Source: Bacteriovorax stolpii (GTDB lineage Bacteria; Bdellovibrionota; Bacteriovoracia; Bacteriovoracales; Bacteriovoracaceae). From it: a DNA stretch of 43,369 nt. How positions within the stretch are numbered: the first letter of the stretch is position 1; each line of letters opens with the position of its first letter. The notes under the pieces are model-generated. The model saw only the letters and a list, made by a program, of their open reading frames with translations. It was not told the DNA's origin and made no database searches. The translations under genes were made by a program, and so were the position numbers. The stretch covers positions 1-43,369 of the forward strand of contig CAMDQH010000020.1 in NCBI GenBank assembly GCA_945905815.1, in the 5' to 3' direction. Below are positions 1 through 43,369 of the stretch, in pieces.

Positions 1-239
1 CGAGCTACAGTCCCTTGGTTAAATTGAGCTGTAACGTGAGCGAGTTTTGTACCAGATCCAATTTGGTCACCACCATCGATACCCTTAATAGAGTTTGAAA
101 GCATGTCCTGGAATTCTGCACGAGATGATTTGAAGCCGTAGGTACCGGCGTTGGCGATGTTGTCACCCACTACTGCCATTGACGAGCCGGCAGCATTTAG
201 ACCTGTAACACCGATGTTAAAAGACGAAAGAATACTCAT
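1..239 (-). CDS. flgE: Flagellar hook protein FlgE, N-terminal part (cut by window edge)
   Basis: Seen: reading leftwards from an ATG at 239, the translation starts MSILSSFNIGVTGLNAAG and continues with VGDNIANAGTYGFKSSRAEF. This is the N-terminal signature shared by axial rod/hook proteins (the usual form is NIANxNTxGFKxxR). The frame stays open to base 1, giving 79 complete residues. A strong Shine-Dalgarno (AGGAGG) lies just upstream of the start. Known: FlgE polymerises into the hook; this N-terminal region forms the coiled-coil core and carries the export signal. Context: it follows flgD and a TIGR02530-type gene, the usual hook-gene order, which favours FlgE over FlgF or FlgG. The rest of the protein is outside the window, so the FlgE assignment rests on the N-terminus and on gene order. 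Confidence 0.88.
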   Translation of the reverse strand, partial: MSILSSFNIGVTGLNAAGSSMAVVGDNIANAGTYGFKSSRAEFQDMLSNSIKGIDGGDQIGSGTKLAHVTAQFNQGTVA

Positions 240-361
240 GTTGTCCCTCCTAGACTTGGCGAGGGGTTTGAAGACTACAGCTTCTCACCAGTGGCTTCCA
301 GAAAAGGACCAGCCAACCTCATATGCCAAAATTAATATTAAAAACAGCTAACTCCCATTAG

Positions 362-808
362 CTACATCATAAAAATTGTCGAATCGATTTTCGTAAAAAC
401 GTTTTCGTGCATTTTGTCTTTATCTACCGCAGTTACCACCGTATTTTTATCTACGTCGACGACATAAGCCGCCTTATTGGTAATTACGAGAGAGTCATGA
501 CCACCTTTCGCTCTTAACTTACTAACCGCTTCCTTAAGCTTCATGAATTCATCTCCATCAAGCTCAATATTTCTTTCTTTCAACCTTTTCATCGCATGAG
601 ATGAAACTTGAACATCCTGTCCAACATTTTTCTCAGTGACTTGAGGCTGACGTAAATCTTGTTTTCCGCTTTCTTTCGAAAGCTCGTCAACTAAACCTTT
701 AAACTCGCTCTTCTCTCCCTGCTTTAGGGCATTTGTTTTCTCTGCCTTCTGAATATCAGAAGGTAGTGAAGAAACATTTGGAATAAGAAACGAGTTAACT
801 TTATTCAT
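362..808 (-). CDS. Flagellar operon protein, TIGR02530-like
   Basis: About 148 aa. The N-terminal half is low complexity, charged and probably disordered. The C-terminal half contains VSSHAMKRLKERNIEL, a block on KLKEAVSKLRAKGG, then SLVITNKAAYVVDVDKNTVV. This arrangement is that of the small flagellar operon protein family (TIGR02530) found between flgD and flgE in spirochaetes, firmicutes and deltaproteobacteria. Its biochemical role is not established as far as I know. Start choice: the ATG at 808 follows the flgD stop by one base, with AGGA about 13 nt upstream; an in-frame ATG at 829 would overlap flgD by 20 bp and has no better ribosome site. Both are possible. The position between flgD and flgE is the best support for a role in hook assembly. 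Confidence 0.8.
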   Translation of the reverse strand: MNKVNSFLIPNVSSLPSDIQKAEKTNALKQGEKSEFKGLVDELSKESGKQDLRQPQVTEKNVGQDVQVSSHAMKRLKERNIELDGDEFMKLKEAVSKLRAKGGHDSLVITNKAAYVVDVDKNTVVTAVDKDKMHENVFTKIDSTIFMM

Positions 809-809
809 A

Positions 810-1772
810 CTAATCGTAAATTCCTGCATTCTGAGAATAAGCGTTCATTGCCTTTTCTCTTGGAACTGCATTTGCATTAATTCCGTTATTAGATTGTATC
901 GAACCGTTTTGCCCCGACAAGCCGGAATTTAATGCCTGTGCTGCGTTAACAGGTGCTGCAGAATTCATCGCGTGAGTTTGTGAATGTGTTTGCATTTCAG
1001 CAGTGTGAAAACTTGCAACATCTCTCAAGAAAACTTTTTGACCATCAACAGTCAATACAGGTTCACCTTGATCGAATGTTACACTTTGAACTATTCCCGT
1101 AGCTTCAGTTGTCGTTCCAATTTCCTGGTTATTTTCATCCCATGCTTTTACTTGCGCAGTATATTTACCTTTGACTGCTGGAGTTCCGTCGAGAGCAACT
1201 CCGTCCCAAGTTGCTTGATGTGAACCTTCAGACAGGCCTTCTTTCCAGATCTCACCAGAAACGTTGTTCTGAGAATCAAGAATTCGGATCATCACTTTTG
1301 ATGCTTGCCCATCGAGCTTAAACAGAACTTCACTCGCATCACCACTTTCTTTTAGGTTTAGAGTTGAACTATTAGTTACAACTTTTTTACCAACAAAAGA
1401 AGCTGCATAGAACTTATCTTGAATCCCTTGATTTTTTCCAGAGTCTTCGAATTTTTTATTTAAGTTAGAAAGTTGTTCAAGTTGCGAGAACTGAGCAAGC
1501 TCACCAGTGAATTTACTTTGATCCATAGGATTCATAGGGTCTTGGTTTTGCAATTGAAAAGTTAAAAGTTTCATGAACTCATCTTTCCCCATCGCATTAT
1601 GAGGACCTTCTTTAAAGAGTTCATTCTTAGGCTTATAACCAGTAGCTTTATTTACTAAAGCTTCACGCTTTTGAGCTTCGGACATACCATTACCAGATAA
1701 AGACCGGGGCCCCATTTGTACCTGGTTATATTGCGATTGCTGAGGTGTTACTGGTCTTCCCATTTCAGGCAT
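810..1772 (-). CDS. flgD: Flagellar hook cap / hook assembly scaffold FlgD
   Basis: 320 aa. FlgD caps the growing hook and promotes FlgE polymerisation outside the cell. Residues about 60-115 hold the conserved N-terminal motif, with MGKDEFMKLLTFQLQNQDP, then MNPMDQSKFTGELAQFSQLEQL. After it come a beta-rich tudor-like segment and an Ig/FlgD-type segment (GEIWKEGLSEGSHQATWDG, then GKYTAQVKAWD). The protein is longer than the enterobacterial form (about 230 aa): about 55 extra N-terminal residues and a roughly 70-residue tail rich in Q, N, A and S after the domain core. The start codon overlaps the fliK stop by one base (TAATG), which implies translational coupling. The downstream gene begins one base after its stop. 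Confidence 0.95.
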   Translation of the reverse strand: MPEMGRPVTPQQSQYNQVQMGPRSLSGNGMSEAQKREALVNKATGYKPKNELFKEGPHNAMGKDEFMKLLTFQLQNQDPMNPMDQSKFTGELAQFSQLEQLSNLNKKFEDSGKNQGIQDKFYAASFVGKKVVTNSSTLNLKESGDASEVLFKLDGQASKVMIRILDSQNNVSGEIWKEGLSEGSHQATWDGVALDGTPAVKGKYTAQVKAWDENNQEIGTTTEATGIVQSVTFDQGEPVLTVDGQKVFLRDVASFHTAEMQTHSQTHAMNSAAPVNAAQALNSGLSGQNGSIQSNNGINANAVPREKAMNAYSQNAGIYD

Positions 1773-3061
1773 TAGGCTGCTTCCTTATCTTGAAAAAGCT
1801 TCCAAAGATCTTGCCTACGATCGGAATCGTGACGTTTCTGATTTTGTTCTGATCCGAATTGTCTTTCTTGTCCTGCTCCACTACGACCAGACTGACTTCC
1901 GAAATCAAAATCATTCTTCGCAGTTTGATTTGGCATTTCGACTTTAAGATCAGAAACATTAAGCCCAGTATTAGTTAAGTGAGAAAATAAATCTTTTGAA
2001 TTTGTCTGGAAGAAATTTTTCCCATCAACCGAATGAGTTGCTATGGTGATGGCGATTGCATCCTGACCAGCAGTGCCTAGTTTATTCACAGTAATATCAA
2101 TTATTCCAAGTTCATCATGATTGACTCTCATATTCACTGTTGGCTCTTTCGCAGCTTTGGCCTGAACAATGTAATCAGAAATTTGAGTCATAATCTGATT
2201 TGGATTTTCTGACTTGATATTAGACATGTTAAAAGTTTTTGTAGCAGCAGCCTCATTTACTTTTGCATTAGCACCTAAATCGGCTTGAGCATTAAGAATG
2301 AACTGTTGAGAATTCATCGATGATCCGCTTGTGCTTGATTCTTTTGAACTTAACTCATTTACTGTCTGAGTTGAGTTAAGGCCAGTATCCGTACCTGCTT
2401 TACCTGCAGCTTTATTAGTCATGCCGTATGGAGAAGCATTGTTAAGTGATTTTTTAACTGCAAGATTTTTCTGAGCAACGAAATCTTCCATATTAACTAA
2501 CTGTGGATCTATTTCAGCTTTTGCCATATCAACTGCCGGAGCTCGACCTGTTTGAATTTGTGGAGTTTTAAGCATTGCTTGAGAAAGCTCGCCTTTAACT
2601 TCAGCACTAATTGCTGGATCAGCTTGAACCATTTGAATTTGTGGAGTCTTAAGCATTGCTTGAGAAAGCTCGCCTTTAACTTCAGCACTAATTGCTGGAT
2701 CAGCTTGACCTTGAGCAAGTTTTAAAATCTGCTCATCAGTAAGTGGAACCGGAGTTCCAGCTTCAGTTGTCTGAGGCTGAATAATGTTGTCTACGTCTTT
2801 AGTTAAGGCAGGATCAAAAACTTTCGGTCCTACAGCATCAGCTTCTAACTCTGGAGCAATTAATTGATCAGGAGAAACTTTTACTGGTTTTACTTTAAGA
2901 GTTGTTTCTTCGGCCGAAAGAGAGGCCATGAGTTCATTAGCAAAATCTTCACCTTCAACCATCGTCTCAGGGTCTTCTACTTCTGCATCTTCCGCAGTTT
3001 TACCCTTAGCTTTTACAGAAGCTTTTTGTTCGATGGGTTTAGTAGTTGCTGCCTGAATCAT
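1772..3061 (-). CDS. fliK: Flagellar hook-length control protein FliK
   Basis: 429 aa. FliK is exported during hook growth, measures its length and switches the export gate to late substrates. Seen: a long charged, low-complexity N-terminal and central linker, then a C-terminal domain (about residues 290-385) with MRVNHDELGIIDITVNKLG and LNVSDLKVEMPNQ, which match the Flg_hook (FliK C-terminal) pattern of an R-L-x-P-x-x-L-G-like strand followed by amphipathic helices. The tail is polar and rich in Q, R and G. A near-perfect 81-bp tandem duplication (27 aa) lies in the linker at 2551-2712. Good ribosome site (AAGGAAAC) before the ATG at 3061. The first gene after the divergently oriented peptidase gene, it probably has its own promoter in 3062-3280. 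Confidence 0.9.
   Translation of the reverse strand: MIQAATTKPIEQKASVKAKGKTAEDAEVEDPETMVEGEDFANELMASLSAEETTLKVKPVKVSPDQLIAPELEADAVGPKVFDPALTKDVDNIIQPQTTEAGTPVPLTDEQILKLAQGQADPAISAEVKGELSQAMLKTPQIQMVQADPAISAEVKGELSQAMLKTPQIQTGRAPAVDMAKAEIDPQLVNMEDFVAQKNLAVKKSLNNASPYGMTNKAAGKAGTDTGLNSTQTVNELSSKESSTSGSSMNSQQFILNAQADLGANAKVNEAAATKTFNMSNIKSENPNQIMTQISDYIVQAKAAKEPTVNMRVNHDELGIIDITVNKLGTAGQDAIAITIATHSVDGKNFFQTNSKDLFSHLTNTGLNVSDLKVEMPNQTAKNDFDFGSQSGRSGAGQERQFGSEQNQKRHDSDRRQDLWKLFQDKEAA
2551..2712 (-). repeat. 81-bp tandem duplication inside fliK
   Basis: Two adjacent copies, 2551-2631 and 2632-2712, match for about 76 bp with one substitution (position 17 of the unit, T versus C) before diverging at the last few bases. 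They encode two consecutive 27-residue units beginning QADPAISAEVKGELSQ. The length is a multiple of three, so the frame is kept. Near identity at DNA level implies a recent duplication or ongoing conversion, not an ancient protein repeat. Confidence 0.95.
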
Positions 3062-3161
3062 TTGTTTCCTTAGTGGTCCTATAGAACATTATGACTCAAC
3101 TCAGGGTAAAAAATAAAGCAGGGCAGAAACTTCCAAAAACCTTAGAACTATCTTTCGAATG

Positions 3162-3174
3162 GGCAATAATTGCC
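3162..3174. promoter_or_regulatory. Palindrome GGCAATAATTGCC between fliK and peptidase gene
   Basis: A perfect 6-bp inverted repeat with one central base, located in the 219-bp gap between the divergent fliK (-) and peptidase (+) genes. Its placement suits a regulator site controlling one or both. No convincing sigma-28 or sigma-54 promoter could be fitted beside it, so function is a guess. Confidence 0.3.
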
Positions 3175-3280
3175 TCATTTTTGATATATTAAGCACTTAT
3201 TACGAGCAATCCAATACATCTGGCCCTATAAAAAGTTCACAAATCCCCAAACGGAGGTGGAGTCGCTCTAGATTGCCGAC

Positions 3281-4069
3281 ATGAAAAAAATCATTTTACC
3301 CATTCTTTTATCTTTCCCCTTTGCTGCCATCGCAACTGATGACATCAAGGCTTCCGACAAAGAAATGAAAATAAAAGCAGATATGCAGGTGGTATCAGGC
3401 AGTAAGGAATTTATTTGGAAATCTTCCACTAGCTGCTTCACTAAAGGGTCTGGTAAAGACGTTGTCTATCCGTCCCGAAAAGCTACTTCCTATTATCTTT
3501 GTCCAGACTCTACTGTAAGCCATAGTCAGCCGGCCTCAACTGGGTATAACGGCTGGGAAGGGTATTGTGGACAGACTTCCATTTCAAACATCACCAGCAT
3601 GCTATGTAATCGTCATATAGATCCTAAAAGTAATGACTATTACGGAACTGACTACACGCCCGGAGAGCACTCATCTACAATGAAAACTTCTCTTAGGAAA
3701 ATATTCGCTGAATACCCTAAGACGAATACGTGTCCCAAAGTTGCCTGGAACGTAAGAAAAAACTGGAGCGGGTCTTCTTTCCTAAAATCCGTTAAGGGTG
3801 ATTTGTTTGGAAGTACAAAGAAGATTAGACGTTTTAGAAATGCCACAACATACGTAGAAGTAACTCCGACCCCTGTGCTAATTAATAGTGGCGGGTTAAA
3901 TTACCACTGGGTAACGGTTGTAGATATCATTTCTAATAAAAAAGATAGTCATGGTTGTGATGTGGTTGTGAATACGTGGGGTGATCAGAAAACTTTAACC
4001 TGCGACAACTTTGTTTCTTATGCCGATCATTCAAGCTTTGGTGAGCATGTCAGTATTGGATTTGATTAA
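3281..4069 (+). CDS. Secreted papain/C39-like cysteine peptidase (putative)
   Basis: 262 aa with a Sec signal peptide (MKKIILPILLSFPFAAIA, cleavage near residue 18). Seen: a catalytic-type Cys motif YCGQTSISN with Cys96, a late His in GLNYHWVTVVDI (His209), and an Asn/Asp pair in VVNTWGDQ (Asn231, Asp235). The order Cys-His-Asn/Asp, the Gly-Gln-Thr-Ser after Cys and the hydrophobic strand after His are those of C39/papain-like peptidases. Several other Cys residues (52, 74, 109, 151, 226) could form disulfides after export. Strong ribosome site ACGGAGGTGGAG upstream. It is the only plus-strand gene inside the minus-strand flagellar cluster, between the motE-like gene and fliK. It could also be a transglutaminase-fold or amidase enzyme; the fold class is inferred from motifs only. 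Confidence 0.65.
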   Translation: MKKIILPILLSFPFAAIATDDIKASDKEMKIKADMQVVSGSKEFIWKSSTSCFTKGSGKDVVYPSRKATSYYLCPDSTVSHSQPASTGYNGWEGYCGQTSISNITSMLCNRHIDPKSNDYYGTDYTPGEHSSTMKTSLRKIFAEYPKTNTCPKVAWNVRKNWSGSSFLKSVKGDLFGSTKKIRRFRNATTYVEVTPTPVLINSGGLNYHWVTVVDIISNKKDSHGCDVVVNTWGDQKTLTCDNFVSYADHSSFGEHVSIGFD

Positions 4070-4080
4070 TTGATTTTTGA

Positions 4081-4608
4081 TTATTTCTTCATCAAGAGAT
4101 ATTGCTTCTGCAATTTAGCTGAAATATCTTTATCCATAAAATTGAAGATTTTTGATGCTTTCTTAGCATCTATCATTTGAAGTATTTGGACCGCAATCTC
4201 TGTGTCTTGTACCGACAGGACAGAGGCTGCCTTTTCCGGTTTCATATTTGATACCATTTCCACTAGCTGCCCGATTCGGCCCTTACTCTCTTCACTATTT
4301 TTCTGTACACATCCAATAAAGTCTTTTTGCTTGGCCGAAAGCTCAGCATATCGTTTAGCAATATCGGAATCTGAAACTTTTAATGAGTCTTGCTGTTTTT
4401 CCAGGTCTAATTCTTTAAGCCGTAGCTTTTCTTCTTTATCTAAAAGTTCCTTCGTCAGGTCAGAAACCGACTTATTCTTAATAACATCAACTTTCTTTTT
4501 GACCTCTTCATTGACCTTCTTAATAAATTCTTCTTCGCTATAAACCCGTTTAGGTGGCAATGCGAAGCCCATAATTGGAAACATAAAAAATATTATAAAA
4601 AATTTCAT
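4081..4608 (-). CDS. MotE-like flagellar chaperone/motility protein
   Basis: 175 aa from the ATG at 4608. That start sits one base after the fliJ stop with a GAAAGG ribosome site; an upstream in-frame start at 4671 would run deep into fliJ and lacks the signal-like N-terminus. Seen: MKFFIIFFMFPIMGFA, a membrane anchor or signal segment; a long charged coiled coil (about 25-115); then a C-terminal helical block with MKPEKAASVL, a TEIAVQILQMI segment and KASKIFNFMD. This block resembles the MgtE intracellular-N/FliG-middle-like fold typical of MotE. Known: MotE stabilises stator protein MotC in alphaproteobacteria, and MotE-like genes commonly follow fliJ in other lineages. Function here is inferred from architecture and position. 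Confidence 0.75.
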   Translation of the reverse strand: MKFFIIFFMFPIMGFALPPKRVYSEEEFIKKVNEEVKKKVDVIKNKSVSDLTKELLDKEEKLRLKELDLEKQQDSLKVSDSDIAKRYAELSAKQKDFIGCVQKNSEESKGRIGQLVEMVSNMKPEKAASVLSVQDTEIAVQILQMIDAKKASKIFNFMDKDISAKLQKQYLLMKK

Positions 4609-4609
4609 C

Positions 4610-5062
4610 TCAGACCTTTCGTTCTTTGTACTGTAACCAGTTCTGTGTTTGCTCTTCAACTTTCTGGTCAATTTCTTTATTCATGGCCTTACGAAACTCA
4701 GTGTAATCTTTTTCTTTTAAATTTTCGATGACTTTTAGCTCGCCCCTAAAGGTTGCTAACTCCTTTTTCTTATTCTCTACCAGCTCTTCCTGTAATTTTT
4801 TATCTCTCAAGAGTAGCTCAATGTTTTTATCTTTTCCGGCAACCAACATGGGAAAAGCCTGGACCTGGTCTCCGCGCATACCGGATTTGAGGGCTCCTTC
4901 CTGAATTTTAAAGTAATGATCTATTTCCTTGCGCTCATGAGCAAGCTGATTATCAATTCTACTGAGCTCGGTAACAAGTCGTCCCAACTCCATTCGACAA
5001 GTTTCTTCTTTAAGTTTTCTGACTTTTAGGACTGGTTCTAGGCGAAAGGTATAACTTTTCAT
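4610..5062 (-). CDS. fliJ: Flagellar export chaperone/ATPase stalk protein FliJ
   Basis: 150 aa, almost entirely predicted alpha-helical coiled coil rich in K, E, L and R, starting MKSYTFRLEPVLKVRKLKEE, the FliJ N-terminal pattern (F-x-L-x-x-V-L-x-x-R). Known: FliJ sits in the centre of the FliI hexamer, escorts chaperones and couples ATPase to the FlhA gate. The gene starts two bases after the fliI stop and ends one base before the motE-like start, so it is embedded in the operon. Length matches the family. Confidence 0.9.
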   Translation of the reverse strand: MKSYTFRLEPVLKVRKLKEETCRMELGRLVTELSRIDNQLAHERKEIDHYFKIQEGALKSGMRGDQVQAFPMLVAGKDKNIELLLRDKKLQEELVENKKKELATFRGELKVIENLKEKDYTEFRKAMNKEIDQKVEEQTQNWLQYKERKV

Positions 5063-5064
5063 AT

Positions 5065-6417
5065 TTATCTATAATTCGGGTCTACTGCAGTTTCTGCCTT
5101 ACGAGCAATGTCGAGCATACGGTCGAAAACCTCTTCAATGGTAAATGACTCTTCGACCTGTTGACGAATAAGATTAACGAGGTCGTCATATACAGCTATG
5201 GCCTTATCAATTTTCGGGTTTGAACCACGTGAGTAGGCACCAACAGTAATGAGATCTTCAGACTCTTTATAGGAAGCTAAAAGATCACGTAGATGACTGG
5301 CAACAATCTTATGTTCTTTCGTAGTGACTTTAGGCATAACCCTTGAAATAGAGGCCAGAATATCAATTGCAGGATAATGGTTTTTGGCAGCAAGTTGTCT
5401 TGATAAAACAATGTGACCATCTGAAATACTTCGAACAGCATCTGCAATAGGCTCATCCATATCGCCACCTTCAACAAGCACCGTATAAATCCCTGTGATA
5501 GATCCGGCACCTTTTTTAGTTCCAGCTCGCTCCATTAATTTTGGAAGTTTCGCGAATACACTTGGTGTATAACCTTTTTGACCAGGAGGTTCGCCCGTTG
5601 AAAGAGCGATTTCACGGTTGGCCATTGCAAATCGAGTGATAGAATCCATCATAAGAAGTACGTCTTGACCTTGATCACGAAAAAACTCTGCAACAGTCGT
5701 TGCCGTATAGGCTGCCTTAGTTCGAATTAATGCAGAGGTATCTGAAGTGGCCACAATTACAACTGAACGTTTAAGGCCTTCTTCACCAAGGTCAGATTGA
5801 ATAAATTCTAAAACCTCGCGTCCACGTTCTCCGATAAGAGCGATAACGTTAATATCAACGTTAGTATTTCTAGCGACCATACCCATTAGAACAGACTTAC
5901 CAACACCTGATCCGGCCATAATTGCTAAACGCTGACCTTTCCCAGCAGTCAGAAAACAGTTTATTGAACTGATTCCTGTATCAAGAGCATCTCGTATAGG
6001 AGGACGATCAAGGGGATTTAATGGAGTGCCAAAGATTGATCTTTTTTCATATGGACCTTCAATCGGGCCTTTATTGTCGATAGGATTTCCCTGGAAATCG
6101 ATAACTCTTCCCAACATGTTAGAGGAGATTCTAACTTCAGTTACTATTTCTTTTAAGTGAATTTTTGTCTCTGAGTTAATGCCTGAAATTTCGTTGTAGG
6201 GCATAACCATGCAGTTTGAACCCTGAATGGCGACAACCTCACCAAGGGAACGTTCACCATTCTCTGCTATGAATTCGACATTACTGCCAAGAACAGCACG
6301 AGGTACTGCCGCTTCATAAACCATTCCTCGAGAGGCTATAATCTTCCCTACTTTCTCATAGGGAATACGATTTTCAATGTGACGAAGAATAAGATTGAGG
6401 TTTAATCCCTCATCCAT
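5065..6417 (-). CDS. fliI: Flagellum-specific export ATPase FliI
   Basis: 450 aa, the family's usual size. FliI is the cytoplasmic hexameric ATPase that energises type III flagellar export. Seen: an N-terminal beta-barrel region, Walker A AGSGVGKS at about 168-175, ALIGERGREVLEF, Walker B-type VLLMMDSITRFA, and the GEPPGQKGYTPSVFAKLPKL segment characteristic of FliI and type III ATPases; F1 beta subunits differ here. The start at 6417 overlaps the end of fliH by 8 bp, consistent with stoichiometric co-translation with its regulator FliH. Confidence 0.97.
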   Translation of the reverse strand: MDEGLNLNLILRHIENRIPYEKVGKIIASRGMVYEAAVPRAVLGSNVEFIAENGERSLGEVVAIQGSNCMVMPYNEISGINSETKIHLKEIVTEVRISSNMLGRVIDFQGNPIDNKGPIEGPYEKRSIFGTPLNPLDRPPIRDALDTGISSINCFLTAGKGQRLAIMAGSGVGKSVLMGMVARNTNVDINVIALIGERGREVLEFIQSDLGEEGLKRSVVIVATSDTSALIRTKAAYTATTVAEFFRDQGQDVLLMMDSITRFAMANREIALSTGEPPGQKGYTPSVFAKLPKLMERAGTKKGAGSITGIYTVLVEGGDMDEPIADAVRSISDGHIVLSRQLAAKNHYPAIDILASISRVMPKVTTKEHKIVASHLRDLLASYKESEDLITVGAYSRGSNPKIDKAIAVYDDLVNLIRQQVEESFTIEEVFDRMLDIARKAETAVDPNYR

Positions 6418-7213
6418 GTTTTACCACCTGCTCGAAAATCTTATCAATATTTTGAAAAACGCCCTCAATTGAGCCGTCAATCAAACTATTTTCTGATTCG
6501 AGAATGATTCCAGGATGCTGTATTTCAGGAACGACTTCAATTCTTAAATTTGAAAGCTGCCCTAAACGGGCCTCTACGGCTTGAACAACTTCAGGCATCT
6601 GGTTAAAATTGGCCAGGCCAACTTTTATAATAAGGTTCTTGCGAGCATTAAGTTCTAATATTAGTTTTTCGAGAAGATTCTCTAAATATAGTTTTTCGTT
6701 AATTTCTTTTAGAACGATCCATTTGGTGAATCTTTTAACAAATTCATAAATCTCGTGGCGACTTTTATCAATAATTTTTTCATTTTGAGATTGTATTGCA
6801 GTCAAAACTTGCGCAAATTCTTCGATTTTTCCATTTAACTGTTCTTGGTATTGAGCAAAGGCTTCATCTTTACCTTCAGCTCTACCTTTCTCAAGACCTT
6901 CGTTATAAGCAGTCTCATAAGCCGTTTTTAAACGTTGATTTACAACTTCTTCTATTTTTATATCGAAGTCAGATTGGTCCTGACGAGACAAGCCTCTCGA
7001 ATCTCTTACAGCACCATCAATTTTGAAATTATTTTTCTTTTCAAAACCACGTTCAGACCTTACGGTTTCATCCGTTACCTTGTCACTTTTAAATGGCTCA
7101 CCACTTATTTCATTAAAGGTAAAAGATTTAAAATCATTCTGAGTGACAACATGGGTTCCCTTGAGATCACTGAACTCAAAAGATTTAATTTCTGAACTAA
7201 GATATTTATGCAT
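6410..7213 (-). CDS. fliH: Flagellar assembly protein FliH (FliI regulator)
   Basis: 267 aa. Seen: a variable polar N-terminal third; a helix from about residue 85 with AYNEGLEKGRAEGKDEAFAQY, a Gly-spaced small-residue helix (GxxxG-like) typical of FliH and type III stalk proteins; and a C-terminal domain with IVLKEINE, LILELNARKNLIIKVG and LRIEVVPEIQHPGIILESE, matching the FliH/YscL C-terminal block that ends in a conserved GGxxxE-like segment. Known: a FliH dimer binds FliI and links it to FliN at the C ring. Sits 15 bp after fliG and overlaps fliI by 8 bp. Confidence 0.9.
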   Translation of the reverse strand: MHKYLSSEIKSFEFSDLKGTHVVTQNDFKSFTFNEISGEPFKSDKVTDETVRSERGFEKKNNFKIDGAVRDSRGLSRQDQSDFDIKIEEVVNQRLKTAYETAYNEGLEKGRAEGKDEAFAQYQEQLNGKIEEFAQVLTAIQSQNEKIIDKSRHEIYEFVKRFTKWIVLKEINEKLYLENLLEKLILELNARKNLIIKVGLANFNQMPEVVQAVEARLGQLSNLRIEVVPEIQHPGIILESENSLIDGSIEGVFQNIDKIFEQVVKHG

Positions 7214-7228
7214 CTTTCAAACTGCCTT

Positions 7229-8266
7229 TTAAACGAATGCGTCGCCTTCCCCACCACGAGAAATAAGCGCTTTACCTTTAGCTTCAAGATCCTTAAGCTG
7301 CTGAACAATTTCCTGCTGGGCTTTTTCCACATCGGAAATTTTCGTAGGCCCCATGGACTCCAGATCTTCTTTGAGAAGAGTGGCTGCACGGTTCGACATA
7401 TTTTTAAAGAGTTTAGCTTTAACTTCGTCGGGAGCAGTCTTCAGTGAAATAACAAGTTTAGTATTATCCACACCTTTGAGAAGCTCCTGAATACCTCGAT
7501 CATCCACAAAGCAAATATCTTCAAATACAAACATGAGTTTACGGATTTCTTCAGCAAGCTCAGGATCTTTTTCCTCAACTCTTGCCATGATATTTTTCTC
7601 AGAAGTTTTATCCATAAGATTTAGCATGCTGGCTATTGGTTCAACACCACCAAGCTGTTGCGTATCAATTGAACCAAGTGTAGAAAGCTCAGTTTTAAGA
7701 ACATCATCAAGCTGTGCAATAAGTTCTGGTGAAACGAAATCGAGATTGGCAACTCGTAGAACGACTTCGGCTTGAAGACCTTCAGGTAATTTCCGAAGCA
7801 CTTCCACTTTTTTCTCTACTGGTAAATGGGCACAAATAAGAGCAATCGTTTGAGGATGCTCATTAATTAAGAAGTTTGCCAACGTTCGGGTATCAACAAG
7901 TTCAAGTGATTCAAGAGTATTATTAGAGCCAACATCAACGATCTGACCAAGTAATTGTTTGGCACGATCTTCTCCAAGAGTGCTAAGAATAAAATCACGG
8001 CCTTTATTTTCAGAAAAGAGAAGCTCCGAATCTTCATTAATAGAAGAATAAAATTCTTCCAAAACTCTCTTTACCATCCATATTTGTGATTTAGAAATTG
8101 AGGACATCGAGTTAATCATGCGCTTAACATCATTGTCTTTCATATGTTTAAAAATCAGCTTCGTGGTCGTTGGGCCCAGAGCAGATAAAAGGATTGCTGC
8201 CTTTTCCTGACCTGATAAGAGTGCATATTGCACATCTGGTTCTAAACTTTGTTCTTCTTCTGCCAC
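7229..8266 (-). CDS. fliG: Flagellar motor switch protein FliG
   Basis: 345 aa. FliG forms the top of the C ring, binds FliF through its N-terminus and receives torque from MotA through its C-terminus. Seen: N-terminal domain with LSGQEKAAILLSALG; middle domain with the diagnostic EHPQTIALICAHL and an ELSTLGSIDTQQLGGVEP segment containing the PGG-like loop; C-terminal charged ridge with FEDICFVDDRGIQELLK and AKLFKNMSNRAA, followed by a 30-residue polar tail. The start is a GTG with AGGAG about 8 nt upstream. Located directly after fliF, as in most flagellar operons. Confidence 0.97.
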   Translation of the reverse strand: MAEEEQSLEPDVQYALLSGQEKAAILLSALGPTTTKLIFKHMKDNDVKRMINSMSSISKSQIWMVKRVLEEFYSSINEDSELLFSENKGRDFILSTLGEDRAKQLLGQIVDVGSNNTLESLELVDTRTLANFLINEHPQTIALICAHLPVEKKVEVLRKLPEGLQAEVVLRVANLDFVSPELIAQLDDVLKTELSTLGSIDTQQLGGVEPIASMLNLMDKTSEKNIMARVEEKDPELAEEIRKLMFVFEDICFVDDRGIQELLKGVDNTKLVISLKTAPDEVKAKLFKNMSNRAATLLKEDLESMGPTKISDVEKAQQEIVQQLKDLEAKGKALISRGGEGDAFV

Positions 8267-8299
8267 ACTTTAACTCCTGAAACTATTTAATAAAAAAAA

Positions 8300-9988
8300 T
8301 TAAGCAATTTCTTTTTGTCCATCAGCAGTATGAATCATTTCATGAATCACCTGGGCTGCCTTAGCAGGGTTAGCTTCAACCAAAGAGATAATCTTCTCTC
8401 TTAGCATATTCCCTTCAATTTTTTCCGGATTCAACCTGTCTTCAATTGAAGGAAGCACATCCTCAAGTCCTGGAAGACGCTGGTTGGCCTGAATCTTTTC
8501 AAGTTCCTCAATGGTCTTAGGTAAAAAATCTTCAATAGATTCAACTGAATTCTCAGTAAGCCATTGAATGAAAGGTCGAACAACCATAAAGAAGAAAAGA
8601 GAAATGATCGCACCAATCATTAGATACTTAGTAATATTTTTCATCAGTTCACGATTTTCACGTGCTCTCATGATTGCTTCCATTTCTGCCAAGTCTTCCG
8701 TTGCAAACTCCATATTCTTAATAACGAGTTTATCGCCACGGGTAAGATTGATCCCAATAGAACTACTTACTATTTGCTGAAAATTTTGAAGTTCATCTTC
8801 CGTCCATGCCTGATACTTCGTTATATTAACTCCGTCATCATTCACCATAGGACTACCATCTTTGGCACGAACAACAACTTTCTTACCATCAACCATGACA
8901 GCAACAGTCATACTTGAAATTTCTGCAGTTGGTTTTTTTGATTTAGTTACTGTAGATGGAACGGCCATGTTTCTTGTAACTAAGGACTTATCAACATCAT
9001 TGCGTGTTTCAGGAATACCCGGCTGTGGCGTTTCACCCGGAAGATTTGATCGTGCACCAGGAATTCCCTGAGGAGAGGGACGAACTCCAACCATTTTTTG
9101 TTCATTACGAACTTCTGAAACTGTCGCAGAGTTCTCACCATCATAAGTGGTTTGTGTTTCAACTTTTTCAGTAAAGTCCATTTTAAGAGCAACTTTCGCT
9201 ATTACTTTACCTTCACCGATTACACGAGAAAGTATTTCTTCAACTTTTTTCTCATATTGAGAGTTCAAGCGAGTTTCAAGAGCAATACGGTTAGCAGTCT
9301 CATTTGACATCTGGTCGCCATCATTTTCAGAAAGCTTTTTACCACGAGAATCAATTACGACAACGTTATGCGATCTCATGCCATCAACGGCAGAGCTTAC
9401 CAGAGATTGAATACCTTTAACTTCATCGTTGGTCATTACCACTCCACGTTCAACATCAAGAACGACAGAGCCCGTAGGCGGTTTTCTTTCAGAAACGAAT
9501 GGAGAATGTTCAGGAATGGATAAATGAATACGAGCGCGAGCTACGCCCTTAATATGCATAATGGTTTTAATTAACTCTCCCTCGAGAGCTCTTTGTTTAT
9601 TTATTTTTTGTACAAAAGAAGTTGTTCCGAAGGCCTGTTTATCAAACACTTCATAACCAACAGTGCCTGTGAAGTTGACACCTTTTTTGGCAATCTCAAG
9701 ACGCCAGATTTCAACCATATCCTCAGGGACCTGAATCGTTTTACCGTCGTCCTTAACTTGGTAAGAGATTTTACCTTCTTCCAACATACGGGCTATGACT
9801 GCAGAATCATCTTTGGTTAGATCAGTATAAAGAACTTTATAATCGGTTTTGCTTGCATAGATGATAATTCCTGCCATCAGGGTCATTACCAAAGCCGCAA
9901 TTCCAACCATTCCAATTCTTCTGGTCATGTCGAGTGACTTAAAGAAATCGATTAAGTTCTGTATCGTTTGCGTAAAGAAGTTATTCAA
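8300..9988 (-). CDS. fliF: Flagellar MS-ring protein FliF
   Basis: 562 aa, normal family length. FliF forms the MS ring in the cytoplasmic membrane, the foundation for rod and export gate. Seen: first membrane helix about residues 25-45; ring-building motifs including YKVLYTDLTKDDSAVIARML and RALEGELIKTI, then ARIHLSIPEHSPFV; second membrane helix near 447-465 (MIGAIISLFFFMVVRPF); and a C-terminal tail ending ANPAKAAQVIHEMI, the FliG-binding segment. The start codon is TTG at 9986-9988 preceded by AGGAGG; no ATG nearby fits the family N-terminus. The ribosome site lies in a short inverted repeat (see separate entry). Confidence 0.97.
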   Translation of the reverse strand: MNNFFTQTIQNLIDFFKSLDMTRRIGMVGIAALVMTLMAGIIIYASKTDYKVLYTDLTKDDSAVIARMLEEGKISYQVKDDGKTIQVPEDMVEIWRLEIAKKGVNFTGTVGYEVFDKQAFGTTSFVQKINKQRALEGELIKTIMHIKGVARARIHLSIPEHSPFVSERKPPTGSVVLDVERGVVMTNDEVKGIQSLVSSAVDGMRSHNVVVIDSRGKKLSENDGDQMSNETANRIALETRLNSQYEKKVEEILSRVIGEGKVIAKVALKMDFTEKVETQTTYDGENSATVSEVRNEQKMVGVRPSPQGIPGARSNLPGETPQPGIPETRNDVDKSLVTRNMAVPSTVTKSKKPTAEISSMTVAVMVDGKKVVVRAKDGSPMVNDDGVNITKYQAWTEDELQNFQQIVSSSIGINLTRGDKLVIKNMEFATEDLAEMEAIMRARENRELMKNITKYLMIGAIISLFFFMVVRPFIQWLTENSVESIEDFLPKTIEELEKIQANQRLPGLEDVLPSIEDRLNPEKIEGNMLREKIISLVEANPAKAAQVIHEMIHTADGQKEIA

Positions 9989-9990
9989 CT

Positions 9991-10005
9991 GAATCCTCCT
10001 GATTC
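9991..10005 (-). promoter_or_regulatory. Inverted repeat around the fliF ribosome binding site
   Basis: GAATC (9991-9995) and GATTC (10001-10005) flank CTCCT; on the minus-strand mRNA this is GAAUC-AGGAG-GAUUC, so the Shine-Dalgarno is largely in a 5-nt loop closed by a 5-bp stem, a few bases before the TTG start. It may tune fliF translation; a 5-bp A/U-containing stem is weak, so this could be chance. Confidence 0.35.
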
Positions 10006-10026
10006 AAGCCTATCTAATCATCCTAA

Positions 10027-10386
10027 TTAGATCTGCATTTTCATAATTTCACGGTAAGCATCGATCACTTTCGTTCTTACCTGGTTCATTGTTCTGAAAG
10101 CAATATCTGCTTTCTCAACTGCTAGCAATGTCTCATGCAAGTTTTGGCTTTCACCACTTGCAAGCTGCTCCATCGCAACGTTGGCTTCATTTTGCATTGA
10201 GTTTACTTTCCCAATGGACTCCGATAAAAACTCACCGAAAGATTTCGCCCCACCAGCTTCACCGACAGAAGGAGCACCTTCGATATTAAAGTTTCCACCA
10301 AAGTTATTATCAACTGAACGGCTCCAGCCCTTGGCATCGGCATTCCCAAGTGTATTCTGGAAGCCTGAAATGTCTTTAATCGACAT
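10027..10386 (-). CDS. fliE: Flagellar hook-basal body junction protein FliE
   Basis: 119 aa. FliE connects the MS ring and the proximal rod and is the first rod component exported. Seen: polar, Gly/Asn-rich N-terminus; conserved C-terminal half with SFGEFLSESIGKVNSMQNEA, then AMEQLASGESQNLHETLLAVEKA and FRTMNQVRTKVIDAYREIM, the FliE signature. The ATG at 10386 has AAGGAATA upstream. It lies 10 bp after flgC and 38 bp before fliF, preserving the common flgBC-fliEFG order. Confidence 0.96.
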   Translation of the reverse strand: MSIKDISGFQNTLGNADAKGWSRSVDNNFGGNFNIEGAPSVGEAGGAKSFGEFLSESIGKVNSMQNEANVAMEQLASGESQNLHETLLAVEKADIAFRTMNQVRTKVIDAYREIMKMQI

Positions 10387-10396
10387 GGTTTATTCC

Positions 10397-10837
10397 TTAG
10401 TTTCCGCGGCCAATTTCAAGTGTCTTCATTGCCATCTGCTTCGTAATATTTAATGCCGTCACGTTTGATTCATAGGCCCTCTGGGCTTCAATCATGTTGG
10501 CCATCTCAACCATCGGATTAATATCCGGCATGGCCACATACCCTTCTGAGTTTGCGTCAGGATGTGTTGGATCATGCTTAAAAATAACTTTATCAGTATG
10601 CACAACCTCAGTTGCATGAACTGTCTGAGCATTCTCCGCCAGTTCACCTTCTAGGATCTCAGAGAAACTATCTCTCTCTGGCTCTGAACCAAATACCACT
10701 TCTTTTCTTCTGTAAGGGCCACCCTCTGCTGTTCTTGTTGTTTGAGCGTTTGCAATGTTAGAAGAATGGGCTTCCATTCTCTTTCGTTGTGCTGCCAGAC
10801 CACTTGAACTAATTCGTAAGCTAGAGAGTAAATCCAT
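10397..10837 (-). CDS. flgC: Flagellar proximal rod protein FlgC
   Basis: 146 aa. Seen: N-terminal LRISSSGLAAQRKRMEAHSSNIANAQT, the rod-protein motif with the NIAN core, and the FlgC-type C-terminus VEMANMIEAQRAYESNVTALNITKQM. YRRKEVVF after the NIAN block is also typical of FlgC. Known: FlgC with FlgB and FlgF forms the proximal rod in the periplasm. Strong ribosome site (AAGGGGA). Eleven bases after flgB. Confidence 0.97.
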   Translation of the reverse strand: MDLLSSLRISSSGLAAQRKRMEAHSSNIANAQTTRTAEGGPYRRKEVVFGSEPERDSFSEILEGELAENAQTVHATEVVHTDKVIFKHDPTHPDANSEGYVAMPDINPMVEMANMIEAQRAYESNVTALNITKQMAMKTLEIGRGN

Positions 10838-10848
10838 CTATAGTCCCC

Positions 10849-11256
10849 TTACTTCTCAGAGTTGATGGCATATTTCATTATGCCCATCTTTTTATTAATC
10901 AACTGAACCAAGGCATCGTACATCAATTTATTCTCTGCCATTTGTGCCATTTCAGCTTCAACGTCCACAGTATTGCCATTCTCTGCTACAACACCGTTCG
11001 GGTTATCATAAATCTCTGGTTCTAGATTGTTAAAACCACCATTACCAACATTGTGATGACGTCCATCAGTCACGTTCATGCCCATCTGACCATCAACATC
11101 CAAAGCTCGTGCCAAAGCCTCTTCAAAGTCCATTTTTTTGGCCTTGAATCCTGGCGTATTAGCATTAGCGACGTTTGAGGAAATTAATTCCTGGCGCATC
11201 TCCCGAAAGTTCAGCGCGGTCGTTAGGGCCTTAAGTGTCTTGTCATTCACATCCAT
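10849..11256 (-). CDS. flgB: Flagellar proximal rod protein FlgB
   Basis: 135 aa. Seen: ALNFREMRQELISSNVANANTPGFKAKKMDFEEAL, the FlgB N-terminal rod motif (SNVANANTPGFKA), and a C-terminal EAEMAQMAENKLMYDALVQLINKKM, the paired helix of rod proteins. Length matches the family. Sits 27 bp after the AAA+ regulator, which is too little room for an extended independent promoter, so it is probably co-transcribed with it. Confidence 0.97.
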   Translation of the reverse strand: MDVNDKTLKALTTALNFREMRQELISSNVANANTPGFKAKKMDFEEALARALDVDGQMGMNVTDGRHHNVGNGGFNNLEPEIYDNPNGVVAENGNTVDVEAEMAQMAENKLMYDALVQLINKKMGIMKYAINSEK

Positions 11257-11283
11257 GTGACTGGCCTCAACAAATAATTTAAA

Positions 11284-12225
11284 TTAGCGTAAGTTAATAA
11301 AGTAAGTAGCGCCGTCGCCTCTGTACTCATTGATTTTATTTCTAAGAGTACGGATAGAAACACCAAGTATTTTTGCAGCTTGAGTTCTATTCTCAGAAGT
11401 AAAAACTAGTGCTTTCTTAATGAGAAGTTTTTCAGCTTCTTTAAGAGACATAAGTTTGAAACCATCTTCATCAATTTCAGATGAAGAGAATTCAACTTTA
11501 CGCTCACCATTTTCGATAGCAGCAAGATCAAGAGTACTTCCTTCCATATTAGACAAAGTCTTACGGATGAAAGAACGAAGTTCGACTAAGTTTTGATTCC
11601 AGTTATAGTCAGAAAGTTTGCGAGCAGCTTCTGCGCAAAGAGATAGTTCGCCAGCAGATGTCTCTGAAGCATACTCATTAATGAAGTGACGAGCGATCAA
11701 CTCCACGTCTGTCCCTCTTTCGCGAAGTGAGATCATGTCGATCTGCGCTCCGTTGAAATATGTGTATAAAGCACGAGAGAACTTTCCTGCAGCAACTAAC
11801 TTAGAAAGATTCTTCGAAGTTGTAGCAAGGACACGAACATCTAATTCATAATCAGGAAGCTCTTGAAGGATAGTATATAGGCGTTTCTGGAAAATATCAT
11901 CCAGTGCGTCAATATTGGCAAATATTACCGTACCACCGTTGGCAACTTCTAGAACGCCACGATTGAATCGTCCTGTTTCATCACAACGGTAACCAAGCAC
12001 AATTTTCTCAACAGTTGCTGTGTCAGTACTACAATCTACAACTTCTAGACGAGCATTCTTACGAGCAGAATTTTGGTGAATGTATGATCCAATAGCTTTT
12101 TTTCCAGATCCTGTTTCTCCTGAAATCAGAATTGGTGTCTTGGTAACGGCCACATTACGTGCCATCTCAAGTGCCGAGTTGAATTTTGGGTGATTGCCTA
12201 CGAGATTAAAACCTTGAGTTAACAT
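11284..12225 (-). CDS. Degenerate NtrC-family AAA+ regulator with Fis-type HTH, flagellar cluster
   Basis: 313 aa, AAA+ domain plus C-terminal Fis-type helix-turn-helix (NRTQAAKILGVSIRTLRNKINEY, about 275-297), with no receiver domain. Walker A is kept (GETGSGKK, residues 36-43). The sigma-54 contact loop GAFTGA is missing: that stretch reads YRCDETGRFNRG and is about three residues short. The Walker B acidic pair is replaced (GGTVIFANI, Ala103-Asn104 where Asp-Glu belong). The usual arginine-finger segment FREDLxxRL reads FSRALYTYF. SLRERGTD in the sensor II region remains. It should therefore bind DNA, and perhaps nucleotide, but not hydrolyse ATP or remodel sigma-54 holoenzyme. Strong ribosome site (AGGAGG). 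Position just before flgB suggests a flagellar regulator descended from a FlrC/FlbD-like activator. Confidence 0.85.
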   Translation of the reverse strand: MLTQGFNLVGNHPKFNSALEMARNVAVTKTPILISGETGSGKKAIGSYIHQNSARKNARLEVVDCSTDTATVEKIVLGYRCDETGRFNRGVLEVANGGTVIFANIDALDDIFQKRLYTILQELPDYELDVRVLATTSKNLSKLVAAGKFSRALYTYFNGAQIDMISLRERGTDVELIARHFINEYASETSAGELSLCAEAARKLSDYNWNQNLVELRSFIRKTLSNMEGSTLDLAAIENGERKVEFSSSEIDEDGFKLMSLKEAEKLLIKKALVFTSENRTQAAKILGVSIRTLRNKINEYRGDGATYFINLR

Positions 12226-12256
12226 TAGACCTCCTGTCCGTTGTTGCTTGGTTTGT

Positions 12257-14947
12257 TTATAATTTCTTTTCTACTAATTCCAAAGTTGCTAATTCACTTC
12301 TACACATTTCCTTAACATGCAGAGGAACTTTATCATCGCTTGTTAAAAGACTAAGAACCTCCTTACCTTCTGCTATCCGCGAGTTCTTTATTAATGATAA
12401 CCCGTAAAGGTATCCAATTCGCGCAGTGTAAGGAGATTTTTGAAATTTTTCTCTGAAAGCTTTTGTCATAATCTCGATCTCCTTCCATTCTGGATTATTC
12501 TCTCCAGCGAATGATTCGATGAGGAGATAGGTAACTCGTTCAGACACATTCAAGATCGGTGCCGACTTCGAAGTGTTGATATCCTGGCTTAAGGCCCTAA
12601 CCACTGTTTTAAAGCGATCTTGGTCTTTTAGTTGATAAAGAGAGTCAACATAACCCATTAATAGATCAGCGGTTTGTCTGGGCGTAAGCTGATTTTTACT
12701 ATTCTGTTTAACCAGCACTTTTTCAAATTCTATAATGGCATCTGTGTAACTTTTTTGGTGAAAATAGATCAAACCACGGTAGTAAGGGTAGTTCAAAGAG
12801 TCCCTAAGTGACACTGGATATGAGGCCAGCTTGTCACTTGCGCCCTTCCAGTCCTTATCTGCCACCATTCTAATCAAGCTAAGTTCCTCGACTAATTCTG
12901 AAAGATTAGTATTTTTTACTCTTTCAACCCATATAGGAAATACACGTGGCTCCTCACCCTTAACGGTGACGAAACTCTCAAGGGCACGATCATAACTCTT
13001 ATAGAGTCCTAATTTAATAAAGGCGTCACAAACAACAAAATTCAAATAAATATTTTTAGCAACTTTGGACTCGTATTTGGTTTTATAAACTTCCCAAACC
13101 TTAACTACTTTGGCGTAATCTTCTTTAAAGTAGGCATCTTTAATTATTCCAAAAACAATTTCTGCACCATCACCTTCGAAAACTCTTCTCTCAGCTGGCT
13201 TAATCGAATCCAAAGAAATAGACGTCAAATAGGCCAGTGCCTTTTCATAATCTTTATTAGCAATAAAAAATCTCAAGCGTACGAGCCACAGAAGTTTTTT
13301 TAAGTCTGGGCTCAAGGCTCGAGACTCATCGGGTGACTGTTCAAGAAAGACTTCTGTCTCTTTGTCTGATTCATTTGGGTTAATTTTACGGGTAATTCGA
13401 AGTGCTACATAACGAAGTTTTGCTTCATAACGAGCGGCAGGATCAGTTGATCTATCGATGGCATTTTTATAAAGGACCTGCGTTTCCCCAATCTCGCGAT
13501 CCATAAGTTCATAGCCAAGAGCAAGTCTTAAACGAGCAAATGGGGCCTGAAGAAGATAAGAATAAGATGATATAAATTCATCATAAACTTTAATTGATGA
13601 TGAATAGTCACCAATTCGAAAATGACTTTCTGCTACGTTGTAGAGAATTGCTGGGTGGACAGGCTTGGCCAGTGATTTAGATATAAGATTATAACGCTTG
13701 ATAATTTCTTTTGGTTCATTTTTGGAAAGGAGCGAAAATGTTATGTATGCAATACCCATTTGAGGAGGCAAAATACTGGCAAGTTTTTTGTCATTTAAAA
13801 ATTCTTCGATTTTTTCAACTTGGTTCAATTCGGCCAGTGCATGAAGGATCGTTAGGGCGGATTGAATCACTAAACTATGATCAAATTCTCCTCTGGCCTC
13901 TACAAAAAGTTGTTTTGAGAGTTCAAGAGTCCTGACATGATCCTTCATATCTACACTGTACTGAATGAGATAGCGAAGGACAGAAGCTTTCATTTCATAG
14001 TCAGTCGTCATTTCTTTAATGTTGGAAAGAATAACCATCACAGACTGCGTGATTCCACGGTTTGGCTTGGCTATATTCCCCTTCAAAAGCGCATTGGCCT
14101 TAAGAAATTCATTCATGACAGTATTAATGTCGCGACCATATTTCTTCTCATAAAGAGTAATTGATTTATTTAACAGTCCCCACTTTTCTTCCCTGTAAAA
14201 ATTGATCGTGAGTTGCATGTGAGCTTCTTTCGGGTCATCTATATTATTACGGTCCTTAATTTGATAAAGAGAATCTGGTATTTTAGAAGCCAGATTGAGA
14301 TCTTTTTCAAGCTGGGGGATCATCGGTTTATAATCCCAGATAAAGCTAGCCCCATATCTAAAATCACGATAACCGGGATGCGGGGGTTCTTCATCTGCTA
14401 TATCATTTGTCACTTCAACGACAGGCAATATGCTGCTCTTGCGATTTAAGATATCATTTTTTGCCACTAATTTTTTTTTCTTAACCATAGCCGCATCAGA
14501 CGTGACTGGAAGTGGAAGTGGTTTTTTAAATGCTGTAGATTTCTCTGAGATTAAATCTGAATTAATCCAAAAGTCTAAAATGTATTTTTTGTCAGCATCT
14601 CGGTAAAAAGAAAATAGCTCCACAGAAGGATCTTTAAGTTTGACAGTGACAGTAGCAGGTTTGGCCGGAAAGTTATCCTTAGAGTAAGAGATACTTTCAA
14701 TATACTGGCCATCGGCATTTAATTTGGCGAGTTCCCCTGCCAATGTCTGAAACAATTCCAGATTAACCGTTTCAATATTTAAAGTGCCTTCTTTCTTATT
14801 AATAAAGAATTGATCCCTTGGAACCATAAGATTCCATCGCAAATGAGTTTTTAATGTTTCTTGATTGAAAATATCAGCTAATGCCAAAGACGTAGTAAAC
14901 GTGCTGGCCACAAATAGAGTCATTAATAGTATCGACAATATTTTCAT
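12257..14947 (-). CDS. Large exported TPR-like protein heading the flagellar cluster
   Basis: 896 aa from the ATG at 14947 (ribosome site AGGAAG); an upstream start at 14983 would only add 12 polar residues before the signal peptide. Seen: Sec signal MKILSILLMTLFVASTFTTSLALA; residues about 25-140 look beta-rich, AMIN-like (TVTVKLKDPSVELFSFY, then KKYILDFWINSD); the remaining 700 residues are alpha-helical with TPR-style repeats (for example ILYNVAESHFRIGDYSSSIKVY, split over two helices, and YYRGLIYFHQKSYTDAIIEFEKV). No enzyme motif. It is likely periplasmic, a scaffold or assembly factor. It is 31 bp upstream of the AAA+ regulator and codirectional with the flagellar genes, so a role in flagellum or envelope assembly is inferred only from position. 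Confidence 0.75.
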   Translation of the reverse strand: MKILSILLMTLFVASTFTTSLALADIFNQETLKTHLRWNLMVPRDQFFINKKEGTLNIETVNLELFQTLAGELAKLNADGQYIESISYSKDNFPAKPATVTVKLKDPSVELFSFYRDADKKYILDFWINSDLISEKSTAFKKPLPLPVTSDAAMVKKKKLVAKNDILNRKSSILPVVEVTNDIADEEPPHPGYRDFRYGASFIWDYKPMIPQLEKDLNLASKIPDSLYQIKDRNNIDDPKEAHMQLTINFYREEKWGLLNKSITLYEKKYGRDINTVMNEFLKANALLKGNIAKPNRGITQSVMVILSNIKEMTTDYEMKASVLRYLIQYSVDMKDHVRTLELSKQLFVEARGEFDHSLVIQSALTILHALAELNQVEKIEEFLNDKKLASILPPQMGIAYITFSLLSKNEPKEIIKRYNLISKSLAKPVHPAILYNVAESHFRIGDYSSSIKVYDEFISSYSYLLQAPFARLRLALGYELMDREIGETQVLYKNAIDRSTDPAARYEAKLRYVALRITRKINPNESDKETEVFLEQSPDESRALSPDLKKLLWLVRLRFFIANKDYEKALAYLTSISLDSIKPAERRVFEGDGAEIVFGIIKDAYFKEDYAKVVKVWEVYKTKYESKVAKNIYLNFVVCDAFIKLGLYKSYDRALESFVTVKGEEPRVFPIWVERVKNTNLSELVEELSLIRMVADKDWKGASDKLASYPVSLRDSLNYPYYRGLIYFHQKSYTDAIIEFEKVLVKQNSKNQLTPRQTADLLMGYVDSLYQLKDQDRFKTVVRALSQDINTSKSAPILNVSERVTYLLIESFAGENNPEWKEIEIMTKAFREKFQKSPYTARIGYLYGLSLIKNSRIAEGKEVLSLLTSDDKVPLHVKEMCRSELATLELVEKKL

Positions 14948-14977
14948 TTTGAAGACTTCCTGTCTTTCAGTTGGGGC

Positions 14978-14994
14978 GACCACATCTTGTGGTC
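14978..14994. promoter_or_regulatory. Hairpin GACCACA-TCT-TGTGGTC in the leader of the TPR gene
   Basis: Perfect 7-bp inverted repeat with a 3-nt loop, about 30-46 nt upstream of the TPR gene's ATG on the minus strand. On the plus strand it is followed by ATTTTT, terminator-like, but no plus-strand gene ends there. On the minus-strand mRNA it would be a stable 5'-UTR hairpin ahead of the ribosome site. It could be a leader regulatory element or an operator. Confidence 0.4.
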
Positions 14995-15047
14995 ATTTTT
15001 ACCTACCCCAATTCAAAGTGTAGCTTATTTTCAAGATTCCAAAAGAC

Positions 15048-15072
15048 ATATTTTTCCCATCGGCAAAAATAT
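15048..15072. promoter_or_regulatory. Inverted repeat ATATTTTT-N9-AAAAATAT in divergent promoter region
   Basis: Perfect 8-bp arms with a 9-nt GC-rich spacer (CCCATCGGC) in the 219-bp gap between the TPR gene (-) and the lipoprotein-mla operon (+). The size and spacing fit a dimeric repressor or activator site. No known regulator consensus was recognised. Confidence 0.4.
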
Positions 15073-15111
15073 CCTGTCGCATATTTGACATCACTTTGTT
15101 TATGAGAGGGA

Positions 15112-15141
15112 TTACAATAACTTATTGTATAGAATTATTAT
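15112..15141 (+). promoter_or_regulatory. Putative promoter with 17-bp palindrome for the lipoprotein-mla operon
   Basis: The palindrome TACAATAACTTATTGTA (15113-15129, 8-bp arms, one central C) overlaps a possible -35 TTACAA (15112-15117), followed after 18 bp by TATTAT (15136-15141), 25 nt ahead of the ATG at 15167. A TTGACA also occurs at 15085-15090 but lacks a -10 at the right distance. The palindrome is clear; the promoter assignment is tentative. Confidence 0.4.
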
Positions 15142-15166
15142 ATTAACCGCTCAAATCGGTAAAGTT

Positions 15167-15643
15167 ATGTGGCAATTGATTCTTCTTCTTATTACTGGAT
15201 GCTCTCTTTCAATGGGGCCTGAGCAGCCTAAAAGTGCCAAAGACCATCAGTACAAAGTTCATTTTAGATTAGACAACTGGACAGAAAAAGAGGAAGACCG
15301 ATCGGACTACGTTTGGGTTAACAAGCTTGACGGGCGTATTCTCCTTTCAAATAGTTTTTGTGATGAATTCCAGGATCAGCCATTGGACAAGCTTGCGACG
15401 AAAACATTCAACACAATAGACGACCTAGAAATTGAAAAGAAAGACTATACCACTTTTAACAATCGTGAAGCCTATAGATTAGAAGGCAAAGGTAAAGTGG
15501 ATGGCGTTCCAGTAGGTTTAATCCTTTTGAACACGAGAAGAAGTAACTGCTACTTTGATTTTGTATCAATAACCCCACTTAAATCAGCTCATGAAGTTCA
15601 GAGCGACTTTGAACAATTTTTAGAATCGGTGAATTTTAAATGA
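15167..15643 (+). CDS. Lipoprotein of unknown function coupled to mlaEFD
   Basis: 158 aa from the ATG at 15167: MWQLILLLITGCSLS is a short lipoprotein signal with lipobox ITGC, so the mature protein would start at Cys12. An earlier in-frame TTG at 15125 would lengthen the N-terminus and spoil the signal. The mature part is a compact mixed alpha/beta domain with no motif I recognise, with two further Cys residues (CDEF and SNCYF). Its stop overlaps the mlaE start (ATGA), so the two are translationally coupled. It is not MlaA-like, MlaB-like or MlaC-like by inspection. A role in lipid transport is inferred from the operon only. Confidence 0.75.
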   Translation: MWQLILLLITGCSLSMGPEQPKSAKDHQYKVHFRLDNWTEKEEDRSDYVWVNKLDGRILLSNSFCDEFQDQPLDKLATKTFNTIDDLEIEKKDYTTFNNREAYRLEGKGKVDGVPVGLILLNTRRSNCYFDFVSITPLKSAHEVQSDFEQFLESVNFK

Positions 15644-16404
15644 TCACGGCCAAAGTAAAAACTAATTTACAGCTGGTAGGAGAAATTACTGAGCTCTTTA
15701 AAGAGTTCGTTCGCTGTCTTTACACTCGTCCCTTTTATCTTGGAAGAATTTATGAGCAAATTGTTCACCTTGGAATAGGTTCACTTCCCATCACGCTGGT
15801 AATCGGAACCGTGACGGGCATGGTGATGACTCTTCAATTCGGATACGGTTTAGAAAAATTCGGCGGCACTCTATATGTGCCGGCAATAGTCTCCTTATCT
15901 CTTTTGCGTGAGTTGGCACCGCTCTTTACTTCATTATTAATTGCCGGCCGGATAGGCTCGGGCATTAGTGCTGAGATTGGCGCAATGAATGTTAGCCAGC
16001 AAATCGATGCGATCCGCGCCCTTGGTACCTCTCCTGTTCGTGTTCTAGTTGTGCCAAGAATCCTGGCGGCAGTAGTATCCCTACCACTCCTCGGGGTCTT
16101 ATCCGGTTTTATGGGGATATGCGGAGGCCTGATCATCGCCTATACCGAATTTAGTATGCCAGTCGGTTTTTACGTTAATAAAGTTCTTAGCACTATTGGT
16201 TTGATGGATATTGTTGGTCTCATGATCAAGTGTGCCTTTTTTGCGCTGATCATCTCACTTCTGGCCTGTTATCGGGGTTTAAAAACTACCGATGGGACTC
16301 GAGGGGTTGGGAATGCAACCATTTGGGTGACCGTAACGTCGTCGATTATTATTTTAATTTCCGATTTCTTTTTAAGTAAAATACTTCTTTTATTATTTGG
16401 ATGA
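15640..16404 (+). CDS. mlaE: Phospholipid ABC transporter permease MlaE
   Basis: 254 aa, family-typical length. Inner-membrane permease of the Mla (MCE) system that moves phospholipid between inner and outer membrane. Seen: amphipathic N-terminus, about five hydrophobic segments, and the MlaE core block SLLRELAPLFTSLLIAGRIG, followed by SGISAEIGAMNVSQQIDAI and RALGTSPVRVLVVPRILA. It overlaps the lipoprotein gene by 4 bp and is followed immediately by mlaF. No MlaB-type STAS gene is in the operon. Confidence 0.95.
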   Translation: MITAKVKTNLQLVGEITELFKEFVRCLYTRPFYLGRIYEQIVHLGIGSLPITLVIGTVTGMVMTLQFGYGLEKFGGTLYVPAIVSLSLLRELAPLFTSLLIAGRIGSGISAEIGAMNVSQQIDAIRALGTSPVRVLVVPRILAAVVSLPLLGVLSGFMGICGGLIIAYTEFSMPVGFYVNKVLSTIGLMDIVGLMIKCAFFALIISLLACYRGLKTTDGTRGVGNATIWVTVTSSIIILISDFFLSKILLLLFG

Positions 16405-16405
16405 C

Positions 16406-17134
16406 ATGGAAACACTTTTAGAAATAAAAAATCTCTCCAAGAGCTTTGACGATAAGCCGGTCCACTGTGGAGTGACTTTTAATCTATACAAGGGTGAAAC
16501 AATTGGTTTACTGGGTAACTCAGGCACGGGAAAATCCGTTTTACTTAGATCACTCATTGGTCTGGAAGAAATAGACAGTGGTGAGATATATTACAGAAAA
16601 CAAAAAGTGAATGGATTAAAAGAAGAAGAGCTGTTTAAAATACGAACCAAAGTTTCTTACTCATTTCAGAATGGAGCACTTTTTGACTCTGTATCTGTAT
16701 ATGAAAATATCGCCTACCCACTTTTTGAACATACTAAGATGAAAGAAGCAGAAGTTGATGCAAAAGTTATGGAAATTTTAACTTTGGTCAATATGGCCGA
16801 ATCCAAAGATCTTATGCCCTCCGATCTCTCAGGTGGAATGCAAAAACGGGTTGGACTGGCCAGGTCAATGGCGCTTAATCCTGAGGTTCTTCTCTATGAT
16901 GAGCCCACCGCAGGTCTTGATCCAGTTAACGTTGAATTGGTTCTAAATTTCATGAAGGAATTTAAGAAACAAGGATTCTCAGGAATCTTTGTCACTCATG
17001 ACATACCAGCTGCTAAAAAGATCTGTGACCGTTTATTAATTCTCAAAGACGGTAAGATTTATTTTGATGGCTCAGTTGATCAGTTCGAAAAAAGTGATGA
17101 CCCTTTTATTAAAAATTTTTCAAATTCGAATTAA
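16406..17134 (+). CDS. mlaF: Phospholipid ABC transporter ATPase MlaF
   Basis: 242 aa from the ATG at 16406, two bases after the mlaE stop; an in-frame TTG at 16397 would overlap mlaE by 8 bp and is possible. Seen: Walker A LGNSGTGKSVLL, Q-loop YSFQNGALFDS, signature LSGGMQKRVGLARS, Walker B VLLYDEPTAGLDP and switch His in FVTHDIPAA. TAGLDPV and GALFDS are characteristic of the MlaF/MCE-associated ATPase group. It powers lipid transport with MlaE in the inner membrane. Confidence 0.95.
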   Translation: METLLEIKNLSKSFDDKPVHCGVTFNLYKGETIGLLGNSGTGKSVLLRSLIGLEEIDSGEIYYRKQKVNGLKEEELFKIRTKVSYSFQNGALFDSVSVYENIAYPLFEHTKMKEAEVDAKVMEILTLVNMAESKDLMPSDLSGGMQKRVGLARSMALNPEVLLYDEPTAGLDPVNVELVLNFMKEFKKQGFSGIFVTHDIPAAKKICDRLLILKDGKIYFDGSVDQFEKSDDPFIKNFSNSN

Positions 17135-17143
17135 GGAACAGAT

Positions 17144-17992
17144 ATGCATTTCAGGAAAAAAGATGAAAGAAACTTTTTTAAAGTAGGACTTTTCGTTTCA
17201 GGTCTTACTTTTGTTCTCATGATTATGGTTGTGAGTATAAGCAAAGAAAATTCTTTGTTTGAAGCGACAGTTAGTATGAAGGCCCACGTAGACAATGTTC
17301 AAAATTTAAAGCCTGGATCTTATGTTGAACTAAAAGGCATTAAGGTCGGAAACGTAACAGAAATTGAGATTTTAGCCGAGGAAAAAGTTGAAATACGATT
17401 TACCATCCTTGCCTCTCAACTGAAATGGATAAAACAGGATTCTAAAGTATCAATTTCGACTGCGGGATTAGTTGGTGACAAATATCTTGAAATTTATAAT
17501 GGAACTCCAACAGCTCCGGCCTTTGACCCAGACAAGGATTTTCTCTTTTCAGAAAACCTTGCCGACATGAAACAGCTTATGAATAAAGGTGAATCAATCG
17601 CTGTGATTACGGAAAGGATCCTTAGCCGTTTGGACCAAATAATCTACAACATGGACGATGGAAAGAAGTTAGTCGAAACAGTTAACTCGCTTAGTAAGGC
17701 CAGTTTGAATGTTGAAAAAATAACTCAAGAGCTGCGCGAAGCTCAACTTGGACAAACAGTTAAAAATGTTAACTTAAGTATGGCGAAACTTGAAAAGGCC
17801 TCTGGATCGATTGAACGAATAATGACAAGAATTGAGAAAGGTCCGGGAACGATGAATTCATTAATTTATGATGAAAGTCTTCATGATAGCCTCAGAGCAC
17901 TCCTTGGTGGGGCCTCTCGAAATAAAGTCATCAAATATTTCATTCGTGAGTCGATCCAAGATTCAGAACGTAAAAAAACGACTGCAGACTAG
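17144..17992 (+). CDS. mlaD: MCE-domain substrate-binding protein MlaD
   Basis: 282 aa. Seen: one N-terminal membrane anchor (VGLFVSGLTFVLMIMVVSIS), one MCE domain about residues 40-125 with KPGSYVELKGIKVGNVTEIE, VSISTAGLVGDKYLEI and the typical G-x-x-V-G-x-V core, then about 150 residues of helical, heptad-like sequence. E. coli MlaD is about 183 aa, so this protein has a long C-terminal helix like other single-MCE tunnel-forming proteins; it may bridge part of the periplasm. Good ribosome site (AAGGAACAG). Last gene before the terminator at 18168. Confidence 0.92.
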   Translation: MHFRKKDERNFFKVGLFVSGLTFVLMIMVVSISKENSLFEATVSMKAHVDNVQNLKPGSYVELKGIKVGNVTEIEILAEEKVEIRFTILASQLKWIKQDSKVSISTAGLVGDKYLEIYNGTPTAPAFDPDKDFLFSENLADMKQLMNKGESIAVITERILSRLDQIIYNMDDGKKLVETVNSLSKASLNVEKITQELREAQLGQTVKNVNLSMAKLEKASGSIERIMTRIEKGPGTMNSLIYDESLHDSLRALLGGASRNKVIKYFIRESIQDSERKKTTAD

Positions 17993-18167
17993 TAAAATAC
18001 CTAACATAAAAAAGCTTACCCATAAGACTGAATTCATATGTAACATCTGCAACACTCCTGATCTATATAGGAATAATTGAGATTGCATCTGCCCGTCAAA
18101 GGTGCTTTTTGGCACTCAGCCAAACATTTACTTACTGGTAAATCGATTTTAAAGTTTTCTTACTTTG

Positions 18168-18194
18168 ATTAAGGGGCCAGACTGGCCCCTTAAT
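18168..18194. terminator. Bidirectional terminator between mlaD and the sigma-54 regulator
   Basis: Stem ATTAAGGGGCC (18168-18178), loop AGACT, stem GGCCCCTTAAT (18184-18194): an 11-bp perfect stem with a GC core, lying between the convergent ends of mlaD (+) and the response regulator (-, stop at 18197). The U-rich flank is weak on both strands (ATTTATAATT on plus), but position and stability fit a shared terminator. Confidence 0.8.
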
Positions 18195-18196
18195 AT

Positions 18197-19711
18197 TTAT
18201 AATTCTAAATTCTTTTTCTTCATTTTCTCAATCAGAGTCGTCCGATTGAGGGTCAGCAATTTGGAAGCTTGATTCTTATTTCCTCGAGTTCGATTCATGG
18301 CCTGCATGATTAAGGAGTCCTCAATGTCAGAAAGAATCTGCTTTAAATCAACTCCAAGGTCCGGAAGTTCAAATAAAGTTTTATAGGTCTGAGTTGCTAG
18401 AGGGTTCGATCTGAAAATATTGGCAGGAAGATCCTCTGGAAGAATTTCATTTCCACCTCGTAGAATTACCAGACGCTCAATGACGTTCTCAAGTTCACGA
18501 ACATTTCCTGGCCAGTCATAACCAATGAGAAGATCCATTGTGAGTGAAGCAAAGCTTATTTCATTAGAATGATCGGCAGAAATGAATCTGTCTAGAAAAT
18601 GAGAAATAAGAAGTGGGATATCTTCACGGCGCTCTTTCAAAGCCGGCATTCTTATCGGGATAACATTAAGTCGATAAAATAAGTCTTCGCGGAATTTTCC
18701 TTCCGTAACGGCCTTATCAAGATCACGGTGAGTGGCGGCGATCACACGCACATCAATCGGAAGTGTTTCGGCAGATCCAATAGGCTCAATAACTCTTTCT
18801 TGAAGAACGCGAAGAAGCTTAACCTGAAGAAGAAGAGGCATATCGCCAATTTCATCCAAGAAAATGGTTCCACCTTGGGCCAATTCAAAACGACCCTTAC
18901 GGTTAGAAATCGCTCCGGTGAAAGATCCTTTAATATGTCCAAAGAGTTCGCTCTCAAGAAGTTCCGAAGGAATAGCTCCGCAATTAACAGTTATTCGATT
19001 TTTTTGAAAACGGTGAGACAGTTTATGAATAGCAGAAGCTACAAGTTCTTTACCAGTTCCAGAAGGTCCCATAATAAGAATCGTCGAATCAGTTTTTGCG
19101 ACTTTGCTGATTCTTTCAAAAACATCACGCATAACACGTGATCTTCCGATCATGCCTTCAAAATTATCTTCAACTGTTGGACGCTCAATTTTTAATTTAG
19201 ATGGCAATCTGCCGCGAGCACCATCTGCAAAGAGACCTTCACCTTCATTGAGTATTTCTGCTGGAAGATTTGCCGAAAGCTTCGCCTGGAGAGCTTGAAT
19301 AACAAGCCTCTTCAAATTTTCAGGCTCAAAAGGCTTAGTCAAATAATGAAAAACACCCTTTTTAGTCGCAGCTATGGCCGTTTCGATACTGGCAAATCCA
19401 GTCATGACAATCGAGACAAACTCAAAGCCCTTCTCTTTTAAGATATCGATTAGAAGTAATCCATCAGAGCCCTGCTCAAGACTAATATCAGTGATCAAGC
19501 AAAAAGGATTTTCACGAGGATGATTTTTTGCGAATTCCATTAAGCAATCTTCGGCACTCGAATAAAGCTGAACTTTGAGCTTCAAGGTTTGCTCTAGGTA
19601 TCGCTTTAAGCTGATGCCAAGAAGGTTATCGTCTTCTACGATTATAATAGGCGGGAAATTGCGGTCTTTAGACCCATCAAAAGCCTGATGAAGAAAGTTA
19701 ACGTCATCCAT
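18197..19711 (-). CDS. NtrC-family sigma-54-dependent response regulator
   Basis: 504 aa with three domains. Receiver about residues 20-140: acidic pocket VEDD, phospho-acceptor Asp75 in LITDIS, Thr in IVMTGFA, Lys in LTKPF. Sigma-54 AAA+ about 185-425: Walker A GPSGTGKE, intact contact loop GSFTGA in [13 protein letters not shown], Walker [23 protein letters not shown] arginine-finger segment, [11 protein letters not shown] and [11 protein letters not shown]. Fis-type HTH at the C-terminus ([20 protein letters not shown]). All catalytic elements are present, so it should activate sigma-54 promoters on phosphorylation. No cognate kinase lies beside it. Flagellar control (FlrC/FleR-like) is possible given the nearby cluster, but pili or stress control is equally open. 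Confidence 0.93.
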
Positions 19712-19733
19712 TTATCCTCCAAAGAAGAATCAA

Positions 19734-19762
19734 ATTTACTAGAACCTGAGTCTTAGTGTCAA
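19734..19762 (-). promoter_or_regulatory. Possible promoter of the response regulator
   Basis: On the minus strand a consensus -35 TTGACA (19762-19757) is followed after 17 bp by a weak -10 GTAAAT (19739-19734), about 22 nt before the ATG at 19711. A second TTGACA occurs at 19818-19813 without a good -10. Confidence 0.35.
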
Positions 19763-19833
19763 TTTCTAGACTCTACCAGTTTCTCATGTTTTCAATTACT
19801 TAATTAGGGGGGTGTCAAATGTAAGACTTTATT

Positions 19834-20064
19834 TTACTTGTAGTCGCGGTGCATCTTCTTGAGAAACTTTACAGTCTTCTCAGGACCGCCTGCCCAGATA
19901 TAAAAAATGTTACAACTAAAACCAATTAGCGCGAGCATGAAAAATATGGTGGCGGCTTTCTTCTTCTTTTTTAACCAGAATACATAACCAAACTCACCAC
20001 CTAGAACAAGTAAGGCCGTGGCCCAGAAAGGAATATGGCGAGCAAAAAAGTAGATTTCAGTCAT
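19834..20064 (-). CDS. Small two-helix membrane protein, unknown
   Basis: 76 aa with two hydrophobic segments (about residues 12-31 and 38-59) separated by a KKKKK cluster, then a basic C-terminal tail. The charge pattern suggests both termini outside the cytoplasm or a re-entrant hairpin; no family recognised. The start ATG at 20064 has only a weak ribosome site and lies 16 bp past the metK terminator, so transcription would need read-through or a promoter inside the terminator region. Codon use and length look plausible for a real gene, but it is the least secure of the annotated proteins. Confidence 0.55.
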   Translation of the reverse strand: MTEIYFFARHIPFWATALLVLGGEFGYVFWLKKKKKAATIFFMLALIGFSCNIFYIWAGGPEKTVKFLKKMHRDYK

Positions 20065-20080
20065 TAAGGTATTAGAGCAA

Positions 20081-20110
20081 AAAAAAAGCCCTCTTTCGAG
20101 GGCTTTTTTT
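20081..20110. terminator. Strong Rho-independent terminator after metK
   Basis: AAAAAAAGCCCTC (20081-20093), TTTC loop, GAGGGCTTTTTTT (20098-20110): perfect stem with an A tract on one side and a T tract on the other. It begins one base past the metK stop on the minus strand, giving a textbook U tract there, and is symmetrical enough to work in both directions. Confidence 0.95.
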
Positions 20111-20111
20111 A

Positions 20112-21275
20112 TTAGAAGAAACCTTTAAGAGCATCGACCATATCTGTTCTTTCCCAAGTGAACCCTTTAGCGGATGTACGACCAAAGTGACCGTAAGCAG
20201 CTGTCTCAGAGTAAATTGGACGAAGAAGATCAAGACGCTGAATAATTGCCTTAGGACGCATATCGAATAGCTCGTTGATAGCTGCCGTAAGCTTTTTCTC
20301 ATCAACTTTAGCTGTATCAAAAGTATCTATCAAAAGCGACATCGGCTTAGCTACACCAATTGCGTAAGCAACTTGAACTAGAGCGCGGTCAGCGAGACCA
20401 GCGGCTACAACGTTTTTGGCAATGTGACGGGCAGCATAGGCAGCTGAACGATCAACTTTAGAAGGATCTTTTCCAGAGAATGCACCACCGCCGTGAGCAC
20501 CGTGACCACCGTATGTATCCACGATAATTTTACGACCTGTTAAACCGCAATCTCCCATTGGTCCACCAATAACAAAGCGGCCAGTCGGGTTAATGTAGTA
20601 CTTAGTGTTTTTATCAATGTATTTAGCAGGAACTACTTTTTTAATCACTTCTTCCATCACCATTTCTTCAATTTGCTTATGAGTCATCTCTTCAGCATGT
20701 TGAGTAGAAACTACGATGGCATCAATACGAGAAAGTTTTCCATCTACGTACTGAGCAGTAACTTGAGTTTTACCATCAGCGCGGAGAAGAGGAAGCTTAC
20801 CATTATGACGAACTTCAGCTAATTGCTTAGCTAGTTTATGCGAAAGATCGATTGTAAGCGGCATGAAAGATTCTGTTTCGTTAACAGCGTAACCAAACAT
20901 TAAACCCTGATCACCAGCACCTTGGTCTAAGAATTTTCCTTCGCCTTCGTTTACACCTACTGCGATATCTTGAGATTGTTTACCAACGGCGATTGTTACG
21001 CCACAAGTGTTACAATCAAAACCTTTATCTGAATGATCGTAACCAATTTTTTTAATGGTCTTACGAACAGTTTCGTTTATATCAACGTTGGCACCAGTTG
21101 TAATTTCACCAGCAACAACCACTAGACCAGTTGTGATCAAAGTTTCGCAAGCAACACGCGACTTTGGGTCTTGAGCAAGCATGGCATCAAGAACTGCATC
21201 CGAAATTTGATCTGCAATCTTATCCGGGTGACCTTCAGTTACAGACTCAGAGGTAAACATATAATCTTTCAACAT
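20112..21275 (-). CDS. metK: S-adenosylmethionine synthase MetK
   Basis: 387 aa. Makes S-adenosylmethionine from methionine and ATP in the cytoplasm. Seen: [20 protein letters not shown] at the N-terminus (ATP-binding His), [14 protein letters not shown], the [12 protein letters not shown] signature, and the second PROSITE-type [16 protein letters not shown] loop. Length matches the family. Start: ATG at 21275 has AAGGAGC at good spacing; an upstream in-frame TTG at 21296 is not needed. It has its own promoter and terminator and is therefore probably monocistronic. Confidence 0.98.
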
Positions 21276-21331
21276 ATTCTTGCTCCTTAATGGCAATAGA
21301 ACTAAACAAATAATAAACTAGATTTTGGGAA

Positions 21332-21360
21332 TTTATACCTTGCTCGATGCAGTTTATCAA
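21332..21360 (-). promoter_or_regulatory. metK promoter
   Basis: On the minus strand TTGATA (21360-21355), 17-bp spacer, TATAAA (21337-21332), about 57 bp before the metK ATG. Near-consensus sigma-70-type promoter at ideal spacing. No S-box or other SAM riboswitch structure was recognised in the short leader. Confidence 0.7.
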
Positions 21361-21395
21361 AAAGATTTTTCGGGATATTTTGGGCTAAATTAGAT

Positions 21396-23114
21396 CTATT
21401 TTCCGATTTTGGTAAAATACTTGAAGTAATGGGGATTTCTATGATGAAAAAAGATTTTAAGCCCATTTTTCTCACCTAAAGCGTAATTCTCGCTACCTAT
21501 ACGAACCACCTGAAAGGATTGCTTATTAGGATCTTTAAAAGAGTACAAAAAGGAGTAGTCTCCATTTTTGAATAATTTAGAAAGCTTCTCCTGACCATCG
21601 GCCAATAACCCTGGTCGCTCAGAATAGGACAAATAATCTTCCCAAATGCTGTCCATGTGAATCCGCCCTATCATGCTAGAGCGTGAAAAATACCTAGTCG
21701 CCTTGAACGGGGTTTGACCCTCCTTAAGAACCTGGAGGGCAATTTCGACATTCTGGGCACGCAATTTACGAGCGCTCGGGGCCATATCTGGGCAAAAGAC
21801 TTTTGAAACTCCACTCATATAATAATAAGAAAAAGAAAATTCGCCCTGCTTAAAAAGAGAGTTAAGCCATCTCTCGTTGTTCAAGTGAAAATCAGTCGTA
21901 ACATTTTTCAGATAAGGATAAATAAATTCCTTCTTACCAATGGAAAGATATTGAGGCTTATCTTGTCGATTAACTACTACCCGAGCAACGTCCATCCGTT
22001 CCAGGGCGTCATCCCCATCAACCCCACCAACTTCATTTAAAAGAATCGTTTCAATGACAAAGATTGAACGGGTCAATTCAGGTTGATTCAGCCAGTGCTT
22101 GTAAACCTCGGCTTGCTTTGTGTAGACAAACTTTTTTAGCTGATCAGTTGCCTTGTTGTGATCTTTAATGAGTTCTCGATTCAGCGTCGTCTTATGCCCA
22201 TTAACTATAATGACTTTTTGATTCTCGGGCAAAGTTAATGACTCATAAAATTTTAAAGTTCTCTCCGTCCTCTCTTCCCATTCTTTGAGTCTGGAAAGAA
22301 TTACCTTTTTTCCACGTTCCAGCTCCTTATCAATTTTACCTAGCACAAATTCAAGATCGAATCTCGCATCTTCTGTCAGATAAAAGCCATGTTGGTACAG
22401 TTCAAAATGAAGGGTATCAAGGGTTGTACGTAAATAAATATCAGAACCAGTGTGGTCTGGGTTGTAGGCCCCATCCTCAACAGTTTTTCGGAATAAGAAT
22501 GCAGAATTCGCAATTCTTACAGATGGTAAATCTTCCAATTCGCGATTTTCATCGAAGACCTTTCTGTTTCTCAAGTGATCCACAGGATATCTGTAATTAG
22601 ATAAGAAAGAAACTTTTTGAACCAGAAGTTCATAGGCAGACGTCAATCGTTTCTGCAGCTTCAATGATTCCTGACGGGAATGAACTTTGCTCTTTTCCTC
22701 AGATAAAAGCTCACTTTTTTTAAGCTCCAAAAGTCTAGCGAGGATAGATCGAATATCTTGAGTTACAGAGGATGAAGGGAAGCCGTTCTTTTTTAATCGG
22801 GATTCTTGCTTGCGAATCCATAACAGCTTTTTTTCAAACTCAGGAATAAAATTTGAGATTGATTGAACATCAACATCATTTTCGATCTCAGGTATCCAAT
22901 AACCTTGGCCGCGATAGGCCTTGAGATATTCTTCAAAAATGCTTTCGGCCTTAGGGACACATATTCGTTCACGAAATTTATGAAAAGAATCCATGTAAGT
23001 CGACACATGAGTAGACATGTCTCCCTGCCACTTTATCGATGGAGAAGCGCATGACGAGAGCGAAAAAAACATCGACAATAAGAATGAAGTCTTATGCCTT
23101 AAGTTCTTGAACAA
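21396..23114 (-). CDS. Lipoprotein with SleB-like cell-wall hydrolase motifs (putative)
   Basis: 572 aa from a TTG at 23114. This start gives a proper lipoprotein signal (basic MFKNLRHK, hydrophobic stretch, SLSSCAS lipobox) and has GGGAG 7 nt upstream; the first internal ATG would lose the basic region. The middle is helical and charged. About residues 345-480 carry a pattern resembling SleB/CwlJ (Hydrolase_2): ILLNEVGG with a candidate catalytic Glu, VARVVVNRQ, FSFSYYYMSG, IALQVLKEGQ and ATRYFSRSS, in the same order as that family. The gene overlaps mpl by 23 bp, suggesting coupling. A peptidoglycan-degrading or remodelling role at the outer membrane is an inference from remote motif similarity plus this neighbour. 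Confidence 0.6.
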   Translation of the reverse strand: MFKNLRHKTSFLLSMFFSLSSCASPSIKWQGDMSTHVSTYMDSFHKFRERICVPKAESIFEEYLKAYRGQGYWIPEIENDVDVQSISNFIPEFEKKLLWIRKQESRLKKNGFPSSSVTQDIRSILARLLELKKSELLSEEKSKVHSRQESLKLQKRLTSAYELLVQKVSFLSNYRYPVDHLRNRKVFDENRELEDLPSVRIANSAFLFRKTVEDGAYNPDHTGSDIYLRTTLDTLHFELYQHGFYLTEDARFDLEFVLGKIDKELERGKKVILSRLKEWEERTERTLKFYESLTLPENQKVIIVNGHKTTLNRELIKDHNKATDQLKKFVYTKQAEVYKHWLNQPELTRSIFVIETILLNEVGGVDGDDALERMDVARVVVNRQDKPQYLSIGKKEFIYPYLKNVTTDFHLNNERWLNSLFKQGEFSFSYYYMSGVSKVFCPDMAPSARKLRAQNVEIALQVLKEGQTPFKATRYFSRSSMIGRIHMDSIWEDYLSYSERPGLLADGQEKLSKLFKNGDYSFLYSFKDPNKQSFQVVRIGSENYALGEKNGLKIFFHHRNPHYFKYFTKIGK

Positions 23115-24537
23115 AAGTCGACTCCCATAAACCTAAACAAGTGCGGTTACTTAAAATTAACAGGACTGCATCAGGCTCAGCAAATGTATCAATGGCCTTT
23201 CGCAAGTCATCCAGCTTGCTTACGCAAACTGTCGCATGGTTTTTTTGATTAATTTCTTTTGTAAGTTTATCACTATCAAGATCAGTCCCGCCTAATGCGG
23301 TAGTGGCTATTTCGGCTTTCGCAATAATGACTTTCTCAGATGCGCCGAGTGAATCTCTAAATTCGTTCTGAAAAATAGAACTGCGAGCAGTTGCTGAGAT
23401 TGGTTCAAAAACGGTAATGATTTTTTTATTTTTAAATTGTGCGCGAATCGCCTCGAGAGTCACCGTAATTGCACGAGGGTGGTGTGCAAAGTCATCAATG
23501 ACAGTCATGCCTTTATATTTACCTCGTACTTCCTGACGTCTTTTCACCATACCAATATTGGCCACGGCGTTTTGCACATCTACGACTTTAAAACCTTCAG
23601 CTAAAAGAAAAATTAAACAGCTCGAAATATTGAGCACGTTATGTAGGCCAATAATTGATGATTTGAAAGAAATTGTTTCGCCCTTCCATTTAAGCCTAAA
23701 AGTTGAGCCCGTTTCAAAAGTCTCAACATCGAATGGGCCAATCTCAGATTTATCGCCATATAGAAACCATTTCTGAGCATGATTTTTTCCATGATATTCT
23801 TTATAGAGTTTCATGGCAGAAGGATATTCCTGATTAAAAATCAGGGTTTTCATCTTTGGAATAACGTCCCGAAATTCATCTTCAATCTTTTCAACTGAAG
23901 CAAAAATGTCTGCATGATCAAACTCAAGAGATGTCAGAATCAAATGTTTCATTTCATACAAACGAAATTTTGAAATTTTATGAAAATATGCTGAATCGTA
24001 TTCATCTGATTCAATGGCAAAGTATTTATCACCCAATTCAGAGGGATTACGACCCTCAATAATACCACCAATCAAATTACCAGGATTCTGATTAAGCTTT
24101 TCCAGTAATTGAGTCATGAAGTAAGTCGTAGTTGTTTTACCGTGAGTCCCGGCAATCCCAACAACATCCTTATCTTTAAGTACCAGCGAACCAAGGGCCG
24201 AAGGAAAAGAAGTAAAAGGCACGCCGACTTTTTCAATCATACGAGCAGCTTCAGCTTTCCCTGAAACAGAATTTCCTACAACGATTAAATCATATTGTTT
24301 TAAAAATTCGGGCGTAACCTGATCGAGTTTGAATAAGGGGATGCCGGTAGTTTCAAGAAAAGTACTCATGGGAGGATAGTAAGCTGAATCAGCTCCTTCC
24401 ACTTTGAACCCTGCTTGCTTCACTAGCACAGCTGCTGGGCCCATGCCTGCGCCGCAAATACGATAAAAGAAAACTTTTTTAATTTGAGAACGACGAGCAA
24501 TAAGATCGTCTTGAGAAATCAAGTAAGTTAGGTCCAT
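23092..24537 (-). CDS. mpl: UDP-MurNAc:L-Ala-D-Glu-meso-DAP tripeptide ligase Mpl
   Basis: 481 aa. Mpl reattaches the recycled murein tripeptide to UDP-MurNAc in the cytoplasm, ATP-dependent. Seen: N-terminal Rossmann-like CGAGMGPAA, ATP loop GIAGTHGKTTTT, SDEYDSAYFHK and LEFDHADIF of Mur ligases, NVLNISS, and C-terminal VIDDFAHHPRA, which with EVRG and the lack of MurC-specific features is typical of Mpl. Family length about 450-480. It has its own extended -10 promoter and good ribosome site (AAGGATTTTC). The SleB-like lipoprotein gene overlaps its 3' end. For a predator, salvaged prey murein peptides could feed this enzyme. Confidence 0.93.
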   Translation of the reverse strand: MDLTYLISQDDLIARRSQIKKVFFYRICGAGMGPAAVLVKQAGFKVEGADSAYYPPMSTFLETTGIPLFKLDQVTPEFLKQYDLIVVGNSVSGKAEAARMIEKVGVPFTSFPSALGSLVLKDKDVVGIAGTHGKTTTTYFMTQLLEKLNQNPGNLIGGIIEGRNPSELGDKYFAIESDEYDSAYFHKISKFRLYEMKHLILTSLEFDHADIFASVEKIEDEFRDVIPKMKTLIFNQEYPSAMKLYKEYHGKNHAQKWFLYGDKSEIGPFDVETFETGSTFRLKWKGETISFKSSIIGLHNVLNISSCLIFLLAEGFKVVDVQNAVANIGMVKRRQEVRGKYKGMTVIDDFAHHPRAITVTLEAIRAQFKNKKIITVFEPISATARSSIFQNEFRDSLGASEKVIIAKAEIATTALGGTDLDSDKLTKEINQKNHATVCVSKLDDLRKAIDTFAEPDAVLLILSNRTCLGLWESTFVQELKA

Positions 24538-24561
24538 GAAAATCCTTTTTCAATAGACATC

Positions 24562-24594
24562 ATTATAGCAAATGGCAGTTTATCTAGCGATAAA
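24562..24594 (-). promoter_or_regulatory. mpl promoter with adjacent inverted repeat
   Basis: On the minus strand an extended -10, TGCTATAAT (24570-24562), lies about 25 bp before the mpl ATG. Just upstream, in the -35 area, is the inverted repeat TTTATC-TAGC-GATAAA (24579-24594), a plausible operator. No good -35 hexamer is present, consistent with an extended -10 promoter or activator dependence. Confidence 0.55.
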
Positions 24595-24622
24595 ATAAGG
24601 GTAATTGACCAGTATGGTATAC

Positions 24623-25852
24623 TTAATGTTTGCTAACTAAAGTCGTTTGTAGATAAGAAAGGAACTCATTTCTCCAGCTTTCATCAACTAATTTTGCGGG
24701 ATTAAGTTCAGCAGAAATTTCTAAGGCCATCAAAGATTTAGAAAGTGCCTGGTAACTAGAAATGGATAACCCTTTGGTATCCTCGATTAAATGAGGGACC
24801 ACGCATTTGGCCCAAATTTTCACTACATCCAGAATCCTGGCCCCAATTGGTATAAATGGTACTGTTTCTTCAAGTTCCTGCTTCGATTCAGCATGGGCAA
24901 CCGCTAGAGTCCAATTTTTAAGATCTTGCGAAAAATCAAATTTGGAAATAATGACAAAGCTTTTTGGGAAAGCCATTTGAATTTCTGCATAAAGATTTGG
25001 ATTTGTTACTTGAATATAATGAAGCATACTTGCCACTTTTAATTCATCAGAGACACCTGAGGACTTAATTTTTGAAAGGGTTGCATCCCAAGCTTCATTT
25101 TCATCCATAAAGTATTTGAATTGCCTGACGTCAAGCTTTGATCGTTTGTGATCTATCAAGCTAATGTACTTATCAAAAAAATTCGAACTTGAAAGGACGA
25201 CTGCTTTCAATTCATTTTCAGAAACTTTTTCCAGAGGAACAATTAGACTGCTCTTACCCTTAAGATGAAGGCTTTTATTTACTTCTTTGTGCAATTTTTT
25301 ATAATACCTAAATTGATCTTTGCCACCGTATAGCTTAACCATTTTTCCATGGTCAATAAACTTAGAAACGGTGATCATACTGACTAAAAAAATGGAAGCT
25401 ACTGGAATAGTACCAATAATTGCTGCTAATTGTGGTTGGCCAACGGCGGCCAAAATCACAGGCACTACATATCCAGCGATTGTAAGCGCTCCATAGGCTA
25501 TTCCCGCACTAAGTCCATATTTTCTAACGATCGTTCGAACTTCATGCGCAATTTTAATAAATGGTTTTCTTACGGCAACAGAAAATTTCAATTTCACTTT
25601 ATTTGGCAAACCTTGTGATGCCAATTCTTCAATTGCTTCAATCAGCTTCGTAGGGTCTTCATCAGTTAGAAGCTCAGGTCTTTCTACAAAGGCCTGGATT
25701 AATTTGTTTTGAAAATGGAGATTAACAAGCTCTGTATTTTCGATAACGACTGATTGAGCTGAAGCAAGGAATTCATAATCCTCAATACTTTCCTGCGAAA
25801 AAGCATTTCCTAAAGACAACAATAGTGCAAATAAGAGCGCCAAGATTTTCAT
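24623..25852 (-). CDS. Exported membrane protein of unknown function
   Basis: 409 aa from the ATG at 25852, chosen because it begins a clear Sec signal (MKILALLFALLLSLGNAFSQ); an upstream TTG at 25879 would bury it. Seen: acidic helical N-terminal region, a basic amphipathic stretch, then two hydrophobic segments in about residues 115-165 rich in Ala, Val and Ile (IAYGALTIAGYVVPVILAAVG and following), and a roughly 230-residue hydrophilic C-terminal domain. No catalytic motif or family recognised. Lies between mpl and the beta-lactamase-fold gene on the same strand, each separated by about 85-120 bp. A possible promoter (TTGATT at 25929-25924 followed by TTAAAA) suggests independent expression. 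Confidence 0.7.
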   Translation of the reverse strand: MKILALLFALLLSLGNAFSQESIEDYEFLASAQSVVIENTELVNLHFQNKLIQAFVERPELLTDEDPTKLIEAIEELASQGLPNKVKLKFSVAVRKPFIKIAHEVRTIVRKYGLSAGIAYGALTIAGYVVPVILAAVGQPQLAAIIGTIPVASIFLVSMITVSKFIDHGKMVKLYGGKDQFRYYKKLHKEVNKSLHLKGKSSLIVPLEKVSENELKAVVLSSSNFFDKYISLIDHKRSKLDVRQFKYFMDENEAWDATLSKIKSSGVSDELKVASMLHYIQVTNPNLYAEIQMAFPKSFVIISKFDFSQDLKNWTLAVAHAESKQELEETVPFIPIGARILDVVKIWAKCVVPHLIEDTKGLSISSYQALSKSLMALEISAELNPAKLVDESWRNEFLSYLQTTLVSKH

Positions 25853-25971
25853 ATGATTTATGAAGTACGTTTTGGACAATTTATCGTCAAGAAAGATCGA
25901 TTTTAATATTTATGTTATGGGACAATCAAATGGATCTCAGGGGATATCCTGAATTTTTTTCACTATAGACG

Positions 25972-26880
25972 TTATTTCTGCCAAACCGCTTCCCCGATGG
26001 CCCTTCTTAGATCATTCAACCCCTGCTTTTCATACCAATGAATTTTTACGGCATTTGATAAAATGACGTGTCCGAGCATCTTGTCCGGATCAATCCAGAT
26101 AGACGTTCCCGTGAAGCCAAGGTGTCCAAAAGTCTGGGGACCACACCCTTTTCCGGCCAAAGTGGATTCTGGATTTTCAACTCTGTCCCAACCTAAGGCA
26201 AATCGATGAGTGTGCCTTTGTAAATCAGCTTTTACTGTCTCAATAAAGCCAGTTTTATTCTGATAGTTTAGGAAGGTTCGACATAATCCATCTACAGTAG
26301 AAAATAATCCAGCATGAGAGCAGTAATCACGAATAACCCAGGCATTTGGATCATGAACTTCGCCATAGTTTGGTCGAGAGTTCTTAAATCCGTATTGTGG
26401 TGTTGGGAAATGCGAAGGAAGGTCAAGCCAGTTCAGGGTTTCTTTATCCCAAACTTCAGAACAAAGTTTCTTTTGATTGACCCCATTTTTCTCAAGATTC
26501 AACATCACTCTTAATGCTGAAAAATCTGAATAAAGAGTCTCACTTTCTTTAACTGGATAACTTAAAATTTGATCCTTCCAGCCCTTGTTTGGGATTAACC
26601 CCCAGGCCGGCAATCCGCCACGATGATTGAGGCAAAGCAAGGTTTCTGCATCGAAGGCTTCAGGTTTTAAAAAGTAAGATAAGGAATTGGTTAGTGGTTT
26701 TGTAAGTGAAGCCAGATCGAAATATAAAGTTGGTTCCGATTTGAATTTAAGTTGAGCTTCAAATTGGTTCGCCTCAAGTACTTCAAAAGAATTTTTCTTA
26801 AAATCAATCACCCCCACACCCAAAGCATCAAATACTTCGTGTGGCATGAGGGTTTTAACGATTTGAAGAATCTTTTTCAT
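25972..26880 (-). CDS. Serine beta-lactamase / class C PBP-fold hydrolase
   Basis: 302 aa. Seen: active-site S-x-x-K in DLASLTKP (Ser58, Lys61), HRGGLP about residue 86 (HTSGLP-like in this family), the Tyr motif YSD (Tyr117-Ser118), and a late FGHLGFTGT (HxG-type box) followed by IWIDP. No signal peptide, so the enzyme is probably cytoplasmic, which is unusual for a beta-lactamase. Class C-type folds include D-aminopeptidases, esterases and muramyl-peptide amidases. With mpl nearby, action on murein peptides is a reasonable guess, but esterase activity cannot be excluded. Shorter than AmpC (about 360-380). Confidence 0.85.
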   Translation of the reverse strand: MKKILQIVKTLMPHEVFDALGVGVIDFKKNSFEVLEANQFEAQLKFKSEPTLYFDLASLTKPLTNSLSYFLKPEAFDAETLLCLNHRGGLPAWGLIPNKGWKDQILSYPVKESETLYSDFSALRVMLNLEKNGVNQKKLCSEVWDKETLNWLDLPSHFPTPQYGFKNSRPNYGEVHDPNAWVIRDYCSHAGLFSTVDGLCRTFLNYQNKTGFIETVKADLQRHTHRFALGWDRVENPESTLAGKGCGPQTFGHLGFTGTSIWIDPDKMLGHVILSNAVKIHWYEKQGLNDLRRAIGEAVWQK

Positions 26881-26938
26881 TCATTGAGCTTAGATGACTT
26901 AGAAATAAAACTCAAACATTCTGGTTTGTTTCTATTTA

Positions 26939-26966
26939 GCCGACTAATGTAGTCCCATAAGTCGGC
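26939..26966. promoter_or_regulatory. GC-rich inverted repeat GCCGACT-N14-AGTCGGC
   Basis: Perfect 7-bp arms (26939-26945 and 26960-26966) with a 14-nt loop that itself offers an alternative short pairing of GACT with AGTC (26942-26945, 26951-26954). It lies in the 160-bp gap between the divergent hydrolase (-) and exported protein (+) genes. No T tract follows on either strand, so it is more likely an operator or structured leader than a terminator. Confidence 0.4.
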
Positions 26967-26998
26967 AAAATCTGCACCACAAAACAGGTAAGGGTCAA

Positions 26999-27025
26999 GG
27001 TTATAACCAAAAGAATCGATATAAT
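26999..27025 (+). promoter_or_regulatory. Palindrome GGTTATAACC and TATAAT box before the exported protein gene
   Basis: A perfect 10-bp palindrome (26999-27008) sits where the -35 would be for a consensus TATAAT at 27020-27025, which is only 15 nt ahead of the ATG and overlaps the lead-in to the AAAGGAG ribosome site. A missing -35 plus a palindrome at that place suggests an activator-type promoter with a very short leader. Confidence 0.4.
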
Positions 27026-27040
27026 TTAAAAGGAGTTCCC

Positions 27041-27871
27041 ATGAAAAAAATTATCACACTTATAGCTTTATCTTCCCTCCCCCTTACATTGGCTTTTGCC
27101 CAGGATCGTGATTACGGAAATCTCGTTCCCGAAGATCATTTTGAAATTACACAATCAAAAACAAAACTCAAAGATAATGCAGATATTTCTCGTTTCGAAA
27201 TAGCTGTAACACCTACGAAAGAAGAGTTTTCCTACAAGGTTAATGGGGTTAAGACACCAAAGAAAAATCTCTTTGGGAAAAAGTCTAACTTTAAGCTTGC
27301 CGTAGATAAAAATGAAGGCAAGATAACCCAAATTACTAGCGTTAGTTTTACAGACAATGCTGATAAAGGTGGAGTTCATGCTATTCAAAGTACATCTATC
27401 TTGCCATCAGGCTTTGTAAACTCTAATACCAACTGCTATGAAGATTATAAACTTGGACTGTTTGGCACTAAGAAACAAGATTCAGGATTCAAGTGCGTTA
27501 CTGTAAATAAAGACGTTTGTGAATATATTGAAAAAAACGATATCAATGCTGCACTCGTAGAAAAAATTAATTCATGTTCTGACGTACTTAGCAAGTTTAG
27601 TGAACATCAGGGAAATCTGCACAAACTAAGTAAGAAAGATCAAAAGAATGATGTCTCAGCAATGACCAAGCTCAATGGAAAAGTTTCAAACGCTCAAAAC
27701 TTTTATGAGCTTGAAAGCAAAACTCTAAAAGATGTTGCTGAAATTGTTACTGGTTATGGAAGCGCCATTGATCACTGTGAATTCTTGAAGGAGAATAAAT
27801 ACTTTTCTCCAAAAGAAGAGTCAGGTGAGGAAACTAATGGAGCTAAGTCTAAGAAAGGAAAAGAACAATAA
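27041..27871 (+). CDS. Exported protein of unknown function
   Basis: 276 aa with a Sec signal (MKKIITLIALSSLPLTLAFA, cleavage before QDRD). The N-terminal half looks beta-rich (FEIAVTPTKEEFSYKVNG, KITQITSVSFTDNA), the C-terminal half helical and lysine-rich. Six Cys residues occur, including SNTNCYED, FKCVTVNKDVCEYI and NSCSDV, so disulfides are likely in the periplasm. The tail is charged and low complexity (EESGEETNGAKSKKGKEQ). Strong ribosome site AAAAGGAG. Monocistronic, ended by the hairpin at 27879-27905. No family recognised. Confidence 0.75.
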   Translation: MKKIITLIALSSLPLTLAFAQDRDYGNLVPEDHFEITQSKTKLKDNADISRFEIAVTPTKEEFSYKVNGVKTPKKNLFGKKSNFKLAVDKNEGKITQITSVSFTDNADKGGVHAIQSTSILPSGFVNSNTNCYEDYKLGLFGTKKQDSGFKCVTVNKDVCEYIEKNDINAALVEKINSCSDVLSKFSEHQGNLHKLSKKDQKNDVSAMTKLNGKVSNAQNFYELESKTLKDVAEIVTGYGSAIDHCEFLKENKYFSPKEESGEETNGAKSKKGKEQ

Positions 27872-27878
27872 AAGATAC

Positions 27879-27905
27879 AAAAGCCCCGGAAATTCCGGGG
27901 CTTTT
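27879..27905. terminator. Bidirectional Rho-independent terminator between exported protein and ppdK
   Basis: AAAAGCCCCGGAA (27879-27891) pairs with TTCCGGGGCTTTT (27893-27905), with a practical loop of AAT, followed by a T8 tract on the plus strand and an A-rich flank that serves the minus strand. It ends the plus-strand gene (stop 27871) and lies just past the ppdK stop at 27908. Confidence 0.95.
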
Positions 27906-27907
27906 TT

Positions 27908-30565
27908 TTAGTTTTTAAGAACGGCCTGGGCTGCCGCCAATCTTGCAATTGGCACCCTAAACGGGGAACAACTTACATAATCCAGCCCAATTTTATGACA
28001 GAACTCCACAGAAGCTGGCTCACCACCATGCTCACCGCAAATTCCCACATGAATCGCAGGATTAAATTTTTTACCTTCGTTCACAGCGTGTTTCATTAAA
28101 TAACCTACACCTGGAACATCAATTGAAACAAAGGGGTCTCTTGGATAGATTCCACGTGAAGTATAGCTTGGTAAAAACTTACCGGCATCATCACGAGATA
28201 ATCCAAAGGTCGTTTGCGTTAGATCGTTTGTACCAAACGAAAAGAATTCAGCTTCCTTGGCAATTTCTCCGGCCATAATACAGGCACGTGGAAGTTCAAG
28301 CATGGTTCCCATTTTGTATTTAATGGTATGATTTTTTTCTTTGAAAACCTTTTCGATTTCGGCTTTGCATTCTCCTTGAATAGTCGAATATTCGCGAAGC
28401 TCTGAAATAAGAGGGATCATAATCTCTGGAAGAACCTTGATTCCTTTTTTATCAGAGTCAATGGCCGCTTCGATAATCGCTCTCACTTGCATCAAATAAA
28501 TTTCAGGATAAGTAATAGCAAGACGGCATCCACGATGGCCCAACATTGGATTAAACTCATGGAGAGCATCATTTCTTTCTTTAATCGCAGTTATATTGAG
28601 GCCTAAAACATCAGCCAGTTCCTGCTGATCTTTTTCAGAATGAGGAAGAAACTCATGAAGAGGTGGATCTAATAAACGTATATTTACTGGTAGACCACTC
28701 ATCTCGCTAAAAATTCCATTAAAGTCAGCACGCTGAAATGGAAGAAGTTTATCGAGAGCTTTTTTACGATTTTGATCAGTTTCAGCAAAAATCATTTCAC
28801 GTACTGCTAAGATTCTCTCGGGCGCAAAAAACATATGTTCTGTTCGACAAAGACCAATGCCTTCAGCACCAAATTCTACCGCTATTTTTGTGTCTTCAGG
28901 AGTATCAGCATTGGTTCTGACTTTTAACTTACGAGTGGCATCGGCCCATTTCATAAAAGTTGCAAAGTCGGCCGTGATTTTTGCTTCAATAGTTGGAACA
29001 ATGCCTTCATAAACTTCACCGTTGGCGCCGTCAAAAGTGATGTAATCACCTTCTTTAAATACTTTGCCTTTAACAGTTAGTGTTTTGTTTTTTTCACTGA
29101 TTACAAGTGCCGTGCACCCAGCGATGCAAGGCTTACCCATACCGCGAGCGACAACGGCAGCGTGAGAAGTCATTCCACCTCGGGCAGTTAAAATTCCAGT
29201 TGCTGCTGCCATACCTCCAATATCTTCTGGAGAAGTTTCAGCTCTTACAAGTACAACTTTCTTGCCATCTTTTGACCAATCTTCAGCATCTCTTGATGTA
29301 AAGACAATCTGACCTGAAGCTGCACCCGGAGATGCAGGAAGCCCTGTTGCAATAGTTATTTTTTTAGCTTTTGGATCAAGTCGAGGATGCAGAAGTTGAT
29401 TTAAATCTTCTGGATGAATACGAAGGATGGCCTCTTTTTCAGTAATCATTCCTTCACTAACTAAATCAACTGCTACTTTAAGAGCGGCATTTACAGTTCG
29501 CTTAGCATTTCTGGTTTGAAGTATATAAAGTTTATTATTTTCAATGGTAAACTCGATATCTTGCATATCTTTATAATGATTCTCGAGCGTCTTATAGTCA
29601 GCTACCAAATCGGCATACGCCTTAGGCATAACCTCTTCAAGAGTTTTCTGATGTTTATTTGATTCCATCTTTGAATCATTGTTAATCGGTTGCGGAGTTC
29701 TGATCCCTGCAACCACGTCTTCACCTTGAGCATTAACTAAGAACTCTCCAAAAAACTTTTTGGCGCCTGTTGATGGATCACGAGTAAAACAAACACCAGT
29801 GGCACAGGTATCACCCATGTTTCCAAAAACCATAGACTGAATATTTACTGCTGTTCCCCAATCATGAGGAATGTTATTCATTTCACGGTACTTTGTAGCT
29901 CGGTTGTTATGCCAAGATCCAAAGACTGCCGCAATCGCCTTCCATAATTGTTCAACGGGATCCTGAGGAAAAACAATTCCATGATCTTCCAGAATCACAC
30001 TCTTATACACTTTTACTAGTTCTTCTAAATCAGCGGCCGTGAGTTCAGTATCTTCGTGAACGCCACGTGCTTCCTTAAGATCTTCCATATTTGATTCAAG
30101 ATGTGAGGTGTTTAAACCTAAAACAACGTTCGAATACATCTGGATAAAACGGCGATATGAATCCCAAGCGAAACGAGGATTTCCGGTTTTTTTGGCCATA
30201 CCAATAACAGTTTTATCATTTAATCCGAGATTTAAAACTGTATCCATCATTCCTGGCATAGAAGCTCTGGCACCAGAACGAACCGAGAATAAAAGAGGAT
30301 TTTCCACATCACCGAATTTTTTACCAGTGAGTTTTTCCACCCATGCCAAAGCTTCCGTCGATTGAGTTCGAATTTCTTCGGTAATTTGTTTATTGGCCTT
30401 GTAGTAATCCAAACAAGCTTCAGTCGTAACTGTGAATCCAGGAGGAACAGCAAGCTTAAGGTTACACATCTCAGCTAGGTTTGCACCCTTTCCACCAAGA
30501 AGACCTTTCATGTCTTTGTTTCCGTCAGTTAGGTCACTTGAAAATTTATAAACCCATTTTGTCAT
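27908..30565 (-). CDS. ppdK: Pyruvate, phosphate dikinase
   Basis: 885 aa, normal length for bacterial PPDK. Interconverts pyruvate, ATP and phosphate with PEP, AMP and pyrophosphate. Seen: N-terminal nucleotide domain with LLGGKGANLAEM and VRSGARASMPGMMDT; phosphohistidine domain with GGMTSHAAVVARGMGKPC (swivelling His near residue 460); PEP-binding barrel with GIGLCRTEHMF, GHRGCRLA, FSFGTNDLTQ and GICGEHGGEP. All catalytic segments are intact. It allows gluconeogenesis or pyrophosphate-linked glycolysis, useful for growth on amino acids. Directly downstream of glyS with a 15-bp gap, so probably co-transcribed. Confidence 0.98.
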   Translation of the reverse strand: MTKWVYKFSSDLTDGNKDMKGLLGGKGANLAEMCNLKLAVPPGFTVTTEACLDYYKANKQITEEIRTQSTEALAWVEKLTGKKFGDVENPLLFSVRSGARASMPGMMDTVLNLGLNDKTVIGMAKKTGNPRFAWDSYRRFIQMYSNVVLGLNTSHLESNMEDLKEARGVHEDTELTAADLEELVKVYKSVILEDHGIVFPQDPVEQLWKAIAAVFGSWHNNRATKYREMNNIPHDWGTAVNIQSMVFGNMGDTCATGVCFTRDPSTGAKKFFGEFLVNAQGEDVVAGIRTPQPINNDSKMESNKHQKTLEEVMPKAYADLVADYKTLENHYKDMQDIEFTIENNKLYILQTRNAKRTVNAALKVAVDLVSEGMITEKEAILRIHPEDLNQLLHPRLDPKAKKITIATGLPASPGAASGQIVFTSRDAEDWSKDGKKVVLVRAETSPEDIGGMAAATGILTARGGMTSHAAVVARGMGKPCIAGCTALVISEKNKTLTVKGKVFKEGDYITFDGANGEVYEGIVPTIEAKITADFATFMKWADATRKLKVRTNADTPEDTKIAVEFGAEGIGLCRTEHMFFAPERILAVREMIFAETDQNRKKALDKLLPFQRADFNGIFSEMSGLPVNIRLLDPPLHEFLPHSEKDQQELADVLGLNITAIKERNDALHEFNPMLGHRGCRLAITYPEIYLMQVRAIIEAAIDSDKKGIKVLPEIMIPLISELREYSTIQGECKAEIEKVFKEKNHTIKYKMGTMLELPRACIMAGEIAKEAEFFSFGTNDLTQTTFGLSRDDAGKFLPSYTSRGIYPRDPFVSIDVPGVGYLMKHAVNEGKKFNPAIHVGICGEHGGEPASVEFCHKIGLDYVSCSPFRVPIARLAAAQAVLKN

Positions 30566-30580
30566 GAGAGATCCCCAATC

Positions 30581-31900
30581 TTAGAGAGAAAATTTTTCTT
30601 TTAAATATAATTTAACTTTATCAACTGCAATTCTTTCCTGAACCATTGAATCCCGGTCACGAACCGTAACTGAATGATCAGTGAGTGAATCAAAATCAAC
30701 GGTGATACAAGCAGGTGTTCCGATCTCATCTTGACGACGGTAACGCTTACCAATTGATCCAGCCGTATCATACTCACACTTGAAATCTTTTTGAAGATCA
30801 CGAAGAAGAGCAGTGGCGACACCTTCAAGCTCAGGCTTTTTCATTAGTGGCATGATCGAGGCTTTAATTGGAGCGAGAGACGGTTTAAATCTCATAACTA
30901 CGCGCTCTTTCTCTGCATCACCTGGAAACTCTGTTCTATAAGCGTCACTCATGATCGCCAGCATACACCGGTCACACCCAACTGATGTTTCCAGCACGTA
31001 AGGAATATATTTTTTATTTCCATCCATTTGATCAACGTACTGAAGATTTTTCTTAGAAAATTCAGCATGCTGCTTTAAATCGAAGTCAGTACGAGAGTGA
31101 ATACCTTCCATCTCTCCCCAACCATGCGCAAACTCATACTCAATATCAAAAGCTGCATCAGCATAGTGAGCGAGGGCATCGTGTTTTTTAAATTGCAGCT
31201 TTTCTTTACGCAGACCATTTTCAAGATGCCAATTCCAGCGAATTTCTTTCCACTGCTCCATAGCTTCCATCTGAGTACCTGGCTTAATAAAATATTGCAT
31301 TTCCATTTGTTCAAATTCACGAGTTCTGAAAATAAAGTTACCCGGAGTGATTTCATTTCGAAAGGCCTTACCAATCTGAGCAATACCAAAAGGAAGTTTC
31401 CTTCTCATAGTAGACTGTACGTTCATAAAGTTAACGAAAATTCCCTGTGCTGTTTCCGGACGAAGATAAACAACAGCCGCAGTTTCCTGAACTGGACCCA
31501 TATGAGTCGTGAACATTAGGTTGAAATTTCTTGGTTCAGTAAAAGAGTCTTTTGCCTTACAAGTAGGACAAGGAGCTCTCAGGTCAATGTTGTCGGCACG
31601 AAAGCGACCCTTACATGATTTACAATCCACCATGGGATCAGTGAAATTATCCACGTGACCTGAAGCTTTCCAAACTAAGGGATGCATCAGAATGGCAGCA
31701 TCAATACCATCGATATCATCACGAAAAGTCATTGCCTTCCACCAAGCATTTTTCACGTTGTTTTTTAATTCAACACCAAGCGGACCCATGTCCCAGCATG
31801 ATCCAAGTCCGCCATATATTTCTGAACTTTGAAATATAAAGCCGCGGCTTTTGCAGTGGGCGACCAAATCGGCCATGGACTTCAGGTTTTCTTCTGACAC
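30581..31900 (-). CDS. glyS: Glycyl-tRNA synthetase, single-chain alpha2 type
   Basis: 439 aa. Class II synthetase charging tRNA-Gly. Seen: [20 protein letters not shown] at the N-terminus; a zinc-binding-type insertion with CKSCKGRF and CPTCKAK; motif 2 region [21 protein letters not shown]; motif 3 [10 protein letters not shown]; anticodon-binding C-terminal domain. This is the dimeric type of many Gram-positives, archaea and eukaryotes, not the alpha2beta2 GlyQ/GlyS pair of most proteobacteria. Start is GTG at 31900 with AGGAG 7 nt upstream. No T-box element (and none expected outside Firmicutes). Confidence 0.97.
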
Positions 31901-31993
31901 GTTGTGCTCCTAATCATGATTTTGACCTTAAAGTTTTATCACAATCCTAAGGAAAAAGCCCATGTAACCGAAGAGCTTTATAAGGGTTTAACC

Positions 31994-32824
31994 ATGACGC
32001 ATTTATATTTTATTATGTTACTGAGTATTTCGATCAGCTTTGCTGTTTGCAATGAGAACACTTCCGCTGAAGTGATCAAATCAGTGAAACTAAATGGATT
32101 TATATGCACTAAGCAAATTCTATTAGGCTGCTCCTATACAGAATGTTCAGGAAATCTCGGAACCTACCCGAAGCCTGTGCTGATTACGATTCCTGAAAGA
32201 GTTGATTCATTAAGACTGCACTTTCATGGCCATATTTTGGGCACCCCCACTTCTAAACCTTATGAAGGCAACCTTTCAAGTATGACCAAGGCATTTGGGA
32301 TTCAAAAAAGTTTATGCGAAACTTCTGAGGTTACCGTTTTCCCGCAAAGCACCGGGGCCAACACAACCTATAAAGGTTTTTTCACAAGCGACAATTCCTA
32401 CACCCAATTTTTTGGGGACATCCAATCCACTCTAGGCAATAACCTCAAAGATTTTCCTCTTCATTTATCTGGTCACTCGGGAGGAGGAAAATATGTTGCA
32501 GGAGCATTAAATGCTGGAATTAAAACTGCAAAGGTAAGTATCTTTGATGGAATCTACGGCTCTACAACAAAAGACTCCCTTAAGGCCTGGTACGATCAAG
32601 GAAATGGAAAGTTAATAATTGGTGCGGTGAAAGATGGAGCACCAGATAATTATGCGACTCAGTTAAGAAATGAAGTTGGAGCTAGGTTTACTTCAACCAA
32701 GAGCACGATCAAAGGAACAATCTATGATGTTCGTAAAAGTGATCGCTTCACTCACTACACAAGGGCATACTCTAATACCGCCCATTTCAACACAGTGACT
32801 GAAATTTGGCCTAGTGGAAATTAA
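31994..32824 (+). CDS. Secreted alpha/beta-hydrolase
   Basis: 276 aa from the ATG at 31994, which has AAGGG upstream and begins a signal peptide (MTHLYFIMLLSISISFAVC); an ORF start at 31904 would put 30 polar residues ahead of it. Seen: RLHFHGH, an oxyanion-type strand near 75-80; nucleophile elbow LSGHSGGGKY (Ser162); a strand VSIFDGIYG that may place the acid; late His candidates His254 and His264. The elbow sequence fits lipase/esterase-fold enzymes. Several Cys residues near the N-terminus (CTKQILLGCSYTEC) suggest disulfides. Substrate unknown; the protein is likely exported and may act on prey or environmental esters. Its stop overlaps the convergent ABC exporter stop by 4 bp. Confidence 0.75.
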   Translation: MTHLYFIMLLSISISFAVCNENTSAEVIKSVKLNGFICTKQILLGCSYTECSGNLGTYPKPVLITIPERVDSLRLHFHGHILGTPTSKPYEGNLSSMTKAFGIQKSLCETSEVTVFPQSTGANTTYKGFFTSDNSYTQFFGDIQSTLGNNLKDFPLHLSGHSGGGKYVAGALNAGIKTAKVSIFDGIYGSTTKDSLKAWYDQGNGKLIIGAVKDGAPDNYATQLRNEVGARFTSTKSTIKGTIYDVRKSDRFTHYTRAYSNTAHFNTVTEIWPSGN

Positions 32825-34533
32825 TCTCGTTGAGATAGCTCAAAAAGTTTTTTATATTCACCGTTTTTAGCAATCAATTCAGAGTGACTTCCCTCTTCGA
32901 TTTTTACACCATCTTTCATGACTACAATGCGGTTAAAGTCTTTCAGAGTTGAAAGTCTATGAGCAACAGCGATAACTGTTTTATGGCCAGCTACACGTTC
33001 TAATGCCTGCTGTACAATTTTCTCAGATTCATTATCTAATGCCGAGGTGGCCTCATCAAAAAGTAACACATCTCGGTTTTTCAAAAAAGCGCGGGCAATA
33101 GTGAGGCGCTGACTTTGGCCACCCGAAAGACGCATCCCTCGATCTCCAATAGATGTTTCCAGTTTTCCAGGCAAATCTTTTACAAATTCCCAGGCATAGG
33201 AGATCTCTAGAGCGTGCATGATTTCTTCATCAGTATGAATGTCACCACTTGTGAGATTTTCTCTAATGGTATCGTTAAAGAGAAAAATATCCTGACTAAC
33301 CAGACCAAATACTTTTCGAACAGAAGAAAGGCTATATTCGTTAATATTCACGCCATCAATAAGAATAGCACCATCGATTACGGGATAGAGCCTTAGCAAC
33401 AAACTGACCAGTGTAGATTTACCTGAACCGGAAAGTCCTACCAGCCCGATCTTTTCACCTTTATTGATTAAAAGATTAAAACCTTTTAGAACCGTTCCCT
33501 CGCCATAGGAGAATGTAACATTTTTAAATTCAATCGTTTTATCGAAAGCTTTGAGTTCTGTAAGACTATCTTCTAACTCTTCTTTCACTTCTAATAAACC
33601 AAAAATCCTAGTAGCTGCAGCTTGCGCTTGATTCAGTTTAGCATTGGCCTTACTAAATCTTCTAACTGGATCCATAAACATCGCCAGCGCCGCAACAAAT
33701 GAAAGGAAGCCACCGGTCGTAAGGGCCCCTATAGACATTCGGTGATGGGCAAAAACGATGACACCAGCAAATGCAAATGAACCAATCAATTCGACTAATG
33801 GATGAGATATCTCCTCGGCTGAGTTACTCTTCATTCGGTGTGAAAGAAAACGTCTTTGAGCCTTCTCGAAACGCTCAACAATATATTCTCTCAACCCAAA
33901 AGCCTTAATGATTTTCTGTCCACCTAAAGCTTCACTCACAATATGAGTCATTTCAGCATTTTCTTGTTGGGCCTTTCCGACATATTTTCGAATTCGTTTA
34001 CCCGAATAGTGCAACGTAATCATAAAAAGTGGAGCCGTCGCAAAAATAATTAATGTTAATTGCCAATCATGATAAAAAGCTACCCCTAGCAGAGAGATAG
34101 CTGTAATTGGTTCACGTATGACTTCCAAGGAGTTTTTGAAGGCTTCAGAAAAAACCATCGTATCACTCATGATGGTAGATATAAGATTGCCCTGCTTTTG
34201 CTGAGAATAATATTTGGCGGGTAGATGTTGAAATTTCTGATAAATTCGGGCACGAATCAAACGAGTTGATTTATCAACCACCTGTCGGAGCCCAAAATAA
34301 TGAAAGTATCGTAAAGGAAAGTTAAGAATCCCTAGTCCAACCAGCAATGCTGCCAGTTTCCAGGCATCGTCAGAAGTAGAACCAGCGGCAAAACCTTTAT
34401 CAAAAATATCCCTCACAAGGAATGCTTCATAGGCCTTGATAGCAGCAAGAGGAAAGGCCAAAAGGGTAGCGAATACAGCTTCCTTCCAAAATGGCCGAAG
34501 ATATGGGAACATTAACTTGAGAACGTTGATCAT
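32821..34533 (-). CDS. ABC exporter, MsbA-like (half-transporter)
   Basis: 570 aa: six-helix type 1 exporter domain (about 1-310) plus ATPase. Seen: coupling and membrane region with QGNLISTIMSDT, Walker A GLSGSGKSTLVSLLLR, Q-loop GLVSQDIFLFNDTI, signature LSGGQSQRLTIARA, Walker B VLLFDEATSALD and switch His in AVAHRLSTL. Length and sequence fit MsbA-type lipid A flippases (about 580 aa), but drug or peptide exporters of the same fold cannot be excluded. Good ribosome site AGGATATTC. Divergent from gmhB, a heptose gene for lipopolysaccharide core, with only 34 bp between their starts, which favours an LPS role. Confidence 0.9.
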   Translation of the reverse strand: MINVLKLMFPYLRPFWKEAVFATLLAFPLAAIKAYEAFLVRDIFDKGFAAGSTSDDAWKLAALLVGLGILNFPLRYFHYFGLRQVVDKSTRLIRARIYQKFQHLPAKYYSQQKQGNLISTIMSDTMVFSEAFKNSLEVIREPITAISLLGVAFYHDWQLTLIIFATAPLFMITLHYSGKRIRKYVGKAQQENAEMTHIVSEALGGQKIIKAFGLREYIVERFEKAQRRFLSHRMKSNSAEEISHPLVELIGSFAFAGVIVFAHHRMSIGALTTGGFLSFVAALAMFMDPVRRFSKANAKLNQAQAAATRIFGLLEVKEELEDSLTELKAFDKTIEFKNVTFSYGEGTVLKGFNLLINKGEKIGLVGLSGSGKSTLVSLLLRLYPVIDGAILIDGVNINEYSLSSVRKVFGLVSQDIFLFNDTIRENLTSGDIHTDEEIMHALEISYAWEFVKDLPGKLETSIGDRGMRLSGGQSQRLTIARAFLKNRDVLLFDEATSALDNESEKIVQQALERVAGHKTVIAVAHRLSTLKDFNRIVVMKDGVKIEEGSHSELIAKNGEYKKLFELSQRD

Positions 34534-34567
34534 GTGAATATCCTAGTCCTTAACGGAGGCCAAGTAA

Positions 34568-35086
34568 ATTAAAACACGGAAAGCTATCTTCCTCGACCGC
34601 GATGGGACTTTGATTTTAGATAAGAATTATCTCTCTCACGTTGATGATATTGAATATTTCCCCGATACCATGAAGGCATTGCACCTATTCCAGGAAATGG
34701 GATATGAGCTTTTTGTAGTTACGAATCAATCCGGTGTTGGTCGAGGCTATTTTTCGCTTGAAGCAGTTTATGTTATCCACCGCCAGCTCCAAAATGATCT
34801 TCGTGAAAACAAACTCCATCCATTCAAAGATTTTGCCATTTGCCCACATACCCCAGATGAAAAGTGTCATTGCCGCAAACCTTCGGGACAAATGATCCAA
34901 GAACTCATTGAAAAATATCATATTAATCTGAAACATTCATACATGGTGGGTGACAAAATCATTGATGCTGAATCGGGACACAATGCAGGAATCAATGGCA
35001 TTTTGGTTAGGCAGGTCCATAAATCAGACTTTCCGTATTACAAAACTCTACTTGATTTTGCGAATCATCTCAAAAGCAACCCATAA
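34568..35086 (+). CDS. gmhB: D-glycero-D-manno-heptose-1,7-bisphosphate 7-phosphatase GmhB (ATT start)
   Basis: 172 aa if started at ATT 34568. HAD-family phosphatase of LPS heptose synthesis. Seen: the catalytic motif I KAIFLDRDGTL (nucleophile Asp at bases 34595-34597) lies upstream of the first ordinary start (TTG 34610), so that shorter ORF would be inactive. An in-frame TAA at 34565 blocks extension; between it and motif I no ATG, GTG or TTG occurs, but GGAGG (34555-34559) stands 8 nt before ATT, giving a typical N-terminus (M)KTRKAIFLD. Further motifs: VVTNQSGVGRGYF, CPHTPDEKCHCRKPSG (zinc-type loop typical of GmhB) and MVGDKIIDAESG. Overlaps recO convergently by 22 bp. Function is secure, start codon strongly suggested. 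Confidence 0.85.
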   Translation: MKTRKAIFLDRDGTLILDKNYLSHVDDIEYFPDTMKALHLFQEMGYELFVVTNQSGVGRGYFSLEAVYVIHRQLQNDLRENKLHPFKDFAICPHTPDEKCHCRKPSGQMIQELIEKYHINLKHSYMVGDKIIDAESGHNAGINGILVRQVHKSDFPYYKTLLDFANHLKSNP

Positions 35087-35847
35087 GACTTGAGTTCAAC
35101 TGGCCGAAGCTGAAAGTGATGGCAAAAAAATTGAATGAGCTTGTCCGCTTCCTGAAAATTCGTTCCAGTTAATTCCAAATAATCCTGATATTTCGTTTGA
35201 TAACCTTTTTTAATTCGAAGCAAAAATCCCTTTTCATTTTCTGCACTCACGCACTGAGTGCAGGAAAATTGCCCATTGGCCGGAAGAAAAGTAACCCCGG
35301 GTGAATCCATTAATGTTGTCCCACAATAAGAACAATTATCCGTCTCCGGCATAATTCCTAAGTGAAAAAGCAGCTTGATCATAAAAAGTGATAAGTGTTG
35401 ATGGGCAATGAATTCTTCTTTCTTCAAAGAATCATTTAAGTGGAAAAGTGCATTACTAATTACTGAGAAAATCCCTTCATGTTCCATATTTTCATAATCA
35501 CTGGTGTTAACCTGGAAGTTGAGTGAAAACTTTTGCAAAATCTCAAGATACAAACACACAAGATAAAAGGCCTGGATATTGTGACGAATAAGTTGTGGTT
35601 CCCAGAGTCTGCTAGTCTCACTCGCCATCATTAACTCGTTACCTTCAATTTTGCCGGCGCGTTGTTCTTTAATTTGAATTTTGACCATGGAGCCGATTTC
35701 AAAAATGGTTGGCTTGTGATGTTTGCCACCACCTTGGCCGCCGTAAATATAGAAACTACCCATCATCCCATTTCGCATGAGAAGTTTAACGATCAGATCT
35801 CGCTCTTTGTAGGGGACTTTGTGAATGACTACGCCTTCAAAAACCAT
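35065..35847 (-). CDS. recO: DNA repair protein RecO
   Basis: 260 aa, family-typical. RecO anneals SSB-coated DNA and with RecR loads RecA. Seen: N-terminal OB-like region GVVIHKVPYKERDLIVKLL with the GSFYIYGGQGGG loop; helical middle; four-Cys zinc motif CSYCG...CTQC; and a C-terminal basic helix. The N-terminal domain is less conserved than usual, so the name rests on order of domains and the zinc motif. The start overlaps the helicase-like gene by 19 bp, implying co-translation; the 3' end overlaps gmhB on the other strand. Confidence 0.82.
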   Translation of the reverse strand: MVFEGVVIHKVPYKERDLIVKLLMRNGMMGSFYIYGGQGGGKHHKPTIFEIGSMVKIQIKEQRAGKIEGNELMMASETSRLWEPQLIRHNIQAFYLVCLYLEILQKFSLNFQVNTSDYENMEHEGIFSVISNALFHLNDSLKKEEFIAHQHLSLFMIKLLFHLGIMPETDNCSYCGTTLMDSPGVTFLPANGQFSCTQCVSAENEKGFLLRIKKGYQTKYQDYLELTGTNFQEADKLIQFFCHHFQLRPVELKSYGLLLR

Positions 35848-36746
35848 TTTTCAATCTGCTTTAGTAAGTGGTGCCACTTCATCTTCAAACTTAATCTTGC
35901 GATAGCCAAGGAATTTAATAATCGATTCCATTTAATTCCTACTGGATTTTCAAGGGCAAAAACTTCAAAACTCTCTCCTCTGCGGCCTCCTCTGGCAACC
36001 ATCTGAATCCAGAAATCCAGATTCTTAACTGGATAGAGAAAAAAGATTCGTGAAATATTTGGTAGGTTAACTCCATGGGACAGCACGGTTGTCGCAATAA
36101 TAAATTCAGGAGGTTTTTCGCTCTGAACTTTGAGAGAAAACAGACTCGCCTCACCGCCTACGCACGTCCAGACTGAATAACCCTGATTTTTTAATAACTT
36201 CTCCCATTTTGTGACTTCTGATCGATAAGCACAAAAGATCAGATTTACGCCGGTTTTATGCGGAACATTCAGTAGATATTTTTCAATCCATCTCACTGAG
36301 TTTGCCTTGTAATAGCGATAAGGTTTATTTTTAAGTTGTTGATTACCATGATCTAGCCATGTTATTTGATCAAAATGACAATTAAACTTCTTGATTTCCT
36401 CAACCATTTCTTTTGTAAGAGTCGCAGTTAGAAATATCACAAGTTCAGTGCCCTGAACCATTTCATAAAATGCTTCCCACATTTGAGGCCTAAAACTATC
36501 TCCCCAATAAAAATAAAGATGGAATTCATCCAAAATAAGAATCCGAGCGGATTTACCTTTTTTAAGCCACTCTTCAGGTGTCATTACGACGCACGATGAT
36601 CCCCACTTAGTTAAACACTCATTGGCCAATGCACGAAGAGGTGATATTACCAAAAGTGTTTGATCCATTTCCTGTATTAGGCTGGAGATAAGATGCGTTT
36701 TTCCAGAAGCAGGCGGAGCAGTAAGGACAAGCAATTCACAATTCAT
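35829..36746 (-). CDS. Compact SF2 helicase-like ATPase, coupled to recO
   Basis: 305 aa from the ATG at 36746 (TTG at 36752 is an alternative). Seen in order: motif I APPASGKTHL, Ia SPLRALANE, II LDEFH, III LTATL, a second RecA-like fold with LIFCAYRSEVTKWEKLL, motif V ATTVLSHGVNLP and VI QMVARGGRRGE. All core SF2 motifs are present in about 300 residues, with no extra domain, so this is near the minimal size for two RecA lobes. Known relatives of this spacing are DEAD/DEAH or Ski2-like enzymes; no subfamily identified. The 19-bp overlap with recO suggests a function in recombination or repair. Confidence 0.8.
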   Translation of the reverse strand: MNCELLVLTAPPASGKTHLISSLIQEMDQTLLVISPLRALANECLTKWGSSCVVMTPEEWLKKGKSARILILDEFHLYFYWGDSFRPQMWEAFYEMVQGTELVIFLTATLTKEMVEEIKKFNCHFDQITWLDHGNQQLKNKPYRYYKANSVRWIEKYLLNVPHKTGVNLIFCAYRSEVTKWEKLLKNQGYSVWTCVGGEASLFSLKVQSEKPPEFIIATTVLSHGVNLPNISRIFFLYPVKNLDFWIQMVARGGRRGESFEVFALENPVGIKWNRLLNSLAIARLSLKMKWHHLLKQIEKWFLKA

Positions 36747-36815
36747 AAACAATATTTAATATGACTTCAGATTTTCTTCGAATTTATTGCGAGCAGATGC
36801 GAAAGTTTTGCACTA

Positions 36816-36843
36816 TTGAACTGGCCTAATTTGCATTTATACT
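36816..36843 (+). promoter_or_regulatory. Promoter for the anchored protein-nfu pair
   Basis: TTGAAC (36816-36821), 16-bp spacer, TATACT (36838-36843) on the plus strand, about 110 nt upstream of the ATG at 36955. The leader contains a weak CCTCG/CGAGG pairing (36927-36931 with 36944-36948) that would cover the GAGG ribosome site. This region, 36747-36954, also must hold the divergent helicase promoter, which was not identified. Confidence 0.6.
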
Positions 36844-36954
36844 AAACAAAAAAACAAAACTCTTTAAACATCATTTATTCACATCTAAAAACCTAGCCAT
36901 CAACCGACCTAAGTGATTTAATTGTTCCTCGTACTATCTAATGCGAGGCACTTT

Positions 36955-37464
36955 ATGAAATTAGGTATTATCTTTTTAGCTTTTATTGCAATCATTTCGG
37001 CTGCTTATATCAATGCCAACAAACAGTTAAATCAAAGAGTTGACCTGAAAGCTCTTCATTTGCAAATGACAGTAACCGAACTTGAAGCCCATTTTGGATC
37101 TCCATTTTCCCGTCAAAGAAACTCACTTATTTATATATTAGAAGATTCTTCACAACTCTCGATCACCCTTCGAGACGATGTTGTGGCAAGTGCCGTAGTT
37201 AAATTTCATGGAGCTATTAAAATTGAAGATCCTGAAATAAGAAAACTAACCCTCGTACAAATGGCGCCTCCCGATTTACAAAACGATGATACAAGTTGGT
37301 TTTTTGCTGGAAAGCCATCCGAAGGATTAATTTATAAGATCACTCAAAATGGTGAAATTGAGAGTCTGACTTGGGTTCCCCCATTTACATATGGCAGTAA
37401 CCAAGCAAAAAACTTACAAGTTCTTCTCCGTGATTTTAAAAATCAGCAACTCTCTAATTTGTGA
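36955..37464 (+). CDS. Membrane-anchored protein of unknown function
   Basis: 169 aa from the ATG at 36955 (GCGAGG ribosome site); an upstream TTG-type start at 36922 would hide the N-terminal anchor. Seen: one hydrophobic N-terminal segment (MKLGIIFLAFIAIISAAYI), then a small mixed alpha/beta domain with MTVTELEAHFGSPFSR, a SmpA/BamE-like helix-turn pattern (M-x-x-x-E-V-x-x-x-L-G-x-P), and SLTWVPPFTYG near the end. BamE-like folds bind in the outer membrane assembly complex, but no lipobox is present, so this stays a hint. Twelve bases upstream of the Nfu gene, probably one transcript. Confidence 0.7.
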   Translation: MKLGIIFLAFIAIISAAYINANKQLNQRVDLKALHLQMTVTELEAHFGSPFSRQRNSLIYILEDSSQLSITLRDDVVASAVVKFHGAIKIEDPEIRKLTLVQMAPPDLQNDDTSWFFAGKPSEGLIYKITQNGEIESLTWVPPFTYGSNQAKNLQVLLRDFKNQQLSNL

Positions 37465-37476
37465 TAAAATTTTGCC

Positions 37477-37731
37477 ATGATAACTCAAATCGAAAAACTC
37501 TTTGATCAACAAATACGACCTGCTCTGGCCCAACATGGTGGTAACGTAGAGATTATCGACGTGGATAATAACATTTTATTTGTTAAATTTTTTGGCGGTT
37601 GTCAGGGTTGTTCAAGTTCCAAAGCCACACTTAAGGGTGGAATCGAAACGTTGATTAAGCAAAACTTTCCAGAGATCACAGAAGTGGTAGACGTTACAGA
37701 TCATCAAAATGGCACTAACCCATATATGTAG
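37477..37731 (+). CDS. NifU C-terminal-domain (Nfu-type) Fe-S cluster scaffold
   Basis: 84 aa, a stand-alone NifU-like C-terminal domain. Seen: IRPALAQHGGNVEIIDVD, FFGGCQGCSSSKATLKGGIE, with the CxxC cluster-binding pair and the following Gly-Gly-Ile-Glu helix. Known: Nfu proteins carry 4Fe-4S clusters from ISC or SUF machinery to client enzymes in the cytoplasm. Stop abuts the convergent nitrilase-family gene with no space for a terminator. Confidence 0.93.
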   Translation: MITQIEKLFDQQIRPALAQHGGNVEIIDVDNNILFVKFFGGCQGCSSSKATLKGGIETLIKQNFPEITEVVDVTDHQNGTNPYM

Positions 37732-38532
37732 TTAGATTTTAGGGTCACGTAAGACGTCTAATCTCTCTCTTACAGATTTAATTAAATCAAAACTGAATTC
37801 TGCAAAAATTATTTTCTCACCTTCACCAGCATCAGCAAGAACTTCTCCCCATGGATCTATTATCAATGAATGACCGAAAGTACTGAGCTTATCGTTATGC
37901 TTACCCCACTGAGCTGAGGCCACAACATAAGATTGATTCTCAATTGCGCGAGCACGTGCCAAAGTGTGCCAATGCGCTTTTCCAGTTGGGACCGTAAAGG
38001 CAGATGAAATAGAAAGAACGTTCGCACCTTGGGAAGAATAGTTCCTGAAATGTTCAGGAAAACGAAGATCAAAACAAATGGAAAGACCGATATTATAGCC
38101 TTCAACCTCAATAATCTGGGGCTTACTTCCCTTCGTATAAACTTTTGTTTCATCAACAATTGTATTACTTGGATGCTTGGAGAGATCACAAGAAAAAAGA
38201 TTCATTTTATCATAGATGGCAATTTCATTACCTTGAGGATCGAAATTGTATGATCGATTTAGAATTTTCCCACCCATATTAGTGGCAGCAGATCCACCCA
38301 GAATATATAGACCAGAATCTTTAGCAAGAGACCTGATTGATTCATAATGCTCGTTTTGACCATCAATCAAGTATGGAGTCGGCTTAGTGCCATCAGATAT
38401 TGAATAAAACACTTCCGGAAGAAATACAGCAACCGCATTTTCTTTTTTTGCTTCAATAAGAAATTTTTTAATTGTGTTCAGGTTAACTTGTGGGTCTAGA
38501 ACCGACTGTAGCTGAATAACTCCGACCTTCAT
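37732..38532 (-). CDS. Nitrilase-superfamily amidohydrolase (Nit1/deaminated glutathione amidase-like)
   Basis: 266 aa. Seen: catalytic Glu in AVFLPEVFYS, Lys in YDKMNLFSCD, Cys in IGLSICFDLRFPE, and the second Glu region HTLARARAIENQSYVV: the Glu-Lys-Cys triad of carbon-nitrogen hydrolases. Sequence around the Cys (CFDLRFPEHFR) and the overall length place it near the Nit1/NitC group that repairs deaminated glutathione, but omega-amidase activity is also possible. Cytoplasmic. Good ribosome site AAGGAT. Confidence 0.88.
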   Translation of the reverse strand: MKVGVIQLQSVLDPQVNLNTIKKFLIEAKKENAVAVFLPEVFYSISDGTKPTPYLIDGQNEHYESIRSLAKDSGLYILGGSAATNMGGKILNRSYNFDPQGNEIAIYDKMNLFSCDLSKHPSNTIVDETKVYTKGSKPQIIEVEGYNIGLSICFDLRFPEHFRNYSSQGANVLSISSAFTVPTGKAHWHTLARARAIENQSYVVASAQWGKHNDKLSTFGHSLIIDPWGEVLADAGEGEKIIFAEFSFDLIKSVRERLDVLRDPKI

Positions 38533-38589
38533 GATTCATATCCTTTTCGCATTTACCTATATGAAGACAAGTTATAAGATCTACAGAAC

Positions 38590-39546
38590 ATGCTGAAAAC
38601 AATTTTATTGAATCTTCTTAAATTCACCCTTGCTGCTGCACTAATCGCTTGGTTGTTGTCGTCGGGGAAGTTGGATTTCAAGCTGTTAGCTAGTTTGAGA
38701 GATCACCCTTGGGCCATTATTTGTGCCATTTTCTTAATTCTCATCAACTTTTTCCTGATTTCGATACGCTGGAAGAGCATTTTGAAGGCTAGAAGCTCAG
38801 TAGAAATTCCACTGTCTGGAATGCTTAAAATTTCATGGATCGGACAATTCTTCAGCAGCGTTCTGCCAGGAAGTGTCAGCGGGGATTTGGTCAAAATTCT
38901 TTACGTTCAAAAATTTGATCAAACCTTTTCAAAGCAGTTTCTGTTTGCATCTATTCTAATTGATCGAGTCATGGGGTTATTTGGGCTCATCTTGCTGGTA
39001 GGGATAAATTCGCTATGTTTTTCAGAGCATATTCTTGAAAACGCTCCAGCAATGGAACCACTTCTAAAATTTAACTACATTTTAGTACTTTTGATTGTTT
39101 TATCGGTTGGGATCTTTATGTATTGGCATCATGTGATCAGGTCAATTCTATTACACTTTCAATCACGATTTTTAGCAGGATTATTCTCTCGAATCATTGG
39201 ACTTTGGGATGACTTAGTCATGATAAGATCACACATGCTTAAGGCAATCATCTTATCAATTTTTACGCAACTTATTGGCGTCATTATTTTTTGGACTTTA
39301 ATCTATCCATTCGTGATTGGGAAAATGGATTTTGTTCAAGCACTGGCCTTTATTCCCCTGGGCTTCATGACTTTAGCACTGCCAATTGCTCCATCAGGCC
39401 TAGGAGTTGGCCACGCTATTTTTCAAAAATTATTTGAGTTTTCAGGAATTGAGAACGGAGCTTCGTTATTCAACATATATTTTGTAGTCACACTCTTAGT
39501 GAATGTACTTGGTGTTATTCCCTATCTTCTTAGTAAAAGAAAATAA
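38590..39546 (+). CDS. UPF0104 / lysylphosphatidylglycerol synthase TM-domain membrane protein
   Basis: 318 aa, about eight membrane helices. Seen: IRWKSILKA after the second helix; ISWIGQFFSSVLPGSVSGDLVK with the SxxPGxxGG/S-D-like loop typical of the LPG-synthase_TM family (MprF flippase-domain-like); ASILIDRVMGLFGL with the conserved DR; and a C-terminal SGLGVGHAIFQKLF. Known: members flip or export lipid-linked molecules, but most are uncharacterised. It has no synthase domain. Divergent from the nitrilase gene, 57-bp gap. Confidence 0.85.
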   Translation: MLKTILLNLLKFTLAAALIAWLLSSGKLDFKLLASLRDHPWAIICAIFLILINFFLISIRWKSILKARSSVEIPLSGMLKISWIGQFFSSVLPGSVSGDLVKILYVQKFDQTFSKQFLFASILIDRVMGLFGLILLVGINSLCFSEHILENAPAMEPLLKFNYILVLLIVLSVGIFMYWHHVIRSILLHFQSRFLAGLFSRIIGLWDDLVMIRSHMLKAIILSIFTQLIGVIIFWTLIYPFVIGKMDFVQALAFIPLGFMTLALPIAPSGLGVGHAIFQKLFEFSGIENGASLFNIYFVVTLLVNVLGVIPYLLSKRK

Positions 39547-39548
39547 AA

Positions 39549-40169
39549 TTAAAAAATAAAGATTTTTGAAGGATCGATGTGGCCGTAATGAGTCGCTTTG
39601 GTTTTTAAGCTTTCAAGCTGAAGAAGGAAATTCAATTCCTGCTCGAAACTATTTAGTTTGCGAACTTTCTTAGATTGTTTATTCAAAATAGATTTCACGC
39701 CCTGAGGGAGAATGCAAACTCCACGAAGAAGATAGTATGCACCTTGGAACTTAATCACACGTGCAGTGAACACGTCCCCTTCCATTAAAGATATTGTAGG
39801 GTGACTTTTCACTAGAACAATTTTTTCGTCGTGAAGGATATCGTGAAGAACGATTTGTTTCCTGAAATTAATTTTTGAATATTCAAAAAGAGAATGGTTT
39901 ACATTCAAAAGAGCTTGAGAGAGCTCAACTTCAAGTTGATTTGTACGTATATAATCTTCAATCACTTTTGAACCATCGTTATGACGGAACTGGAAAATGT
40001 ACCAGTCATTGAAGCAATTCATACGAGACTCAAATTCTTCTTTGTCTTCGTCGAGTTTCCCTGTGATGGAGAAATATTTTTCCTTCGCAGACTTTAAATC
40101 TTCAAAGTGAGTTCCCAGGGTGTAGAGCCCTAAAACTTTATCTAGATGGTCATGGACGATATCAAGCAT
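39549..40169 (-). CDS. Unknown cytoplasmic protein beside lepA
   Basis: 206 aa, no signal or membrane segment. Charged alpha/beta protein; notable blocks are FNDWYIFQFRHNDG and a beta-rich GDVFTARVIKFQGAYYLLRG (a small barrel-like or S1-like strand pair by eye), then a lysine-rich C-terminus. No family recognised. It starts 9 bp after the lepA stop on the same strand, so is likely co-transcribed with lepA. Weak ribosome site. The conserved-looking hydrophobic pattern supports a real gene. Confidence 0.7.
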   Translation of the reverse strand: MLDIVHDHLDKVLGLYTLGTHFEDLKSAKEKYFSITGKLDEDKEEFESRMNCFNDWYIFQFRHNDGSKVIEDYIRTNQLEVELSQALLNVNHSLFEYSKINFRKQIVLHDILHDEKIVLVKSHPTISLMEGDVFTARVIKFQGAYYLLRGVCILPQGVKSILNKQSKKVRKLNSFEQELNFLLQLESLKTKATHYGHIDPSKIFIF

Positions 40170-40177
40170 AGGATATT

Positions 40178-41980
40178 CTACTCTTCAGTTTTAAGAACTG
40201 CCAAGAAGGCTTCTTGAGGAATTTCGACGTTCCCGACCATCTTCATACGCTTCTTACCCTCTTTCTGCTTCTCTAAGAGCTTACGTTTACGGGAAACGTC
40301 TCCTCCATAACACTTCGCAAGAACGTTTTTGCGTAGCGCCTTAATAGATTCACGGGCAATAATCTTGGATCCGATGGCGGCCTGGATGGCAATATCGAAT
40401 TGTTGGCGGTCAATTACCTTCATTAATCTGAAAGTAAGATCCTTGCCTCTTTGTTGAGAATTACTTCTGTGAGTAATCATGGATAAAGCATCAACTTTAT
40501 CTCCATTGATCATGACATCCAATTTTATCATGTCAGATTCCATGTACTCATTGAGTTCATAATCCATGGAGGCATAGCCTTTAGATAATGATTTCAACTG
40601 ATCATAAAAATCAAACATCATTTCAGACAAAGGTAGCACATATCCCAACTGGACACGATCTTCAGTAATGTAATTTATATTCTGATTAGTTCCACGTCGG
40701 TCTTCACAAAGTTTGATTATTTTTCCGACATATTCATTGGGTAAATGAATCGAAAGTTTAACGGTTGGTTCTTTAATCATTTCTATCTGAGTAGGATCAG
40801 GAAGCTTGCTCGGGTTGTCGATCATGAAAACATCACCTGTTGTAGTATGAATTTCATAATTACAAGAGGGGGCCGTGGAGATGAGGGCAAGATCAAACTC
40901 TCTTTCTAAGCGAGTCTGAATAATATCCATGTGAAGTAAACCTAGGAACCCGCAACGGAAACCAAAGCCTAACGCTTGAGAAACTTCTGGTTCGTAAGTG
41001 AAAGATGAATCATTAAGAGCTAATTTTGCTAGGGCTTCTTTAAACACTTCGTATTCTTCTGAATCAACTGGAAAAATCCCGCAAAAAACCATTGGCTTAA
41101 TTTCTTTGTATCCAGCCAGAGTTGGAGTGGTATCTTTTTTATCGGTGTGAACAATTGTGTCTCCGACTTTTACATCGCGCACAGTTTTAATTCCACAAAT
41201 AATCATCCCAACTTCACCTGCAGCAAGTTGCTGAACTTCAAGGTAGAAAGGCTGGTTGACTGCAAGCTTTAAGACTTCGTAATCAGTGCCTCTAAACTTA
41301 AAGTGAATTTTATCCTTAACTTTAAGTGTCCCTTCCATAATACGGGCAAGTACAACTACACCACGATAAGAATCAAACCATGAATCGAAAATCAAGGCCT
41401 GCAAAGGGGCAGTCACGATACCTTTAGGAGGTGGGATTTTTTTAACAATTTCTTCTAACAAGAAATCGACTCCAAGCCCTGACTTTCCAGAAACCAAAGC
41501 AGCCTCTGAAGCGTCTATTCCTATCACATCTTCGATATCTTTTTTAACTTTTTCTGGGTCTGCATGGGGGAGATCTATTTTGTTAATAACTGGGAGTATT
41601 TCCAAGTTATTTTCAAGCGCCATGTAAACGTTTGCAAGTGTCTGGGCTTCAATTCCTTGAGAAGCGTCGACGATTAAAAGAGCACCTTCGCATGAGGCCA
41701 GAGAACGAGAAACTTCGTAAGTAAAATCCACGTGCCCTGGAGTATCGATCAAATTAAAATAATAAGTGATTCCATCTTTAGCTTTATAGGCCAAACGAAC
41801 TGTTTGAGCTTTGATAGTGATTCCACGTTCTTTTTCAAGATCCATGTTATCTAACATACGATCGGATTTTTCTCGATCAGTGACAGCTTTGCACATTTCA
41901 ATAATTCGATCAGCGAGTGTCGATTTACCATGATCAATGTGGGCGATTATAGAAAAATTGCGGATGAGACTTGTATCCAT
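40178..41980 (-). CDS. lepA: Elongation factor 4 (LepA), back-translocase GTPase
   Basis: 600 aa from the ATG at 41980. This start gives [20 protein letters not shown], matching the family N-terminus; an upstream in-frame ATG at 42019 would add 13 residues and has no ribosome site, while AAAAGG lies 13 nt before the chosen start. Seen: G1 HIDHGKST, G2 [10 protein letters not shown]3 DTPGHVDF, G4 NKIDLP, domains II, III and V, then the LepA-specific C-terminal domain with [19 protein letters not shown]. Binds ribosomes and remobilises stalled or mistranslocated complexes. Confidence 0.98.
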
Positions 41981-42034
41981 AGAAGCTGCTTGACCTTTTT
42001 TGTGTGCGGGGTCAAGCATACACGATTCAATGGG

Positions 42035-43204
42035 CTAAACAAAGACCTCTTTAGAGATAATCATCATGTAATAGTCCAAATTTGACTCTTTCGCACGGAT
42101 AGGAATCACATTGGCGTACCCAAGGTAAACTTCCGATGTTTCCTCAAACATGTATTCACCTGTTTCCACATTCAAGACTTTCTTGCGCTTAGGAATGATA
42201 ATTTCAGCATTTTCTATTTTTGAGCGGCGCTTTATCGCAATTTCAAAGGTTTCAACAATGGAATCTGGCATAAGGGTATCAGTAATAATTTTATTTATAA
42301 CATCATCGGATTGCATTTCAAGTAGGGCGTACATGGGGTTATTCATGTAAGTTAACTCCCCCTTGGCATTCGCAATCATGATGTTCTTTTTAACCATGTT
42401 TGCCAAAGTATCAAACTTACGATGCTCCACTGAAATTCGGTCAGTACGAAGTTGCTCAAACTTCTTCATATTCACGATCATTTTATTTAACTCGTGCGCT
42501 AACTCTCCAATTTCATCATCTAAATCATAATAAATAGACACATCGTAATTACAGTCTTGGAGCTCTCTAACGGCGTCATTGATTTTTTTGAATGGCATCG
42601 CAATTTTACCTGGAACAACTAATGACAAAAGAATTGTTCCAAGGAACGTAATAATCAAGGTTATCAACATATTTCGACGGGTTTCACCAATAATGGATTT
42701 GACCTGCTTGTCTCTTTGTTCGTTCTGAAAATATTGAATGTCCTGAAACTCTGAAAAAGCCTCCAGAATTTTGTCCGTCAATTCATTAATCGTAGATAAT
42801 CCTTCTACGTCTCGATAAAAAAGTGATGATTTTCCAACAATTGTTTTCAATGAATCAACGTAGCCCTGCATGCGCGAAATAATCTTCTTTGCCTCTACTT
42901 CTGAGTAAAAGCTATCAAGTCTTTGAAGTTGAGACTGAAATATTTCACATAGATTTTCAAGTCGCTTAAGATCTTCTGAAGTCGGTTTAGTCGTGAGGAT
43001 TTTCTTTTGCATCTTCAAAATAGAGACAGCTGAAATTCGAACTTCATCCGTTAAAAGAGAAATTTTATTCGAGTTGATTGTGATGCTTGAAATTTTAGAA
43101 TTCAAGGAATCTAGAAAGAAAAAAACGGTGAATCCCATAACCAGCACGACCGCATTAGCGATAATGAAACTAATCGCGACTCGACGTTTTAAAGATAATT
43201 GCAT
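42035..43204 (-). CDS. HAMP-PAS membrane sensor without output domain
   Basis: 389 aa. Seen: N-terminal TM helix (IIANAVVLVMGFTVFFFLD), a roughly 150-residue helical periplasmic or sensory bundle, a second TM (ITLIITFLGTILLSLVVPG), HAMP with PFKKINDAVRELQ and DEIGELAHELNKMI, a helix, and one PAS domain (MVKKNIMIANAKGELTYMNNPMYALLE onward) that ends near residue 375 with YMMIISKEVFV. No HisKA, HATPase, GGDEF, EAL or MCP signalling block follows, and the next gene begins at once. Topology is that of a receptor or kinase with the output missing. Operon with the TrkA-C protein upstream (12-bp gap); possibly signals through protein contact. Confidence 0.8.
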   Translation of the reverse strand: MQLSLKRRVAISFIIANAVVLVMGFTVFFFLDSLNSKISSITINSNKISLLTDEVRISAVSILKMQKKILTTKPTSEDLKRLENLCEIFQSQLQRLDSFYSEVEAKKIISRMQGYVDSLKTIVGKSSLFYRDVEGLSTINELTDKILEAFSEFQDIQYFQNEQRDKQVKSIIGETRRNMLITLIITFLGTILLSLVVPGKIAMPFKKINDAVRELQDCNYDVSIYYDLDDEIGELAHELNKMIVNMKKFEQLRTDRISVEHRKFDTLANMVKKNIMIANAKGELTYMNNPMYALLEMQSDDVINKIITDTLMPDSIVETFEIAIKRRSKIENAEIIIPKRKKVLNVETGEYMFEETSEVYLGYANVIPIRAKESNLDYYMMIISKEVFV

Positions 43205-43216
43205 AACTTACTCCGT

Positions 43217-43369
43217 TTACACTTCTTCTAAGTCCTGGAACAAACGATCCAGGTTTTTTTCACTACCAACCAGCACCACAACATCATCGGCTTCGATCAC
43301 ATCCATTGGAAGAGGTGAATCATTAATGACTACCCGGTAAGCCGCCTTACCTTCTTCACTAATATAGGG
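43217..43369 (-). CDS. C-terminal end of an RCK/TrkA-C domain protein (cut by window edge)
   Basis: Last 50 residues only. Seen: AYRVVINDSPLPMDVIEADD, VVLVGSEKNLDRLFQ and a DLEEV C-terminus. The block G/D-D-x-V-V-L-V-G-x-x-x-x-L-x-x-L at the end of a protein is the TrkA-C signature, found in potassium channel gating subunits, TrkA and some Kef-type or SLC13 transporters. The type of full-length protein cannot be told from this piece. Its stop lies 12 bp ahead of the HAMP-PAS gene, same strand. Confidence 0.7.
   Translation of the reverse strand, partial: PYISEEGKAAYRVVINDSPLPMDVIEADDVVVLVGSEKNLDRLFQDLEEV

Follow-up and report, generated by a model that had tools for sequence, protein, structure and literature searches.

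A degenerate FlbD/NtrC-type regulator ahead of flgB in Bacteriovorax stolpii and its intact orthologues across Bdellovibrionota

We analyzed a stretch of 43,369 nucleotides from Bacteriovorax stolpii (contig CAMDQH010000020.1; "the window" below), which carries a flagellar operon on the reverse strand. Within this operon lies a gene for a regulator of the FlbD/NtrC type that has lost its motifs for ATP hydrolysis and sigma-54 contact, and an intact NtrC-type regulator is encoded about 6 kb away. The genes are:

18197-19711, minus strand: intact NtrC-type response regulator, with receiver domain, GSFTGA, LDE and FREDLFYRL
12257-14947, minus strand: TPR-repeat protein, encoded by the operon's first gene (GTG open reading frame from 14983; likely start at the ATG at 14947)
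11284-12225, minus strand: degenerate FlbD/NtrC-type regulator, 313 amino acids, with an AAA+ core (residues 8-240) and a Fis-type helix-turn-helix (residues 258-302)
10849-11256, minus strand: flgB
10397-10837, minus strand: flgC
10027-10386, minus strand: fliE
8300-9988, minus strand: fliF, with a leader hairpin TTGAATCAGGAGGATTCAG at 9989-10007
7229-8266, minus strand: fliG, followed by fliH, fliI and fliJ down to 4610

The degenerate regulator's reading frame lies 31 bp past the TPR gene and 27 bp ahead of flgB, which agrees with a preliminary description of this DNA that had placed it directly ahead of flgB. The gene order is constant in relatives (TPR gene, regulator, flgB, flgC, fliE, fliF, fliG, fliH, fliI), and in most families of the phylum a TPR-like gene of about 900 codons stands ahead of the regulator or of flgB. 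The divergent neighbor of the operon is an mlaE-mlaF-mlaD-like transport operon (15125-17992, plus strand), as in most of the families examined.

In Pfam, the degenerate regulator matches Sigma54_activat (PF00158; 81.4 bits against a cut-off of 20.2), AAA_lid_14 and HTH_8 (35.7 bits), each above its cut-off. We compared its motifs with those of the intact NtrC from the same window and of solved activators. The Walker A motif is intact (GETGSGKK), and so is the FlbD-type Fis helix-turn-helix (NRTQAAKILGVSIRTLRNKINEY), which is conserved throughout the orthologues of the phylum. The GAFTGA segment is replaced by RCDETGRFNRG and is a few residues shorter; the Walker B motif LDE has become FAN (Ala103-Asn104); and the arginine-finger segment FREDLFYRL has become FSRALYTYF, with both canonical arginines lost and one arginine standing one position later. 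The sensor II arginine is lost as well (NVREL to NLVEL), and NC has become DC at Asp64, which we take to be the position of the glutamate-switch asparagine of PspF. There is no receiver domain, and the match to the NCBIfam FlbD model starts at model position 119. The preliminary description had reported an intact Walker A and helix-turn-helix, a shortened ETGRF segment without GAFTGA, the Ala103-Asn104 pair and an altered arginine-finger segment. All of this is borne out by the motif alignment and by Pfam, and the losses had if anything been slightly understated, as the sensor II arginine, Asp64 and the missing receiver were not listed. We found no functional DE pair or GAFTGA elsewhere in the whole protein, so the observation stands.

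The predicted structure retains the AAA+ fold (pLDDT 78) and matches NtrC1 (TM 0.83-0.85) and FlrC (about 0.8; both values normalized by the target), as well as the AAA+ domain of FleQ. VpsR (7v2b) is among its best matches in the PDB by sequence and is matched by structure too. Our literature searches found no description or study of this gene.

The degenerate form is fixed in the window's own family within Bdellovibrionota ("the family" below). Our genome scan collected 42 related loci, of which all except one are orthologues; most come from records titled Bacteriovoracaceae, Halobacteriovoraceae or the like, and a few from records with broader or doubtful names. In a sample of the phylum, all 50 genomes of the family had the degenerate form, with scores of 455-569 bits versus at most 231 bits in other families. 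Among 60 distinct orthologues from the family, the Walker A residues Gly39, Gly41 and Lys42 are invariant, as are Asn104 and Arg151; Asp64 is present in 58, and residue 103 is Ala, Ser, Glu or Val. All 60 also have the shorter, RxDETGRFNRG-like replacement loop, in which Arg80, Gly85, Phe87, Gly90 and Glu93 never vary. Across the family, the arginine-finger region follows the pattern F[SYHCTLQ]R[AGPS]L, and the sensor II region reads N[LVIY]xEL. Thus the substitutions, whose conservation in relatives the preliminary description had proposed to check, are kept.

Could the gene be a decaying relic that has no function of its own? In other lineages the regulator has shrunk to 240 amino acids (locus L151) or is absent (L149, L150 and L156), as might be expected of a relic. 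Within the family, on the other hand, the gene is universal, and comparisons with five close relatives gave dN/dS values of 0.04-0.08 for the whole gene and 0.04-0.09 for the AAA+ part. Conservation per column is 93% in the helix-turn-helix tail and 69% in the AAA+ part. Because the degenerate form is in all 50 family genomes, has a low dN/dS, and keeps Lys42, Asn104 and the loop residues invariant, we conclude that it is not decaying, and we consider a relic very improbable. A pseudogene or a sequencing artefact is ruled out by the 60 distinct intact reading frames and the low dN/dS.

At the same locus in other families, we mostly found a standalone protein of about 310-345 amino acids with the full GAFTGA, LDE, FREDL and NVREL motifs; intact orthologues occur in at least 10 other families, and the one from family f9 has extra N-terminal sequence. 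FlbD was the best family model for 4 of the 5 orthologues tested, with intact ones scoring 400-424 bits; for the orthologue at L161, which has a receiver domain, the FlbD model came third. Judged by these orthologues, the degenerate regulator is a descendant of an intact FlbD-type sigma-54 activator of the flgB operon.

Degeneration is not confined to one family. The orthologue from family f12 has other lesions (the GAFTGA loop is lost and the Walker B motif reads AE, with the arginine fingers kept), the one from f6 has a deleted L1 loop, and those from f20 and f23 are partially degenerate. Since the orthologue at this locus is intact in most other families, the sigma-54 machinery was lost in the window's family and, independently of it, in two or more other lineages. 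In a tree of FliF plus FliG, families f1, f6 and f12 fall in separate clades, and parsimony requires a minimum of 3 state changes, although the exact number of losses hinges on weak forks. Assuming that the complete catalytic set was never regained, at least three losses took place.

We then considered the promoter of the operon, for which two elements are relevant:

15051-15069, minus strand: conserved dyad TTTTTGCCGATGGGAAAAA, a candidate regulator site; the distance from its TTGCC down to the -10 box is exactly 44 bp
15017-15022, minus strand: -10-like box of the operon's sigma-70-type promoter, reading TACACT here and TACAAT in most relatives, with no -35 consensus

Nearly all loci from the family have a -10 box of the form TA[CAG]A[AC]T and a TTGCC-N3-GG-like element 44 bp upstream (range 44-46), and no -35 consensus was found before the operon in these loci. 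Downstream of the -10 box and before the start of the TPR gene, the leader contains a conserved palindrome, GACCACANGANGTGGTC (14978-14994, minus strand); in the window its outer stem is TTGGGG/CCCCAA.

In most other families, a strong -24/-12 site precedes the operon, with scores of 13.0 or more out of a possible 15.1 in 22 of 26 regions. In contrast, a significant sigma-54 promoter was found in none of 29 regions from the family (best score 11.9 within 350 bp), and the best score before the operon in the window was 9.4 (p = 0.69). The difference between other families and this one is significant (Fisher test on calls at p ≤ 0.01, 4.6e-8). The half-site TTTTGCC, taken from the family, occurs in 10 of the 26 promoter regions from other families versus 2.3 expected; it is more frequent there than any other of the 105 permutations of its letters and comes second among 4,244 7-mers, in a test that was not fully blind because these regions had been inspected beforehand. 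The enrichment is in the half-site alone, and a matrix for the full dyad trained on the family was not clearly enriched in the other families. Together, this evidence points to a changed promoter type for the regulator's own operon. The candidate dyad may be the degenerate regulator's binding site, but another factor could bind it instead.

The change of promoter is not strictly coupled to degeneration, and we rejected that idea. A sigma-54 promoter persists before the operon in f6 and f20, which have degenerate regulators, and also where the regulator is absent (judged by score at L149 and L156 and by eye at L150), while L128 has an intact regulator and is missing the sigma-54 promoter. Because the sigma-54 site is kept with a degenerate or absent regulator, the intact regulator is probably not the only activator of this promoter. 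We also rejected the dyad as a signal for a widespread regulon: elsewhere in the genome, the exact sequence TTGCCNATNGGNAA has only one copy, at the edge of an unrelated reading frame, which gives no sign of a wide regulon.

The operon's leaders contain another kind of element, a hairpin that presents the Shine-Dalgarno sequence in its loop:

14952-14966, minus strand: hairpin AAGAC-AGGAA-GTCTT in the TPR gene's leader, with the Shine-Dalgarno sequence forming part of its loop
12227-12239, minus strand: leader hairpin GGAC-AGGAG-GTCT, resembling a CsrA site, Shine-Dalgarno in the loop, 1 nt before the degenerate regulator's start codon

A CAGGANG hairpin precedes the regulator in all 39 of the family's leaders that we examined, and most of the TPR leaders examined have a Shine-Dalgarno-loop hairpin; in both sets there are compensatory changes in the stem. 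Within the window, hairpins of at least 4 pairs that carry CAGGANG together with a Shine-Dalgarno loop occur only before the TPR gene, the regulator and fliF and at about 619 (minus strand), inside a reading frame of the flagellar region. Rfam gave no match in the leader. The genome encodes CsrA (identified with Pfam at L188), and its gene adjoins fliW-like and flgL-like reading frames, which we named by eye. The compensatory changes and the presence of csrA suggest that CsrA likely controls both the operon and the degenerate regulator, with the hairpins before the TPR gene, the regulator and fliF as its likely sites.

The closest family model is FlbD of Caulobacter (NCBIfam NF050807), which has the same order of AAA+ and helix-turn-helix domains and the same flagellar context, and which acts on flagellar promoters as an activator and also as a repressor (PMC3930126). 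However, the degenerate regulator scores only 158 bits against the equivalog cut-off of 750, and it lacks the receiver, GAFTGA, Walker B, arginine fingers and sensor II arginine. The flagellar activators FlrC, FleQ and FlgR share its fold and, probably, the flagellar role of its intact relatives, but, being sigma-54 activators, they have both GAFTGA and an AAA+ core that is catalytic. FleQ also acts independently of ATP at the sigma-70 promoter of pel (PMC10723142). The NtrC proteins of Rhodobacter and Caulobacter that lack GAFTGA, and VpsR of Vibrio cholerae, are reported to act at sigma-70 promoters, in part without hydrolyzing ATP, and NtrC of Rhodobacter capsulatus requires ATP binding but not hydrolysis (PMC10274813). 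Like the degenerate regulator, the NtrC proteins of R. capsulatus and Caulobacter have an L1 loop without GAFTGA and a retained helix-turn-helix; they differ in being nitrogen-control response regulators with receivers, whereas the degenerate regulator has no receiver and has lost its catalytic residues too. VpsR shares the fold of enhancer-binding proteins and the action on sigma-70 promoters, but it has a receiver-type domain and binds c-di-GMP.

We propose that the degenerate regulator is a DNA-binding, nucleotide-binding but non-hydrolyzing regulator of ordinary (sigma-70-type) promoters, beginning with the promoter of its own operon; we put the probability of this reading at roughly 60%. 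The unchanged Fis-type helix-turn-helix would bind DNA, and the AAA+ fold and Walker A loop would be retained as a structural or sensing module. Given the residues that are missing, the protein is predicted neither to hydrolyze ATP nor to remodel the sigma-54 polymerase. The preliminary description had likewise argued that it is not a working sigma-54 activator, which the motif losses support, and its suggestion of a DNA-binding, perhaps nucleotide-sensing regulator is very probable, given the strong purifying selection and the retained helix-turn-helix and Walker A. The regulator would probably act at the sigma-70-type promoter of the operon running from the TPR gene through itself, flgB, flgC, fliE and fliF to fliG, that is, by autoregulation. 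The dyad is at about -59 to -41, and conserved sequence continues from it into the place of the missing -35 site; a protein bound there could contact the polymerase, as an activator, or block it, as a repressor.

Two alternatives keep the regulator at sigma-54 promoters. Some other activator probably allows sigma-54 to go on serving flagellar genes, because RpoN is present in the genome and a sigma-54 promoter is conserved before flgF. In 15 relatives (L171-L185), the -24/-12 box of flgF has a TTGCC[CT]A element on each side, no more than about 20 bp away; a further conserved block resembling TTCGACAAGGTTTCA also lies upstream of flgF (in the window's genome, on contig C8 near 52959). The regulator might be a specialized subunit that joins the rings of an intact activator, such as the NtrC at 18197-19711, and lends them DNA binding or an inactive subunit, so that it tunes or blocks the sigma-54 activation of flagellar genes. 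The preliminary description had suggested that these two proteins form a pair in which the degenerate one antagonizes or tunes flagellar transcription, which is possible. The retained AAA+ fold, the invariance of Arg151 and the replacement loop, and the TTGCC elements on either side of the flgF promoter are all consistent with mixed rings, as is the position of the NtrC gene immediately before the operon in part of the family, and mutating the helix-turn-helix of the Caulobacter NtrC that lacks GAFTGA affects the FlbD regulon (PMC12421884). But the protein has lost sensor II and both of its arginine fingers, elements that work at the contacts between subunits or close to them. Furthermore, the recognition helix of the degenerate regulator (SIRTLRNKINEY) differs from that of the intact NtrC, so the two proteins do not necessarily bind common sites; and in only part of the family does the NtrC gene lie directly ahead of the TPR gene. 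Overall, we think that mixed rings are unlikely.

The flgF elements could instead mean that the regulator is purely a competitor, which would exclude an active enhancer-binding protein from TTGCC sites by sigma-54 promoters, much as FlbD represses fliF. That binding by FlbD can repress (PMC3930126) makes this conceivable, but the flgF elements have just a half-site in common with the operon's dyad. A genome search with the flgF pattern, allowing up to 3 mismatches, found no further copy of the arrangement; it is little informative, as flgF itself was missed (its copy is one pattern base short). We consider pure competition improbable.

Returning to a sigma-70-type regulator of its own operon, a broader evolutionary account seems possible to us, and we offer it tentatively. 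The activator of the flgB operon may have been disarmed independently at least three times (in the window's family, f6 and f12, and perhaps in f20), with DNA recognition kept each time. In the window's family, swapping the glutamate-switch pair (Asn to Asp64 and Glu to Asn104) may have produced a regulator locked in its nucleotide-bound state, and the operon may have exchanged its sigma-54 promoter for a sigma-70 one that arose around the site of the regulator itself. The phylum would then hold a natural series that begins with an activator, passes through a pseudo-enzyme regulator and ends in loss. That individual enhancer-binding proteins can lack GAFTGA was already known, but here intact, catalytically dead, truncated and absent states can be set side by side at one syntenic locus within a single phylum. 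This allows us to ask how a sigma-54 activator turns into another type of regulator and whether the promoter type follows, and it opens a testable way into the control of flagella in these bacteria.

Two other enhancer-binding-protein-like genes in the same genome, L007 (G000:C3:63873) and L008 (G000:C32:18449), also lack GAFTGA, which brings the total to 3 of 9.

Follow-up and report, generated by a model that had tools for sequence, protein, structure and literature searches.

A GmhB-like phosphatase gene of Bacteriovorax probably starts translation at a conserved AUU codon

The gene for a GmhB-like HAD-IIIA phosphatase (positions 34568..35086, + strand) in the window analyzed here, a stretch of 43,369 nucleotides of Bacteriovorax DNA, very probably opens at a putative ATT initiation codon (34568..34570, + strand), from which 172 codons can be counted to the stop codon TAA at 35084-35086. 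We propose that translation would begin at this AUU, positioned by a GGAGG Shine-Dalgarno sequence within an unstructured and probably very short leader, and that the product would be a 172-residue GmhB-like phosphatase with its active site intact. The near-cognate codon would in turn hold synthesis to a fraction of the AUG level and render it sensitive to IF3, as in E. coli infC and pcnB. We assign this explanation as a whole, AUU start together with IF3-sensitive attenuation, a probability of roughly 0.8; taken by itself, IF3-sensitive attenuation of GmhB-like synthesis would be about an even bet.

Read directly, positions 34550-34612 are TTAACGGAGGCCAAGTAA-ATT-AAA-ACA-CGG-AAA-GCT-ATC-TTC-CTC-GAC-CGC-GAT-GGG-ACT-TTG. 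The GGAGG (34555..34559, + strand) lies 8 nt 5' of the ATT, exactly where a preliminary description of this DNA had placed it, and an in-frame TAA (34565..34567, + strand), also pointed out there, blocks any start further 5' in the same frame. HAD motif I, FLDRDGT (34589..34609, + strand), contains Asp10 (codon 34595-34597) and Asp12 (codon 34601-34603), which we take to be the nucleophile and the general acid of the motif, respectively. Both codons are 5' of the first in-frame canonical start codon, a TTG (34610..34612, + strand) that follows motif I and is unconserved as a start; the earlier claim that motif I, given as FLDRDGTL, is encoded 5' of the first ATG, GTG or TTG is therefore correct. 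In the list of open reading frames, the frame beginning at this TTG comprises 158 aa without motif I, whereas translation from the ATT gives a 172-residue product with the N-terminus (M)KTRKAIFLDRDGTL. Because the first canonical codon lies 3' of motif I, gene callers limited to canonical starts would lose the catalytic Asp, as the preliminary description had anticipated. The locus thus combines a near-cognate codon and a Shine-Dalgarno sequence at the start of a conserved protein with the absence of any usable ATG, GTG or TTG.

The longer form also fits the protein family better, as it outscored the 158-residue form on all three GmhB-type models (for PRK08942.1, 146.5 vs 124.7 bits). The name gmhB, used in the preliminary description, holds in part. 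The nearest solved structures include 3l8e (E 3.5e-22; alignment from residue 3), which we take to be E. coli GmhB, and alignment to 3l8e/2gmw matched both the DxD of motif I (FLDRDGT) and the loop CPH...C.CRKP, a Cys/His loop that is presumably the zinc loop. On the other hand, the curated GmhB-specific cut-offs were missed for PRK08942.1 (146.5 vs 178 bits), TIGR00213 (122.3 vs 149.6) and NF050049 (109.6 vs 250), so the protein is better named GmhB-like; the HAD-IIIA and histidinol-phosphatase-type cut-offs were passed (TIGR01662, 115.1 vs 44.6; TIGR01656, 137.5 vs 84.15). The window genome contains one match to the GmhB-like protein. It also contains GmhA above its cut-off (214.5 vs 209.45) and a match to RfaE domain I slightly below its own (329.4 vs 345), which together make a heptose route plausible.

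Conservation of the start was assessed in 26 Bacteriovorax-type genomes, 24 of which carry an orthologue (the window genome and 23 others, at 71-85% identity), while one (G018) lacks it and one (G014) has only a distant relative. At the aligned start column, ATT is found in 21/24 loci, ATG in two (L014 and L019) and ATC in one (L024), and TAA occupies position -3 in all 24. Pairwise codon identity is 0.91 at this column, compared with an average of 0.44 across 100 conserved columns and 0.36 to 0.64 at the six further columns with a conserved Ile; only columns 1, 2 and 4 reach 0.8 or more. Codon 3 is ACG in 14 loci, ACA in nine and ACT in one, and codon 7 varies among ATT, ATC, ATA, CTA and GTC. 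From the ATT onward conservation is of the coding type, with 14/14 residues identical between two relatives and nucleotide differences of 0/0/8 by codon position, and across the 24 loci conservation is lacking for every other near-cognate codon 5' of motif I. The conservation of the start column and of the TAA, together with the codon identity of 0.91 against 0.44, makes the AUU almost certainly the initiator; initiation at AUU, as first proposed from the window, is thus strongly supported by comparison, given the ATG at the identical column in two orthologues and the coding-type conservation that begins there. Retention of the start codon among relatives exceeds expectation, with the caveat that codons 2 and 4 are constrained too.

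These data bear directly on three other accounts of the start. If translation instead began at TTG 34610 or at a canonical codon further 3', the product would be a shorter protein without motif I, such as a degenerate or regulatory homologue; as the first canonical codon in the window's frame, this TTG is the natural candidate, but the column is TTG in only 7/24 genomes and CTC, CTG, CTT, ATT, TTA, ATA or ATC elsewhere, and the residues preceding it, Asp10 and Asp12 included, are under purifying selection, which renders such a start highly improbable. An error in sequencing or assembly, or an ATG-to-ATT mutation private to this genome, might be suspected where the assembly consists of 141 contigs, yet the same ATT column is shared by 21/24 genomes, including G015, a single-contig assembly of 4.15 Mb. 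This sharing refutes the sequencing-error reading, and we regard the chance of either event as negligible. Finally, the window has a 12-codon ORF that runs from a GTG at 34534 to the TAA at 34570-34572, overlaps the ATT start and is unconserved in relatives. Such an ORF could permit ribosomes to begin upstream in another frame and then shift frame, or to reinitiate once it has been translated. Across the genus, however, an ATG, GTG or TTG in an open frame reaches the start in only 5/24 loci (L001, L012, L014, L019 and L024), at differing positions, and most loci have the remaining frames closed at -17 and -7, leaving this account very unlikely as well.

Initiation at AUU does not by itself imply that the weakness of the codon is selected. 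The main caution on this point is a conserved block of about -28 to +11 (34540..34579, + strand), which spans a -10-like hexamer, the Shine-Dalgarno sequence and the start and in which codons 1, 2 and 4 are constrained at synonymous sites. Since codons 2 and 4 share this constraint, a larger DNA or RNA element may account for some of the ATT conservation. Taken further, the ATT could be kept mainly as part of a conserved cis element that also serves the divergent ABC transporter gene, such as a promoter, an operator or a leader RNA, in which case initiation would still be at AUU but the weakness of the codon would be unselected. We consider this a serious though rather unlikely possibility. 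The extent of the block, which takes in synonymous positions in codons 2 and 4, speaks for it, as does the fact that the two genomes with ATG also differ at leader positions such as -22, -19, -16, -6 and -5. Conversely, any third base would suit a role other than that of a start, yet the only exceptions to ATT are ATG and ATC. The divergent gene itself (32821..34533, - strand), named from a reading of its sequence, is in the same place in 24/24 genus loci; on the other side, a convergent gene (35065..35847, - strand) that we take to be recO-like is the downstream neighbor in 23/24 (no match at L014).

The 24 leader bases preceding the start are all identical between G015 and G002 (L011 and L008), a level attained by 9/574 orthologue pairs of these two genomes, for which the median identity is 0.5. 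The leader pattern TTAACGGAGGCYAAGTAA, allowing at most one mismatch, was found in 15/26 genus genomes, in one copy each and always at the gmhB-like gene, while its reversed control gave zero matches in the 26 genomes. Because the leader core was found solely at this gene, we rejected a regulon motif, and the same result argues against a cis element. As for a promoter, a weak sigma-70-type candidate, TTGAGA-16-TATCCT (34517..34544, + strand), would imply a very short leader; it is the one match on the + strand among two in the region, versus 1.8 expected by chance. Its -10-like hexamer is partly and its -35 hexamer poorly conserved across the 24 genus loci, and with the match count at chance level we rejected the promoter as significant.

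A conserved RNA fold is likewise unsupported, which also counts against a cis element. The start region of the window is less structured than its shuffles (z +1.78), 198/200 of which fold at least equally well. A candidate leader hairpin, CTTA-AGC / GCT-AAG, was rejected, as 86.1% of cells were paired compared to a shuffled mean of 84.9%, and 82/500 shuffles were as high; two of its pairs changed on both sides, which was matched by 14/500 shuffles. The RNAalifold consensus of the leader is weak (-3.93 kcal/mol), and an Rfam scan returned two matches, both far below gathering scores.

Returning to AUU as a selected weak start, its history within the genus calls for some care. At least two start-codon changes are required by both a tree of gmhB alone and a tree of a three-gene concatenation, in both of which deep branches are poorly supported. 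Outside the genus, one locus (L025; 49% identity, with the same ABC neighbor at 61%) has an ATG at most one codon away from the aligned position, and the ATT looks genus-specific as judged from this thin outgroup. The two genomes with ATG, whose leaders also differ elsewhere, indicate that the weak AUU start is not indispensable. A second caution comes from ordinary weak starts: a TTG in G015 corresponds to a TTG in G002 in 29/40 pairs, suggesting that weak starts are often preserved in the genus regardless.

The case for IF3-sensitive attenuation is made plausible by infC itself, which starts with AUA or AUU throughout the genus. Among 25 genus loci (L042-L066), one of them cut by a contig end, the start codon is ATA in 23/24 readable cases and ATT in 1/24 (L061), and it is preceded by TGGAGGTGGGTT or CGGAGGTGGGTT. 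The gene, which in the window genome is at C4:24676-25179 (- strand), thus has no canonical start at the conserved site in these loci, and the infC of a sister-genus genome (L256, one of 18 non-genus infC loci) starts with ATT. Because infC starts in this manner, the supply of the phosphatase would be expected to track IF3 and ribosome status.

Conserved AUU and AUA starts are already known elsewhere. The AUU start of E. coli infC underlies IF3 autocontrol (PMC5472188, PMC9410913); the near-cognate start and the expected discrimination by IF3 are shared, but infC encodes the discriminating factor itself, whereas the Bacteriovorax product is a carbohydrate-type phosphatase with a putative IF3 dependence. 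Closer in kind is E. coli pcnB, a gene outside the initiation machinery whose AUU start limits expression (PMC9410913, PMC13009471), although it encodes another protein in other bacteria, and attenuation is reported for pcnB and would only be expected for the gmhB-like gene. In S. aureus grown in poor medium, reporters with AUU and AUA starts yield about 10% of what AUG gives, and the near-cognate starts of cvfC1 (AUU) and ccpN (AUA) are, like the present one, conserved among relatives alongside an infC with AUA (PMC13009471). Extended Shine-Dalgarno motifs and reporter data are available there (PMC13009471), while the Bacteriovorax motif is GGAGG only. Streptomyces sigR has a conserved GTC start that is repressed by IF3 and is similarly miscalled when only ATG, GTG and TTG are considered, but there the annotation begins too far upstream (PMC5472188), in contrast to the truncation that a canonical-only call would produce for the gmhB-like gene. 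Fixed non-canonical starts are also described in six conserved genes of Listeria (PMC13068326).

The Bacteriovorax GmhB-like gene is a further case of this kind. Apart from infC, few genes with a conserved AUU or AUA start turned up in our literature search, and in that search, which covered few subscription papers, no prior description of an AUU start in Bacteriovorax or gmhB stood out. The gene combines genus-wide conservation with two naturally occurring ATG variants that can serve as a comparison, and proteins of this kind are stripped of catalytic residues by callers that consider only ATG, GTG and TTG. Were the regulatory half of the explanation true, an envelope-sugar enzyme would be tied to the fidelity of translation initiation.

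Other non-canonical starts were sought by screening G015 against G002, with 1.2 Mb taken from each, in which 1617 reciprocal best frames were reduced to 801 non-overlapping and then 741 usable pairs. In 76/741 pairs, both genomes show homology that continues for at least seven residues 5' of the first canonical codon; 63 of these 76 were set aside as ordinary, with canonical starts aligned. Among the remaining 13, infC (13/13 residues) and gmhB (14/14) were prominent, and one weaker candidate (17/27), a PrmC-type methyltransferase (TIGR03534, 194.4 bits; cut-off, 199.1), was kept. By sequence comparison, infC and prmC thus appear to be two further convincing non-canonical starts besides the gmhB-like gene. 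As the screen is blind to a non-canonical start wherever both genomes share a canonical codon nearby, the count is a minimum for the sequence covered.

The prmC-type gene (L214-L236) is present in 23/26 genus genomes, and its start column reads ATA in 23/23, including the window genome (C33:10937-11779, - strand), and a stop codon lies two codons upstream of the ATA in 6/23 loci. In all 23, the ATA shares bases with the stop of the preceding gene, read from its sequence as the release-factor-like prfA, giving ATAA in 16 loci and ATAG in seven, and never ATGA; the ATA may be held in place by this overlap. One could speculate that infC (AUA), prmC (AUA) and the GmhB-like gene (AUU) belong to a small group of genes linked by IF3, through which LPS-heptose supply and release-factor modification would vary with IF3 and with the capacity for initiation, so that envelope synthesis would be coupled to translation in growing cells, but we think this improbable.

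A search for pcnB, as a second gene known for an AUU start, gave matches in 24/26 genus genomes, none above the family cut-off. A scan for an unusual initiator tRNA in 60 loci of G015 (1.2 of 4.15 Mb) found 11 tRNA genes, with a Met anticodon in none of them. Lastly, one pair of frames in the two screened genomes (G15|-|21511 and G02|+|94401) shows coding-like conservation upstream of an aligned ATG, with 12/13 residues identical and differences of 1/0/5 by codon position, and a longer N-terminus is possible for these frames.
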